A DNA stretch of 44,098 nt, from positions 1 to 44,098 of the forward strand of contig JACVCD010000028.1 in the NCBI GenBank assembly GCA_016742275.1, written 5' to 3'. Position numbers and translations under genes: made by a program. This document shows positions 1-44,098 of this stretch, piece by piece; within the stretch, counting starts at the first letter, position 1, and each line of letters starts with the position of its first letter. The notes beneath the pieces were generated by a model, which was given only the letters and a program-made list of their open reading frames with translations, was not told the DNA's origin and searched no databases. The DNA comes from Gemmatimonadaceae bacterium. Its GTDB lineage: Bacteria > Gemmatimonadota > Gemmatimonadetes > Gemmatimonadales > Gemmatimonadaceae.

Positions 1-1
1 G

Positions 2-736
2 TATACGCTCGGTGTGGTGCTGGTGATGGATGTGGCCGTGGTGTTGCTGTTTTCGGTTGTGCTGGCTGTCGCACGTTCGCTGGCTCCACCGGCGGGCGGT
101 GCAGAAGGTGTGCAGGCGGGCGCGGTCTTATGGGAGATCGGTGGTTCGGTTCTGGTGGGTGCCGTGCTTGGTGCGTGCATTGCGCTCTATCTCCGGTTCA
201 TCAGTCGCGAGTTGTTCATTTTTGGACTGCTGATGGCGCTATTGGGCAGCGAGGTCGCGCGCATTCTGCATGTAGAGACTCTGCTGACATTGCTGGTGGC
301 CGGCTTTGTGGCGGAGAACGCGGGCGGCGGTCGTGGTGCGGAATTGCGTCACGCCATGGAGCGAGCGGCGGCGCCAGTGTTCGTGGTGTTCTTTGCGCTG
401 GCTGGTGCGAAGATCGATCCGCGCGCTGTGGTGCCATTGCTGCCGATTGTGGTGCCGGTGGTGCTGGTGCGTATGGGAGCCATCTGGAGCGGCATGCAGT
501 TGGGCGGCAAGTGGGCGGGGCTCGACCCCAAGATCACCGGCAATGCGTGGTTCGGTCTTGTGTCGCAGGCGGGTGTGGCGATTGGTCTCGCGACGGTAGT
601 GGCGGATGTCTATCCGTCGCGTGGTGGTCCGCTGCGTGCATTGTTGATGGCGACAATTGCGATCAACGAAACCATTGGGCCGATTCTATTCCGGCTTGGG
701 CTCAAGCGGGCAGGAGAGCTTGAGCCGAGGATCTGA
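2..736 (+). CDS. Cation:proton antiporter, C-terminal part (5' end outside window)
   Basis: The reading frame is open from base 2, so the gene enters from the left and its true start is not visible; 244 residues remain. The protein is very hydrophobic, with about seven apparent membrane segments. It has the look of the CPA2/KefB-type sodium or potassium:proton exchanger fold, including the half-buried patterns TLLVAGFVAEN and FFALAGAKID typical of that family's membrane domain. No cytoplasmic RCK/TrkA-N domain follows before the stop, so this would be a transporter without a C-terminal regulatory domain. The TGA is followed within two bases by the left end of a palindromic repeat. The family call is by pattern recognition and substrate specificity cannot be read from this fragment. 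Confidence 0.75.
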   Translation, partial: YTLGVVLVMDVAVVLLFSVVLAVARSLAPPAGGAEGVQAGAVLWEIGGSVLVGAVLGACIALYLRFISRELFIFGLLMALLGSEVARILHVETLLTLLVAGFVAENAGGGRGAELRHAMERAAAPVFVVFFALAGAKIDPRAVVPLLPIVVPVVLVRMGAIWSGMQLGGKWAGLDPKITGNAWFGLVSQAGVAIGLATVVADVYPSRGGPLRALLMATIAINETIGPILFRLGLKRAGELEPRI

Positions 737-738
737 GA

Positions 739-866
739 AAAAGCAACTGATTATCACGGATTGGCGCGGAAGAAAACGGAAACCACACGGATGAACAGCA
801 AATGAATGCTGTATCCGTGTGGTTTCCATTTGTTTCCGTGAAATCCGCGTCAATCAGTTGCTGTTG
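739..866. repeat. Palindromic intergenic repeat, copy 1 (possible bidirectional terminator or MITE-like element)
   Basis: About 128 bp between the convergent antiporter and glycosyltransferase genes form a large imperfect inverted repeat. The inner perfect 15-bp arms are GGAAACCACACGGAT at 778-792 and its complement at 813-827. The outer arms are AGCAACTGATTATCACGGAT at 742-761 and a near-complement at about 842-863. A related copy lies at 12278-12408. Both copies start right at the stop codons of the genes to their left. The sequence has no coding potential. Function as a terminator is inferred from position; mobility is inferred from the duplication. Confidence 0.85.
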
Positions 867-889
867 CTGTTCCTACAGTCAACGAATTG

Positions 890-2035
890 CTACGCGCTAA
901 CCTGCGGATGCGCCGGGTCGCGTTTGAACATGGCGCGCCCGAGTCGACGAACCCAGCCGACCGCCTTCGCGATTGGCGGATCATCCTGCTCTACGTCATC
1001 GAAGACGGTGCGATATGGAGCGATGGTTTCTTCAGCGTGTTCGAGCACTTCGCGCACCTGTTTTTCGGTGAGCGGCTCGAAAGGTTTGAAGTGAAACGGA
1101 TGCTCGCGCGCGGTTTCTGCGAAGGCGTGAATGGCCGGAAACTCACGCGAGAGTTTGGGCATGAGCTCGAGCACTGAGGCCAGCAACAGCTTGGAGCTGG
1201 GCTGCTCGCCGAACGAGTACTGCAGATAGCGGTCCTGTGCGAGTCGCCAGAAGGCATCGGTGGCTTCGTTGATGCTAACCGCATCGTACTCGAGCGCCGT
1301 GCACATGAGTCCCCACAGGACGTGTTGCTCGCGTCCCGACATGTTTCGCGTGGGTGACTCGGGGGCCTTGTGCCAATGGCGGAGGAAGCCCTTGTCGAGC
1401 ACGTAGCCGGTGGGCACACCGTGACGCCACATGCGGAGATTGAACTCCGTCCACTCGCCCCAGAACTGACGACGCGGATTGAAGCCGCCGATGTCGGCGA
1501 AAAGACGACGGTAGCCCGCGACAAGCATGCCCTGCACCGGCATGTAGCGGATGTCGTCGATGTTCACATACGGCGTGGATTCGCGCGGCTTGAAGCGAAT
1601 GTCGGTGTCTTCTTCGTACGAAGGCAGGCCGACGATGCCGAGCGGTTTGCTGCGCAGCGTGGCTTCGATGGCGCCAAGGATGTCGCCGTGGAGCGTGAGG
1701 TCGTCGTCGATGAACGCGACGAGCGGCGTGCGACACACAGAAAGCTGCACGCGACGCCCACCACCAATGGTCGGGTCGGTCGCGTTGACGTAGACGCGTA
1801 TGGGGAGTGTTGGGGCGAGCGCCCGGATGCGCGCTTCCACCGCCATGGGCTCTTCTTCGGTGGCGGTGTTGTAGACGATCACCACTTCGAAGGGTGTGCG
1901 TTTCGGAAGCTCCGTCATGGACTTGAGGAGCTTGCCGAGGAATTCCACGCGTGACGGGATGGTCAGCATCGTGAAAGTCCAACGGGGGTTTGCCATGGCG
2001 GCTGCGAACTCGCCGGTCTTGACCCCCACCGTCAT
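890..2035 (-). CDS. GT-A fold glycosyltransferase (family 2-like)
   Basis: 381 residues. The N-terminal half shows the GT-A pattern: a first strand (WTFTMLTIPSR), a second (FEVVIVYNT), and the nucleotide-sugar/metal-binding DXD-type motif in VAFIDDDLT. Further on, FWGEWTEFNLRMWRHG occupies the place of the family-2 ED-type acceptor/base motif. There is no signal peptide or membrane segment, so it is probably cytoplasmic. The ATG at 2035 is chosen because it overlaps the upstream stop as ATGA, indicating translational coupling to the phosphatase gene; a longer frame to 2086 would overlap that gene by 55 bases. It is the last gene of the nhaA / phosphatase / glycosyltransferase operon. Substrate is unknown. 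It does not resemble the GT55 mannosyl-3-phosphoglycerate synthase as far as I can tell by eye. Confidence 0.8.
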   Translation of the reverse strand: MTVGVKTGEFAAAMANPRWTFTMLTIPSRVEFLGKLLKSMTELPKRTPFEVVIVYNTATEEEPMAVEARIRALAPTLPIRVYVNATDPTIGGGRRVQLSVCRTPLVAFIDDDLTLHGDILGAIEATLRSKPLGIVGLPSYEEDTDIRFKPRESTPYVNIDDIRYMPVQGMLVAGYRRLFADIGGFNPRRQFWGEWTEFNLRMWRHGVPTGYVLDKGFLRHWHKAPESPTRNMSGREQHVLWGLMCTALEYDAVSINEATDAFWRLAQDRYLQYSFGEQPSSKLLLASVLELMPKLSREFPAIHAFAETAREHPFHFKPFEPLTEKQVREVLEHAEETIAPYRTVFDDVEQDDPPIAKAVGWVRRLGRAMFKRDPAHPQVSA

Positions 2036-2931
2036 GAATGCGCCTCCGTGGCGCGTTGCTCCAGGTAGTCGAGCATCTGCATCCAACCTCCAGGCCCTTC
2101 CGCGTCGAGGACAATGGCCTCGGGCAGGGCGGCGAGCACCGGGTGCGGTCCCCGGTGCGGATTACGAATCACGAAGCGCAAATCGGCTTCGGCGAGCAGC
2201 GAAACGTCGTTTTCCTCGTTGCCAATGGCTGCAACCAGAGGGGGTACCCCGTCCAGATCCAGTTGGTGCCGCAGGGCACACAGTGCCGGACCCTTTCCAG
2301 ATACTGACGTCAAAGTGAACCAACGTCCACCACGCCGAAGCTGCAAGCCTCGATCGTGACTGATTTGGCGCAATGCTTCGAGTTCGTCAGCGGAAATGGC
2401 GAGGGGGTCCACCAGAACGCTGTGCCGGCGGGCGTGCAGGGCGCGCCGTACGGCGGCAGGGGTGCGAAACCCCAGTGCGCGTAGCGCAGCCATCGGGCGC
2501 TGCTGTGTGTCAGCCTGAGCGAAAGTGGACCTGTCGCTCATTTTATCCCTGAGTGTCTCTGAAGTGTCCGATATCTGTCGCGATACAATCGATCGAATCC
2601 CGTGATTCTCGATATTCGCATCAGTCGGATTCGAGGTGCCGGAGGACGCATTCGCAGGGCGGCGCGCGACCTCAGTGGCCCAGATACCCCCATCTTCGGC
2701 AATGATCGGGCCATACAGGCCTAGCGCGCGCTGCAGTACCGTGAGCTCGCGCAGGGTGCGACTTGAGGCGAGTCCGACCGTAACGGACGCCCCCCACGTC
2801 CGCTGCAGGCGCATCAACCGCTCACGCAGTCCCGTGGGCGAGATCGGCAATGCGTGATCGTCGCCAAGCAGGGTACCGTCCACGTCGCTCATAATGAGCA
2901 GTGGACGGGCGTGAAGCGGGGCCGGGGTCAT
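2032..2931 (-). CDS. HAD-IIB phosphatase, mannosyl-3-phosphoglycerate phosphatase-like
   Basis: 299 residues. HAD motif I is DVDGT at residues 16-20 (Asp nucleophile and acid/base). Motif II-like is ASSRT. The segment GPIIAEDGGIW is typical of the MPGP/Cof branch. Motif IV appears as GNEENDVSLL, and the C-terminal EGPGGW is characteristic of the MPGP/YedP subfamily. A poorly conserved, Ser/Thr/Asn-rich stretch of about 55 residues sits where the cap domain begins, and its DNA (about 2520-2650) is visibly less GC-rich than its surroundings. The ATG at 2931 overlaps the nhaA stop by 4 bases (ATGA), and its own stop overlaps the glycosyltransferase start the same way. The family predicts removal of phosphate from a sugar-phosphoglycerate or related compatible-solute precursor; the true substrate is unknown. 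Confidence 0.75.
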   Translation of the reverse strand: MTPAPLHARPLLIMSDVDGTLLGDDHALPISPTGLRERLMRLQRTWGASVTVGLASSRTLRELTVLQRALGLYGPIIAEDGGIWATEVARRPANASSGTSNPTDANIENHGIRSIVSRQISDTSETLRDKMSDRSTFAQADTQQRPMAALRALGFRTPAAVRRALHARRHSVLVDPLAISADELEALRQISHDRGLQLRRGGRWFTLTSVSGKGPALCALRHQLDLDGVPPLVAAIGNEENDVSLLAEADLRFVIRNPHRGPHPVLAALPEAIVLDAEGPGGWMQMLDYLEQRATEAHS

Positions 2932-4175
2932 CCGCGGCCCCCGGCCGTGGTCATCGTTGCCGCGCCCGGTCGACCGGCGCGCGAAAGCAGTAGGGCGCCG
3001 AAGATACCGGCGGTGAAGGATCCGGTCAGGACGCCGATCTTGGCTGCGTCGAGCTGTGCACTTTCGCCGAAGGCGAGCGCGGCAATGAACAGCGACATCG
3101 TAAAGCCGATACCGCCAAGTGTGGCCACGCCGAACACGCGGACCCAGTCGCTGTCGTCGGGCAAATCGGCCCACTTGAGCCGGACAGCAATCCAGGCCGC
3201 CGCAAAGATGCCAAAGGGCTTGCCGATGATGAGGCCCAGCGCCGACGCCGCGACGGCCGGTTGTCTAGCGAAGGCACCGATGTCGTCCGGCAACGAGACG
3301 CCAGCGTTGGCGAGGGCAAAGAGTGGAACGACCAACCAGGTGACGACACCGCCGAGTGCGTGCTCGAGTCGCTCCTGCACGCTGTGGGCGCCGACGGAGG
3401 GAACGGTGACCGCGAGCAGCACACCGGCAATGCTGGCATGTACACCCGACCGATACACGGCGTACCAGAGCACCAGCCCACCGATCACATAGGGCCACAC
3501 ACGCTGTACGCCGAAGCGGTTCAGCAGATAGAGCGCGGCCATGCAGACGGCGATAAGGGCCAATGCGCTCAGTGCGATGCCCGGCGTGTAGAACAGGGCG
3601 ATCACGAGTACGGCGCCCAGATCGTCGGCAATGGCGAGTGCGGCAAGGAAGATGCGAAGTCCCGCCGGAACGCGGTCACCAAGCAGGGCGACAATGCCGA
3701 GGGCAAAGGCGATATCAGTGGCCATGGGGACGCCCCATCCAGGACTGGCATCGGTTCCCCGAGCCAGGACGGCGTAGATGGCGGCCGGGAGCAGCATGCC
3801 ACCAATGGCGCCAACGATGGGCAATGCGGCTTTGCGCACACTCGAAAGCGCACCAACCAAGAGTTCACGCTTGATCTCGAGTCCCACGACCAGAAAGAAC
3901 AGGGTCATGAGCGCGTCGTTAATGAAATGCTGCAACGACATGCCAGCGATTGGCTGGTGATTCAGCGCGTGATATTGCTCACGCCAGGGTGAGTTGGCCC
4001 AGAGCAGGGCCACCACGGCACAGCCGAGCAGCAATAGGCCGCTAAGCGCCTGAGTTGGTGGCGGGGCCTTTTCGTCGATGAAGCCGTCGTCGATCGGGTC
4101 GGCGAACTGCGGATCGGCGAATTTCGGCTCGGTGTTCTGACCAGTATGCTGACCAGTCTGCGGCGGAACTTCCAT
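2928..4175 (-). CDS. nhaA: Na+/H+ antiporter NhaA
   Basis: About 415 residues with roughly 11-12 membrane segments. Hallmarks visible: TDIAFALGIVALLGDRVP, followed by IADDLGAV, which carries the paired aspartates that bind sodium and protons in the E. coli protein. HASIAGVLLA and GGIGFTMSLFIAALAF are the other conserved NhaA blocks. It exports sodium in exchange for protons at the inner membrane. The start is uncertain: the frame stays open to 4280 with an ATG at 4232. ATG 4175 is preferred because it has a GGTGA ribosome site and gives a near-family-length N-terminus, about 40 hydrophilic residues before the first membrane segment. First gene of a coupled operon with an MPGP-like phosphatase and a glycosyltransferase, which hints at a salt or osmotic stress role. 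Confidence 0.93.
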   Translation of the reverse strand: MEVPPQTGQHTGQNTEPKFADPQFADPIDDGFIDEKAPPPTQALSGLLLLGCAVVALLWANSPWREQYHALNHQPIAGMSLQHFINDALMTLFFLVVGLEIKRELLVGALSSVRKAALPIVGAIGGMLLPAAIYAVLARGTDASPGWGVPMATDIAFALGIVALLGDRVPAGLRIFLAALAIADDLGAVLVIALFYTPGIALSALALIAVCMAALYLLNRFGVQRVWPYVIGGLVLWYAVYRSGVHASIAGVLLAVTVPSVGAHSVQERLEHALGGVVTWLVVPLFALANAGVSLPDDIGAFARQPAVAASALGLIIGKPFGIFAAAWIAVRLKWADLPDDSDWVRVFGVATLGGIGFTMSLFIAALAFGESAQLDAAKIGVLTGSFTAGIFGALLLSRAGRPGAATMTTAGGRG

Positions 4176-4297
4176 ATTTGACGGATCACCCTGATGATGC
4201 GTGTAGTATGTAGGTAACCCCCCAACGGTCATGATGCGACCGTTGCATTTTCCGGTTCCCGCGGCATTCCACGCCGGCACAAAGTTCCGAGGTTCCC

Positions 4298-5851
4298 ATG
4301 GCGTCCACGTCCCGTCGCATTCTCTGGCTCATCCCGCTGGTCGCGGGAAGTGTCGGGGCTGCGTTCGTGACTGGTCGCTACTATGAGCGCCAGCTCACGC
4401 GTGCACGCACCGAGTGGGCCGGTGCACAGCTGCTGTCTTCGGCCATCGACTCCGTGCGCGCCAATGCACTCGATTCACTGCCGAACGATGAGCTCATTCG
4501 TCGCGCGGTGACGGGCATGCTGCGCGAACTGCAGGATCCGTATGCGGCGCTGCTGCAGTCGGATGGCATGCAGAAGTATCGCGGCACACTGCTTGGTGAA
4601 GGACAGGGGTTGGGTCTCACCATGCGTCATCACGAAGACGGTGCGAGTGTGGCGCGTGTGTCCGTGGGTTCACCGGCCATGCTGGCGGGCATTCGCGCGG
4701 GTGATCGTGTGCTGGCGGTGGATGGTGTGCCGGTGCGTGCTGATGGCACGTGGGGCAAGGCGGGTGACAGCACCGACGTGCCGATGGAACAGCATGTGGT
4801 AACGCTCTGGCGCGCGCCTTCGGGTGATACGGCGCGCGTGATTGTGCGCCGCAGCGCGTGGCGTGTGCCGGCGGTGTCGGATGCGGCCATGTTGTCGGAC
4901 AGTGTGGGGTATGTGCGTCTCGCCTCCATGACTTCGCATTCGGCGGAAGAAGTGGAGCGCGCGGTAGCGCTGCAGGTTCAGCGTGGTGCGCGTTCGCTCG
5001 TGCTCGATCTGCGCGGCAACAACGGTGGCCTGTTCGAAGAAGGTGTGAAGGTGGCGGGGCTGTTTCTGCCACGTGGCGCCGTTGTCGCGTCACTCGCGGG
5101 TCGCGGTGGTGATGCGATTCAGCCGCATGCGTCGAAGAATTCGCGTTGGCCGTCCATGCCGCTCACGGTGTTGGTCGACAAGCAGACCGCGTCGGCCGCT
5201 GAAGTGATTGCGGCGGGTCTTCGTGAGCATGACCGCGCGTTGCTTGTGGGTGAGCCCACGTATGGCAAGGGCGTGGTGCAGCGGGTGGTGAATCTTTCGC
5301 CTGAGCTGGCGCTGCGACTCACGACGGCGCGGTGGTTGACGCCGAGTGGTCGTGCGCTGGAGCGCAATCCGGTGAAGGGTGGTGGATTCACGGGTGGTTT
5401 GGTGCCTGATGTGGTGGTCGAGCAGCCGGGACGTCGCGATCTGGCGGCCGTTCCGCGTGAGTGGACGGGCGAGTCGGGCGATGCGATGGATCGATTGGCT
5501 GATTCACTGGCCATGCATGCGCTGCGTGATGGCTGGACCATTCGTCCGCTGGCCGTGCTCGAAGCGCGACTGCGCGCGACGCTGGCGCAACTCACGCCGC
5601 GCACGCTACGCGATCCTCTCGCGCGCGCGGATTGGGTGACGGCAGCGACACGACTGGCGCTGGTACGTTTGCTCGAAGTGGATGGCGAGCGTGAAGCCAT
5701 TCTGCGTTACGCAGTGCGTGATGACGCGGCGTTGCGTGCGGGTTTCGAAGTGTTGGCGCCGGGCGATGATATCGCGCAGGTGATCCCGGCTCCGTTGCCA
5801 GCGGCGCTGTCGCCGCGTTCGCTGTCGGCTCGCGCACTTACGTCGCCGTGA
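4298..5851 (+). CDS. S41 C-terminal processing peptidase with PDZ domain
   Basis: 517 residues. An N-terminal hydrophobic segment (residues 8-25) acts as signal peptide or anchor, placing the enzyme in the periplasm. A PDZ domain spans roughly 95-185, with its carboxylate-binding loop near GLGLT and GIRAGDRVLAVDG. The S41 protease core follows: LVLDLRGNNGG at 234-244, nucleophile Ser299 in TASAAEVI and Lys324 in TYGKGVVQ. Their 25-residue separation is that of the Ser/Lys dyad in CtpA/Prc enzymes. The tail of about 150 residues is not recognised. It is divergent from nhaA, and its stop overlaps the next gene as GTGA, so the two are translationally coupled. Likely role: trimming or degrading envelope proteins; the target is unknown. 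Confidence 0.92.
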   Translation: MASTSRRILWLIPLVAGSVGAAFVTGRYYERQLTRARTEWAGAQLLSSAIDSVRANALDSLPNDELIRRAVTGMLRELQDPYAALLQSDGMQKYRGTLLGEGQGLGLTMRHHEDGASVARVSVGSPAMLAGIRAGDRVLAVDGVPVRADGTWGKAGDSTDVPMEQHVVTLWRAPSGDTARVIVRRSAWRVPAVSDAAMLSDSVGYVRLASMTSHSAEEVERAVALQVQRGARSLVLDLRGNNGGLFEEGVKVAGLFLPRGAVVASLAGRGGDAIQPHASKNSRWPSMPLTVLVDKQTASAAEVIAAGLREHDRALLVGEPTYGKGVVQRVVNLSPELALRLTTARWLTPSGRALERNPVKGGGFTGGLVPDVVVEQPGRRDLAAVPREWTGESGDAMDRLADSLAMHALRDGWTIRPLAVLEARLRATLAQLTPRTLRDPLARADWVTAATRLALVRLLEVDGEREAILRYAVRDDAALRAGFEVLAPGDDIAQVIPAPLPAALSPRSLSARALTSP

Positions 5852-6360
5852 GTGTTGCAGTACGCACACTCCTGTTGTTGATGGGCGTTGCTGGTGCGGT
5901 CGCGACGCGTGGAGAGGCTCAACCCCCAACACCGCTCGATCGCTGGATTGTGGAGCGATACAGCGGTGCCCAGCTGCTTCCGGATTCGATGCTCACCGGA
6001 TCTGTATCCGTAGCGCGCACGGCGTCACCGCCTCGTATCGAGTCGGCGCATCGTGGTCTTGAGCGTGACACGTTGTGGGCCGTGCACTTTGCGCCGGGCA
6101 CTGAATTGTCGGGACTGGCAGTTGGTGCACGTACGACGTTGACCGGCCCGACGGGCACCATGACCCCGGTGGTGGCGCGCGTGGTGGCACGCCGCGCATT
6201 TCGTGCGCCGCGTTCGCCTGGGGCGGCCTTTCGTCCCGACTCCAGCTGGCGTCACGGGTGGGTCTATCTTGTCGTAATGCCACATCTCACGGAATCGTCG
6301 GTCGCGCGGTATCGCGGCTGGCTTCTGCTCGATACTCCTGATGCGGCGCAGCGGCGCTGA
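5848..6360 (+). CDS. Secreted protein of unknown function
   Basis: 170 residues, not recognised. It starts with GTG in a 4-base overlap with the protease stop. A clear Sec signal peptide (TLLLLMGVAGAVATRGEAQ) predicts cleavage near residue 25. The mature part is mostly predicted beta, has no cysteines and shows no motif I know. The segment HFAPGTELSGLAVG followed by a Thr/Gly/Pro-rich stretch, and a short hydrophobic strand (GWVYLVVMPHL) near the end, suggest a small periplasmic beta domain. Position between a periplasmic protease and an Omp85-like barrel suggests a shared envelope function; that is inference. Confidence 0.7.
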   Translation: MSVAVRTLLLLMGVAGAVATRGEAQPPTPLDRWIVERYSGAQLLPDSMLTGSVSVARTASPPRIESAHRGLERDTLWAVHFAPGTELSGLAVGARTTLTGPTGTMTPVVARVVARRAFRAPRSPGAAFRPDSSWRHGWVYLVVMPHLTESSVARYRGWLLLDTPDAAQRR

Positions 6361-6416
6361 TCGGCTTGGGAATCTGCGTGCGAATTCGACAGCAGTCGTT
6401 GAAGGATTGTTCGCCC

Positions 6417-8576
6417 GTGCGGCGATGGGCGTCAGTACGCATGTCGGCGTTGCTGCTGATGCCGTGTGTTGTCGCGTTAGCTGCTTCGCCGGTAGAGGCG
6501 CAGGAAGTGACTCCACCAACTACCGCGTGGCGACATGCCGGTGCGGACTCATTGGTGGCGCGCGCGATCGCGCGGCGCGGCGTGCAGTTGGCCGACAGCA
6601 CGCTGCTGAGCTACACCGCCAATGCGCACGGCTTTCTGGCGTTTCTCGCGCAGCTGGGTGAAGGGGTGGTGATTCCGCCTCGCGTGGTGCAAAGCGAAGA
6701 GCTGGCGCTGCAGATCGCGTGGTGGCAGCCCGGCCGCAGTGCGCAGCGACTGGTTGGTCGGCGCGATACCACACTGCTGCCCGCCGATGTTGGTTACTAT
6801 CGCGATCGCTACGGTGTGGTGCTCGACAATCTTCCGGATCGCATTCGGTTGGGTGACGGGCAGGATGTGCGTGACGTGCCGCACCCGCTCGCGGCCAATG
6901 CGGCCACGATCTACGAGTATGCGTTGGGGCGGCCGCTACGTATCAGCATTCCCGGACGGGAGATTCTGGTGGACGAGGTCAAGTTTCGTCCGCGGAATGC
7001 CGAGCAGCCGGGGGCGATCGGCTCAGTCTATCTCGATCATGAAACCGGCGCTGTCGTTCGATTGTCGATGACATTCACGCGTGCGGCCATCATCGACAAA
7101 CGCATCGAAACATTGGTGGTGACACTCGAGAATGGCCTGGTGCGCGAGAAGTATTGGTTACCGCGCCGGCAGGAAGTCGAGGTGTCGCGCGGTAGTACGT
7201 GGTTTGATATCCCGGCGCGTGGCATTGTGCGCGGCCGTTGGGAGATTGCGGGATACACGGTGAACGAGCGAATTCCGCCGGCCACGCAGCAGTTGCCGCG
7301 CTGGAGTTCAATGCCGCGTGATTCCTTGCGTGCGCATGTGTTCGAAGGCCGCATGATCGATGTGTTGCCGCCAGAGATTCAGATGGCGAGCAGCGAAGAT
7401 GTGGTGCAGGCGCGTGTGCAGGCCGAAGCGGCGGTGCGCGCTGCCATGCTGGCGCGTCCGGCAACGGCATCGGTTACGGGACGCGGCATCAGTGATCTCG
7501 CGCGGTTTTCGCGCGCCGAAGGTTTGGCGTTGGGTATCGGTGCGTCGCATCGCAGCAGTGCGGGCTTTGTGGTACATGGCCGCGCACGATACGGATTTGC
7601 CGATGAAGCGGTGAAGGGGCATGTGGCCATTGGGCCGTCGCCCGCATTTGGTCGTGCGCCGACATTGCAGCTATTCGCAGAGCGTGACTATCTCGATCTG
7701 GCATTTGCCGAGCGCGCGGGGGTGACCAATTCAGCGGCTGCAGCGCTGTTTGGCAGCGACTACACCACGCAGGTGGACACCCGTGCGGCGGGTGTGTTGT
7801 GGCGTCGCGCGCCGAACAGTGCGTTCACGTGGCGGTTGGCGTACGAGACCGACAGGGCAGTCACCACGCGGGCCAGTTCGTTGTCGCGGGATTTTGCACC
7901 GTCGCTCAATGCGTGGCCATTGGAAGGCGTGCGGGGCGAAGTGCGTGGCACCGGTGGATGGGTTCCGGGTGATGCGATGGCTCGGCGCGGTGTGTGGAGT
8001 CTGATGGCCGATGTCGGGGCGCAGCACGGCACGATTCAGATTCCCTGGGGGCCGTTGGTTGATCCGCTACCCGGTGCGCCCATGCCCACGCGTCTGGTGC
8101 AGCCGCTGGTGGGTCGCATGCAGGCGCAGTTGCAACTCACGCAGCCGTTGCCTGGAGATCGTGCACTATTTCTTCACGGGCTGGCTGGTGTTGCCGGTGG
8201 ACGCGATCTGCCACCGCAGTGGCTCGTGATGGCCGGCGGTCCGTGGTCGGCGCCAGGTTATGACTGGCATGCTTTCGGAGCGCGTGCGTTGATATCCACG
8301 CGCCTCGAATTCCGCACGCCGATTCCGGCGCCGTCCATTCCGCTTCGGCGGTTTGGCAAGTCGCCACCACACGCCACGCTGGCGCCATACGTTCAGGCAC
8401 TGGCGACGTCATCGGGGACGGCAGAGCGACCGACCGTTGCCGGCGTGTATCCATCGGCCGGTGTCGGACTGTTGTTCTTCTACGATCTGCTGCGGGTGGA
8501 TGTGGCGCGTGGGCTGCGCCAGGGATCGTGGCGCTTTGCGATCGATATTGACCGCAGTTTCTGGGGGATGCTGTGA
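6417..8576 (+). CDS. Omp85-like outer-membrane beta-barrel protein
   Basis: 719 residues from GTG 6417, which has a GAAGGA ribosome site 10 bases upstream and gives an ideal signal peptide (basic RRWASVR, hydrophobic core, cleavage after SPVEAQ). The frame is open further up to a TTG at 6366. The N-terminal part, about 330 residues, is a periplasmic domain I do not recognise. The C-terminal part has alternating strands ending in a surface-antigen/BamA-type module: GGPWSAPGYDW (the position of the Omp85 RGY-like loop), then LEFRTPIP, GVGLLFFYDLLRVDVARGL and a terminal aromatic strand FAIDIDRSFWGML. Canonical POTRA repeats are not obvious. Its stop overlaps the methyltransferase start (GTGA). 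A role in protein or lipid handling at the outer membrane is possible; the substrate is unknown. Confidence 0.7.
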   Translation: MRRWASVRMSALLLMPCVVALAASPVEAQEVTPPTTAWRHAGADSLVARAIARRGVQLADSTLLSYTANAHGFLAFLAQLGEGVVIPPRVVQSEELALQIAWWQPGRSAQRLVGRRDTTLLPADVGYYRDRYGVVLDNLPDRIRLGDGQDVRDVPHPLAANAATIYEYALGRPLRISIPGREILVDEVKFRPRNAEQPGAIGSVYLDHETGAVVRLSMTFTRAAIIDKRIETLVVTLENGLVREKYWLPRRQEVEVSRGSTWFDIPARGIVRGRWEIAGYTVNERIPPATQQLPRWSSMPRDSLRAHVFEGRMIDVLPPEIQMASSEDVVQARVQAEAAVRAAMLARPATASVTGRGISDLARFSRAEGLALGIGASHRSSAGFVVHGRARYGFADEAVKGHVAIGPSPAFGRAPTLQLFAERDYLDLAFAERAGVTNSAAAALFGSDYTTQVDTRAAGVLWRRAPNSAFTWRLAYETDRAVTTRASSLSRDFAPSLNAWPLEGVRGEVRGTGGWVPGDAMARRGVWSLMADVGAQHGTIQIPWGPLVDPLPGAPMPTRLVQPLVGRMQAQLQLTQPLPGDRALFLHGLAGVAGGRDLPPQWLVMAGGPWSAPGYDWHAFGARALISTRLEFRTPIPAPSIPLRRFGKSPPHATLAPYVQALATSSGTAERPTVAGVYPSAGVGLLFFYDLLRVDVARGLRQGSWRFAIDIDRSFWGML

Positions 8577-9211
8577 GCGCGGCCTCCGATGCGCATGCGG
8601 ATACTGCGGCTGGTCGCGCGAAGCGCTACGACCAGGCGTACTTCGACAAGTGGTATCGCGATCCGGCGCACCGCGTGAAGTCGCCGGCCGAATTGTCGCG
8701 GCAAGTGGAGTTCGTTCTGCGTACGACGGAGTTTGTGCTCGGTCGCTCGGTACGTTCTGTCCTCGATGTGGGCTGCGGCGAAGGCAACTGGCGCGCGCCG
8801 CTCAGGCGGGCTCGGCCGGGCATCGCCTACACCGGCGTGGATCCGAGCGCGTATGCGGTGCAACGATTCGGCGCACGACGGGGCCTGCTTCTGGGATCGA
8901 TCGACACACTCGATGATCTGTCGCTCATGCCGCAGTACGACCTGATCGTGTGCTGCGGTATGCTCAACTATCTGCCGCCGGATGTGCTGGCGCGCGGGCT
9001 CAAGCAGGTAGCGCAACGCACGGGCGGTGTGGCATATCTGGAGCTCTTCACGCGCGAAGATCAGTTCGAGGGGGACACGGACTGGCCGTCACCTAAGGCG
9101 GCCGCGTGGTATCGCGCGCTCATGCACGAGGCGGGACTGTGGCCGATCGGGATGCAGAGTTACGTGGCGATGGCAGCACGGGGACGGGTGTCGGCGCTGG
9201 AGCGTCTGTAA
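8573..9211 (+). CDS. Class I SAM-dependent methyltransferase
   Basis: 212 residues. Motif I is VLDVGCGEGNW at about residues 63-73, followed by the acidic strand end YTGVDPS that contacts the ribose of S-adenosylmethionine. A motif IV-like strand DLIVCCGMLNYLPP follows. This is the Methyltransf_11/25 layout; there is no membrane segment or signal peptide. GTG start overlaps the upstream stop by 4 bases. The methylated substrate cannot be told. The 3' end overlaps the probable start region of the serine acetyltransferase gene, suggesting one transcript. Confidence 0.85.
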   Translation: MSAASDAHADTAAGRAKRYDQAYFDKWYRDPAHRVKSPAELSRQVEFVLRTTEFVLGRSVRSVLDVGCGEGNWRAPLRRARPGIAYTGVDPSAYAVQRFGARRGLLLGSIDTLDDLSLMPQYDLIVCCGMLNYLPPDVLARGLKQVAQRTGGVAYLELFTREDQFEGDTDWPSPKAAAWYRALMHEAGLWPIGMQSYVAMAARGRVSALERL

Positions 9212-10035
9212 ACGCCGAGCGTTGGCAGGCATTTCTCGAAACGCTGAAGCTCGAACGTCGCGCCAGTGATCCGCCGCGTCCGATGCGTGCGCAGGCAGAG
9301 GCGATTGTCACCCGTGTGCTCGCGCTGCTGTTTCCGCCGTTTGCCCGCGAAGCACGTGGTGGGCCGGAGCAGGTGGACGACGAGGCGCGTCAGCTTGAAG
9401 ACCTGCTACGTGTCACGCTGATACCGCTGGTGGCAGACTCCGAGCCCGTGGTGCGAGCGTTTTTGGCGCGATTGCCTGATGTGCATGACATGCTCGTGCT
9501 GGATGCCAAGGCCATCACCAGTGGTGATCCGGCGGCCGGAAGTCTCGAAGAAGTGATTGCCGCGTATCCCGGTTTTCTGGCGATGGCGGTGCATCGCATG
9601 GCGCATGAGTTGTATCGACTCGAAGTGCCGATGTTTCCGCGTGTGCTGTCGGAATGGTCGCACCGCGAAACAGGAATCGACATTCACCCGGGTGCGCAGA
9701 TCGGTTCCGGATTTGCGATCGATCATGGCACGGGTGTGGTGATCGGTGAAACGAGTGAAATCGGGGACCGTGTGCGCATCTATCAGGGCGTCACGCTCGG
9801 GGCGCTCGCGGTGAGCAAACAGTTGGCCAATCGGAAACGACATCCCACGATTGGTAACGATGTCGTGATCTATGCCAACGCGACGATTCTTGGTGGAACC
9901 ACGGTGATCGGTGATGGGTCTGTCATCGGCGGCAACGTGTGGTTAACCTCGTCGGTGCCGCCGCGCTCGATGGTGCAATTCACCAGTCGTGTCGAGAAGC
10001 GTGGTGGTGACGACGGTATCGAGTTCCACATCTAG
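9139..10035 (+). CDS. cysE: Serine O-acetyltransferase
   Basis: About 298 residues from GTG 9139. The N-terminal helical SAT domain includes GDPAAGSLEEVIAAYPG, and HRMAHELY is the serine/acetyl-CoA side. The left-handed beta-helix follows: TGIDIHPGAQIGSGFAID, then the catalytic-His DHGTG motif and VVIGET, closing with hexapeptide turns to the end. The enzyme makes O-acetylserine, the substrate of the cysteine synthase encoded 42 bases downstream. It has the longer N-terminus seen in EpsC-like enzymes. The start is ambiguous: GTG 9139 (GAGG 7 bases upstream), GTG 9106 or ATG 9283. The first two overlap the methyltransferase gene, but 9283 would remove part of the N-terminal domain. Confidence 0.92.
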   Translation: MADRDAELRGDGSTGTGVGAGASVNAERWQAFLETLKLERRASDPPRPMRAQAEAIVTRVLALLFPPFAREARGGPEQVDDEARQLEDLLRVTLIPLVADSEPVVRAFLARLPDVHDMLVLDAKAITSGDPAAGSLEEVIAAYPGFLAMAVHRMAHELYRLEVPMFPRVLSEWSHRETGIDIHPGAQIGSGFAIDHGTGVVIGETSEIGDRVRIYQGVTLGALAVSKQLANRKRHPTIGNDVVIYANATILGGTTVIGDGSVIGGNVWLTSSVPPRSMVQFTSRVEKRGGDDGIEFHI

Positions 10036-10077
10036 GCCGTCACACGAATCCTTACGTCTTCCGCATTTGGGGCTGTC

Positions 10078-10998
10078 ATGCGCGCTCGTTCCATTCTGGA
10101 CACCATTGGTCGCACGCCGCACGTACATCTGCAGCGACTCTTTGGTTCGCGTCTCGATGTGTGGATGAAACTGGAGCGCGCCAATCCGGGCGGCAGCATC
10201 AAGGATCGCATTGCGCTGGCGATGATCGAAGACGCCGAGCAGCGTGGTGTGCTGAAAAAGGGCAGTGTGATTGTGGAGCCGACGTCCGGCAACACGGGCA
10301 TTGGTCTCGCCATGGTTGCGGCGGTCAAGGGCTACAAGCTCGTGCTGGTGATGCCGGAGTCGATGTCGGTGGAGCGTCGGCGCATCATGGCCGCGTATGG
10401 CGCGACCTTTGATCTCACGCCGCGTGAGAAGGGCATGAAAGGCGCCATTGCGCGCGCACAGGAATTGCTCGAGAACACGCCCAACTCGTGGATGCCGTCG
10501 CAGTTCGACAATCCGGCCAACATCAAGGCGCATGTGACCACGACGGCGCGTGAGATCATCGAGGACTTTCCCGAAGGACTCGATGTGCTCATCACCGGCG
10601 TGGGTACTGGCGGTCACATCACCGCGGTGAGTGAAGTGCTCAAGACGCAGTGGCCGTCGCTGCGCACGTATGCGGTGGAGCCGGTGAAGTCGGCGGTGAT
10701 TGCCGGTGGTGCGCCAAGTCCGCACAAGATTCAGGGTATTGGTGCGGGGTTTGTGCCGGGCAATCTGCATGTCGAGACACTGGACGGCACGATCGCGGTA
10801 ACGGAAGAAGACGCGTTCATGTGGGCACAACGTTCGGCGCGCGAGGAGGGAATTTTCATCGGCATTTCGAGTGGCGCGGCGCTGGCGGCGGTGGCACAGA
10901 AGGCACCGGAGATTGCGGATGGGGGGAGGGTGTTGACGTTCTGCTACGACACGGGAGAACGGTATCTGTCTATAGACGGGCTATTCCCTGTCATCTGA
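10078..10998 (+). CDS. cysK: Cysteine synthase (O-acetylserine sulfhydrylase)
   Basis: 306 residues, normal family length. The PLP Schiff-base lysine is Lys42 in GGSIKDR. The substrate-binding loop TSGNTG is at 69-74, the phosphate-binding glycine loop GVGTGGH at 174-180, and the SSGA contact to the PLP ring at about 264-267. It converts O-acetylserine and sulfide to cysteine and pairs functionally with the adjacent cysE. ATG 10078 follows a GGGGC stretch that may serve as a weak ribosome site. A strong palindrome downstream probably ends the transcript. Confidence 0.95.
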
Positions 10999-11013
10999 GG
11001 GTTTGGGAGGATC

Positions 11014-11150
11014 GGAGCAACAGATGGCGTGAGGATGGGAGGATCTGAGGATAGGAGGGGCGGGCGTCGGGGGTACTCAGCATGACCGAGCACCCCCGAC
11101 GCCCGCTCTCTTATTCTCAAATCCTCTGATCCTCGCGCCGTCTGTTCCGG
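11014..11150. repeat. Large imperfect palindrome with strong hairpin core (probable terminator)
   Basis: Between cysK and rmuC, a perfect 15-bp inverted repeat has arms GCGGGCGTCGGGGGT at 11060-11074 and the complement at 11092-11106, with a 17-base loop. Outside it the pairing continues imperfectly: 11014-11059 (rich in GAGGAT units) against 11107-11150. The core would be a stable RNA hairpin but lacks a T-run directly after it. The extended symmetry and the repeated GAGGATC words look more like a repetitive element than a simple terminator. It is unrelated in sequence to the 739-866 / 12278-12408 repeat. Confidence 0.75.
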
Positions 11151-11173
11151 GGCCCACACGGTAGCTTAAGGAT

Positions 11174-12289
11174 ATGACGGATACCGGTGTTGCATTGATC
11201 GCCTTGATCCTCGGCCTCGCCCTCGGATCCATGCTGGCTTGGTGGATGAGGGGGCGGGTGGCGCGCGCTGAGTCGAGTGCGCGTGAGGTTGAGTTGCGGG
11301 AGAAGATTGCGCGTCTTGAAGGGGAGTCTGCGGCGCTGGGGCGTCAGGGGAATGTTGGCGAATTGCTGGCGCCTATTCGGGAGACGCTGACGCGTACCGA
11401 CGCGGCGTTGTCGCAATTGGGGCGCTCGCAGGCGCAGGTGGCGGGGCAGATCGGCGAACGATTGGATGCGGTGTTGCGTGGTGGCGAGGCGCTCACGCGT
11501 GAGACGCAGCAGTTGTCGCAGGCTTTGCGGTCACCGTCGGTGCGCGGACAGTGGGGAGAGTTGCAACTGCGCCGGGTGTGTGAGTTGGCGGGTATGCTGG
11601 CGTACTGTGATTTCGAACCGCAGGTCACGGTGCGCTCAGGTAGTGGTGTGCAGCGTCCGGATCTCATTGTGCGACTGCCTGGCGCGCGTCGGCTGGTGGT
11701 GGATGCGAAGGCTCCGCTCAGTGCGTGGCTCGAGGCCATGAATGCGACGGACGATCGTACGCGGCGCGCGCGATTGGCGGATCATTCGGCGCAGGTGCGA
11801 GCGCATGCGCAGCAGTTGTCAGCGCGTCGCTACTGGGAGCAGTTCGAGGACGCACCGGATTTTGTGGTGCTGTTTCTGCCGGGCGAAGCGTTCTTTGCGG
11901 CGGCGCTCGATGCGGACCCGTCGCTGCTGGAGACGGCGCTCGAGGACAAGGTGCTGTTGGCTACACCGACTACGCTCATTGCCTTGTTGAAAGCGGCGGC
12001 CTATGGCTGGCGCCAGGAGCGTGTGGCGGAAGACGCGGCCGAAGTCGCGGCGCTCGGGCGCGAACTACATGAGCGAATCGCCGTGTTCGACGAACAGCTC
12101 GATGAGATGGGGCGAGGGTTGCAGCGCGCGGTGCAGAGCTACAATCGAGCGCGGGGCTCGCTCGACGCTCGACTGAAAGTCAGTGCGCGGCGGCTCGGCG
12201 AGCTAGCACACTCGGACCGGGAGTTGAGTGCGTCGACTCCAGTTGAGATACCGAGCATTGGAGTTGAGGCAGATACTAAAAGCAACTGA
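11174..12289 (+). CDS. rmuC: DNA recombination protein RmuC
   Basis: 371 residues, shorter than many RmuC proteins. An N-terminal membrane anchor (VALIALILGLALGSMLAWW) is followed by a charged coiled-coil region (about 30-115) and the RmuC nuclease-like domain. That domain includes RGQWGELQLRRVCELAGM, the restriction-endonuclease-like core RPDLIVRLPGARRLVVDAKAPLS (quoted in two parts: RPDLIVRLPG, then VVDAKAPL) and the C-terminal helices with AAYGWRQE. The family limits inversions at short inverted repeats. Its last codons and TGA (AAAAGCAACTGA, 12278-12289) lie inside the left arm of a palindromic repeat, so the element supplies the end of the protein (KSN). Confidence 0.88.
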   Translation: MTDTGVALIALILGLALGSMLAWWMRGRVARAESSAREVELREKIARLEGESAALGRQGNVGELLAPIRETLTRTDAALSQLGRSQAQVAGQIGERLDAVLRGGEALTRETQQLSQALRSPSVRGQWGELQLRRVCELAGMLAYCDFEPQVTVRSGSGVQRPDLIVRLPGARRLVVDAKAPLSAWLEAMNATDDRTRRARLADHSAQVRAHAQQLSARRYWEQFEDAPDFVVLFLPGEAFFAAALDADPSLLETALEDKVLLATPTTLIALLKAAAYGWRQERVAEDAAEVAALGRELHERIAVFDEQLDEMGRGLQRAVQSYNRARGSLDARLKVSARRLGELAHSDRELSASTPVEIPSIGVEADTKSN

Positions 12290-12408
12290 TTAACACGGAT
12301 GACACGGAAACGGACGGAAACTACAGGATAAAGCAAAAAATTATTTGTTGTTGATCCGTGTGGTTTCCTCTTGTTTCCGTGTCATCCGCGATAATCAGTT
12401 GCTGTTTC
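12278..12408. repeat. Palindromic intergenic repeat, copy 2
   Basis: The arms match over the whole length with few mismatches: AAAAGCAACTGATTAACACG and onward (12278-12311) against 12373-12407. The inner GGATGACACGGAAAC is perfectly complementary to GTTTCCGTGTCATCC. It shares with copy 1 (739-866) the ends AGCAACTGATTA/TAATCAGTTGCT and the inner segments ATCCGTGTGGTTTCC and TTGTTTCCGTG. Like copy 1, it lies between convergent genes, here rmuC and the acidic unknown protein, directly at their stop codons. The middle, around 12330-12355, is AT-rich and differs between copies. Confidence 0.88.
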
Positions 12409-13026
12409 TTAAAGCGATCCGAGCAGATCGTCGATCGCCTTTCGGTCTGCGTCCTGCAATGACTCGGCACCGTGGATGATGCGCTGCAAAACATCCACAG
12501 CTTCGGCGGCGAGATCTTCGGGGTGCTTGCGATCCTTGTCGAAGCGCACGATGTGGCCGAGTAGAATGGTTTCGAAGGGCGCTTCTTCTGCGCCTTCTTC
12601 GTCATCGTCCTCATCATCGTCGTCGCTGTCTCCACCACTGACCGACGCCTCGTAGCTGGGCACGCTGGCCTTCCACGGCTCGGCGTTGTGCGCGTCAGCT
12701 TCGAGCAACGTGCGGGGCACGAGCGCAAAGAGACGGCACTGCAGACCCGGATCTTCTTCGTAAGCGAACAGGCCGAGTGGTACGGGTTCGTCGAAGAGAC
12801 GCAACTCGATGAGTCGCGAAATGGCCTCGGCGGGCATGGCGCTGCGTGCGACCATGCGACCGTCGATGTAGGCGGCAAGTGCGGACGAGTCGGGTGCGCG
12901 CGGGTCGTCGAGTTGCGCGATCTGCACGGTCACCGGCTCGCGCGTCGTTACGAACACCGCCGGGCGTGCCTCGCTATCATCAGGCGTGGGCGAGTCGTCA
13001 GTGGGATCGAAGTCGTCGGCGGACAT
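12409..13026 (-). CDS. Acidic protein of unknown function
   Basis: 205 residues, not recognised. The N-terminal 20 residues are Asp/Pro/Ser-rich. A folded segment of about 25-125 includes AAYIDGRMVARSAMPAEAIS and GLFAYEEDPGLQCRLFALVP. A run dominated by Asp and Glu (about 134-147, DSDDDDEDDDEEG) separates it from a C-terminal helical segment (PFETILLGHIVRFDKDRKHP onward). No signal peptide or membrane segment. It lies 53 bases downstream of the ABC permease and probably shares its transcript. Function is unknown. Confidence 0.72.
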   Translation of the reverse strand: MSADDFDPTDDSPTPDDSEARPAVFVTTREPVTVQIAQLDDPRAPDSSALAAYIDGRMVARSAMPAEAISRLIELRLFDEPVPLGLFAYEEDPGLQCRLFALVPRTLLEADAHNAEPWKASVPSYEASVSGGDSDDDDEDDDEEGAEEAPFETILLGHIVRFDKDRKHPEDLAAEAVDVLQRIIHGAESLQDADRKAIDDLLGSL

Positions 13027-13079
13027 GATACTCGCAGGTTAGGCAGAAAGACCGCGCGCCGGTAGGTCTTGTGTGACGA

Positions 13080-14843
13080 TCAGACCGCTGCGGCGACATC
13101 GTTGACATCAGTCTCTTCAAAGACTGTACCTAGCCAATGCAGCACGGGCCACAACTCGAGCGCAATGACGAGGCTGGCGAGCAACGTGGCGAGTAGCAGC
13201 GACCATCCGCCCCAGTCGTTGGTCAGCCACAGTACCAATAGTGCTACACCAACAGGGAACACGAGAGCCACTGCGGCCACGAATGCGGTCGCACCTGTGG
13301 TGAGCAGGTTCTGTCCCATGGTCTCGAACCCGCGTGCTTCGGTGCCGAGTCGCACCCATGCGGGGAACAACAAAGCGACCCCGTTGTGGATGGTGAACAT
13401 GAGTGCGTTGAAAGCCGGCACACCTACGGCAATGGAGGCCAGAATGGGAATGGTGGCGCCGGTTTCCTTGAACAGTGCCGGATCCTGGATGAGCATCACC
13501 AATGGCACGACCATCAGTGACCACACCGTGATGGAGTGCAGAATGGTGACGGCAGCGATCTGGGCCGTCACGATGCGCCAGCCGGGCAGCGGCATGGTCT
13601 TGAGCATGGCGAGCCGCGGCAGGTCGAGTCGCAAGTCAAAACGCATCCACAGCGGGCCAATGAACAGCAGCATGGCGCCCCAGCCGATGGAGACACCGAC
13701 GAAGATGTCACCGGCATCGCGTGATGTGGATCGCGCAAGCGTGGCGAGGACCGAGAGTCCGATGACAAAACTCACCAACTGCGTCTTCCACGAACCACCA
13801 CGCAACGCGGCCGCCACATTCTTCCAGGCGATAGCGACTTCCGGTCGCCCCGTGAGCGCAAGTCGCGGTACAGAGACCAGCTTGCCTTTGCGTGACCGCG
13901 CCTGTCCCATCTGCGACGTGCGGAAACGATGCAGACGATCCGCGCGGTGCTGTGTGGCTTCGATGGCTGCTTCTTCAAACGCGGCATCGAGTCGCACGAT
14001 CCACAGGTAGTGCAATACCAATACACCAGCGGAGAGCAGCGCTTGCACAGGCCATGCGCTGGTGCCGGGAGAGAGAATGGGTGACGTCAGCAGGCGCGCG
14101 GGCCAGAGTGCGGCATGTGGGACCGGTGCTTCGAGCGCCGTGCTCATCGCGCGCAGAAACGCACGCAAGCCTTCCTGACTGGCCGCGCGCAATTCGGGGA
14201 GCGCAGCAATCAGGCCGTAGGCCACTCCAGCAAACAGCGCACCGAACACCACAATTGATGCGGCGCTGCGGCGACGACCTTCCGACCCATGGTCCATGGC
14301 GCCGCTGCGCACGATGGAAGCGCCCAATCGATGCAATGCCAGCGTGGAGAAGAGCAGCCACCAGCCGATGGCTCGCTCCCACGTGACGAAATTGGCCGCG
14401 TTGCCGCGGAAGATGACCGAGAAGACGAGCGTGTTGACAAGAATGGCCAACTGCATGCGCAGCAGTTTGGCATGCACCAACTCTCGGCGCGTGATGGGCG
14501 CAGGGAAGAGGAACTGTACTTCAGCAGGCGTAAAGGCCAACGCACTGCGATCGCTGCCAAAGAGCCACCAGCGTGCCGATGTCACCAGCAGCAGTGCGCT
14601 GGCGATGAGCAGCGTGGTCGGAGAATTGAGCATGGTGGTGAACGGCGCGTGCTCGCCGCGCGTGTTGCGGAACAGCGCCCACCACAGATAGAACACGCCG
14701 AGTACAACGGCGACGAGATATCGCGGATTGCGAGCGCGGGCGGCTTGCGCACGCAACCGATTGCGGAACGCATGCCAGTACAGGAACACCATGGCCTGCG
14801 CGGGCGCCGGACCGCCAACTGGTCGGTCAAATGAATTAACCAT
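13080..14843 (-). CDS. ABC exporter membrane subunit
   Basis: 587 residues with an estimated 12 or so membrane segments, resembling the 'putative ABC exporter' family (large single-gene permeases paired with a short ATPase). After a basic N-terminus (RNRLRAQAARARNPRY), the first membrane segment is LVAVVLGVFYLWWALF. The conserved-looking loop FTPAEVQFLFPAPITRRELVHAKLLRMQL is here given by its ends FTPAEVQFLFPAP and RRELVHAKLL. A cytoplasmic loop holds TGRPEVAIAWKNV. ATG 14843 has an AGG about 8 bases upstream. It lies 17 bases after the ATPase stop. Substrate unknown. Confidence 0.82.
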   Translation of the reverse strand: MVNSFDRPVGGPAPAQAMVFLYWHAFRNRLRAQAARARNPRYLVAVVLGVFYLWWALFRNTRGEHAPFTTMLNSPTTLLIASALLLVTSARWWLFGSDRSALAFTPAEVQFLFPAPITRRELVHAKLLRMQLAILVNTLVFSVIFRGNAANFVTWERAIGWWLLFSTLALHRLGASIVRSGAMDHGSEGRRRSAASIVVFGALFAGVAYGLIAALPELRAASQEGLRAFLRAMSTALEAPVPHAALWPARLLTSPILSPGTSAWPVQALLSAGVLVLHYLWIVRLDAAFEEAAIEATQHRADRLHRFRTSQMGQARSRKGKLVSVPRLALTGRPEVAIAWKNVAAALRGGSWKTQLVSFVIGLSVLATLARSTSRDAGDIFVGVSIGWGAMLLFIGPLWMRFDLRLDLPRLAMLKTMPLPGWRIVTAQIAAVTILHSITVWSLMVVPLVMLIQDPALFKETGATIPILASIAVGVPAFNALMFTIHNGVALLFPAWVRLGTEARGFETMGQNLLTTGATAFVAAVALVFPVGVALLVLWLTNDWGGWSLLLATLLASLVIALELWPVLHWLGTVFEETDVNDVAAAV

Positions 14844-14860
14844 CTGTCAGCCTGCCGGCG

Positions 14861-15577
14861 TCAGCCCGTGAGGGCGATGAACATTTCTTCGAGCGAATGT
14901 CCCGCGAGCTCGGGCCGCGCCTCGACGATTTCTGCAATCGTGCCAAAGGCCACGGCTTCACCACGGCGAATGACGAGCAGGCGTGTGCACAGTTCTTCGA
15001 CGAGATGCAGCAGGTGCGAACTCAGCACCACCGCCGTGCCTTCGCGGGCGCGGGCGCTGATGGTTTCCTTCATGCGCCGAATGCCAACGGGATCGAGACC
15101 CGTGAGCGGCTCATCAAGCAGCAGCGCGCTGGGCTGATGCAGCAAGCCGCAGGCGATGGCGAGCTTCTGCTTCATGCCGCGCGAAAGTTCTGGCGGCAAT
15201 GCGTCGCGCTTGGCGGTGAGTTCGAGCTCTTCGAGCAACACCGGTATGCGTGGCGCGGCGTCGGGCACGCCGTACAGTCGCGCTACGAACTGCAGGTGCT
15301 CGGCTACGGTGAGGTAGTCGAACAGCGCCGGTTCATCAGGGATGAAAGCGAGGCGCGATTTAGCCGCGACCGGATCCTGCTGCAGGTCGATGTCGGCGAT
15401 GCGAATGGTGCCGGCTGTCGGCTGCAGAATGCCGGCGAGGGCACGCAATGTGGTGGTCTTGCCAGCGCCATTGGGGCCGACGAGACCAAGCACATCTCCT
15501 GGAGCGACTGAAAACGAGAGCGATTGTACAGCGACGGTGTCGCCGTATTGCTTGGTGTAACCGGAAACGTCGATCAC
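14861..15577 (-). CDS. ABC transporter ATP-binding protein
   Basis: 238 residues with a complete ABC ATPase: Walker A GPNGAGKTT at 34-42, signature LSRGMKQK at 131-138, Walker B plus catalytic Glu in LLLDEPLTGLDP, and a switch His in LSSHLLHLVEE. It is close to the single-domain ATPases of ABC-2-type exporters and pairs with the permease gene 17 bases downstream. The GTG start at 15577 lies in the first unit of a 17-bp tandem duplication; no good ribosome site is visible, so coupling to the upstream lipoprotein gene is likely. Confidence 0.93.
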   Translation of the reverse strand: MIDVSGYTKQYGDTVAVQSLSFSVAPGDVLGLVGPNGAGKTTTLRALAGILQPTAGTIRIADIDLQQDPVAAKSRLAFIPDEPALFDYLTVAEHLQFVARLYGVPDAAPRIPVLLEELELTAKRDALPPELSRGMKQKLAIACGLLHQPSALLLDEPLTGLDPVGIRRMKETISARAREGTAVVLSSHLLHLVEELCTRLLVIRRGEAVAFGTIAEIVEARPELAGHSLEEMFIALTG

Positions 15578-15608
15578 GAAATGCCGTTTACCACGAAATG
15601 GCGTTTAC
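15575..15608. repeat. 17-bp tandem duplication at a gene junction
   Basis: CACGAAATGCCGTTTAC (15575-15591) is followed directly by CACGAAATGGCGTTTAC (15592-15608), 16 of 17 bases identical. The first unit contains the GTG start of the ABC ATPase gene and the second contains the TAA stop of the lipoprotein gene. The duplication therefore enlarged the spacer between the two without breaking either. Confidence 0.9.
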
Positions 15609-16579
15609 AGCGCGGGATTGGGGAGCACGAGCGGCGCCGACAGTGTGGCGGTGAGTGTCACACCGGCGGGCAGACAGCGCTCAGTCACCCGATTGCGCGA
15701 AGCGGCCACCGTGCCTGCTGCCGCGCCACCAGCCGCGCCGATCACTGTGCCGCGTGTGCCACCGCCGAGTACTCGTCCAAGAATAGCGCCAACGACGGCT
15801 CCCGTGGCGACTTTGCCGGCATCGCCGCCCTTCGAAATACTCTTTTCGGTGAGCGTGGCTTCGCCCACGGCCACAGTGCCCTGCGCGGGAATGAACGTGC
15901 CGTCGAGTTGCACACCGCGCAGACGGAATGCGAAAACACCTTCGGGTGTCACCGAAGCCATTTCCACGAGCACCGGTGTTCCCGCCGGTAGTGTTGCACC
16001 ATCGGGACCGTGCACGACCTGCGACAGCGACACTACAAAGCGGTCACCGGGCTTGTTGGCCAGCGAACAGATCTCGGCGTTGGTGGCACCGGCGAGCGAC
16101 AGCCCTGCGCCCAGACCACGTGTGCGACCAGCGGCCGTGGTGCCATTGCTGTCAGCGGCGGTTCCACTGCCGGCTGTTGTGGTGCCGGAGGTCGGAACCG
16201 GGGGCGCGGTGGTTTGCGCAGGCGCGGGCTGGGACGGCTGCTCCCGAACAGGTGCCGGCGTCTGTACCGGGGCCCGGGTTGGCGCACGCTGCGGGGTGCC
16301 CGTCGTGGGCGGCGTACGCACCGTCGGCCGGGAGACGGTTGGCGCCGTCGCGGCAGGTGCTGGCCGTTCGGGCGGGGACGGTTCGCGGGACACTGCCGTG
16401 TCGCCAATGACCGCGGTGGACGTGGCCGAGGAGGCGAGGGTCAGATCGCGGGCCAGCGAGCTGTCCACTGCCGCGGTCTCGGGACGGGAATCACCGCAGG
16501 CGGCCAGCGCCCAGATCCCGCCCGTTACAAGCAGCCCACCAAACCATCGATTGCGAAACCGCCGATGAAGTTGCGCCAT
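15605..16579 (-). CDS. Predicted lipoprotein with Pro/Thr-rich linker and glycine-zipper segment
   Basis: 324 residues. The signal sequence ends in lipobox LAAC with Cys28 as the lipidation site. A low-complexity Pro/Thr/Ala stretch (about 60-155) follows, which would span periplasm or peptidoglycan. Then comes a compact domain (about 165-260) with GDRFVVSLSQVVHGPDGATL and AGTPVLVEMASVTPEG. Next is a glycine-zipper-like stretch (VATGAVVGAILGRVLGGG) and a last beta segment. ATG 16579 is chosen because it gives the clean lipoprotein signal; the frame itself continues upstream but is antisense to the EAL-HDOD gene. First gene of the ABC exporter group, 27 bases before the ATPase. Function unknown; perhaps an envelope partner of the exporter. 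Confidence 0.8.
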   Translation of the reverse strand: MAQLHRRFRNRWFGGLLVTGGIWALAACGDSRPETAAVDSSLARDLTLASSATSTAVIGDTAVSREPSPPERPAPAATAPTVSRPTVRTPPTTGTPQRAPTRAPVQTPAPVREQPSQPAPAQTTAPPVPTSGTTTAGSGTAADSNGTTAAGRTRGLGAGLSLAGATNAEICSLANKPGDRFVVSLSQVVHGPDGATLPAGTPVLVEMASVTPEGVFAFRLRGVQLDGTFIPAQGTVAVGEATLTEKSISKGGDAGKVATGAVVGAILGRVLGGGTRGTVIGAAGGAAAGTVAASRNRVTERCLPAGVTLTATLSAPLVLPNPAL

Positions 16580-16705
16580 ACCGTTGACGATAGTCGGAGA
16601 GAGGAGCGTCGTGCCACCCAATAGGACACCGGTACGCCTCGTCACCCTGTTACTCGATCGTACCGTCCGTCCCGGCCGGCGTTCCCGTCCCCTGAGTTGC
16701 CCTTG

Positions 16706-17965
16706 ATGCGTGTTTCCGATGTCGACGTGACGCCCCCACCAACGGCGCAACACGTATTCATCGCTCGCCAACCGATCTTCGATACGCGCAACAAGCGCGT
16801 AGCGTATGAATTGCTGTACCGGGCAAATCAGGAAGCGACCCAGGCGGGAACCGATGTGTCGCCGGCGCTCATGTGCGGTGATACGGCGCTGCATGCGCTG
16901 CTGTCCATCGGCCTCGATCGCCTGACAGGCGGCACGACAGCCTTTGTGAATGTCACCGAAGAGCATTTGCTCGGTGAGTTGTACAAGATTTTCGATCCCA
17001 AGGCGGTGGTGCTGGAGCTGCTCGAGTCGATTGACGGCTCGCCTGCAGTTGCTGATGCCTGCGCGCGTGCGGTGGCCGAAGGGTATGTGCTGGCCCTCGA
17101 TGACTACGACAACCGGCCATCGCTGGATCAGCTGCTGCCGTATGTGTCGATCGTGAAGGTCGATGTGCTGGGCGTGCCGGATGTTGCGGCTATGGCGCCC
17201 ATGGTGGCGCGGCTGCGCGCGCACGAGATCACGGTGTTGGCCGAACGGGTGGAAACACCCGAAGTGCTGCAGACGTGCAAGGACATCGGCTTCGAGCTGT
17301 TCCAGGGCTATGTGTTCAGCAAGCCGGAGACGCTCGACGGTCGCGCGGTCAACGTGCAGCAGGCCACGGTGTTTCACATCATGGCGCTGCTGAACGAACC
17401 CGATGCCACCGACACGATGGTGGAAGAGGCCTTCCGCAGTCATCCGTCGTTGTCATTGTCCTTGCTGCGCATTGTGAATTCGGCGTCGTTCGGTGGACGT
17501 GGTGTGGACTCGATTCCCTACGCTATTCGTCTGGTCGGGCGTGAAGCGCTGTCGCGCTGGATGCTGATCATGCTGGTGGCCAGTGTTGGCTCACGCAGCG
17601 CGGTGGCGCACGAGGCGGTGGTGGAAGCACTGGTGCGTGGCCGTTTCTGTGAAGTAGTGACGGCGCATGGTGCCCACGGTGATCCAGCCGCACGATTCCT
17701 GGTCGGATTGCTTTCGCGTATGGACCGATTGCTCGGCTTGCCCATGGAGAAGGTGCTGGAGCGCTTGCCTGTGAGCGACGAGGTGCGCGACGCGCTGCTT
17801 CATGCTCGCGGTCCACATGCCACGGTGCTACTGCTGGCCGATGCTTACGAGAACGCCGATTGGCCGTTGGTGGACACGCTGGCCTCGGACATGGAATTGC
17901 CGTCGCTGTACGCGGAAGCGGTGCAGTGGGCGAATACGCGACTGGCGGCGGTGACGTCGCGGTAG
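16706..17965 (+). CDS. EAL-HDOD signalling protein (YuxH/CdgJ type)
   Basis: 419 residues. The N-terminal EAL-like domain (about 15-210) begins with IARQPIFDTRNKRVAYELLY, the standard opening of this two-domain family. It keeps ELL at the EAL position, FVNV, LELLE, VKVD, AERVE and FQGYVFSKP. The catalytic loop reads DDYDNRPS instead of DDFGTGYSS, so c-di-GMP hydrolysis is doubtful. The HDOD domain (about 215-400) has LLRIVNSASFG and SIPYAIRLVGREALSRWM. Proteins of this type often link c-di-GMP or other signals to motility, and here the gene borders motAB in convergent orientation. ATG 16706 is preferred over an in-frame TTG at 16697; neither has a strong ribosome site. Confidence 0.88.
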   Translation: MRVSDVDVTPPPTAQHVFIARQPIFDTRNKRVAYELLYRANQEATQAGTDVSPALMCGDTALHALLSIGLDRLTGGTTAFVNVTEEHLLGELYKIFDPKAVVLELLESIDGSPAVADACARAVAEGYVLALDDYDNRPSLDQLLPYVSIVKVDVLGVPDVAAMAPMVARLRAHEITVLAERVETPEVLQTCKDIGFELFQGYVFSKPETLDGRAVNVQQATVFHIMALLNEPDATDTMVEEAFRSHPSLSLSLLRIVNSASFGGRGVDSIPYAIRLVGREALSRWMLIMLVASVGSRSAVAHEAVVEALVRGRFCEVVTAHGAHGDPAARFLVGLLSRMDRLLGLPMEKVLERLPVSDEVRDALLHARGPHATVLLLADAYENADWPLVDTLASDMELPSLYAEAVQWANTRLAAVTSR

Positions 17966-18009
17966 GCTTGTGCTAGGCTGGCTACAACACACAAGACCAT
18001 GAAACAGAA

Positions 18010-18036
18010 AACGCCGCACGATCAACGTGCGGCGTT
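18010..18036. terminator. Bidirectional hairpin terminator
   Basis: A perfect 11-bp stem, AACGCCGCACG with its complement, and a 5-base loop (ATCAA) lie between the convergent EAL-HDOD and motB genes. A-rich sequence on the left (GAAACAGAAA) becomes a T-rich tract for leftward transcripts, and CGTATTTGAT lies on the right. It can serve both genes. Confidence 0.88.
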
Positions 18037-18072
18037 CGTATTTGATACTGCGATCAAGCGCTTGCGGCGAAC

Positions 18073-18942
18073 TCAGTATCCCTTACGCAGCGGCTGCGAG
18101 ATGCTGTTCACCAGCGAGTCCTGAATTCCCTTGGCCAATGCTTCGGCATTGGGTGCGGTCTCAGGGGCATTGGTAAACGGCAGCAGAATGGAGATGCGGC
18201 GATTGGCCGGCGCCATGGGATCGTTCAGCACACGCGGCTTGGTGTCGGCGTAACCGCGCACTTCCACCACACGCTCCGGCGCAACGCCGGTGCTCTGCAG
18301 CACACGCCGCGCCGCATTGGCGCGATCGGCGGACAATTCCCAGTTGCCATACGTCGCGTTGTTGCCGAAACGCGCACCGTCGGTGTGCCCCTCGAGAATC
18401 ACGTTGTTGTGCAACTGCGAGAGCTCGGCGCCCACCAACTGCAGTGTGAGCATGGTGGCGGAGTTCATCTTGGCGCTGCCGAGCGGGAAGTACACGTCGC
18501 CCTTGCCCGACTCGATGAGTTCGATGCGCAGGCCTTCGTTGGTCACCTGCACATCCACCACGGCATTCAGCTTCTTCAGCGAGTCGTTCTCGGCCAGCTT
18601 GTCGAGAATACTCTTGCGCATGCTTTCGAACTGCCGCTGCTCGGTCGTGCGCACGATCATGCGCATCGGCGTCTTCTGAATGGCCGACGGTGAGCTGCCG
18701 CTCGCGAGCGGGCTCGAACCGGCACCAAAGCCCTTCTTGTAACCGACGGGGTTGGCGAAGTAGCCCTCGATGGCCTGCTTGGTCTTGTCGTCCATGCCGA
18801 GGATCCACATCACCATGAAGAACGCCATCATGGCCGTCACGAAGTCGGCGTAGGCCACCTTCCAGGAGCCGCCGTGGTGGCCGCCACCTCCGGCCACCTT
18901 CTTCTTGACGATGACGATCTTCTTGCCGCCGCGCGCCGCCAT
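18073..18942 (-). CDS. motB: Flagellar motor stator protein MotB
   Basis: 289 residues. A basic N-terminus (KKIVIVKKK) and Gly/His-rich stretch precede the single membrane helix WKVAYADFVTAMMAFFMVMW, in which Asp33 is the proton-carrying residue. A plug and linker follow, then the OmpA-like peptidoglycan-binding domain (about 145-260) with LEGHTDGARFGNNATYGNWE (quoted to 20 residues) and LSADRANAARRVLQ. NRRISILL is the end of that fold. Together with MotA it forms the stator. It lies 3 bases after motA and ends at the hairpin terminator near 18010. Confidence 0.96.
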   Translation of the reverse strand: MAARGGKKIVIVKKKVAGGGGHHGGSWKVAYADFVTAMMAFFMVMWILGMDDKTKQAIEGYFANPVGYKKGFGAGSSPLASGSSPSAIQKTPMRMIVRTTEQRQFESMRKSILDKLAENDSLKKLNAVVDVQVTNEGLRIELIESGKGDVYFPLGSAKMNSATMLTLQLVGAELSQLHNNVILEGHTDGARFGNNATYGNWELSADRANAARRVLQSTGVAPERVVEVRGYADTKPRVLNDPMAPANRRISILLPFTNAPETAPNAEALAKGIQDSLVNSISQPLRKGY

Positions 18943-18945
18943 GAC

Positions 18946-19803
18946 TTACGCCGCCTTCTTGCGCGTGAGTTCCTCGAGCTCGGTGAAGCTGGGGCGCTCG
19001 TGCGGTTCGATGTTGCGGCGCGAGAATTCCACGGCCGTCATCGGAGCATCACCACGGGCGAACGAGAGCAGCGCCGTGCGGATGCAGAGCATGTAGTCAT
19101 GTTCGGCGTGCAGACGGTTTTCCATGGCCTTGGCCACCGGACCAAACACGCCGTACGCGAGCAGAATGCCGACGAACGTTCCGACAAGCGCGGCGGCCAC
19201 CTTTTCACCGATTTCCGACGCGGCGCCACCGATCGAGCCCATCGTGATGATAACGCCGAGCACGGCGGCCACGATGCCGAAGCCCGGCATGGCGTCGCCT
19301 ACGGCGGTGATGGCGTGCGGAGCCAGCATGCCTTCGTGATGATGCTTCTCGAGATCGACGTCGAGAATTTCCGCGAGATTGTGGTCTTCCACCGTACCGG
19401 TGAGCAACACCTTGAGCGTATCGCACAGCAGCGACACCGCGTGGTGGTTGTTCATGAACGACGGATACTTCTGGAAGATGTCGCTGCCTTCCGGATTTTC
19501 GATGTGCGCTTCGAGGCCGACGAGACCGTCCTTGCGGGCCTTCTGGAAGACTTCGTAGAGTACCTGCAGCAATTCCGCGTACGCGGACGCGCCATACGGG
19601 TTGGGCTTGAGCAGACCAAGCGTCTGGCTAATGCACGACTTGAGTACCGCCGGTGGGTTGGCGATGATCAGCGTGCCGAGGCCGGCACCGCCGATGATGA
19701 TGAATTCGTTTACCTGGACCAGCACTCCGATCTGGCCATGGTGCATGACATAGCCACCGATGACGGAACCGAAGACAACTACCAGGCCGATGATGACGAA
19801 CAC
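18946..19803 (-). CDS. motA: Flagellar motor stator protein MotA
   Basis: 285 residues with four membrane helices. The rotor-contact cytoplasmic loop reads LVGLEAHIENPEGSDIFQKY. The family block GDAMPGFGIVAAVLGVI follows, with the Pro that couples proton flow to movement, then the fourth helix (GTFVGILLAYGVFGP). GTG start at 19803 (GTG-TTC-GTC). Only 33 bases separate it from the divergent gene at 19837, so any promoter for motAB must overlap that gene's 5' end; no sigma-28 or sigma-54 match was seen there. Confidence 0.96.
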   Translation of the reverse strand: MFVIIGLVVVFGSVIGGYVMHHGQIGVLVQVNEFIIIGGAGLGTLIIANPPAVLKSCISQTLGLLKPNPYGASAYAELLQVLYEVFQKARKDGLVGLEAHIENPEGSDIFQKYPSFMNNHHAVSLLCDTLKVLLTGTVEDHNLAEILDVDLEKHHHEGMLAPHAITAVGDAMPGFGIVAAVLGVIITMGSIGGAASEIGEKVAAALVGTFVGILLAYGVFGPVAKAMENRLHAEHDYMLCIRTALLSFARGDAPMTAVEFSRRNIEPHERPSFTELEELTRKKAA

Positions 19804-19836
19804 GCGAGAGTTTCCCGGGTGCGAGTGGAGGAATCA

Positions 19837-20547
19837 GTGAGTGGCGACGAAGGACGCGGCGCGCAGTTGGCTGCGACGGCCGGCGTCACTCGCTGGCTCA
19901 CGGTACATGACGAATTGCTGCGCGGTGTGGCACATGCCCTGAGCAATCGGCTGGGCACGCTCGCCGCTCTGACCGGCATTCTCGAGGCCGGTATCATGCC
20001 CGATGCCCGTCTCGTCGGCGGACTCAGCGACGATGGGGTGCAGCTCGAGCGTTTGCTGCAGGTACTGCGGCAACTGCCGCGGGGTGACAGCGCGATCGAA
20101 CCCATGCTGCTGGGCGACGCTGTCGACATGGCCCGTCATCTCGTGGCCGAACATCCCGCCTTTCGGGGACGCGGCACTGACGGCGTTCGCGAGGTGCTTG
20201 TGCGCCTCGAGGGCGACGTGGTGCCCGTGCGCGCTGACCCCACGGCCGTTGCTCACGCCACGGTGGTCGCACTGCTGGCGGCTGCCCGTTCCCATGAGGG
20301 ACCGGTGCAGGTCACACTCGAGACCATCGGTGACGTGGTGCGGCTGCTGGCACACGGCAGCGGCAACGCGGTCGAGGAGGACGGTGCCCTGCATCTCGCG
20401 GAGCACGCGGTCGAGGATCACATGGCAGCTGACCGCGCCGCTGTGGCGTGGCTGCTGAACGGCAGCGCGGGACTCGCAATTCACGAGGGCGACGCCCTCG
20501 GATTCACGCTGCCCACCCTCGCCGCGACCCGTCGACCGCGTACCTGA
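19837..20547 (+). CDS. Degenerate histidine-kinase / phosphotransferase-like protein
   Basis: 236 residues, only gene of this strand within the flagellar block. GTG 19837 has a strong GGAGGA ribosome site 4-5 bases upstream. The first 80 residues look like a dimerisation/phosphoacceptor helix pair: HDELLRGVAHALSNRLGTLA, where HALSNRL resembles an H-box, followed by a second helix (LERLLQVLRQLP). The rest resembles a GHKL ATPase fold (VRADPTAVAHATVVALLAAA at the N-box position; VQVTLETIGDVVRLLAHG), but the N-box asparagines and glycine-rich ATP-lid motifs are missing. This pattern recalls ChpT-type phosphotransferases or dead kinases. No sensor domain. The match is by eye and could be wrong. 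Confidence 0.6.
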   Translation: MSGDEGRGAQLAATAGVTRWLTVHDELLRGVAHALSNRLGTLAALTGILEAGIMPDARLVGGLSDDGVQLERLLQVLRQLPRGDSAIEPMLLGDAVDMARHLVAEHPAFRGRGTDGVREVLVRLEGDVVPVRADPTAVAHATVVALLAAARSHEGPVQVTLETIGDVVRLLAHGSGNAVEEDGALHLAEHAVEDHMAADRAAVAWLLNGSAGLAIHEGDALGFTLPTLAATRRPRT

Positions 20548-20561
20548 CCGCGTAGCCGACA

Positions 20562-20864
20562 TCAGACGCTCGGCTCCGGCGAAGCGGACGGAGCCGGCGT
20601 GCGCGGTTCGGTAGCGACAGGAGTGACAGGCGTGACAGCAGCGCCAAGTCCAAGCGCCGCCATCCACTCCGTGGAGACCGGCGCCGTGGCGGCGCGCTGA
20701 TTTTCCTTGGCCACCTGATCGGCAATTTCGCCGCGCAGGATCTTGACCGAACTCGGAGCTTCGATACCGATGCGGACACCGCCTCGGTCACAAGCCACGA
20801 CCACGATCTTGATACCACCGTCAATGAGAATGGACTCGCCTTCACGGCGTCCGAGAATAAGCAT
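20562..20864 (-). CDS. csrA: Carbon storage/translation regulator CsrA with C-terminal extension
   Basis: 100 residues; the family is usually 60-75. Residues 1-55 are a complete CsrA: MLILGRREGESILIDGGIKI, then VRIGIEAPSSVKILRGEI, including the GxRxxEAP-like RNA-binding strand (RIGIEAP) and the Arg after ILR. Residues 56-100 are an Ala/Pro/Thr tail with one helix-like piece (STEWMAALGLG). CsrA binds GGA-containing RNA hairpins and often represses flagellin and hook-associated mRNAs. It is the last gene of the flgF operon, 6 bases after flgK. FliW, its usual protein antagonist, is not in the window. Confidence 0.93.
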   Translation of the reverse strand: MLILGRREGESILIDGGIKIVVVACDRGGVRIGIEAPSSVKILRGEIADQVAKENQRAATAPVSTEWMAALGLGAAVTPVTPVATEPRTPAPSASPEPSV

Positions 20865-20870
20865 CGCGCG

Positions 20871-22319
20871 TCAGACCAGGTTAAGCAGTGTGTCGAGCAT
20901 CTCTTCAGCAGCCTTGATCAATTTGGTGGCTGCCTGATAAGACTGCTGCACACGAAGCATGTTCACGAGTTCCTCGTCAGTATTCACGCCGCTGACCGAC
21001 TGGCGGCGGAGATCGGCCTGATCGAGGAGCGTACCGGTCACACCGGCATTGTCGGAAGCCGACTGTGCCTGGATACCGACCCGGGTAACCATGCTACGGA
21101 AGAAGCTCGCAAACGAGCCCGACTCCGTGGCACCGTTGGCTCCGGTATATGTGACCGTCGCATCCGCAATACGAAGCGCGGCGAGCCCCTGCGCCACGGA
21201 GTTGTCCGTGGGACCGTTGGCGCTGCCACTGGCGGCAATATTGCGCGGGTCCGCGAGGACGCCAGCGCTGAGACTGATGTTCGAGGCGCGCACCGGCACG
21301 GTGGCCGTGGCTGCCTGGAAGAAATTGCCTGCTGCCGTGCCCGGTACGGTGGTGCCCGAGAACACGTAACCCGTGGTGTGCACTCCATTGACCGCGCTCA
21401 CCAACTGATCGGCCATCGCGTCGAGACGGGTCCGAGCTGCCGGAATCTCCGTGTTGAGCACGGTGACCATGGCACCCAACTCACCGCCCAACGGTGCCAG
21501 ACGATCCGGGTTCGTGCCCAGGCGAATGCGCACCGGGATGTCGGTGACCGGGTAGGTCGGCGTCGGCGTAATGGTCTCGAGCTGCGCCGACAGCGGCGTG
21601 GCGTTGGCGCCTTCGACCAGTACCGAATTGCCGATCTGCACCGTGACCGTGCCGTTGGCCTGGTTGATCACGCGCGTGCCGGCGATTTTGGCCAGCTCGT
21701 CCAGCTTCATGTCGCGCATGTCGCGGAGATCGTTGGCCATATTGCCATTCGATTCCGACGAGATGATGCGCACGTTGAGCTCGGCAACCTGCGACGCGAG
21801 CGAATTGATGTTGTTGACGGTGTTATTGAGACGCTCGAGGTTCGACGTACGGAGCGTGGTGAGCTGCGTGTCGAAGTCATTGAACATCTGACCGAGCTGA
21901 CGGCCGCGCTGCTGCACAACGGCGCGCGCGGCGAGACTGCCGGGTTGAGTCGACAGGTCGCTCCAGGAATTCCAGAATTGATCGAGCGCGTTGGCCATGC
22001 CGGATTCGTTCGGCTCACCAAACACGGCTTCGAGCTGCGAGAGCAAATCGCGGCGCATGGCCGCATCACCGTCGAGCCCAGCCGCAGAGCGATACGCATC
22101 GTCGAGCAGGATGTCGCGCTTGCGAACGATATTGGTGACACTCACGCCGGTGCCGACGGCCCCGTACGTGAAACTGACCGGGGTGTTGGCGACGAGCAGC
22201 GCTTCCTGGCGTGAATAGCCCGGCGTCTCGGCATTGGCGACGTTCTGCGAGATCGTCTGCAATGCCGTCTGATGCGCGAGCAGGGCCGAGCGCGCGACGC
22301 TGAACACTCCGGCGTTCAT
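20871..22319 (-). CDS. flgK: Flagellar hook-associated protein 1 (FlgK)
   Basis: 482 residues. N-terminal axial-protein motif: ALQTISQNVANAETPGYSRQ. C-terminal helix: VNMLRVQQSYQAATKLIKAA and LDTLLNLV. The middle holds the D2/D3 region with GTRVINQANGTVTVQIG. FlgK is the first junction protein between hook and filament and is exported by the flagellar type III system. flgL, normally next to it, is absent here; csrA follows instead. Confidence 0.95.
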   Translation of the reverse strand: MNAGVFSVARSALLAHQTALQTISQNVANAETPGYSRQEALLVANTPVSFTYGAVGTGVSVTNIVRKRDILLDDAYRSAAGLDGDAAMRRDLLSQLEAVFGEPNESGMANALDQFWNSWSDLSTQPGSLAARAVVQQRGRQLGQMFNDFDTQLTTLRTSNLERLNNTVNNINSLASQVAELNVRIISSESNGNMANDLRDMRDMKLDELAKIAGTRVINQANGTVTVQIGNSVLVEGANATPLSAQLETITPTPTYPVTDIPVRIRLGTNPDRLAPLGGELGAMVTVLNTEIPAARTRLDAMADQLVSAVNGVHTTGYVFSGTTVPGTAAGNFFQAATATVPVRASNISLSAGVLADPRNIAASGSANGPTDNSVAQGLAALRIADATVTYTGANGATESGSFASFFRSMVTRVGIQAQSASDNAGVTGTLLDQADLRRQSVSGVNTDEELVNMLRVQQSYQAATKLIKAAEEMLDTLLNLV

Positions 22320-22321
22320 GG

Positions 22322-22867
22322 TTAGACCGCCCGGTTGAACAGCACGCCGCGCGGCGAGCCTGGCGTGACCGGCGTCATGCCTTCGGCGCCATACGTGGAC
22401 GAAGCAGCCGGCGCGCCAACAAGCGTGCGCACGTGCTGGTCGGTATTGGAGAGCGCTTCACGCAGCAGCTTGCGATTCATGCCAACCTCGCGAGTGAGCA
22501 CATCAGCGGCCTGCTGCAGACGCACGCGGGCATCGCGGAAGCGATCGTCCACGAGTTCGCCGAGCAGTTCTTCGAGTTCACGCAGCGTGCAGTCTTCGCT
22601 GCCACCCAACAACACGTTGAGCTGGCGGCGACGCTGACGGGCCTGCCCGAGCGTGGCGAGAATGCGGTGTGTAGCGAAGGTGCTGTCATCCACACCCTGG
22701 ATGTCGTCGCTGGCAACGGCCGCGCGTTGGCCACGCATCTGCGCGATGAGATCATCGAGCAGGCGACGCTCGCTCACGAGGGCGTCATGCAGCGCATCAA
22801 GCAGCGCCGTGGACTGCACGGCGGGGCGGGACGCGGTTTCTGGGGCGTACAGTGTCGTCGGCGACAT
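22322..22867 (-). CDS. flgN: FlgN-like flagellar export chaperone
   Basis: 181 residues, nearly all helical. ATG 22867 overlaps the flgJ stop as TGATG, indicating coupling; the frame is open further but would run through flgJ. Family-like features are the long N-terminal helix (LLDALHDALVSERRLLDDLI), the C-terminal helix with NRKLLREALSNTDQHVRTLV and the final Tyr/Gly segment (SSTYGAEGMT). FlgN binds FlgK and FlgL and holds them unfolded for export, which fits its place 2 bases upstream of flgK. Assignment depends on context as much as on sequence. Confidence 0.78.
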   Translation of the reverse strand: MSPTTLYAPETASRPAVQSTALLDALHDALVSERRLLDDLIAQMRGQRAAVASDDIQGVDDSTFATHRILATLGQARQRRRQLNVLLGGSEDCTLRELEELLGELVDDRFRDARVRLQQAADVLTREVGMNRKLLREALSNTDQHVRTLVGAPAASSTYGAEGMTPVTPGSPRGVLFNRAV

Positions 22868-23232
22868 CAGCGGGATTCGGAAACAGGTTGCGACACAGTG
22901 GACGAAGCGGCCGGCAAGCGACCGCGCAATTGACGATACAGGGCCTCCGCCATCCCGCCCTCCCACTGTGTGGGAGTTTCGGCAGCGAGATGCTGATCCA
23001 TGAGGCTCGTGAACATCTCCTCGCCGGCCCCGCCTGAAACGATTCCTTCCTGCTGTGGAACGGTTTCGCGCATGACCTTGAAGAGTTGCTGCACAAACAG
23101 TCCTTCGAGTTGCTTGGCCGAGTCACGCAGCTTCTCGTCATCGGGCGAGCGCGGCGCAGCCGAAGCGGTGGACGATGCTGATGACATGGCCGACGGAGCA
23201 GCCACGGAGCGGCGGACGATCGGATCAATCAC
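22867..23232 (-). CDS. flgJ: Rod-binding FlgJ-type protein without muramidase domain
   Basis: 121 residues. After a Ser/Ala-rich leader comes the rod-binding domain: LRDSAKQLEGLFVQQLFKVM followed by GGAGEEMFTSLMDQHLA. There is no C-terminal peptidoglycan hydrolase domain, as in many non-enterobacterial FlgJ proteins, so wall opening must be done by another enzyme. GTG 23232 overlaps the flgI stop as GTGA. Confidence 0.88.
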   Translation of the reverse strand: MIDPIVRRSVAAPSAMSSASSTASAAPRSPDDEKLRDSAKQLEGLFVQQLFKVMRETVPQQEGIVSGGAGEEMFTSLMDQHLAAETPTQWEGGMAEALYRQLRGRLPAASSTVSQPVSESR

Positions 23233-24278
23233 CGGACAATGACCTCGGCAGTGATAGCGCCGATCTCGCGAAGTGCGGCGAAGATGGCGGCGATCTCGTT
23301 GGCCGGCGTCTGCACCGCATGGAGCGCGGTGGCGACGCGTTGCACCGGGATACCAGCCGGGAGACGCACGCTGCCCGGGATGGCGGCGGTGTCGTCGTCG
23401 GCGAGCTTGCCGATGGACAGCGTGATGGCGCCGTGGCTTACCGTGGCGGCACCAACGATCATGTCACCACCAGCGACGACCGTGCCATCTTTGCCGTCGA
23501 TGATGAGACGCGACTTCGATTCCGGTGCGACGCCCAGGTCGCGAATCTTTGCCATCGCCACGGGCTTCTGCACGGAATCGGCAAGCGTCACGAGCACCGA
23601 GCCTTCGTCTTCAACCACCGCCGTCTTTTCACCCATCGCGCCATTGATGGCGGTGGCAATCTTGGTGGCGATGCCGAGGTCTGGTTCACGAAGGAAGAGA
23701 CGCGATACGGCGGCCATCGCGGGACGCGGCAGATCGGCTTCGAGCACACCGCCCGAGGGCAGACGGCCGTTGGTTTCGTGCGACGGCTGATAGCGCGTGG
23801 CGGTACCACCATCGCTGATCACGAGCGTGCCCTGCGCGGTGGCGAGCGCGGGACCATTCGGATCAGCCACGAGAGGCGTCATGAACAGCTGACCGCCACG
23901 CAGCGAGCGGGCATCACCGATGCTCGACACGTGCACTTCGAAACGGCCACCCGGACGGAGATACGGCGAGACTTCAGCCGTGACCAGCACCGCCGCGACA
24001 TTGCGCATGCGAATGAGATCGGCCGGCACTTCGACGTTGAAACGACGCAGGATGTTGATGACGCTCTGCACCGTGGGGCCGGCCGACTGACCACCGATGG
24101 CACGGTCACCCGTGTTATCGAGACCGATCGCGAGACCATAGCCCACGAGACGAACGGGCAGCGCACCTTCAGGCGACGTGAGATCGCGGATCTTCACATC
24201 GTTCTGCGCGAACGACGTCGTGGGGAGCAACAACAGCAGCAGGGCAGCGGCGATGATGGCGCGCATGGCGTATGACAT
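23229..24278 (-). CDS. flgI: Flagellar P-ring protein FlgI
   Basis: 349 residues from ATG 24278, normal for FlgI. A GAGG ribosome site lies about 9 bases upstream, and the Sec signal peptide is AIIAAALLLLLLPTTSFAQ. Alternative start: GTG 24329, which would overlap the flgH stop as GTGA and lengthen the leader. Family blocks: VKIRDLTSPEGALPVRLVGY, GLDNTGD, NVAAVLVTAEVSPYLRPG, and the C-terminal LPAGIPVQRVATALHAVQTP (to residue limit). It forms the periplasmic P ring around the rod. Confidence 0.95.
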   Translation of the reverse strand: MSYAMRAIIAAALLLLLLPTTSFAQNDVKIRDLTSPEGALPVRLVGYGLAIGLDNTGDRAIGGQSAGPTVQSVINILRRFNVEVPADLIRMRNVAAVLVTAEVSPYLRPGGRFEVHVSSIGDARSLRGGQLFMTPLVADPNGPALATAQGTLVISDGGTATRYQPSHETNGRLPSGGVLEADLPRPAMAAVSRLFLREPDLGIATKIATAINGAMGEKTAVVEDEGSVLVTLADSVQKPVAMAKIRDLGVAPESKSRLIIDGKDGTVVAGGDMIVGAATVSHGAITLSIGKLADDDTAAIPGSVRLPAGIPVQRVATALHAVQTPANEIAAIFAALREIGAITAEVIVR

Positions 24279-24325
24279 GGCGTAGGCCCTCGCCGGTGCG
24301 GCGAAGCGATTTGCGGTGTTGGTGA

Positions 24326-25003
24326 TCACGGCCAGATCGCTCCAATGACCTTCGTGATGAGACCCTGCTTGGGCTTGCCCAGAGGACCCGGCGAGGCGTA
24401 GCCGATCTGCGCATCCGCGACTCGGCTCGACTCGATGAGATTGGTGACCGACACGTCCTGAGCGCGCACCCAACCGGTGAACACGATGTCCTGCTTGGCC
24501 TTGTCGACGTCGATGATCTTGGTGCCCTTGATCTGCAGCAGACCGTTCTGTCCAACCGACACGACACGCACACTCATTTCGTTCTGGAAGCGATTCTCGC
24601 GGCGCGCCTGACCACGCTGCTGCTGGTCGGCGCTGTTGCGCGAATCGAGACCGACATTCTTGGTGTCACCCGGCATGCGGGCCGTGACGCCCAGTCCGCG
24701 CGTGCGATTGTCGGAGGCTGTGTTCTCCTTGACCGCAGTCGAGATGGTGTAGTCGTCGATCAGCACGGTGATGATGTCACCGACTGCGAACTGGCGACGA
24801 TCGGCCACCCATGAAGAGCGAGCCGGTGCGGCCGGTGTGTTGGTCGCGGCGGTGCCGTTTGCCGGTGCGCCCGTCGTACCCTGGGCGCTCTGCGTTGCGG
24901 GCTGCGCCGACACGAAGGTCGGTGTCGCGAGCACGACGGCCATGCCCATAAGCCACAGGGCGGCACCGGCCAACAGCGAACGAGAAGAAGTCTGATGCAT
25001 CAT
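24326..25003 (-). CDS. flgH: Flagellar L-ring protein FlgH lacking a lipobox
   Basis: 225 residues. Signal peptide LLAGAALWLMGMAVVLATPT ends with FVSAQ. An Ala/Thr/Pro-rich spacer follows, then the FlgH core: VGDIITVLIDDYTISTAVKE, ENRFQNEMSVRVVSVGQNGL, LQIKGTKIIDVDKAKQDIVF and TGWVRAQDVSVTNLIESSRV. These are the standard L-ring blocks. FlgH is normally a lipoprotein, but this protein contains no cysteine at all, so it cannot be lipidated. ATG 25003 is preferred (AGAGAA about 8 bases upstream); ATG at 25009 or 25000 is possible. Confidence 0.94.
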   Translation of the reverse strand: MMHQTSSRSLLAGAALWLMGMAVVLATPTFVSAQPATQSAQGTTGAPANGTAATNTPAAPARSSWVADRRQFAVGDIITVLIDDYTISTAVKENTASDNRTRGLGVTARMPGDTKNVGLDSRNSADQQQRGQARRENRFQNEMSVRVVSVGQNGLLQIKGTKIIDVDKAKQDIVFTGWVRAQDVSVTNLIESSRVADAQIGYASPGPLGKPKQGLITKVIGAIWP

Positions 25004-25025
25004 GAGCATGTTCTCTGGAAGAGAC

Positions 25026-25556
25026 TCAGCGGAGACGAACCGTATTGGGACCCACGGCCACACCATCGAGGCGACGTGAGCGATCGATGCGCACACCAAC
25101 CGGCGCACCGAGTGCGGCGGTGTTGGTGGCCACACCCGCGATGGCGAGACGAAGTGAACCGTCCTGCCAAATGGCCGTGACTGTCTGACCACTGGTGATG
25201 AGCGCTGGTGCACCAACCGCAGGCGCACGCAGTACTTCACCGGCAGCAATCGCGCGACGCGTGACCCAGCCGGGCAGCGCGCGGGTGGTATCGGGGGAAC
25301 CGTTCCAGCGCCACACGATGACCGTGTCGAGCATGGCAATATCTTCGGCCCGCAGCGTTTCGCCGCGCGCGATTGCCCGTGCCGCCACCGTGTACGACAC
25401 ACGACGCTGATCGCGCGCGAGTGGTGCATCGGGTGACGCGGCCGCAGGCTGCGCGGTCGACTGCGCATTCGTTTGCGCGCGCAACACCGCAGCGCTGCCA
25501 ACAAGCAGCGACAGGACGATGAAGGAGCGGGTGGCGAACATCGCGGTCGAAGACAT
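25026..25556 (-). CDS. flgA: Flagellar P-ring assembly chaperone FlgA
   Basis: 176 residues. Signal peptide (FIVLSLLVGSAAVLRAQ) and an Ala/Gln/Pro linker precede an SAF-type domain: VAARAIARGETLRAEDIAML, then GWVTRRAIAAGEVLRAPAV and the last strands with GQTVTAIWQDGSLRLAIAGV. FlgA is a periplasmic chaperone for FlgI polymerisation. ATG 25556 is near the flgG stop (14-base gap). Confidence 0.92.
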   Translation of the reverse strand: MSSTAMFATRSFIVLSLLVGSAAVLRAQTNAQSTAQPAAASPDAPLARDQRRVSYTVAARAIARGETLRAEDIAMLDTVIVWRWNGSPDTTRALPGWVTRRAIAAGEVLRAPAVGAPALITSGQTVTAIWQDGSLRLAIAGVATNTAALGAPVGVRIDRSRRLDGVAVGPNTVRLR

Positions 25557-25570
25557 GATCGAGACCAGGA

Positions 25571-26359
25571 TCAGCGCGTGATGTTGTTGGCGATCTGACC
25601 CATCTCGTCGGCCGTCTTAATGGCCTTCGAGTTGATCTCATACGCACGCATGGCGGCGATCATCTCCACCATTTCCTGCACGATTTCGACGTTCGAACCT
25701 TCGAGGCTGCCTTGCTGCAAACGGCCCATGCCGTCTTCATTCGGGAAGCCGATCACCGGCTGACCGGATGCGGTCGTCGGCGCGAGCAGATTCTGACCGA
25801 GATTCAGCAGACCCGACGGATTGGCGAAGCGCGCGAGTTCGATGCGGCCGAGTTCCGTCGGCAGCAGATCGGTACCGCGCTTGACACTCACGACACCGGC
25901 GGCCGAGATGGTGAGTTCCGACGAGTCGACGGGAATGCGAATGGGCGGCTGAATGGTCTGGCCGGCACTCGTGATGAGCACACCCTGATCGGAGATCTGC
26001 AGGCTGCCGTCACGCGTGTAACCGAGCTGACCGGTCGGGAGCTGCACCTGCAGAAAGCCGTCGCCTTCAATGGCGATGTCGAGATTGCGTCCCGTCTGCT
26101 CGATGGGTCCCTGTTCATGCAAGCGCTGCACGCTGGCGAGTCGCGTACCACGTCCGACCTGAATGGCCGGTAGTGTTTCCGCTTCGGTGCCGCCGATGAT
26201 CTGCGTGCCCTGCACGGTTTGATACAGCAGGTCCTCGAAGTGCGCACGGCTCCGCTTGAAGCCGGAGGTGTTCACGTTGGCGAGGTTGTTGGCGATGATT
26301 TCCGTGCGCGTGGTCTGCGCCTTCATGCCAGAGGCGGCTGCGCGAAGTGCTGGATCCAT
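25571..26359 (-). CDS. flgG: Flagellar distal rod protein FlgG
   Basis: 262 residues, the standard length. N-terminal block MKAQTTRTEIIANNLANVNT and GFKRSRAHFEDLLYQT. The middle has the D1 strand DIAIEGDGFLQVQLPTG. C-terminal block LEGSNVEIVQEMVEMIAAMR and AYEINSKAIKTADEMGQIAN. FlgG forms the distal rod that passes through the P and L rings encoded just downstream. Confidence 0.97.
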   Translation of the reverse strand: MDPALRAAASGMKAQTTRTEIIANNLANVNTSGFKRSRAHFEDLLYQTVQGTQIIGGTEAETLPAIQVGRGTRLASVQRLHEQGPIEQTGRNLDIAIEGDGFLQVQLPTGQLGYTRDGSLQISDQGVLITSAGQTIQPPIRIPVDSSELTISAAGVVSVKRGTDLLPTELGRIELARFANPSGLLNLGQNLLAPTTASGQPVIGFPNEDGMGRLQQGSLEGSNVEIVQEMVEMIAAMRAYEINSKAIKTADEMGQIANNITR

Positions 26360-26380
26360 GGTCGTGTCTCCTGTTAGGCC

Positions 26381-27088
26381 TTAGACGGGACGGGCGAGGT
26401 CAGTCACGGCGATCTCGCGCGCCGCGTCGAGGTTGGTGAGCACCTTCTGCGCGGCGGAGTAGCGATGCAGCACGCTGATCATGTCGGTCATGGCCGACAG
26501 CGTGTTGACATTCGATTCTTCGACGAAGCCCTGCTTCACACTGCGCTCACCTGGGGGAACAACCTGGCGCGAGGCATCGGGCACGAAATGCGTGCCACCC
26601 TCGTGCTGGAGGTCGCTGCCGGCTGCGACGCGCTCGACCTTGAGGCGCTGCAGTGCCTTGCCATTCACCGAAACGAGACCGGAGGCGTCGATTTCGAGTT
26701 GGCCGGCGGGGATGGTGATGCCGTTGCCGTCTTCGCCCATTACCAGGTTGCCCTTGGCGTCCACGAGCTGGCGGTCCGGGTTGAGCTCGAACGTGCCGTT
26801 GCGCACGAAGCGCTCACCGCCGGGGGTGCGCACGACGAAGAACCCGTCGCCCTCGATGGCGAGGTCGAGCGGGTTGTGCGTCTGCGTCAGGGATCCCGCT
26901 TCGAGATTGACGGCGGTATCGGTGGCGGCGAGCGCATTGTCCATCAACCGCGCAAACGCCACCTCGGCCTTGAAGCCGCGGGTGGACGAATTGGCGAGGT
27001 TGTTGGCGAGCACAGCCTGACGACGCTCAAGCATCTGGAGCGCGGCAGCCGCTGAACTCATTCCGTTGGATTGGACGGGACCTGGCAT
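26381..27088 (-). CDS. flgF: Flagellar proximal rod protein FlgF
   Basis: 235 residues. N-terminal MSSAAAALQMLERRQAVLAN and NLANSSTRGFKAE, then DLAIEGDGFFVVRTPGGERF and RNGTFELN. C-terminal VEESNVNTLSAMTDMISVLH. ATG 27088 fits the family, with about 10 residues before the first helix's GM. It also places the start about 30 bases downstream of the start point predicted from a sigma-54-type promoter. An upstream GTG at 27145 would put that promoter inside the gene. First gene of the flgF-csrA operon. A FlgF/FlgG ambiguity exists by sequence, but the order flgF-flgG is usual. Confidence 0.92.
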   Translation of the reverse strand: MPGPVQSNGMSSAAAALQMLERRQAVLANNLANSSTRGFKAEVAFARLMDNALAATDTAVNLEAGSLTQTHNPLDLAIEGDGFFVVRTPGGERFVRNGTFELNPDRQLVDAKGNLVMGEDGNGITIPAGQLEIDASGLVSVNGKALQRLKVERVAAGSDLQHEGGTHFVPDASRQVVPPGERSVKQGFVEESNVNTLSAMTDMISVLHRYSAAQKVLTNLDAAREIAVTDLARPV

Positions 27089-27128
27089 CTGTGGACCGGT
27101 AAAGGGACACGAACTCGCCAGACCTAAA

Positions 27129-27144
27129 AGCATTGGGCGTGCCA
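27129..27144 (-). promoter_or_regulatory. Sigma-54-type promoter of the flgF operon
   Basis: Read on the minus strand, TGGCACG-CCCA-ATGCT matches the consensus TGGCACG-N4-TTGCW at all but one specified base. The GG (-24) and GC (-12) dinucleotides have the required spacing. The predicted start point is near 27118, about 30 bases before the flgF ATG. A near-identical arrangement precedes fliQ. Confidence 0.72.
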
Positions 27145-27171
27145 CGACGCCGGGATCTACATCGGGATTTA

Positions 27172-27183
27172 TAAGTTGTTCAA
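27172..27183 (-). promoter_or_regulatory. Candidate activator site upstream of the flgF promoter
   Basis: TAAGTTGTTCAA on the plus strand (TTGAACAACTTA reading toward flgF). It is 27 bases upstream of the -24 element. The same motif with one change (TAAGTTGTTGAA) is 27 bases upstream of the fliQ sigma-54 element. It lies in an AT-rich patch (27165-27225) in otherwise GC-rich DNA. Which protein binds it is unknown. Confidence 0.55.
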
Positions 27184-27314
27184 TATCAATTGTTTACATC
27201 ATTGACCGGAAAATCATTCCGCCCTCGATCATCGGCCACCACCGGGAAAAGAATGCCGAGTGGGGTGGGGGCCGGTCGGGATTGCCGCTGGGTAGTGGGA
27301 GGGTCGAGCCCCCG

Positions 27315-28847
27315 TCAGCGGCCTCGGCCTTGAACGTCGGCGGTGATCGAAGGGGCGCCCCTGGGGGCATTCACAGTGGCCTGGCCGAGTGTCTGGCCGC
27401 GGCGGGTGACAATTATCGTGAGTGGCCGTTCAGTTGGAATATTACAGATGTAATAGGTGGGTCCGCGCACGGTGACTGATTGTTGCAACTCGCGGATGGT
27501 CCAGTCAGTGATTTCCAGCGATCGGGCCTGCTCACGCCATCTGGCGGTTACGACAAAGGGCGAACCATCGCCGGCAGGCATGTTCAACAATTGCCCTTGT
27601 AGTACGGTCAGCGTATCGCCGGATACGGCGCCGCGGGAATCGGGGCAGGCGGAAAGCGGCACATTGGATGGGGTGGTTGTAGCCTCTGCGGCCACAGCCG
27701 TGTTGGCACCACTGGCTCCCGCAGCTGGGTCAGCCGGAGCCTGGTAGACCACCTGTCCGCCGGTGCTCATGGAGATCACCTCGCCGCGCTCGATGCGTAG
27801 GCCGGCCACCTTTTTCGCATTTGACCCGAGGCGCATCGCGCCGGCCACATCAGCCCGCTTGTCCTCCTCGACGAGCGGCATGCGAATGGACCACTCGCGA
27901 ACGTAGACCAGGCCGTCGGGCAGGTACCCCAGCGCGAAGTGACCACCGATCTCCCGGTGGCGGTGCGATGGGGGCAGACCATCGTAGTTGAATTCCACCT
28001 TCTGCAGGCGGCTGGTGGTGCGGTCCACCCACATTGTGCCGCGCACGTCTACGTGTTTGCCCCGGTCCTTGAGCGGGGTGAATTCCACGCCAACCAGGTC
28101 GCCGGTGGCGTCCTTGCTTTCGACTACCCGGAAGCAGTGGGTGTTTCGGAATTCGGGGGCCAACAGGACCATCGCATCTGGTGCGCGGTACAGCATTTCC
28201 TGACCGTCTTCGATCACGTACCCATCGCGCAGCAGCTCCGCGATGGGGGCACTGACAAACGGACTGGCGGTTTCGTTGTTGGTGACGCGTTCGCCAATCC
28301 GTCGCGTGCGTCCGGACGAGAAGATCGTTTCTTCGATGCGCTGGCGGGATGACGCCCGGTACCGGGTATCGGTGCCTCGGCGAGTGGATAGCTCGAGCGC
28401 CTTGTCGATTTCGCCGAGTACCGTGGCCAGCGTGGATCCATCCTCAGCCGAGGACACACAGTTGCTGCGGCTTTCGATCTTGATGGCGGCCAGCGTCACC
28501 GTGAGGTTGGGCACGGCAATGGTGGCCGGCCCGGGGAAAAGTGGCCCAATGGCTCCGACCATAAATGGGCGATGGCCGAGTCGCAGCACCCGAACCCGAA
28601 TGCCTGCTGAATCGCCAACCGCCAGGGCAAAGCGACCGTCCCGATTGGTTACTGCCGTGACGCGATGCGTGCCGGTGCGTGCCACCTCGGCCACGAGCAT
28701 GGCGCCGGCAATGGGCTTTTTGTCTTCTTCGCTACGCAGCTGACCGTAGAGCACGAGGTTCTGCGCATCGACACGCAGAGGAGTCGTGGCGGTAAGCACA
28801 GTCAATGCGACGCATCCATATCGCGTCGCCCATCGCAATGAGATCAT
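27315..28847 (-). CDS. Secreted protein with carboxypeptidase-regulatory-like domain
   Basis: 510 residues. ATG 28847 follows GGAG by about 7 bases and gives a Sec signal peptide (RYGCVALTVLTATTPLRVDA). Residues about 30-130 form an Ig-like carboxypeptidase-regulatory domain: YGQLRSEEDKKPIAGAMLVA, then VTNRDGRFAL and a LRLGHRPF-type strand, the usual pattern of such domains on exported proteins. The rest is beta-rich (GTMWVDRTTSRLQKVEFNYD; PDGLVYVREWSI). It carries an Ala/Thr linker (about 395-430) and a further beta domain at the end. Single cysteines occur in CVSS, CFRV, CPDS and CNIP. Similar proteins without a TonB barrel are common in Gemmatimonadota. No function can be assigned. Confidence 0.78.
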   Translation of the reverse strand: MISLRWATRYGCVALTVLTATTPLRVDAQNLVLYGQLRSEEDKKPIAGAMLVAEVARTGTHRVTAVTNRDGRFALAVGDSAGIRVRVLRLGHRPFMVGAIGPLFPGPATIAVPNLTVTLAAIKIESRSNCVSSAEDGSTLATVLGEIDKALELSTRRGTDTRYRASSRQRIEETIFSSGRTRRIGERVTNNETASPFVSAPIAELLRDGYVIEDGQEMLYRAPDAMVLLAPEFRNTHCFRVVESKDATGDLVGVEFTPLKDRGKHVDVRGTMWVDRTTSRLQKVEFNYDGLPPSHRHREIGGHFALGYLPDGLVYVREWSIRMPLVEEDKRADVAGAMRLGSNAKKVAGLRIERGEVISMSTGGQVVYQAPADPAAGASGANTAVAAEATTTPSNVPLSACPDSRGAVSGDTLTVLQGQLLNMPAGDGSPFVVTARWREQARSLEITDWTIRELQQSVTVRGPTYYICNIPTERPLTIIVTRRGQTLGQATVNAPRGAPSITADVQGRGR

Positions 28848-28958
28848 CGCAGGCTCCGTCGGGAAGTCCCGAAAACTACATCGCAATTGCGAACGTCGGA
28901 GTGTTAGAATCGTGGCGACCACAATCTGCCTTCATTTCGTCCCTCCACCGCCCCTCCA

Positions 28959-30305
28959 ATGCGTCGTTCCTGGTTGTCTCTCTGTCTTGCGCTCGCCGTT
29001 TCCGCGCCAGTCGGTACTGCTGAAGCACAGCGTCTGCGCGAACGCATCTCGCAGCTGTTCATCTTTGGCGCTGGCGAAGAGCCGTTGTTCCTTGCCGGAT
29101 CCGCCACGTCGTCCAATCCGGCGAGCATCCGTCAGCACGGCACGCACTTCATTCCGTCGTCAGCTGCGGAAAACGGTTCCATCATCGGTTTCATCAGCAG
29201 CGCGCTCGCGGCCAGCGTGTCCAATGTGCCGATCGGTGCCACCACGAGTGGTGAAACGTTCCGCTTCGAGGGTGGTGTGCCGGTGAGCACGGCCATGTCG
29301 GCCGGACCGATCTTCGCCGAACGCGGTCAGACACTGGGACGTGGCCGCATGCTGGCCGGTATCAACCGAAGCACGTTCCGCTTCTCCACGCTGCGCGGTC
29401 GCCCGATGTCGGATCTGGGTCTCGTGTTCACACACGAAAACGTGGACTACGCCGGCTGCGATGCAGAAAACGGCGGCCAGAGCTGCGCCAAGTATGGTGT
29501 GCCGGTGCTCGAGAACGAGTCGATGAACTTCAACCTCAATCTCGATATCGGTGTCGATGTCACGTCGTTCTACACGACGTTCGGCATCACTGACCGCGTC
29601 GACTTTGGTGTGGTCATTCCGGTGCAGCAGACATCGTTCTCCGGCACCAGCTTTGCGCAGATCGATCCGTTTGGTGGCACGCTGGCGGCGCACTTCTTCT
29701 CCGGCACGCCGGACAATCCGGTGCTGCAGGCCACGAAGAACACCAAGGGCAACACGTTTGGTGTCGGCGACGTCGCGGCACGTCTCAAGGTCAACGCGTA
29801 TCAGTCCAATCGCACGGCGATTGCGTTCCTCGCCGATGCGCGCTTTCCGACGGGTGATGTCGAAGACCTGCTGGGTTTCGGTCACTTCGTGCTGCGCAGT
29901 CAGGCCGTGGCCTCGGCGCGTTTCGGTGATTTCTCGCCGCACGCCAACGCCGGTTTCCTGTTCCGTGCGGGCGAGGGGCAGACGCACTCGGTGCTGGCCA
30001 CCGCCGGATTCGATCATCTGCTGGGACCCAAGGTCACGATGGCCGTGGACATCGTGAGCGAATTGCAGGTGGGCAAGAGCAAGCTCATTCTGCCGCAACC
30101 CGTGACATTCGACGCGCCGTATCGTCGCATTGTCAATCCCACAACGATTCCTGACATTCGCGATGACCTGATCAGCGGATCCTTCGGATTCAAGTTCGCT
30201 GCGTCGCGCAATGTGCTGGTCGTGACCAATGCGCTGCTTCCGCTCAACCGCGGCGGCATGCGCGCCAATCAGATTCTCACCATGGGTCTCGAATATTCAT
30301 TCTGA
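28959..30305 (+). CDS. Predicted outer-membrane beta-barrel protein, paralog 1
   Basis: 448 residues. Signal peptide WLSLCLALAVSAPVGTAEAQ (cleavage near residue 24), then RLRERISQLFIFGAGEE. The mature chain alternates short strands (FYTTFGITDRVDFGVVIPVQ; FGVGDVAARLKVNAYQS; TAIAFLADARFPTGD) in the manner of MetA-pathway/phenol-degradation-type barrels, and ends with an aromatic terminal strand (MGLEYSF). Two cysteines nine residues apart (CDAENGGQSC) may form a disulfide. A second, highly similar gene follows after 18 bases. A TAGAAT hexamer at 28905-28910 could be a -10 element but has no clear partner. Confidence 0.75.
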   Translation: MRRSWLSLCLALAVSAPVGTAEAQRLRERISQLFIFGAGEEPLFLAGSATSSNPASIRQHGTHFIPSSAAENGSIIGFISSALAASVSNVPIGATTSGETFRFEGGVPVSTAMSAGPIFAERGQTLGRGRMLAGINRSTFRFSTLRGRPMSDLGLVFTHENVDYAGCDAENGGQSCAKYGVPVLENESMNFNLNLDIGVDVTSFYTTFGITDRVDFGVVIPVQQTSFSGTSFAQIDPFGGTLAAHFFSGTPDNPVLQATKNTKGNTFGVGDVAARLKVNAYQSNRTAIAFLADARFPTGDVEDLLGFGHFVLRSQAVASARFGDFSPHANAGFLFRAGEGQTHSVLATAGFDHLLGPKVTMAVDIVSELQVGKSKLILPQPVTFDAPYRRIVNPTTIPDIRDDLISGSFGFKFAASRNVLVVTNALLPLNRGGMRANQILTMGLEYSF

Positions 30306-30323
30306 CCCGTAGCCCCTCGTGCC

Positions 30324-31631
30324 GTGACCCGACTGCTGCTGCCGCTGTGTGTGGCCATTCTCTTTGCGGGTTTGCCCAGCACCACACACGCGCAGCGGCT
30401 GAGGGATCGGATCGCGCAGTTGTTTTTCTTCCCATCGGGTGACGTACCGGTCAATCAGGGTGGTCACCCACACCCAGTGACGGCGGCGTCCATCCAGAGT
30501 GGTTCGCCGATTGTTTTTCTGAGCAATGCGATGGCCGCTTCGGTGGCCAATGTGCCGATCGGTGCCACCACGAGTGGCGAGACGTTCCGATTTGAAGGTG
30601 GTGTGCCGGTGAGTACGGCCACGTCGGCCGGGCCGATCTTCGCGGAACGCGGACAGACATTAGGCCGTGGACGTGTGCTGGCCGGCATGAATCGCAGCAC
30701 GTTTCAGTTCTCCACGCTGCGTGGTCGTCCGCTGTCGGCTATCGACATCACGCTCGTGCACGAAAATGACAACTTTGCGGGGTGCAGTGCGGCCAATGGT
30801 GGACAGGATTGCGCCAAGTACGGCGTGCCGGTCTACGAGAACGATGCCACGCGTTTTGATCTCGACCTCGATCTCGCCGTCAATGTGACCACGTTCTACA
30901 CCACGCTTGGTGTCACCGACCGCATCGACTTCGGTGTGGTCATTCCGATTCAGCAGGTGTCGTTCAGCGGTACGAATGTGGCGCAGATCATGCCGTTTGG
31001 TGGTCCGCCGGTCACGCACATCTTTGGTGGCACACCAATGAACCCGGTTCTGCGCGCGACCAACACGTCAAAGGGCGATGCCTTTGGCATTGGTGATGTG
31101 GCCGCGCGACTCAAGGTGAATGCATTCAACACCGCCACAACTGCCGTAGCGTTGTTGGCCGACGCGCGTTTCCCTACCGGCGACGCGCAAGACCTGCTTG
31201 GACTCGATCACTTCGTGCTGCGCAGTCAGGCCGTGATCTCATCGCGATTTGGCGATTTCTCGCCGCATCTCAACACCGGTTTTCTGTATCGCGCGGGCGG
31301 TCAGCAGAATCACAGTGTGCTTGCCACTGCAGGCTTCGATCATCTGCTGGGGCGCAAGGTGACGTTGGCGCTCGACGTGGTGAGCGAGTTCCAGATCGGC
31401 GCCAATCGCCTGCTGTTGCCGGGGCCTGTGCAGTATGAGGCGCCATATCCGCGTACGATCAATCCGACGTCGATCCCCGATATCCGTGATGATCTCATCA
31501 ACGGGTCGGTGGGATTCAAATTCAATGCGACGCGCAATCTGCTGTTCGTGACCAATGCCCTCATTCCGCTCAATGACGGCGGAATGCGCGCCAACTACAC
31601 GTGGACGTTTGGTGTGGAGTACGCGTTCTGA
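30324..31631 (+). CDS. Predicted outer-membrane beta-barrel protein, paralog 2
   Basis: 435 residues, GTG start. It aligns with the preceding gene almost end to end. Shared are the leader pattern (HAQRLRDRIAQLFFF), the block NVPIGATTSGETFRFEGG, the paired cysteines (CSAANGGQDC), ADARFPTGD, HFVLRSQAV, SVLATAGFDHLLG and the end GMRAN...YAF. The N-terminal 45-70 residues after the leader differ most (a His/Pro segment, GGHPHPVTA). The two are a tandem duplication, probably on one transcript. Pore or adhesion functions are both possible. Confidence 0.75.
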   Translation: MTRLLLPLCVAILFAGLPSTTHAQRLRDRIAQLFFFPSGDVPVNQGGHPHPVTAASIQSGSPIVFLSNAMAASVANVPIGATTSGETFRFEGGVPVSTATSAGPIFAERGQTLGRGRVLAGMNRSTFQFSTLRGRPLSAIDITLVHENDNFAGCSAANGGQDCAKYGVPVYENDATRFDLDLDLAVNVTTFYTTLGVTDRIDFGVVIPIQQVSFSGTNVAQIMPFGGPPVTHIFGGTPMNPVLRATNTSKGDAFGIGDVAARLKVNAFNTATTAVALLADARFPTGDAQDLLGLDHFVLRSQAVISSRFGDFSPHLNTGFLYRAGGQQNHSVLATAGFDHLLGRKVTLALDVVSEFQIGANRLLLPGPVQYEAPYPRTINPTSIPDIRDDLINGSVGFKFNATRNLLFVTNALIPLNDGGMRANYTWTFGVEYAF

Positions 31632-31675
31632 TTGTTGTCGGCGCCGATCAGAAAAAGCTGATCAGCGCACGCTCA

Positions 31676-33538
<1,863 letters not shown>

Positions 33539-33656
33539 GCGGGCAGTCGGGCGGAGTCAGCTCACGCTGGGGGCAACATCGTCAGGACGACCGATGCTGG
33601 CAACCGTCAACTTGGCCTCTTACATCGCCTGACGCCAATACGAATTGTGTAGAACG

Positions 33657-34070
33657 TCAGCGCGCCGCGACCATGGGGCCGCCCAACTCCAGCAGCATCG
33701 CCACCGCATCGACCGGCAATCCCGTTTTCCAGGCAATCTCGGTGGGTTCGGCACCGGCGGCCGCCAGGGCCTGCACCGCGCGCGGAGTACGAGCCGCACG
33801 ACCAGTCATCTTGATCGCGGGCATGCCACCGGTCACGGGACGAGTCGCCAAGGCAGTACGCGCACCGCGGGCGCGACGGGTCTGCATCATGCGACGCACA
33901 CCGCGCACGGCCAGCGCCAGCATCCACAGCACCAGCGCTGCCGCTACTCCCATGCCGGCATACAGCTTGTGTTCCATCGACACAACCGGCGAAACCAGCG
34001 CGGCGCCGATCACCAGACCGACCACCGTCACGCCAAGGCTGATGCCAATGAGCTTGAGCGTTTCCCGCAT
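33657..34070 (-). CDS. Small membrane protein at the end of the fliQ-fliA operon
   Basis: 137 residues. Two membrane helices (ISLGVTVVGLVIGAALVSPV and YAGMGVAAALVLWMLALAV) are followed by a very basic stretch (RRMMQTRRARGAR). The C-terminal segment AVQALAAAGAEPTEIAWKTG and LPVDAVAMLLELG has the helix-turn-helix-like look of the short DUF6115/DUF2802 tails found in flagellar operons (pattern 'G-x(3)-eIA...G...aVxxLL.L'). It begins 2 bases after the fliA stop, so it is certainly part of the operon. Function is unknown. Confidence 0.75.
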   Translation of the reverse strand: MRETLKLIGISLGVTVVGLVIGAALVSPVVSMEHKLYAGMGVAAALVLWMLALAVRGVRRMMQTRRARGARTALATRPVTGGMPAIKMTGRAARTPRAVQALAAAGAEPTEIAWKTGLPVDAVAMLLELGGPMVAAR

Positions 34071-34072
34071 GA

Positions 34073-34828
34073 TCAGGCGACCTGGTCGCGCAGGGGCTTG
34101 AGGTCGACGCGCAGCTTGCTCAACGCCTTGCTGCGGATCTGCGAGACACGCGATTCGGTCAATTCGAGCACCTTCGCGATTTCGTGCAGCTTGAGCTCTT
34201 CGAAGTAGTAGAGCGACAGTACCACACGCTCCTGCTCCTTGAGACGCAGGATCGCGTCCTTGAGATGCGACACTTCCTGCTCGTGCGTCAGGCTGTCTTC
34301 GACACCCTGTTCGTCATGTGCGGTCAGCGTTTCCGCCGGAACCGGCGTGGCGTTTTCACGCTCGCCCGGCGCGCGGTCGAGTGGAATGTGGTGCGCACCT
34401 TCCACGTCGGCCTGCCAGCGCCACAGCGTGTCCATGTCCACGTTGAGGTGTTCGGCCAGCTCGCGATCTTCCGGCGCGCGGCCATGCGCACGCTGAAAGC
34501 TTTCACGCGCGGCACCGATTTCACGCGTCTTCCGGCGCACACTGCGCGGCACGTGATCCTGCTTGCGCAGTTCGTCGAGAATCGCGCCGCGGATGCGCGG
34601 GGCGGCGAAGGTGCTGAAGGCCAATCCGCGCGAGGCGTCAAAGCCTTCGAGTGCGGTCATCAGACCGATCGTTCCGGCGCTCACCAGTTCATCGAAGTCG
34701 GCGCGCACAGCCAGTGTGCGCGAAACCTGACGGGCCACGTGATGCACGAGGCCGAGATGCTCTTCGAGCAAACGGTCACGGGCCACCTGATTGCCTGCCT
34801 GATACGACTGCCAGAGCTTCGTATGCAT
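34073..34828 (-). CDS. fliA: Flagellar sigma factor FliA (sigma-28)
   Basis: 251 residues from ATG 34828, with AGGA about 7 bases upstream; upstream TTG/GTG codons at 34864/34858 are possible. Region 2: LLEEHLGLVHHVARQVSRTL, FDELVSAGTIGLMTALEGFD and FSTFAAPRIRGAILDELRKQ. Region 3 contains HVPRSVRRKTREI. Region 4: LKEQERVVLSLYYFEELKLH and IAKVLELTESRVSQIRSKAL. This is the FliA/WhiG group that transcribes late flagellar genes such as flagellin. No clear sigma-28 promoter (TAAA-N15-GCCGATAA) was noticed in the window. Confidence 0.95.
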   Translation of the reverse strand: MHTKLWQSYQAGNQVARDRLLEEHLGLVHHVARQVSRTLAVRADFDELVSAGTIGLMTALEGFDASRGLAFSTFAAPRIRGAILDELRKQDHVPRSVRRKTREIGAARESFQRAHGRAPEDRELAEHLNVDMDTLWRWQADVEGAHHIPLDRAPGERENATPVPAETLTAHDEQGVEDSLTHEQEVSHLKDAILRLKEQERVVLSLYYFEELKLHEIAKVLELTESRVSQIRSKALSKLRVDLKPLRDQVA

Positions 34829-34860
34829 GGCGGTTCCTGCCGAGGTCGCGAGAGTCACGA

Positions 34861-35757
34861 TCAAACACCAGAACGAGAGGGGGATCGAACAGTCAGGGCG
34901 CGCATCACGACGTCGTGAGCAGCGAGCGCCGCTGGGGAACCGGCTGCCGCATCGGGGAAGGGCATCCCCCTGCGGAGCGCGGCGTCGAGCGTAGGATCGG
35001 CCGGTATGGCGCCGGCCAGGCGCAACGAAAGTCCAAGGAACTGACGGGCACCGGCATCGATGGCGTCGAAGCAGCGGGCTGCTTCGCTCCCCTCATGCCG
35101 ATTGACGAGCACGTCCACCGGAAGGGCACGATGCCGCGTATGCACCGCCTTGCAGAGCGCGTAGGTCGCGGCCAACGCGACCGGATCACTGCCAGCCGAC
35201 ACCGCCACCAGACGCTCATTGGCGTGCGGGGTGGTCGCGGCGAGCACCGGATCGAGTCGGGCACCACAGTCCACCACCACGAGGTCGGCCTGTTCCGTCA
35301 AGGGCGACAGGCGACGCATGCAAGCGCGACGCTCCACCGCATTGAGTGGCGAGGCTTCACCACCAAGGCGCGGCGCACCACCAGCCACCAGCGTGAGCGT
35401 CGCGCTCACGGGTGTGGCGACGTCGCCCGGCGTGGCGTTGCCGCCACGCAAATCGGTCCAGCTGGCCTGAGGTGTCACACCCAGGGTCATCGCGAGCGGT
35501 CCGACAAAGTCGTCGGCGTCCACCAACAGCACGCGCACACCATCACCGGCTGCCGCGACAGCAAGCAGCGCCGAGATAAGCGAGGTGCCAGAACCACCGC
35601 GGCCACTGGCCACGAGCAACGTGGGTGCGCCGCCGCCGTGTCCATCGCGTTCCGCGCGCACGGCAGCCCGCAGGCTGTCGGCTTGCGAAGGCGCGTTCAC
35701 CGGCGCGTTGGTTGGCGCCGCAGTTCCACGCGGGGGCGTCATGAGCATGGTGGCCAT
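34861..35757 (-). CDS. flhG: FlhG-like MinD-family protein with non-canonical P-loop
   Basis: 298 residues. The fold is that of the MinD/FlhG ATPases: TLLVASGRGGSGTSLISALL, VRVLLVDADDFVGPLAM, ADLVVVDCGARLDPVL, VDVLVNRHEG. The deviant Walker A of the family (GKGGVGKT) is here GRGGSGTS at 52-59: the signature Lys is Arg53 and the P-loop Lys is Thr58. ATP hydrolysis is therefore doubtful. FlhG normally dimerises with ATP and stimulates FlhF GTPase to set flagellar number. ATG 35757 overlaps the flhF stop (TGATG). Confidence 0.85.
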   Translation of the reverse strand: MATMLMTPPRGTAAPTNAPVNAPSQADSLRAAVRAERDGHGGGAPTLLVASGRGGSGTSLISALLAVAAAGDGVRVLLVDADDFVGPLAMTLGVTPQASWTDLRGGNATPGDVATPVSATLTLVAGGAPRLGGEASPLNAVERRACMRRLSPLTEQADLVVVDCGARLDPVLAATTPHANERLVAVSAGSDPVALAATYALCKAVHTRHRALPVDVLVNRHEGSEAARCFDAIDAGARQFLGLSLRLAGAIPADPTLDAALRRGMPFPDAAAGSPAALAAHDVVMRALTVRSPSRSGV

Positions 35758-36623
35758 CAGGCGGGCATCCAGTCTGGCTCAGCGTCGGCCGACAAACCCC
35801 ACGTGCGCAGCAAACGCGGCACACCGGGCTTGAGATCGGCGGGGACGTCCTGGCCATCAGCCACCCAACGCGTCGGCATCTCGAGCGACAGCGCCAGATC
35901 CGTGGCGCCCGATTCGCGCGGGACTTCGTCGAGCTTGGAGAGAATGAGATGTGTGGCGCCGCAGTGCGCGCGTGAGCTGCGATACGCACGACCGATGTCG
36001 ATCGCGAGATCAGCACGCAACGTGGCCGGCAACACGAGGTGCACTTCGTCGGGCGCAATCGCATCGAGCAGCGAGCGCCAGCGTTCGGTGAGTTCTGCGC
36101 TCGCGGGGCTGCGTCCCGGCGTGTCCACGATGATCACATCGCAGTCGGCCGAGAGACGCTTGATCGCGGCATCCACTTCGCGCGCGTCATACACTACTTC
36201 AAACGGTACATCCGCGAGTTCGGCGTACGTGGCCAACTGCTCCATGCCACCCACGCGATACGTATCGATCGTGAGCAAACCCTGACGCGCGGCGCCAAAC
36301 ATGCCGCGGCGCACCGCCAGCTTTGCTGCTGTCGTTGTCTTGCCGGCACCCGTGGGTCCCACGAGGGCAATGCAGTACGGACGACCATCGGCCTTGCGCA
36401 ACACACGCGGCATCGGCGCGGGCTCGAGACGGGCACGCACGCGCTCCACACTGCTGCTCGGCGCGGCCAGCACTTCCACCATCGGCACACCGGCATCACG
36501 CACCGTGCGTGTGTGCAGAATCATCACGTCATCGCCCAGCGTGCGACGCGCGCGATCAGACACGTGTGACAGATCTGCGCCGCGAAAACGCTCGAGGGAC
36601 GCGTGTGAACGGTACTCAGACAT
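35757..36623 (-). CDS. flhF: Flagellar biosynthesis GTPase FlhF
   Basis: 288 residues, short for FlhF, with a reduced N-terminal region (about 80 residues). SRP-type GTPase domain: P-loop GPTGAGKTTTAAKLA (from 89), DTYRVGGMEQLATYAE, DTPGR, and the guanine-specific LSKLDE. All expected GTP-binding residues look intact, unlike its partner FlhG. It directs the flagellar export apparatus to the pole. The ATG at 36623 overlaps the end of flhA by 8 bases. Confidence 0.93.
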   Translation of the reverse strand: MSEYRSHASLERFRGADLSHVSDRARRTLGDDVMILHTRTVRDAGVPMVEVLAAPSSSVERVRARLEPAPMPRVLRKADGRPYCIALVGPTGAGKTTTAAKLAVRRGMFGAARQGLLTIDTYRVGGMEQLATYAELADVPFEVVYDAREVDAAIKRLSADCDVIIVDTPGRSPASAELTERWRSLLDAIAPDEVHLVLPATLRADLAIDIGRAYRSSRAHCGATHLILSKLDEVPRESGATDLALSLEMPTRWVADGQDVPADLKPGVPRLLRTWGLSADAEPDWMPA

Positions 36624-38709
36624 TTGGCATCTCCCACGTGGCCACGCTGCTCAGGGTGATCTGCGCGGGGAGCTCGGCGAGCGAGACCACGGGCAGGCTG
36701 GGCAACACGGGTTCGATCAGGCGCCGCACACCCACACGCAGCGACGGCGGCGTGATGAGCGGCAACGGGCGGCCATCCACGGCGTACGTGGTGGCCAGGT
36801 TGTTGAGGTCGCGCAGCATGCCGGCGAGTGATTCCGGTGTAAGCACCGGTGCACCCGGGTTGGCACTGCGCGGCGAGAAGAGACCCACCAGCGCGCTTTC
36901 GAGACGCGCACCGATCGTGATGCCACGAACCGTGCCGGTCTGATCGGCGAACAAGCGCGCGATGACGTTGGTGAGCGAACGACGTACCACTTCGGTGAGC
37001 GCTTCCGGATCCTTCGTCGCTTCGGCGCCATCGCCCAGCGCTTCGAGAATCGTGACGAGATCGCGGATGGGCACACGCTCGCGGAGCAGACGCTGCAGCA
37101 CACGATGCAGCACGCTGAGCGACACCTTGCCCGGGATGATTTCTTCCACGAGCGCGGGGTGCGACTTCTTGAGCGTCTCCACCATCTCCTGCACTTCCTG
37201 ACGGCCGAGCAGTTCGGCAGCGCTAGCCTTCAGCGTTTCGAGCAGGTGCGTGGCAACAACCGTGGTCGGTTCCACCACAACGTAGCCCAGCGCTTCCGCT
37301 TCACTGCGACGTGCCGATGCCACCCAACGCGCGGGCATGCCGAACGACGGGTCTACCGTTTCCATCCCGTCGATCTCGGCCACCACACCGCCGGTGTTGA
37401 GCGCCATGAGGAAGCGCGGCAACACTTCAGCGCGCGCCACTTCACTGCCGCGCAGCTTGATGACGTATTCGTTGGCCGGCAGACGGATGTCGTCGCGAAT
37501 GCGAATGGGCGGAACGAGGATGCCGAGTTCGAGTGCGGCCTGCTTGCGGAGCAGCGAGATGCGCTCGAGCAGATCACCACCCTGGCCTTCGTCCACGAGC
37601 GGAATGAGCGCGTAGCCCACTTCGAGTTCGATCGGATCGATCTGCAGGAGGTCCTGCATCGGATCGGGCGCGGCTGGTGCTTCGGTGAGTTCGGTGTCCG
37701 TCGGAATGGTGAGCAGCGCCAGTTCCTGCCGACGCTTCTGTGCCTTGGTGGCCGACTGCGCGATGAACGCGGCAATACCGGCCATGGCGATGAACGGGAA
37801 TGCCGGAAGGCCCGGGATCAGACCGAACGAACCCAGCACACCAGCCACAATCCACATCGATCGCGGATGCGCGCCCAGCTGCTTGCTGAGCACCGCACCC
37901 ATCTTGTCGGTGTTGGTGGCGGCGGTGACCATGAGGCCGGCCGCGGTCGAGATGATGAGCGCCGGCACCTGCGTCACGAGACCATCACCAACGGTGAGCA
38001 GCGTGTACGTGCTCGCCGCCTTCGTGATGTCCATGCCGCGCTGAATGACACCGATGAAGATGCCACCCACGATGTTGATGATAACGACGAGAATGCCGAG
38101 GATGGCGTCGCCCTTCACGTACTTCGAGGCACCGTCCATCGCGCCGTAGAAGTCGGCGGTGCGCGCGATTTCTTCGCGGCGAATGCGGGCGTCCTTCTCG
38201 TCGATCAGGCCAGCCGACAAGTCGGCGTCGATGGCCATCTGCTTGCCGGGCATCGCATCGAGGGTGAAGCGCGCCGCGACTTCGGCGATACGCCCGGCAC
38301 CCTTGGTGATGACGATGAAGTTGATGCCCGTGAGGATCAGGAAGATCACGATACCGACGGCATAGTTGCCGCCGATCACGAACTGTCCGAAGGCTTCGAT
38401 GACCTTGCCGGCGTGCGCTTCGGTCAGGATGAGACGCGTCGACGAGACATTGAGTCCCATGCGGAACAGCGTCAGCAGCAGAAGCAGCGCAGGGAAGCTG
38501 CTGAAGTCGAGCGGGTTGGTCGTGTACAGCGACACGAGCAACACGGCCAACGACAAACCGATGCTGGCCGCGAGGCACAGGTCGAGCAGAACCGGCGGCA
38601 GCGGTACAACGATCAGCGCGAGAACGAAGATGACCGCAACGGCCATCGCGATTTCGGCGACCTTGCCCTTGTTGGCAGCCGCTGGCATGGGAAGCGCTGC
38701 ACTCGTCAT
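36616..38709 (-). CDS. flhA: Flagellar export gate protein FlhA
   Basis: 697 residues, normal length. Eight membrane helices lie in the first 340 residues. The FHIPEP-region cytoplasmic loop is present (LDAMPGKQMAIDADLSAGLI, RREEIARTADFYGAMDGASK). The C-terminal cytoplasmic domain (about 370-690) docks substrates and chaperones. ATG 38709 overlaps the flhB stop as ATGA. It is the main proton-driven component of the flagellar type III export machine. Confidence 0.97.
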   Translation of the reverse strand: MTSAALPMPAAANKGKVAEIAMAVAVIFVLALIVVPLPPVLLDLCLAASIGLSLAVLLVSLYTTNPLDFSSFPALLLLLTLFRMGLNVSSTRLILTEAHAGKVIEAFGQFVIGGNYAVGIVIFLILTGINFIVITKGAGRIAEVAARFTLDAMPGKQMAIDADLSAGLIDEKDARIRREEIARTADFYGAMDGASKYVKGDAILGILVVIINIVGGIFIGVIQRGMDITKAASTYTLLTVGDGLVTQVPALIISTAAGLMVTAATNTDKMGAVLSKQLGAHPRSMWIVAGVLGSFGLIPGLPAFPFIAMAGIAAFIAQSATKAQKRRQELALLTIPTDTELTEAPAAPDPMQDLLQIDPIELEVGYALIPLVDEGQGGDLLERISLLRKQAALELGILVPPIRIRDDIRLPANEYVIKLRGSEVARAEVLPRFLMALNTGGVVAEIDGMETVDPSFGMPARWVASARRSEAEALGYVVVEPTTVVATHLLETLKASAAELLGRQEVQEMVETLKKSHPALVEEIIPGKVSLSVLHRVLQRLLRERVPIRDLVTILEALGDGAEATKDPEALTEVVRRSLTNVIARLFADQTGTVRGITIGARLESALVGLFSPRSANPGAPVLTPESLAGMLRDLNNLATTYAVDGRPLPLITPPSLRVGVRRLIEPVLPSLPVVSLAELPAQITLSSVATWEMPNV

Positions 38710-39803
38710 GCGGCCGCCGTGCCTTTCCAGCCATTACCGTAGCGCTGACGCTGACGGAGAACGAAGGCGAGCACCTCGGCCACGGCCAGGTACATCTCCA
38801 CGGGAATCATCGTGCCGACCTTGGCAACCTTGATGAGGGCACGGGCCACCGGCTTGTTCTCGATGACCGGCACGCCATGCATGAATGCGAGTTCCTTGAT
38901 GCGCTGCGCGATCTTGCGTTCGCCGAGCGCGACGACGTACGGCGCCGGAGCGACGTCGGGATCGTACTTGATGGCAATGGCGATGTGCGTCGGGTTCACG
39001 ATCACGACGTCGGCCTTGGGAACGGCCGCGAACATCTGACGACGAATGCGCTCACGCGCGACCTGACGACGACGTCCCTTCACTTCGGCATTGCCTTCCT
39101 GCTGCTTGTGTTCGTCCTTGACCTCTTGCTTCGTCATCTTGAGGTCTTCGGTCGTCTTCCAGCGCTGGAAGCCATAGTCGGCCAGCGCGAGCACGAGGAA
39201 CATCATGCCGGCGTTCTTCAGCAACCGAATGCCGTAACGTCCCACGACATCGAGCAGTGCAGTGGGCGATGACTCGAGTGCGAGCGCCTGAATGTCGGGC
39301 CACGCGTTTTCGAGCGTGACGTACACGGCGTAGCCAACAATTGCCATCTTGGCGAGCGACTTGAACAACTCCACCCACGACTGCTTGCCCATGATCTGCC
39401 CCACGTTCTGCATGGGGTTGAGGCGCGAGAACTTGGGTTCGAGTGTCTTGAGCGTGAACAGGCCACCCGTCTGCGCGGCCTGAATGCCAACGCCGACGAC
39501 GGCCAGTGCGCAGGTGATGCCGAGCAGCGCGACAATCGTGCGAAAGCTCAGGGTCTGCAGTGCGGTGATCATGCCGACGCCGTCGAGCGCGGTGTTGCCA
39601 CTCGTGGCGAGCGTCTGTCCCATCGTGCCGAGCAGGAACTGCCAGAGGTCCGGGCCGGCGAACGAAAAGATGAGGATGAAGCCGAGGAGGAAAGCGGCGG
39701 TGGCGAACTCGGGGCTCTTGGCGATCTGACCCTTTTCGCGCGCTTCCTCCAGGCGTTTGCCAGTAGGTTCTTCTGTCTTTTCGCCGGAATCGCTGTCAGC
39801 CAT
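38706..39803 (-). CDS. flhB: Flagellar export switch protein FlhB
   Basis: 365 residues. N-terminal GEKTEEPTGKRLEEAREKGQ is the family signature. Four membrane helices follow, then the cytoplasmic linker (KMTKQEVKDEHKQQEGNAEV) and the autocleavage motif NPTH at 270-273 in the switch domain. FlhB changes export specificity from rod/hook to filament substrates. Starts 3 bases after the fliR stop. Confidence 0.97.
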   Translation of the reverse strand: MADSDSGEKTEEPTGKRLEEAREKGQIAKSPEFATAAFLLGFILIFSFAGPDLWQFLLGTMGQTLATSGNTALDGVGMITALQTLSFRTIVALLGITCALAVVGVGIQAAQTGGLFTLKTLEPKFSRLNPMQNVGQIMGKQSWVELFKSLAKMAIVGYAVYVTLENAWPDIQALALESSPTALLDVVGRYGIRLLKNAGMMFLVLALADYGFQRWKTTEDLKMTKQEVKDEHKQQEGNAEVKGRRRQVARERIRRQMFAAVPKADVVIVNPTHIAIAIKYDPDVAPAPYVVALGERKIAQRIKELAFMHGVPVIENKPVARALIKVAKVGTMIPVEMYLAVAEVLAFVLRQRQRYGNGWKGTAAA

Positions 39804-39806
39804 GGA

Positions 39807-40649
39807 TCAGCGCCTCCCCGCCGGCGCGGGGGCAGTGGCCGGAGCCACCTGCGCTGCCCGCGCAAAACTGTCCATGGTACGCGCGTATGGCGTCTGCCAA
39901 TCACCCAGCGCGTGCACGATGATGCCGATGGAGCCCGCAAACACGAACAGACCGAGACCGATCTGCAACGGGAACGCGATGCTCATGACCTGAAGCTTTG
40001 GCGCCGCGCGTCCAAGCACCGCGAGCGCCATGTTGGCCACGAGCACCGCAGCAATAACGGGTGCCGAGAACTGCAGGCCGGTGGAGAAGATGTGCGAGGC
40101 CGCCTTCACCAGTTCGAAGAAGCCCTTGTCCATCGCGATCGGCGCGCCAAGCGGCATCGCCGTGAAGCTCAACGACACGGCCTTGATCATCAGCACATGA
40201 CCGCCGCTGATGAGAAGCAGCGTGAGCGCGAGCAGCTGCATGAACGGGCCGAAGATCGCGCCCTGCGTATTGTTGATGGGATCGAAGATCGCGGCGCCGG
40301 AGAGACCAATCGTGGTGGTCATCAACTCACCGGCGAATTCGGCGCCGGCGATGATGATCGCGCCGGCCATTCCGAGGGCAAAACCCACCGCCGTTTCCGA
40401 GAGGAACGTGGCGGGTGTGATGCGAAGCGTGGCCGTGTTGGCAGTTTCGAGCGCCGACGGCAGGAGGATCACGGCAAACAACACGAGCATTGCCGTGCGG
40501 AGCCGCATGGGTACCGACTTGGCCGACCATGCCGGAGCCACCAGCAACAACCCGCCCACGCGCAGCGCGGTCAGCACGAAGGCTGCCGCAACGCCGGGGG
40601 CGAAGAAGTCGGGGAGTCCGAAAAGCAGGCTACCGTCGGTCGCGTTCAC
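39807..40649 (-). CDS. fliR: Flagellar export gate protein FliR
   Basis: 280 residues; GTG start at 40649. Membrane helices throughout with FliR landmarks: FVLTALRVGGLLLVAPAW, SVPMRLRTAMLVLFAVILLP, GLSGAAIFDPINNTQGAIFG, APVIAAVLVANMALAVLGRA and APKLQVMSIAFPLQIGLGLF. The hydrophilic tail is Ala/Pro-rich. Part of the FliPQR export gate. It lies 22 bases after the fliQ stop. Confidence 0.96.
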   Translation of the reverse strand: MNATDGSLLFGLPDFFAPGVAAAFVLTALRVGGLLLVAPAWSAKSVPMRLRTAMLVLFAVILLPSALETANTATLRITPATFLSETAVGFALGMAGAIIIAGAEFAGELMTTTIGLSGAAIFDPINNTQGAIFGPFMQLLALTLLLISGGHVLMIKAVSLSFTAMPLGAPIAMDKGFFELVKAASHIFSTGLQFSAPVIAAVLVANMALAVLGRAAPKLQVMSIAFPLQIGLGLFVFAGSIGIIVHALGDWQTPYARTMDSFARAAQVAPATAPAPAGRR

Positions 40650-40671
40650 GAGATGCGGTCCGTTCGGCGGC

Positions 40672-40941
40672 TCAGGCGACCATCGCGGGAATCCCGCGGA
40701 TGATCTGCGTGGTGAACTTGATCAGGATCTGCATCAGCCAGGGCATGCCGACGATGAAGGCGCCGCCCACGAGCACGAGCTTGGGGACGAACGAGAGCGT
40801 CTGCTCCTGGATCTGCGTGACGGACTGGATGATCGAGATGAGCAACCCGACACCCAGCGCGATAAGCAGCAGGGGGGCGGCGATCATGAGCGCTGTCAGG
40901 ATCGCGTCGCGGGTCAGGTCGATTACGAGCTGGTGAGACAT
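40672..40941 (-). CDS. fliQ: Flagellar export gate protein FliQ
   Basis: 89 residues, exact family length. Two helices with AAPLLLIALGVGLLISIIQS and VTQIQEQTLSFVPKL, the FliQ signature, then GAFIVGMPWLMQILIKFTTQ. First gene of operon B; it has its own sigma-54-type promoter upstream rather than following fliP directly. Confidence 0.97.
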   Translation of the reverse strand: MSHQLVIDLTRDAILTALMIAAPLLLIALGVGLLISIIQSVTQIQEQTLSFVPKLVLVGGAFIVGMPWLMQILIKFTTQIIRGIPAMVA

Positions 40942-40982
40942 CCGGTCTGTCTGAAAGGGGTTCAGGGGTTCGACCGGTTTAA

Positions 40983-40998
40983 AGCAGGGAGTGTGCCA
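40983..40998 (-). promoter_or_regulatory. Sigma-54-type promoter of the fliQ operon
   Basis: On the minus strand TGGCACA-CTCC-CTGCT matches TGGCACG-N4-TTGCW with two mismatches and perfect GG/GC spacing. The predicted start point is near 40972, 31 bases before the fliQ ATG. The distance from the element to the start codon (42 bases) is almost the same as at flgF (41 bases). Confidence 0.68.
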
Positions 40999-41025
40999 GT
41001 CTGTCCTGGCTTCGCTTCTGTCCTC

Positions 41026-41037
41026 TAAGTTGTTGAA
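41026..41037 (-). promoter_or_regulatory. Candidate activator site upstream of the fliQ promoter
   Basis: TAAGTTGTTGAA on the plus strand, 27 bases upstream of the -24 element. Eleven of twelve bases are the same as in the motif at 27172-27183, at exactly the same distance. The rest of 40942-41225 (a 284-base intergenic region between divergent genes) shows no gene. Confidence 0.55.
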
Positions 41038-41225
41038 ATGATTAGCTTTGAGTTCTGAGTAAAGGTTTCGGGTCTCGAGTTGGGCTCAGACAGCCAGCGG
41101 CAGGAATTGCCGACCGATCTATGCGGCCGATATCACCAATCGTGTGCTAGGAAAGAATTGCACATCGGTCATTTTGACCATTCCGGTTGCCGGTCTTGCG
41201 GGCCTTCGCTGGGAGATGGATGCTC

Positions 41226-42032
41226 ATGGACATGTCCCTCCCCTCAATGATTCGGGCTGGTTGTATGCTGGTACTGCTGACCTCCGTCTGGGGACGGGCG
41301 CTGGCTCAGTCGGCGACCTCGATCCGGACCACAGGCCGGCTGCATATCCGGGTCGTCGACGAGTCGGATCTGCCGGTGGCGATGGCCGAGGTGCAGCTCG
41401 ATCGGCGGGGCTATTCGCGGCTCGATCTGCGAACCGACAGTGCGGGCATTGCTCAGGTCCTGGTGGCCCCCGGCACGTGGACCCTCGGCGTGCGCCGTCT
41501 GGGGTTCACGCGTGCCACGGCCAATGTCGAGGTGGATACCGGGGATACGCGCCTGACAGTGCAGGTGGAGCGTCAGGCGACGCGTTTGGCGGGCATGAAG
41601 ACGGAAGAGGACATGCCGGCGTCTCCGCGACTTGGTGAGTTCGAACGGCGGCGCGCCCTCAAGATGCCCAGCGCCGTGATCACACGTGCCGACATCGATC
41701 GAGTGAACTCTCCGGTGCTGTCGCGCATGCTGCGCGGTGTCGGTGGATTGCGTATCGCGGACTCTGTTGGCTCGATCGTGGCCATTTCAGGGCGCGGGAA
41801 CAAGCCATCCCGTATCAACGGTGGAACCGGATTCGGACTCGCGCCCTGCGTGATGCGCATGATGCTCGATGGTGTCCTGCTCCCACCACTCAGCAACATT
41901 GACGCCATCGTGCCGGGAGATGTGCACGGCATAGAGGTATACAACGGCCCGGCGCGATTGCCGCCTGAGCTTGCGGGACTGCGCACCGACAATTGGTGCG
42001 GCGTGATTGCGATCTGGACGCGCGACCGATAG
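41226..42032 (+). CDS. Secreted carboxypeptidase-regulatory / TonB-plug-like protein
   Basis: 268 residues. Signal peptide (MIRAGCMLVLLTSVWGRALA), then a carboxypeptidase-regulatory Ig-like domain (about 38-120: GRLHIRVVDESDLPVAMAEV, then TDSAGIAQVLVAPGTWTLGV and RRLGFT). A plug-like domain follows (about 145-265: ALKMPSAVITRADIDRVNSP, RGVGGLRIADSVGSIVAISG, NIDAIVPGDVHGIEVYNGPA). No barrel follows, so it is not a complete TonB receptor. GGGAG at 41211-41215 supports ATG 41226 (or 41220). It lies in opposite orientation between fliOP and fliQ, and its stop codon is in the loop of a hairpin. Function unknown. Confidence 0.8.
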   Translation: MDMSLPSMIRAGCMLVLLTSVWGRALAQSATSIRTTGRLHIRVVDESDLPVAMAEVQLDRRGYSRLDLRTDSAGIAQVLVAPGTWTLGVRRLGFTRATANVEVDTGDTRLTVQVERQATRLAGMKTEEDMPASPRLGEFERRRALKMPSAVITRADIDRVNSPVLSRMLRGVGGLRIADSVGSIVAISGRGNKPSRINGGTGFGLAPCVMRMMLDGVLLPPLSNIDAIVPGDVHGIEVYNGPARLPPELAGLRTDNWCGVIAIWTRDR

Positions 42033-42046
42033 TCGGTCGCGCGTCC
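42016..42046. terminator. Bidirectional hairpin with a stop codon in its loop
   Basis: A perfect 14-bp stem (GGACGCGCGACCGA with its complement) and a 3-base loop TAG at 42030-42032, which is the stop codon of the plus-strand gene. The structure lies between the convergent 41226-42032 and fliOP genes and would fold in either transcript. There is no long T-run after it. Confidence 0.85.
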
Positions 42047-42055
42047 GCGTACGTC

Positions 42056-43804
42056 TTACTTGAAGCTCTGCACCAGACTGGTGATGGTGAGACTCCACCC
42101 GTCGACCAGTACGAACAGCAGCAGCTTGAATGGCAAGGAAATCATGGCCGGTGGTAGCATGAACATACCCATGCTCATGAGCACGGACGCCACGACCGCA
42201 TCGATGATGATGAACGGCAGGTAGATCGCAAAGCCGATCTGAAACGCGGTGCGCAATTCGCTTGCGACAAACGCCGACATCAGCACGTGTAGTGGCACAT
42301 CGTCCACGGTCGCAGGACGTGGCATGCGGCTCATTTCGACAAACGCTTTGAGATCCGATTCACGCGTCTGCTTGAGCATGAAGGTGCGCATCGGCTTGAC
42401 ACCTTCCTTCATCATGTCGACCTGCGTGATCTGACCATCGAGCCACGGCGTGATCGCGGTGCGATTCACTTCCACCAGCGTCGGGCCCATCACGAATCCG
42501 GTGAGCAGCAGCGCCATCGCAGCCAGCAACTGACCTGGCGGCGCGGTCTGCGTACCCATGGCCTGCTTGAGGAAGTTCAGCACGATCAGGATGCGGGTGA
42601 AACCCGTCATCATCAGGATCAACGTGGGGAGCAGCGTGAGCAGCCCCATCATGACCACAATGCCTACCGTGCCATTCAACCGCAGTCCTTCACCCGCACC
42701 TTCACCGCCAAGCTTTACATCCATCTGCGGCATGAGACGCATGATCGCATCGTCGGCCGCAATGGGTGCCGTGTTGGCGGTTGGCGCATTGCCATTCGGC
42801 GCTGCTGCCGGTGTGGTCACCATGTTGTTCGTCGCGCGCGTGCTGCTCGCACCCTGATTGGCAACGGCAGCACCATTGCCGGTGCGCAGAGCTGACGGAG
42901 CAGCAGTCTGCGCCGGAGTCTGTGCCGCGCGTGCCGGTGTTGCGGTGCGCACATTGTTGCGACCAGCAGCCGGCGGAACGAGAGGAGCTTTCGGAGCGGC
43001 AGGCGGCTGAAGCGCGGGCTGCGCGGCCGGTTGCGCTGCTGGCTGTTGAACGACGGGCAGCGTTGCGGCCGATTGCGTTGTGGTAGCACCAGCCGCCTGC
43101 GCACTGAGCGTCGGCGCAGCAATCAACACCATCGCACCAACCAACACGGCCAGGCGCGTGGCACCGCTCAATGACACACCGAGCATGTTGCGGAACGCGC
43201 GATCATTGCGATCAGCCGGCGCATACGTCGCCGAATCTCCTCGGCTCGTCGTCGGCGGCGCAGTCAGAAAGCGCGGGACCTCGGCGGGCTCGGAGAGAGA
43301 GAAGGGGCGGACCACAGGAACTGAAACGGCGGGAACGGCGGAAGCATTAACTGCGGAAGCGAAGTTGGCGGAAGCGGTGGGGACGGAAGCAACCGAGGCG
43401 AGTCCCATTTCCTTTTTCAGCGTGTTGCCGAGCATGGTGCCGAACTTCGTGCCGAGTGCGGTGGGCGAGAGCGGCGCAAATGCCGCCGTTGCCTCCGCAC
43501 TCGACTCGAGCGGCATGGGGATCGAGCTCGAGGCAATCACGCGCTGACGATCGGCTTCATCCAACTCGAACAGCGGACGCACACCACCATCACCAACACT
43601 CAACGCCATCACCTTTTCACCGACACGCACCACCGCCAATCCGGTCTTGGGACCGAGCGGCACGCGCTGCACGACTTCGACCGGTACTCGCGTCCGCGCG
43701 CGCAGCGGCCCGGCACCCCAGCGCTTGAGCGCCCAGAGGCACACAGCCCCGAGCCCCAGCACGAAGGCCAGCGCAGCAACGACTCCGAGTCCGGCGATGA
43801 ACAT
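42056..43804 (-). CDS. fliP: Fused flagellar export proteins FliO-FliP
   Basis: 582 residues in one uninterrupted frame. Residues 1-90 are FliO: a membrane helix (about 2-25), then VEVVQRVPLGPKTGLAVVRV and EKVMALSVGDGGVRPLFEL. Residues 91-205 are an Ala/Ser/Pro/Val-rich linker. Residues 207-236 look like a former FliP signal peptide (LAVLVGAMVLIAAPTLSAQA). A second Ala/Pro/Gln/Thr linker follows (about 237-350). Residues about 375-582 are FliP: GFTRILIVLNFLKQAMGTQT, PPGQLLAAMALLLTGFVMGP, VPLHVLMSAFVASELRTAFQ, IGFAIYLPFIIIDAVVASVL and the ending LVDGWSLTITSLVQSF. No ribosome site precedes internal Met207 (43186). FliO assists FliP assembly; FliP is a core of the export gate. I named it for the FliP part. 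Confidence 0.9.
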   Translation of the reverse strand: MFIAGLGVVAALAFVLGLGAVCLWALKRWGAGPLRARTRVPVEVVQRVPLGPKTGLAVVRVGEKVMALSVGDGGVRPLFELDEADRQRVIASSSIPMPLESSAEATAAFAPLSPTALGTKFGTMLGNTLKKEMGLASVASVPTASANFASAVNASAVPAVSVPVVRPFSLSEPAEVPRFLTAPPTTSRGDSATYAPADRNDRAFRNMLGVSLSGATRLAVLVGAMVLIAAPTLSAQAAGATTTQSAATLPVVQQPAAQPAAQPALQPPAAPKAPLVPPAAGRNNVRTATPARAAQTPAQTAAPSALRTGNGAAVANQGASSTRATNNMVTTPAAAPNGNAPTANTAPIAADDAIMRLMPQMDVKLGGEGAGEGLRLNGTVGIVVMMGLLTLLPTLILMMTGFTRILIVLNFLKQAMGTQTAPPGQLLAAMALLLTGFVMGPTLVEVNRTAITPWLDGQITQVDMMKEGVKPMRTFMLKQTRESDLKAFVEMSRMPRPATVDDVPLHVLMSAFVASELRTAFQIGFAIYLPFIIIDAVVASVLMSMGMFMLPPAMISLPFKLLLFVLVDGWSLTITSLVQSFK

Positions 43805-43866
43805 GCGCGTCGAGTCCGCGAATCAGGTGGTAGGAGGAACGTAGTCCGACATCGTCATCGTCTCCG

Positions 43867-44067
43867 TTATGCCGCGTTGGCCGCGCCGGCAGCTGCCGGA
43901 TTCGCGAGCACACGCGTGATGCGCACACCGAAGTGTTCGCCGAGCACTACCACTTCACCTTCGGCGAAACGACGATCGCCCACGTAGATGTCGATCGGCT
44001 CACCAGCCAGGCGATCGAGCTGGATCACCGAGCCGCGACCGAGGCGCAGAATTTCCTGCACCGTCAT
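43867..44067 (-). CDS. fliN: Flagellar motor switch protein FliN, C-terminal part of the SpoA domain
   Basis: 66 residues from ATG 44067: MTVQEILRLGRGSVIQLDRL, AGEPIDIYVGDRRFAEGEVV, GEHFGVRITRVLAN and an Ala tail. This is the FliN SpoA domain minus its first strand. The codon directly before the ATG is TGA (44068-44070), and the nine codons before that (to the window edge) read PESIELGRT, which is exactly what normally precedes MTV in FliN. The reading frame is thus that of FliN throughout, interrupted by a stop. Either the short protein is made by reinitiation at TGAATG, or the gene carries a nonsense mutation. Confidence 0.8.
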   Translation of the reverse strand: MTVQEILRLGRGSVIQLDRLAGEPIDIYVGDRRFAEGEVVVLGEHFGVRITRVLANPAAAGAANAA

Positions 44068-44097
44068 TCACGTGCGACCGAGTTCGATCGACTCTGG
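44068..44097 (-). CDS. 3' end of the upstream fliN-frame reading frame (rest outside window)
   Basis: Nine codons, PESIELGRT, followed by TGA at 44070-44068. They match the end of the first SpoA strand of FliN (usual form VELGRT followed by R/K and M). The gene extends beyond the window, so its full nature (N-terminal FliN, or a FliM/FliY-like protein) cannot be seen. Confidence 0.5.
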   Translation of the reverse strand, partial: PESIELGRT

Positions 44098-44098
44098 C

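Follow-up and report, generated by a model that had tools for sequence, protein, structure and literature searches.

The fliN gene at the end of the DNA stretch analyzed here reads as if it were split by a TGA codon followed directly by an ATG. This apparent split is very probably a reading or assembly error at the edge of a contig, the gene itself being intact but misread. According to this explanation, the genome would possess an ordinary fliN located between fliM and fliO-fliP, the assembly would have broken inside it, and wrong letters would occupy the final few tens of bases in each of the two contigs that meet there, C10 and C15. The TGA and a neighboring Glu codon would be two of these errors, located at the C10 tip, and we infer that the correct letters give an open frame, as in the relatives. 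So understood, the split would have no bearing on flagellar biology. It does advise caution. Several contigs of this draft conflict, over their last tens of bases, with the contig that follows on from them, so a stop codon lying about 60 bases or less from the end of a contig should not be taken, without the reads, as a mutation or a recoding event.

The fliN fragment at the contig end

The window, i.e., the whole stretch of 44,098 nucleotides, was searched against its own genome, a 33-contig draft of 4.57 Mb from a Gemmatimonas-like bacterium (labelled G000), and corresponds to the entire contig C10 (positions 1-44098). Position 44098 is the final base of C10 in the locus list; therefore, the TGA sits 29-31 bases from the contig end. 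Reading the minus strand from this base confirmed the letters given in the first-pass annotation: P-E-S-I-E-L-G-R-T, the TGA, and an ATG (44067-44065) opening a frame of 66 codons that is closed by TAA and ends at 43867. The Glu codon of PESIELGRT lies 5-7 bases from the tip. The flagellar genes neighboring fliN have open frames. The coordinates of the features are shown in Table 1.

Table 1. Features at the right-hand end of the window.
Feature	Position	Strand	Evidence
fliN, 3' part with the SpoA/FliMN_C domain, truncated where the contig ends (44098)	43867..44098	-	PF01052 match; C-terminal 66 residues as in intact fliN of G001/G022
TGA codon (TCA on the + strand), probable contig-edge error	44068..44070	-	No stop in 40 distinct relatives; GGG at the tip of C15
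GAG (Glu) codon, second probable edge error	44092..44094	-	Val, Ile or Leu in all relatives
fliO-fliP (582 aa, single frame), first gene downstream of fliN	42056..43804	-	One ORF with Pfam matches to both FliO and FliP

The 66-residue piece has the FliMN_C domain (Pfam PF01052) that defines the FliN family, with a score of 70.4 bits against a curated cut-off of 23.8. The match covers positions 19-72 of the 73 in the profile, while that of an intact FliN from a relative starts at position 3. The 66 residues are 100% identical to the C-terminus of the intact proteins of G001 and G022. A genome search found two FliMN_C genes, this fliN and the fliM located at the start of C15, which ruled out a second copy of fliN elsewhere in the genome.

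In the adjoining gene, FliO and FliP are found in one frame with a long linker rich in Ala, Pro and Thr. The single frame is also present in G020 and G001 and, since it is shared by them, it seems to be a fixed fusion of the genus. A literature search on FliO-FliP fusions in the phylum found nothing relevant.

Relatives and the other half of the gene

The fliN genes of the relatives were collected as 59 loci from whole genomes and genome contigs, which reduced to 40 distinct sequences of the stretch of interest. In the relatives, fliN is an open frame of 141-143 codons. None of the 40 distinct sequences has a stop at the position of the TGA and none of the genes is split. The residue found there is Ser in 28, Thr in eight, Ala in two and Arg in two. 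At the position of the Glu codon, the 40 sequences have Val (29), Ile (nine) or Leu (two); Glu is absent from all of them, as is the middle base of the C10 codon. The first-pass annotation had assumed an Arg or Lys residue in place of the stop and a single CGA to TGA transition, and had asked if related genomes share the stop. They do not, and the proposed transition is not applicable because the nearest relatives have Ser, Thr or Ala and the only two with Arg (L077 and L085) are more distant. When the 75 fliN codons of C10 were compared with those of the two closest relatives, L003 (G022) and L005 (G001), only two protein differences were found against 23-25 silent ones. This ratio points to strong purifying selection on fliN that extends as far as the last ten codons before the C10 tip, and both protein differences, the TGA and the Glu, are located within those ten. 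For two random changes, the probability of both landing among the outermost 12 of the 78 codons is about 0.02, a value that is supportive but not decisive alone.

The N-terminal half of the gene was located on C15. The start of this contig, read on the minus strand, carries fliL and fliM, followed by a frame that remains open to the contig tip and begins with the FliN N-terminus typical of the genus (MNPAEIDALVASAQAAKAAGQPLSSLKEE...LTDFEQTMLGNTEVPIG). The order fliM, fliN, fliO-fliP is found in the relative G020, where it lies on a single contig, and in G001. In both, fliN and the end of fliM share four to a few bases, and the fliN on C15 likewise overlaps fliM. Since this gene order and this overlap are those of G020 and G001, C15 and C10 meet inside fliN, and the FliN N-terminal region that the first-pass annotation expected upstream is thus present. 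The C15 version of the codon, which is also garbled, is GGG and not a stop.

The two contig tips are in conflict. Beyond the residues EVPIG, the C15 frame continues as VLPGPPRPGASAPGPAGLS, while the relatives have MLLDLTLPVSIELGRTSMT. The last 57 bases of C15, compared in register with the fliN genes of the 40 distinct relatives, share 49% identity with them. The in-register alignment was the best of 25 shifts, those of 1-12 bases in either direction giving 23-39%. Shuffles that preserve the composition matched a mean of 16.5 of the 57 bases (29%; s.d. 2.5) compared to the 27.9 observed, a value that was reached in none of 5000. A common codon phase does not explain the match because shifts by whole codons gave 32% or less. 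The tip of C15 overlaps the last 36 bases of C10 with agreement at 20 of them; in the overlap, C15 has GGG at the TGA codon of C10 and CTG at its ATG. Neither tip fits the relatives, and both cannot be right. Most simply, the C15 tip would be a corrupted copy of fliN overlapping the last 36 bases of C10. Judged by itself, the overlap (20/36; z 3.7) is unremarkable when all tip pairs are considered, and the pairing of the two contigs was identified from the gene order and the register with the relatives rather than from the overlap score. The end of C10, with only two odd codons, is far less disturbed than that of C15.

Other contig tips of the draft

All 64 readable contig tips were compared pairwise. 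Conflicts were found in the overlaps of C4 and C17 (55 bases, 82% identity; L037 at the start of C4 with L048 at the start of C17), C32 and C28 (53 bases, 87% identity; L134 at the start of C32 with L144 at the end of C28), and C22 with both C23 and C24 (23-26 bases, 96% identity). The tips are not always wrong, since many of them, such as those of C24, C5 and C12, match the relatives to their end and the 53-base overlap of C5 and C24 has zero differences. Errors at the tips are thus frequent here, though not universal. One simple base-calling bias was considered as their source and rejected. The changes at the C17 tip are mostly to C and those at the C15 and C10 tips are mixed; on account of the latter, no single bias is claimed.

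Two other tips have unusual sequences. At the right-hand tip of C19 (L121:1401-1500), about 100 bases of Lon_C are joined in frame to an unrelated gene, in place of the sequence that all four compared relatives have at this location. No second occurrence of this Lon protease fragment was found anywhere in the assembly, and it is probably a chimera formed at the contig tip. At the right-hand tip of C29 (L145:1441-1500), G+C reaches 88% over the final 60 bases, which contain runs of C and of G and resemble the garbled tip of C15. The region is absent from the relatives.

Alternative explanations and comparison with known systems

If the stop were real, the strain would either be non-motile or have an unusual two-part FliN. 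In the former case, a true nonsense mutation together with a Val to Glu change would be present in the strain, or in a fraction of the population that was sequenced, and cells lacking the full FliN would probably be non-motile. In its favor are the stop found in the deposited assembly and the single copy of fliN; bacteria kept in laboratory culture also commonly lose their motility. However, this explanation requires two protein changes without precedent, both within 10 codons of the contig end, and no protein change in the remaining 65 codons. Furthermore, AGC and TCG, the commonest Ser codons in the relatives, would need three and two changes, respectively, to become TGA, while TCA, which would need one, was found only in one relative (L069), and the tip of C15 lacks the stop. 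A true nonsense mutation is therefore improbable. An even smaller likelihood is assigned to a mobile element or other repeat located inside fliN with C10 and C15 ending at its borders. Several ends in this draft are common to more than one contig, as expected of repeats (C13/C20/C21; C3/C6/C32; C7/C11), but no second copy was found in the genome for either the last 60 bases of C15 or the end of C10, and the C15 tip stays in register with fliN instead of switching to another sequence. A repeat at the break was rejected because both tips are single-copy.

The chances are similarly minimal for a FliN fixed in two pieces, where the ribosome would end at the TGA and restart at the adjoining ATG to make a short SpoA fragment, a coded version of the internal initiation known in SctQ. 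The TGAATG arrangement would permit reinitiation, and there is a precedent in the internal starts that release a SpoA domain from SctQ proteins, namely Spa33 (PMC8211105) and the short form of SpaO (PMC13059759). For such a mechanism, a split or internal start conserved among the relatives, with a ribosome-binding site, would be expected, as well as a complete SpoA domain in the short product. The ATG is conserved as Met in the relatives, but all 40 distinct sequences lack the stop, and the 16 bases ahead of the ATG contain no Shine-Dalgarno-like motif in any of them, a result that led us to reject an internal ribosome-binding site conserved in the genus. In addition, the 66-residue product begins inside the SpoA domain, at profile position 19 of 73, and lacks the first 18 positions, i.e., the first quarter of the domain. 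It is just as hard to credit that both pieces, made by termination and restart at a real stop, assemble into a working C-ring. Of the three options raised by the first-pass annotation, the sequencing or assembly error is the one favored here, and two-piece production is disfavored by the lack of the stop and of a Shine-Dalgarno-like motif in the relatives and by a product that starts inside the domain.

Like Spa33 and SpaO, the gene in this draft codes for a SpoA-domain protein and has an ATG inside the coding region. In Spa33, the full-length frame is open, and translation from the internal start yields another protein that has a SpoA domain of its own (PMC8211105); the short form of SpaO is a further SpoA product of an internal start (PMC13059759). 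In contrast, the ATG in the draft comes after a stop, and profile positions 1-18 would be missing from the product. The closest likeness within the genus is to the fliN of G001, G022 and G020, with which the gene shares the order fliM-fliN-fliO/P and from which it differs in having two odd codons at a contig tip where these relatives have an open frame.
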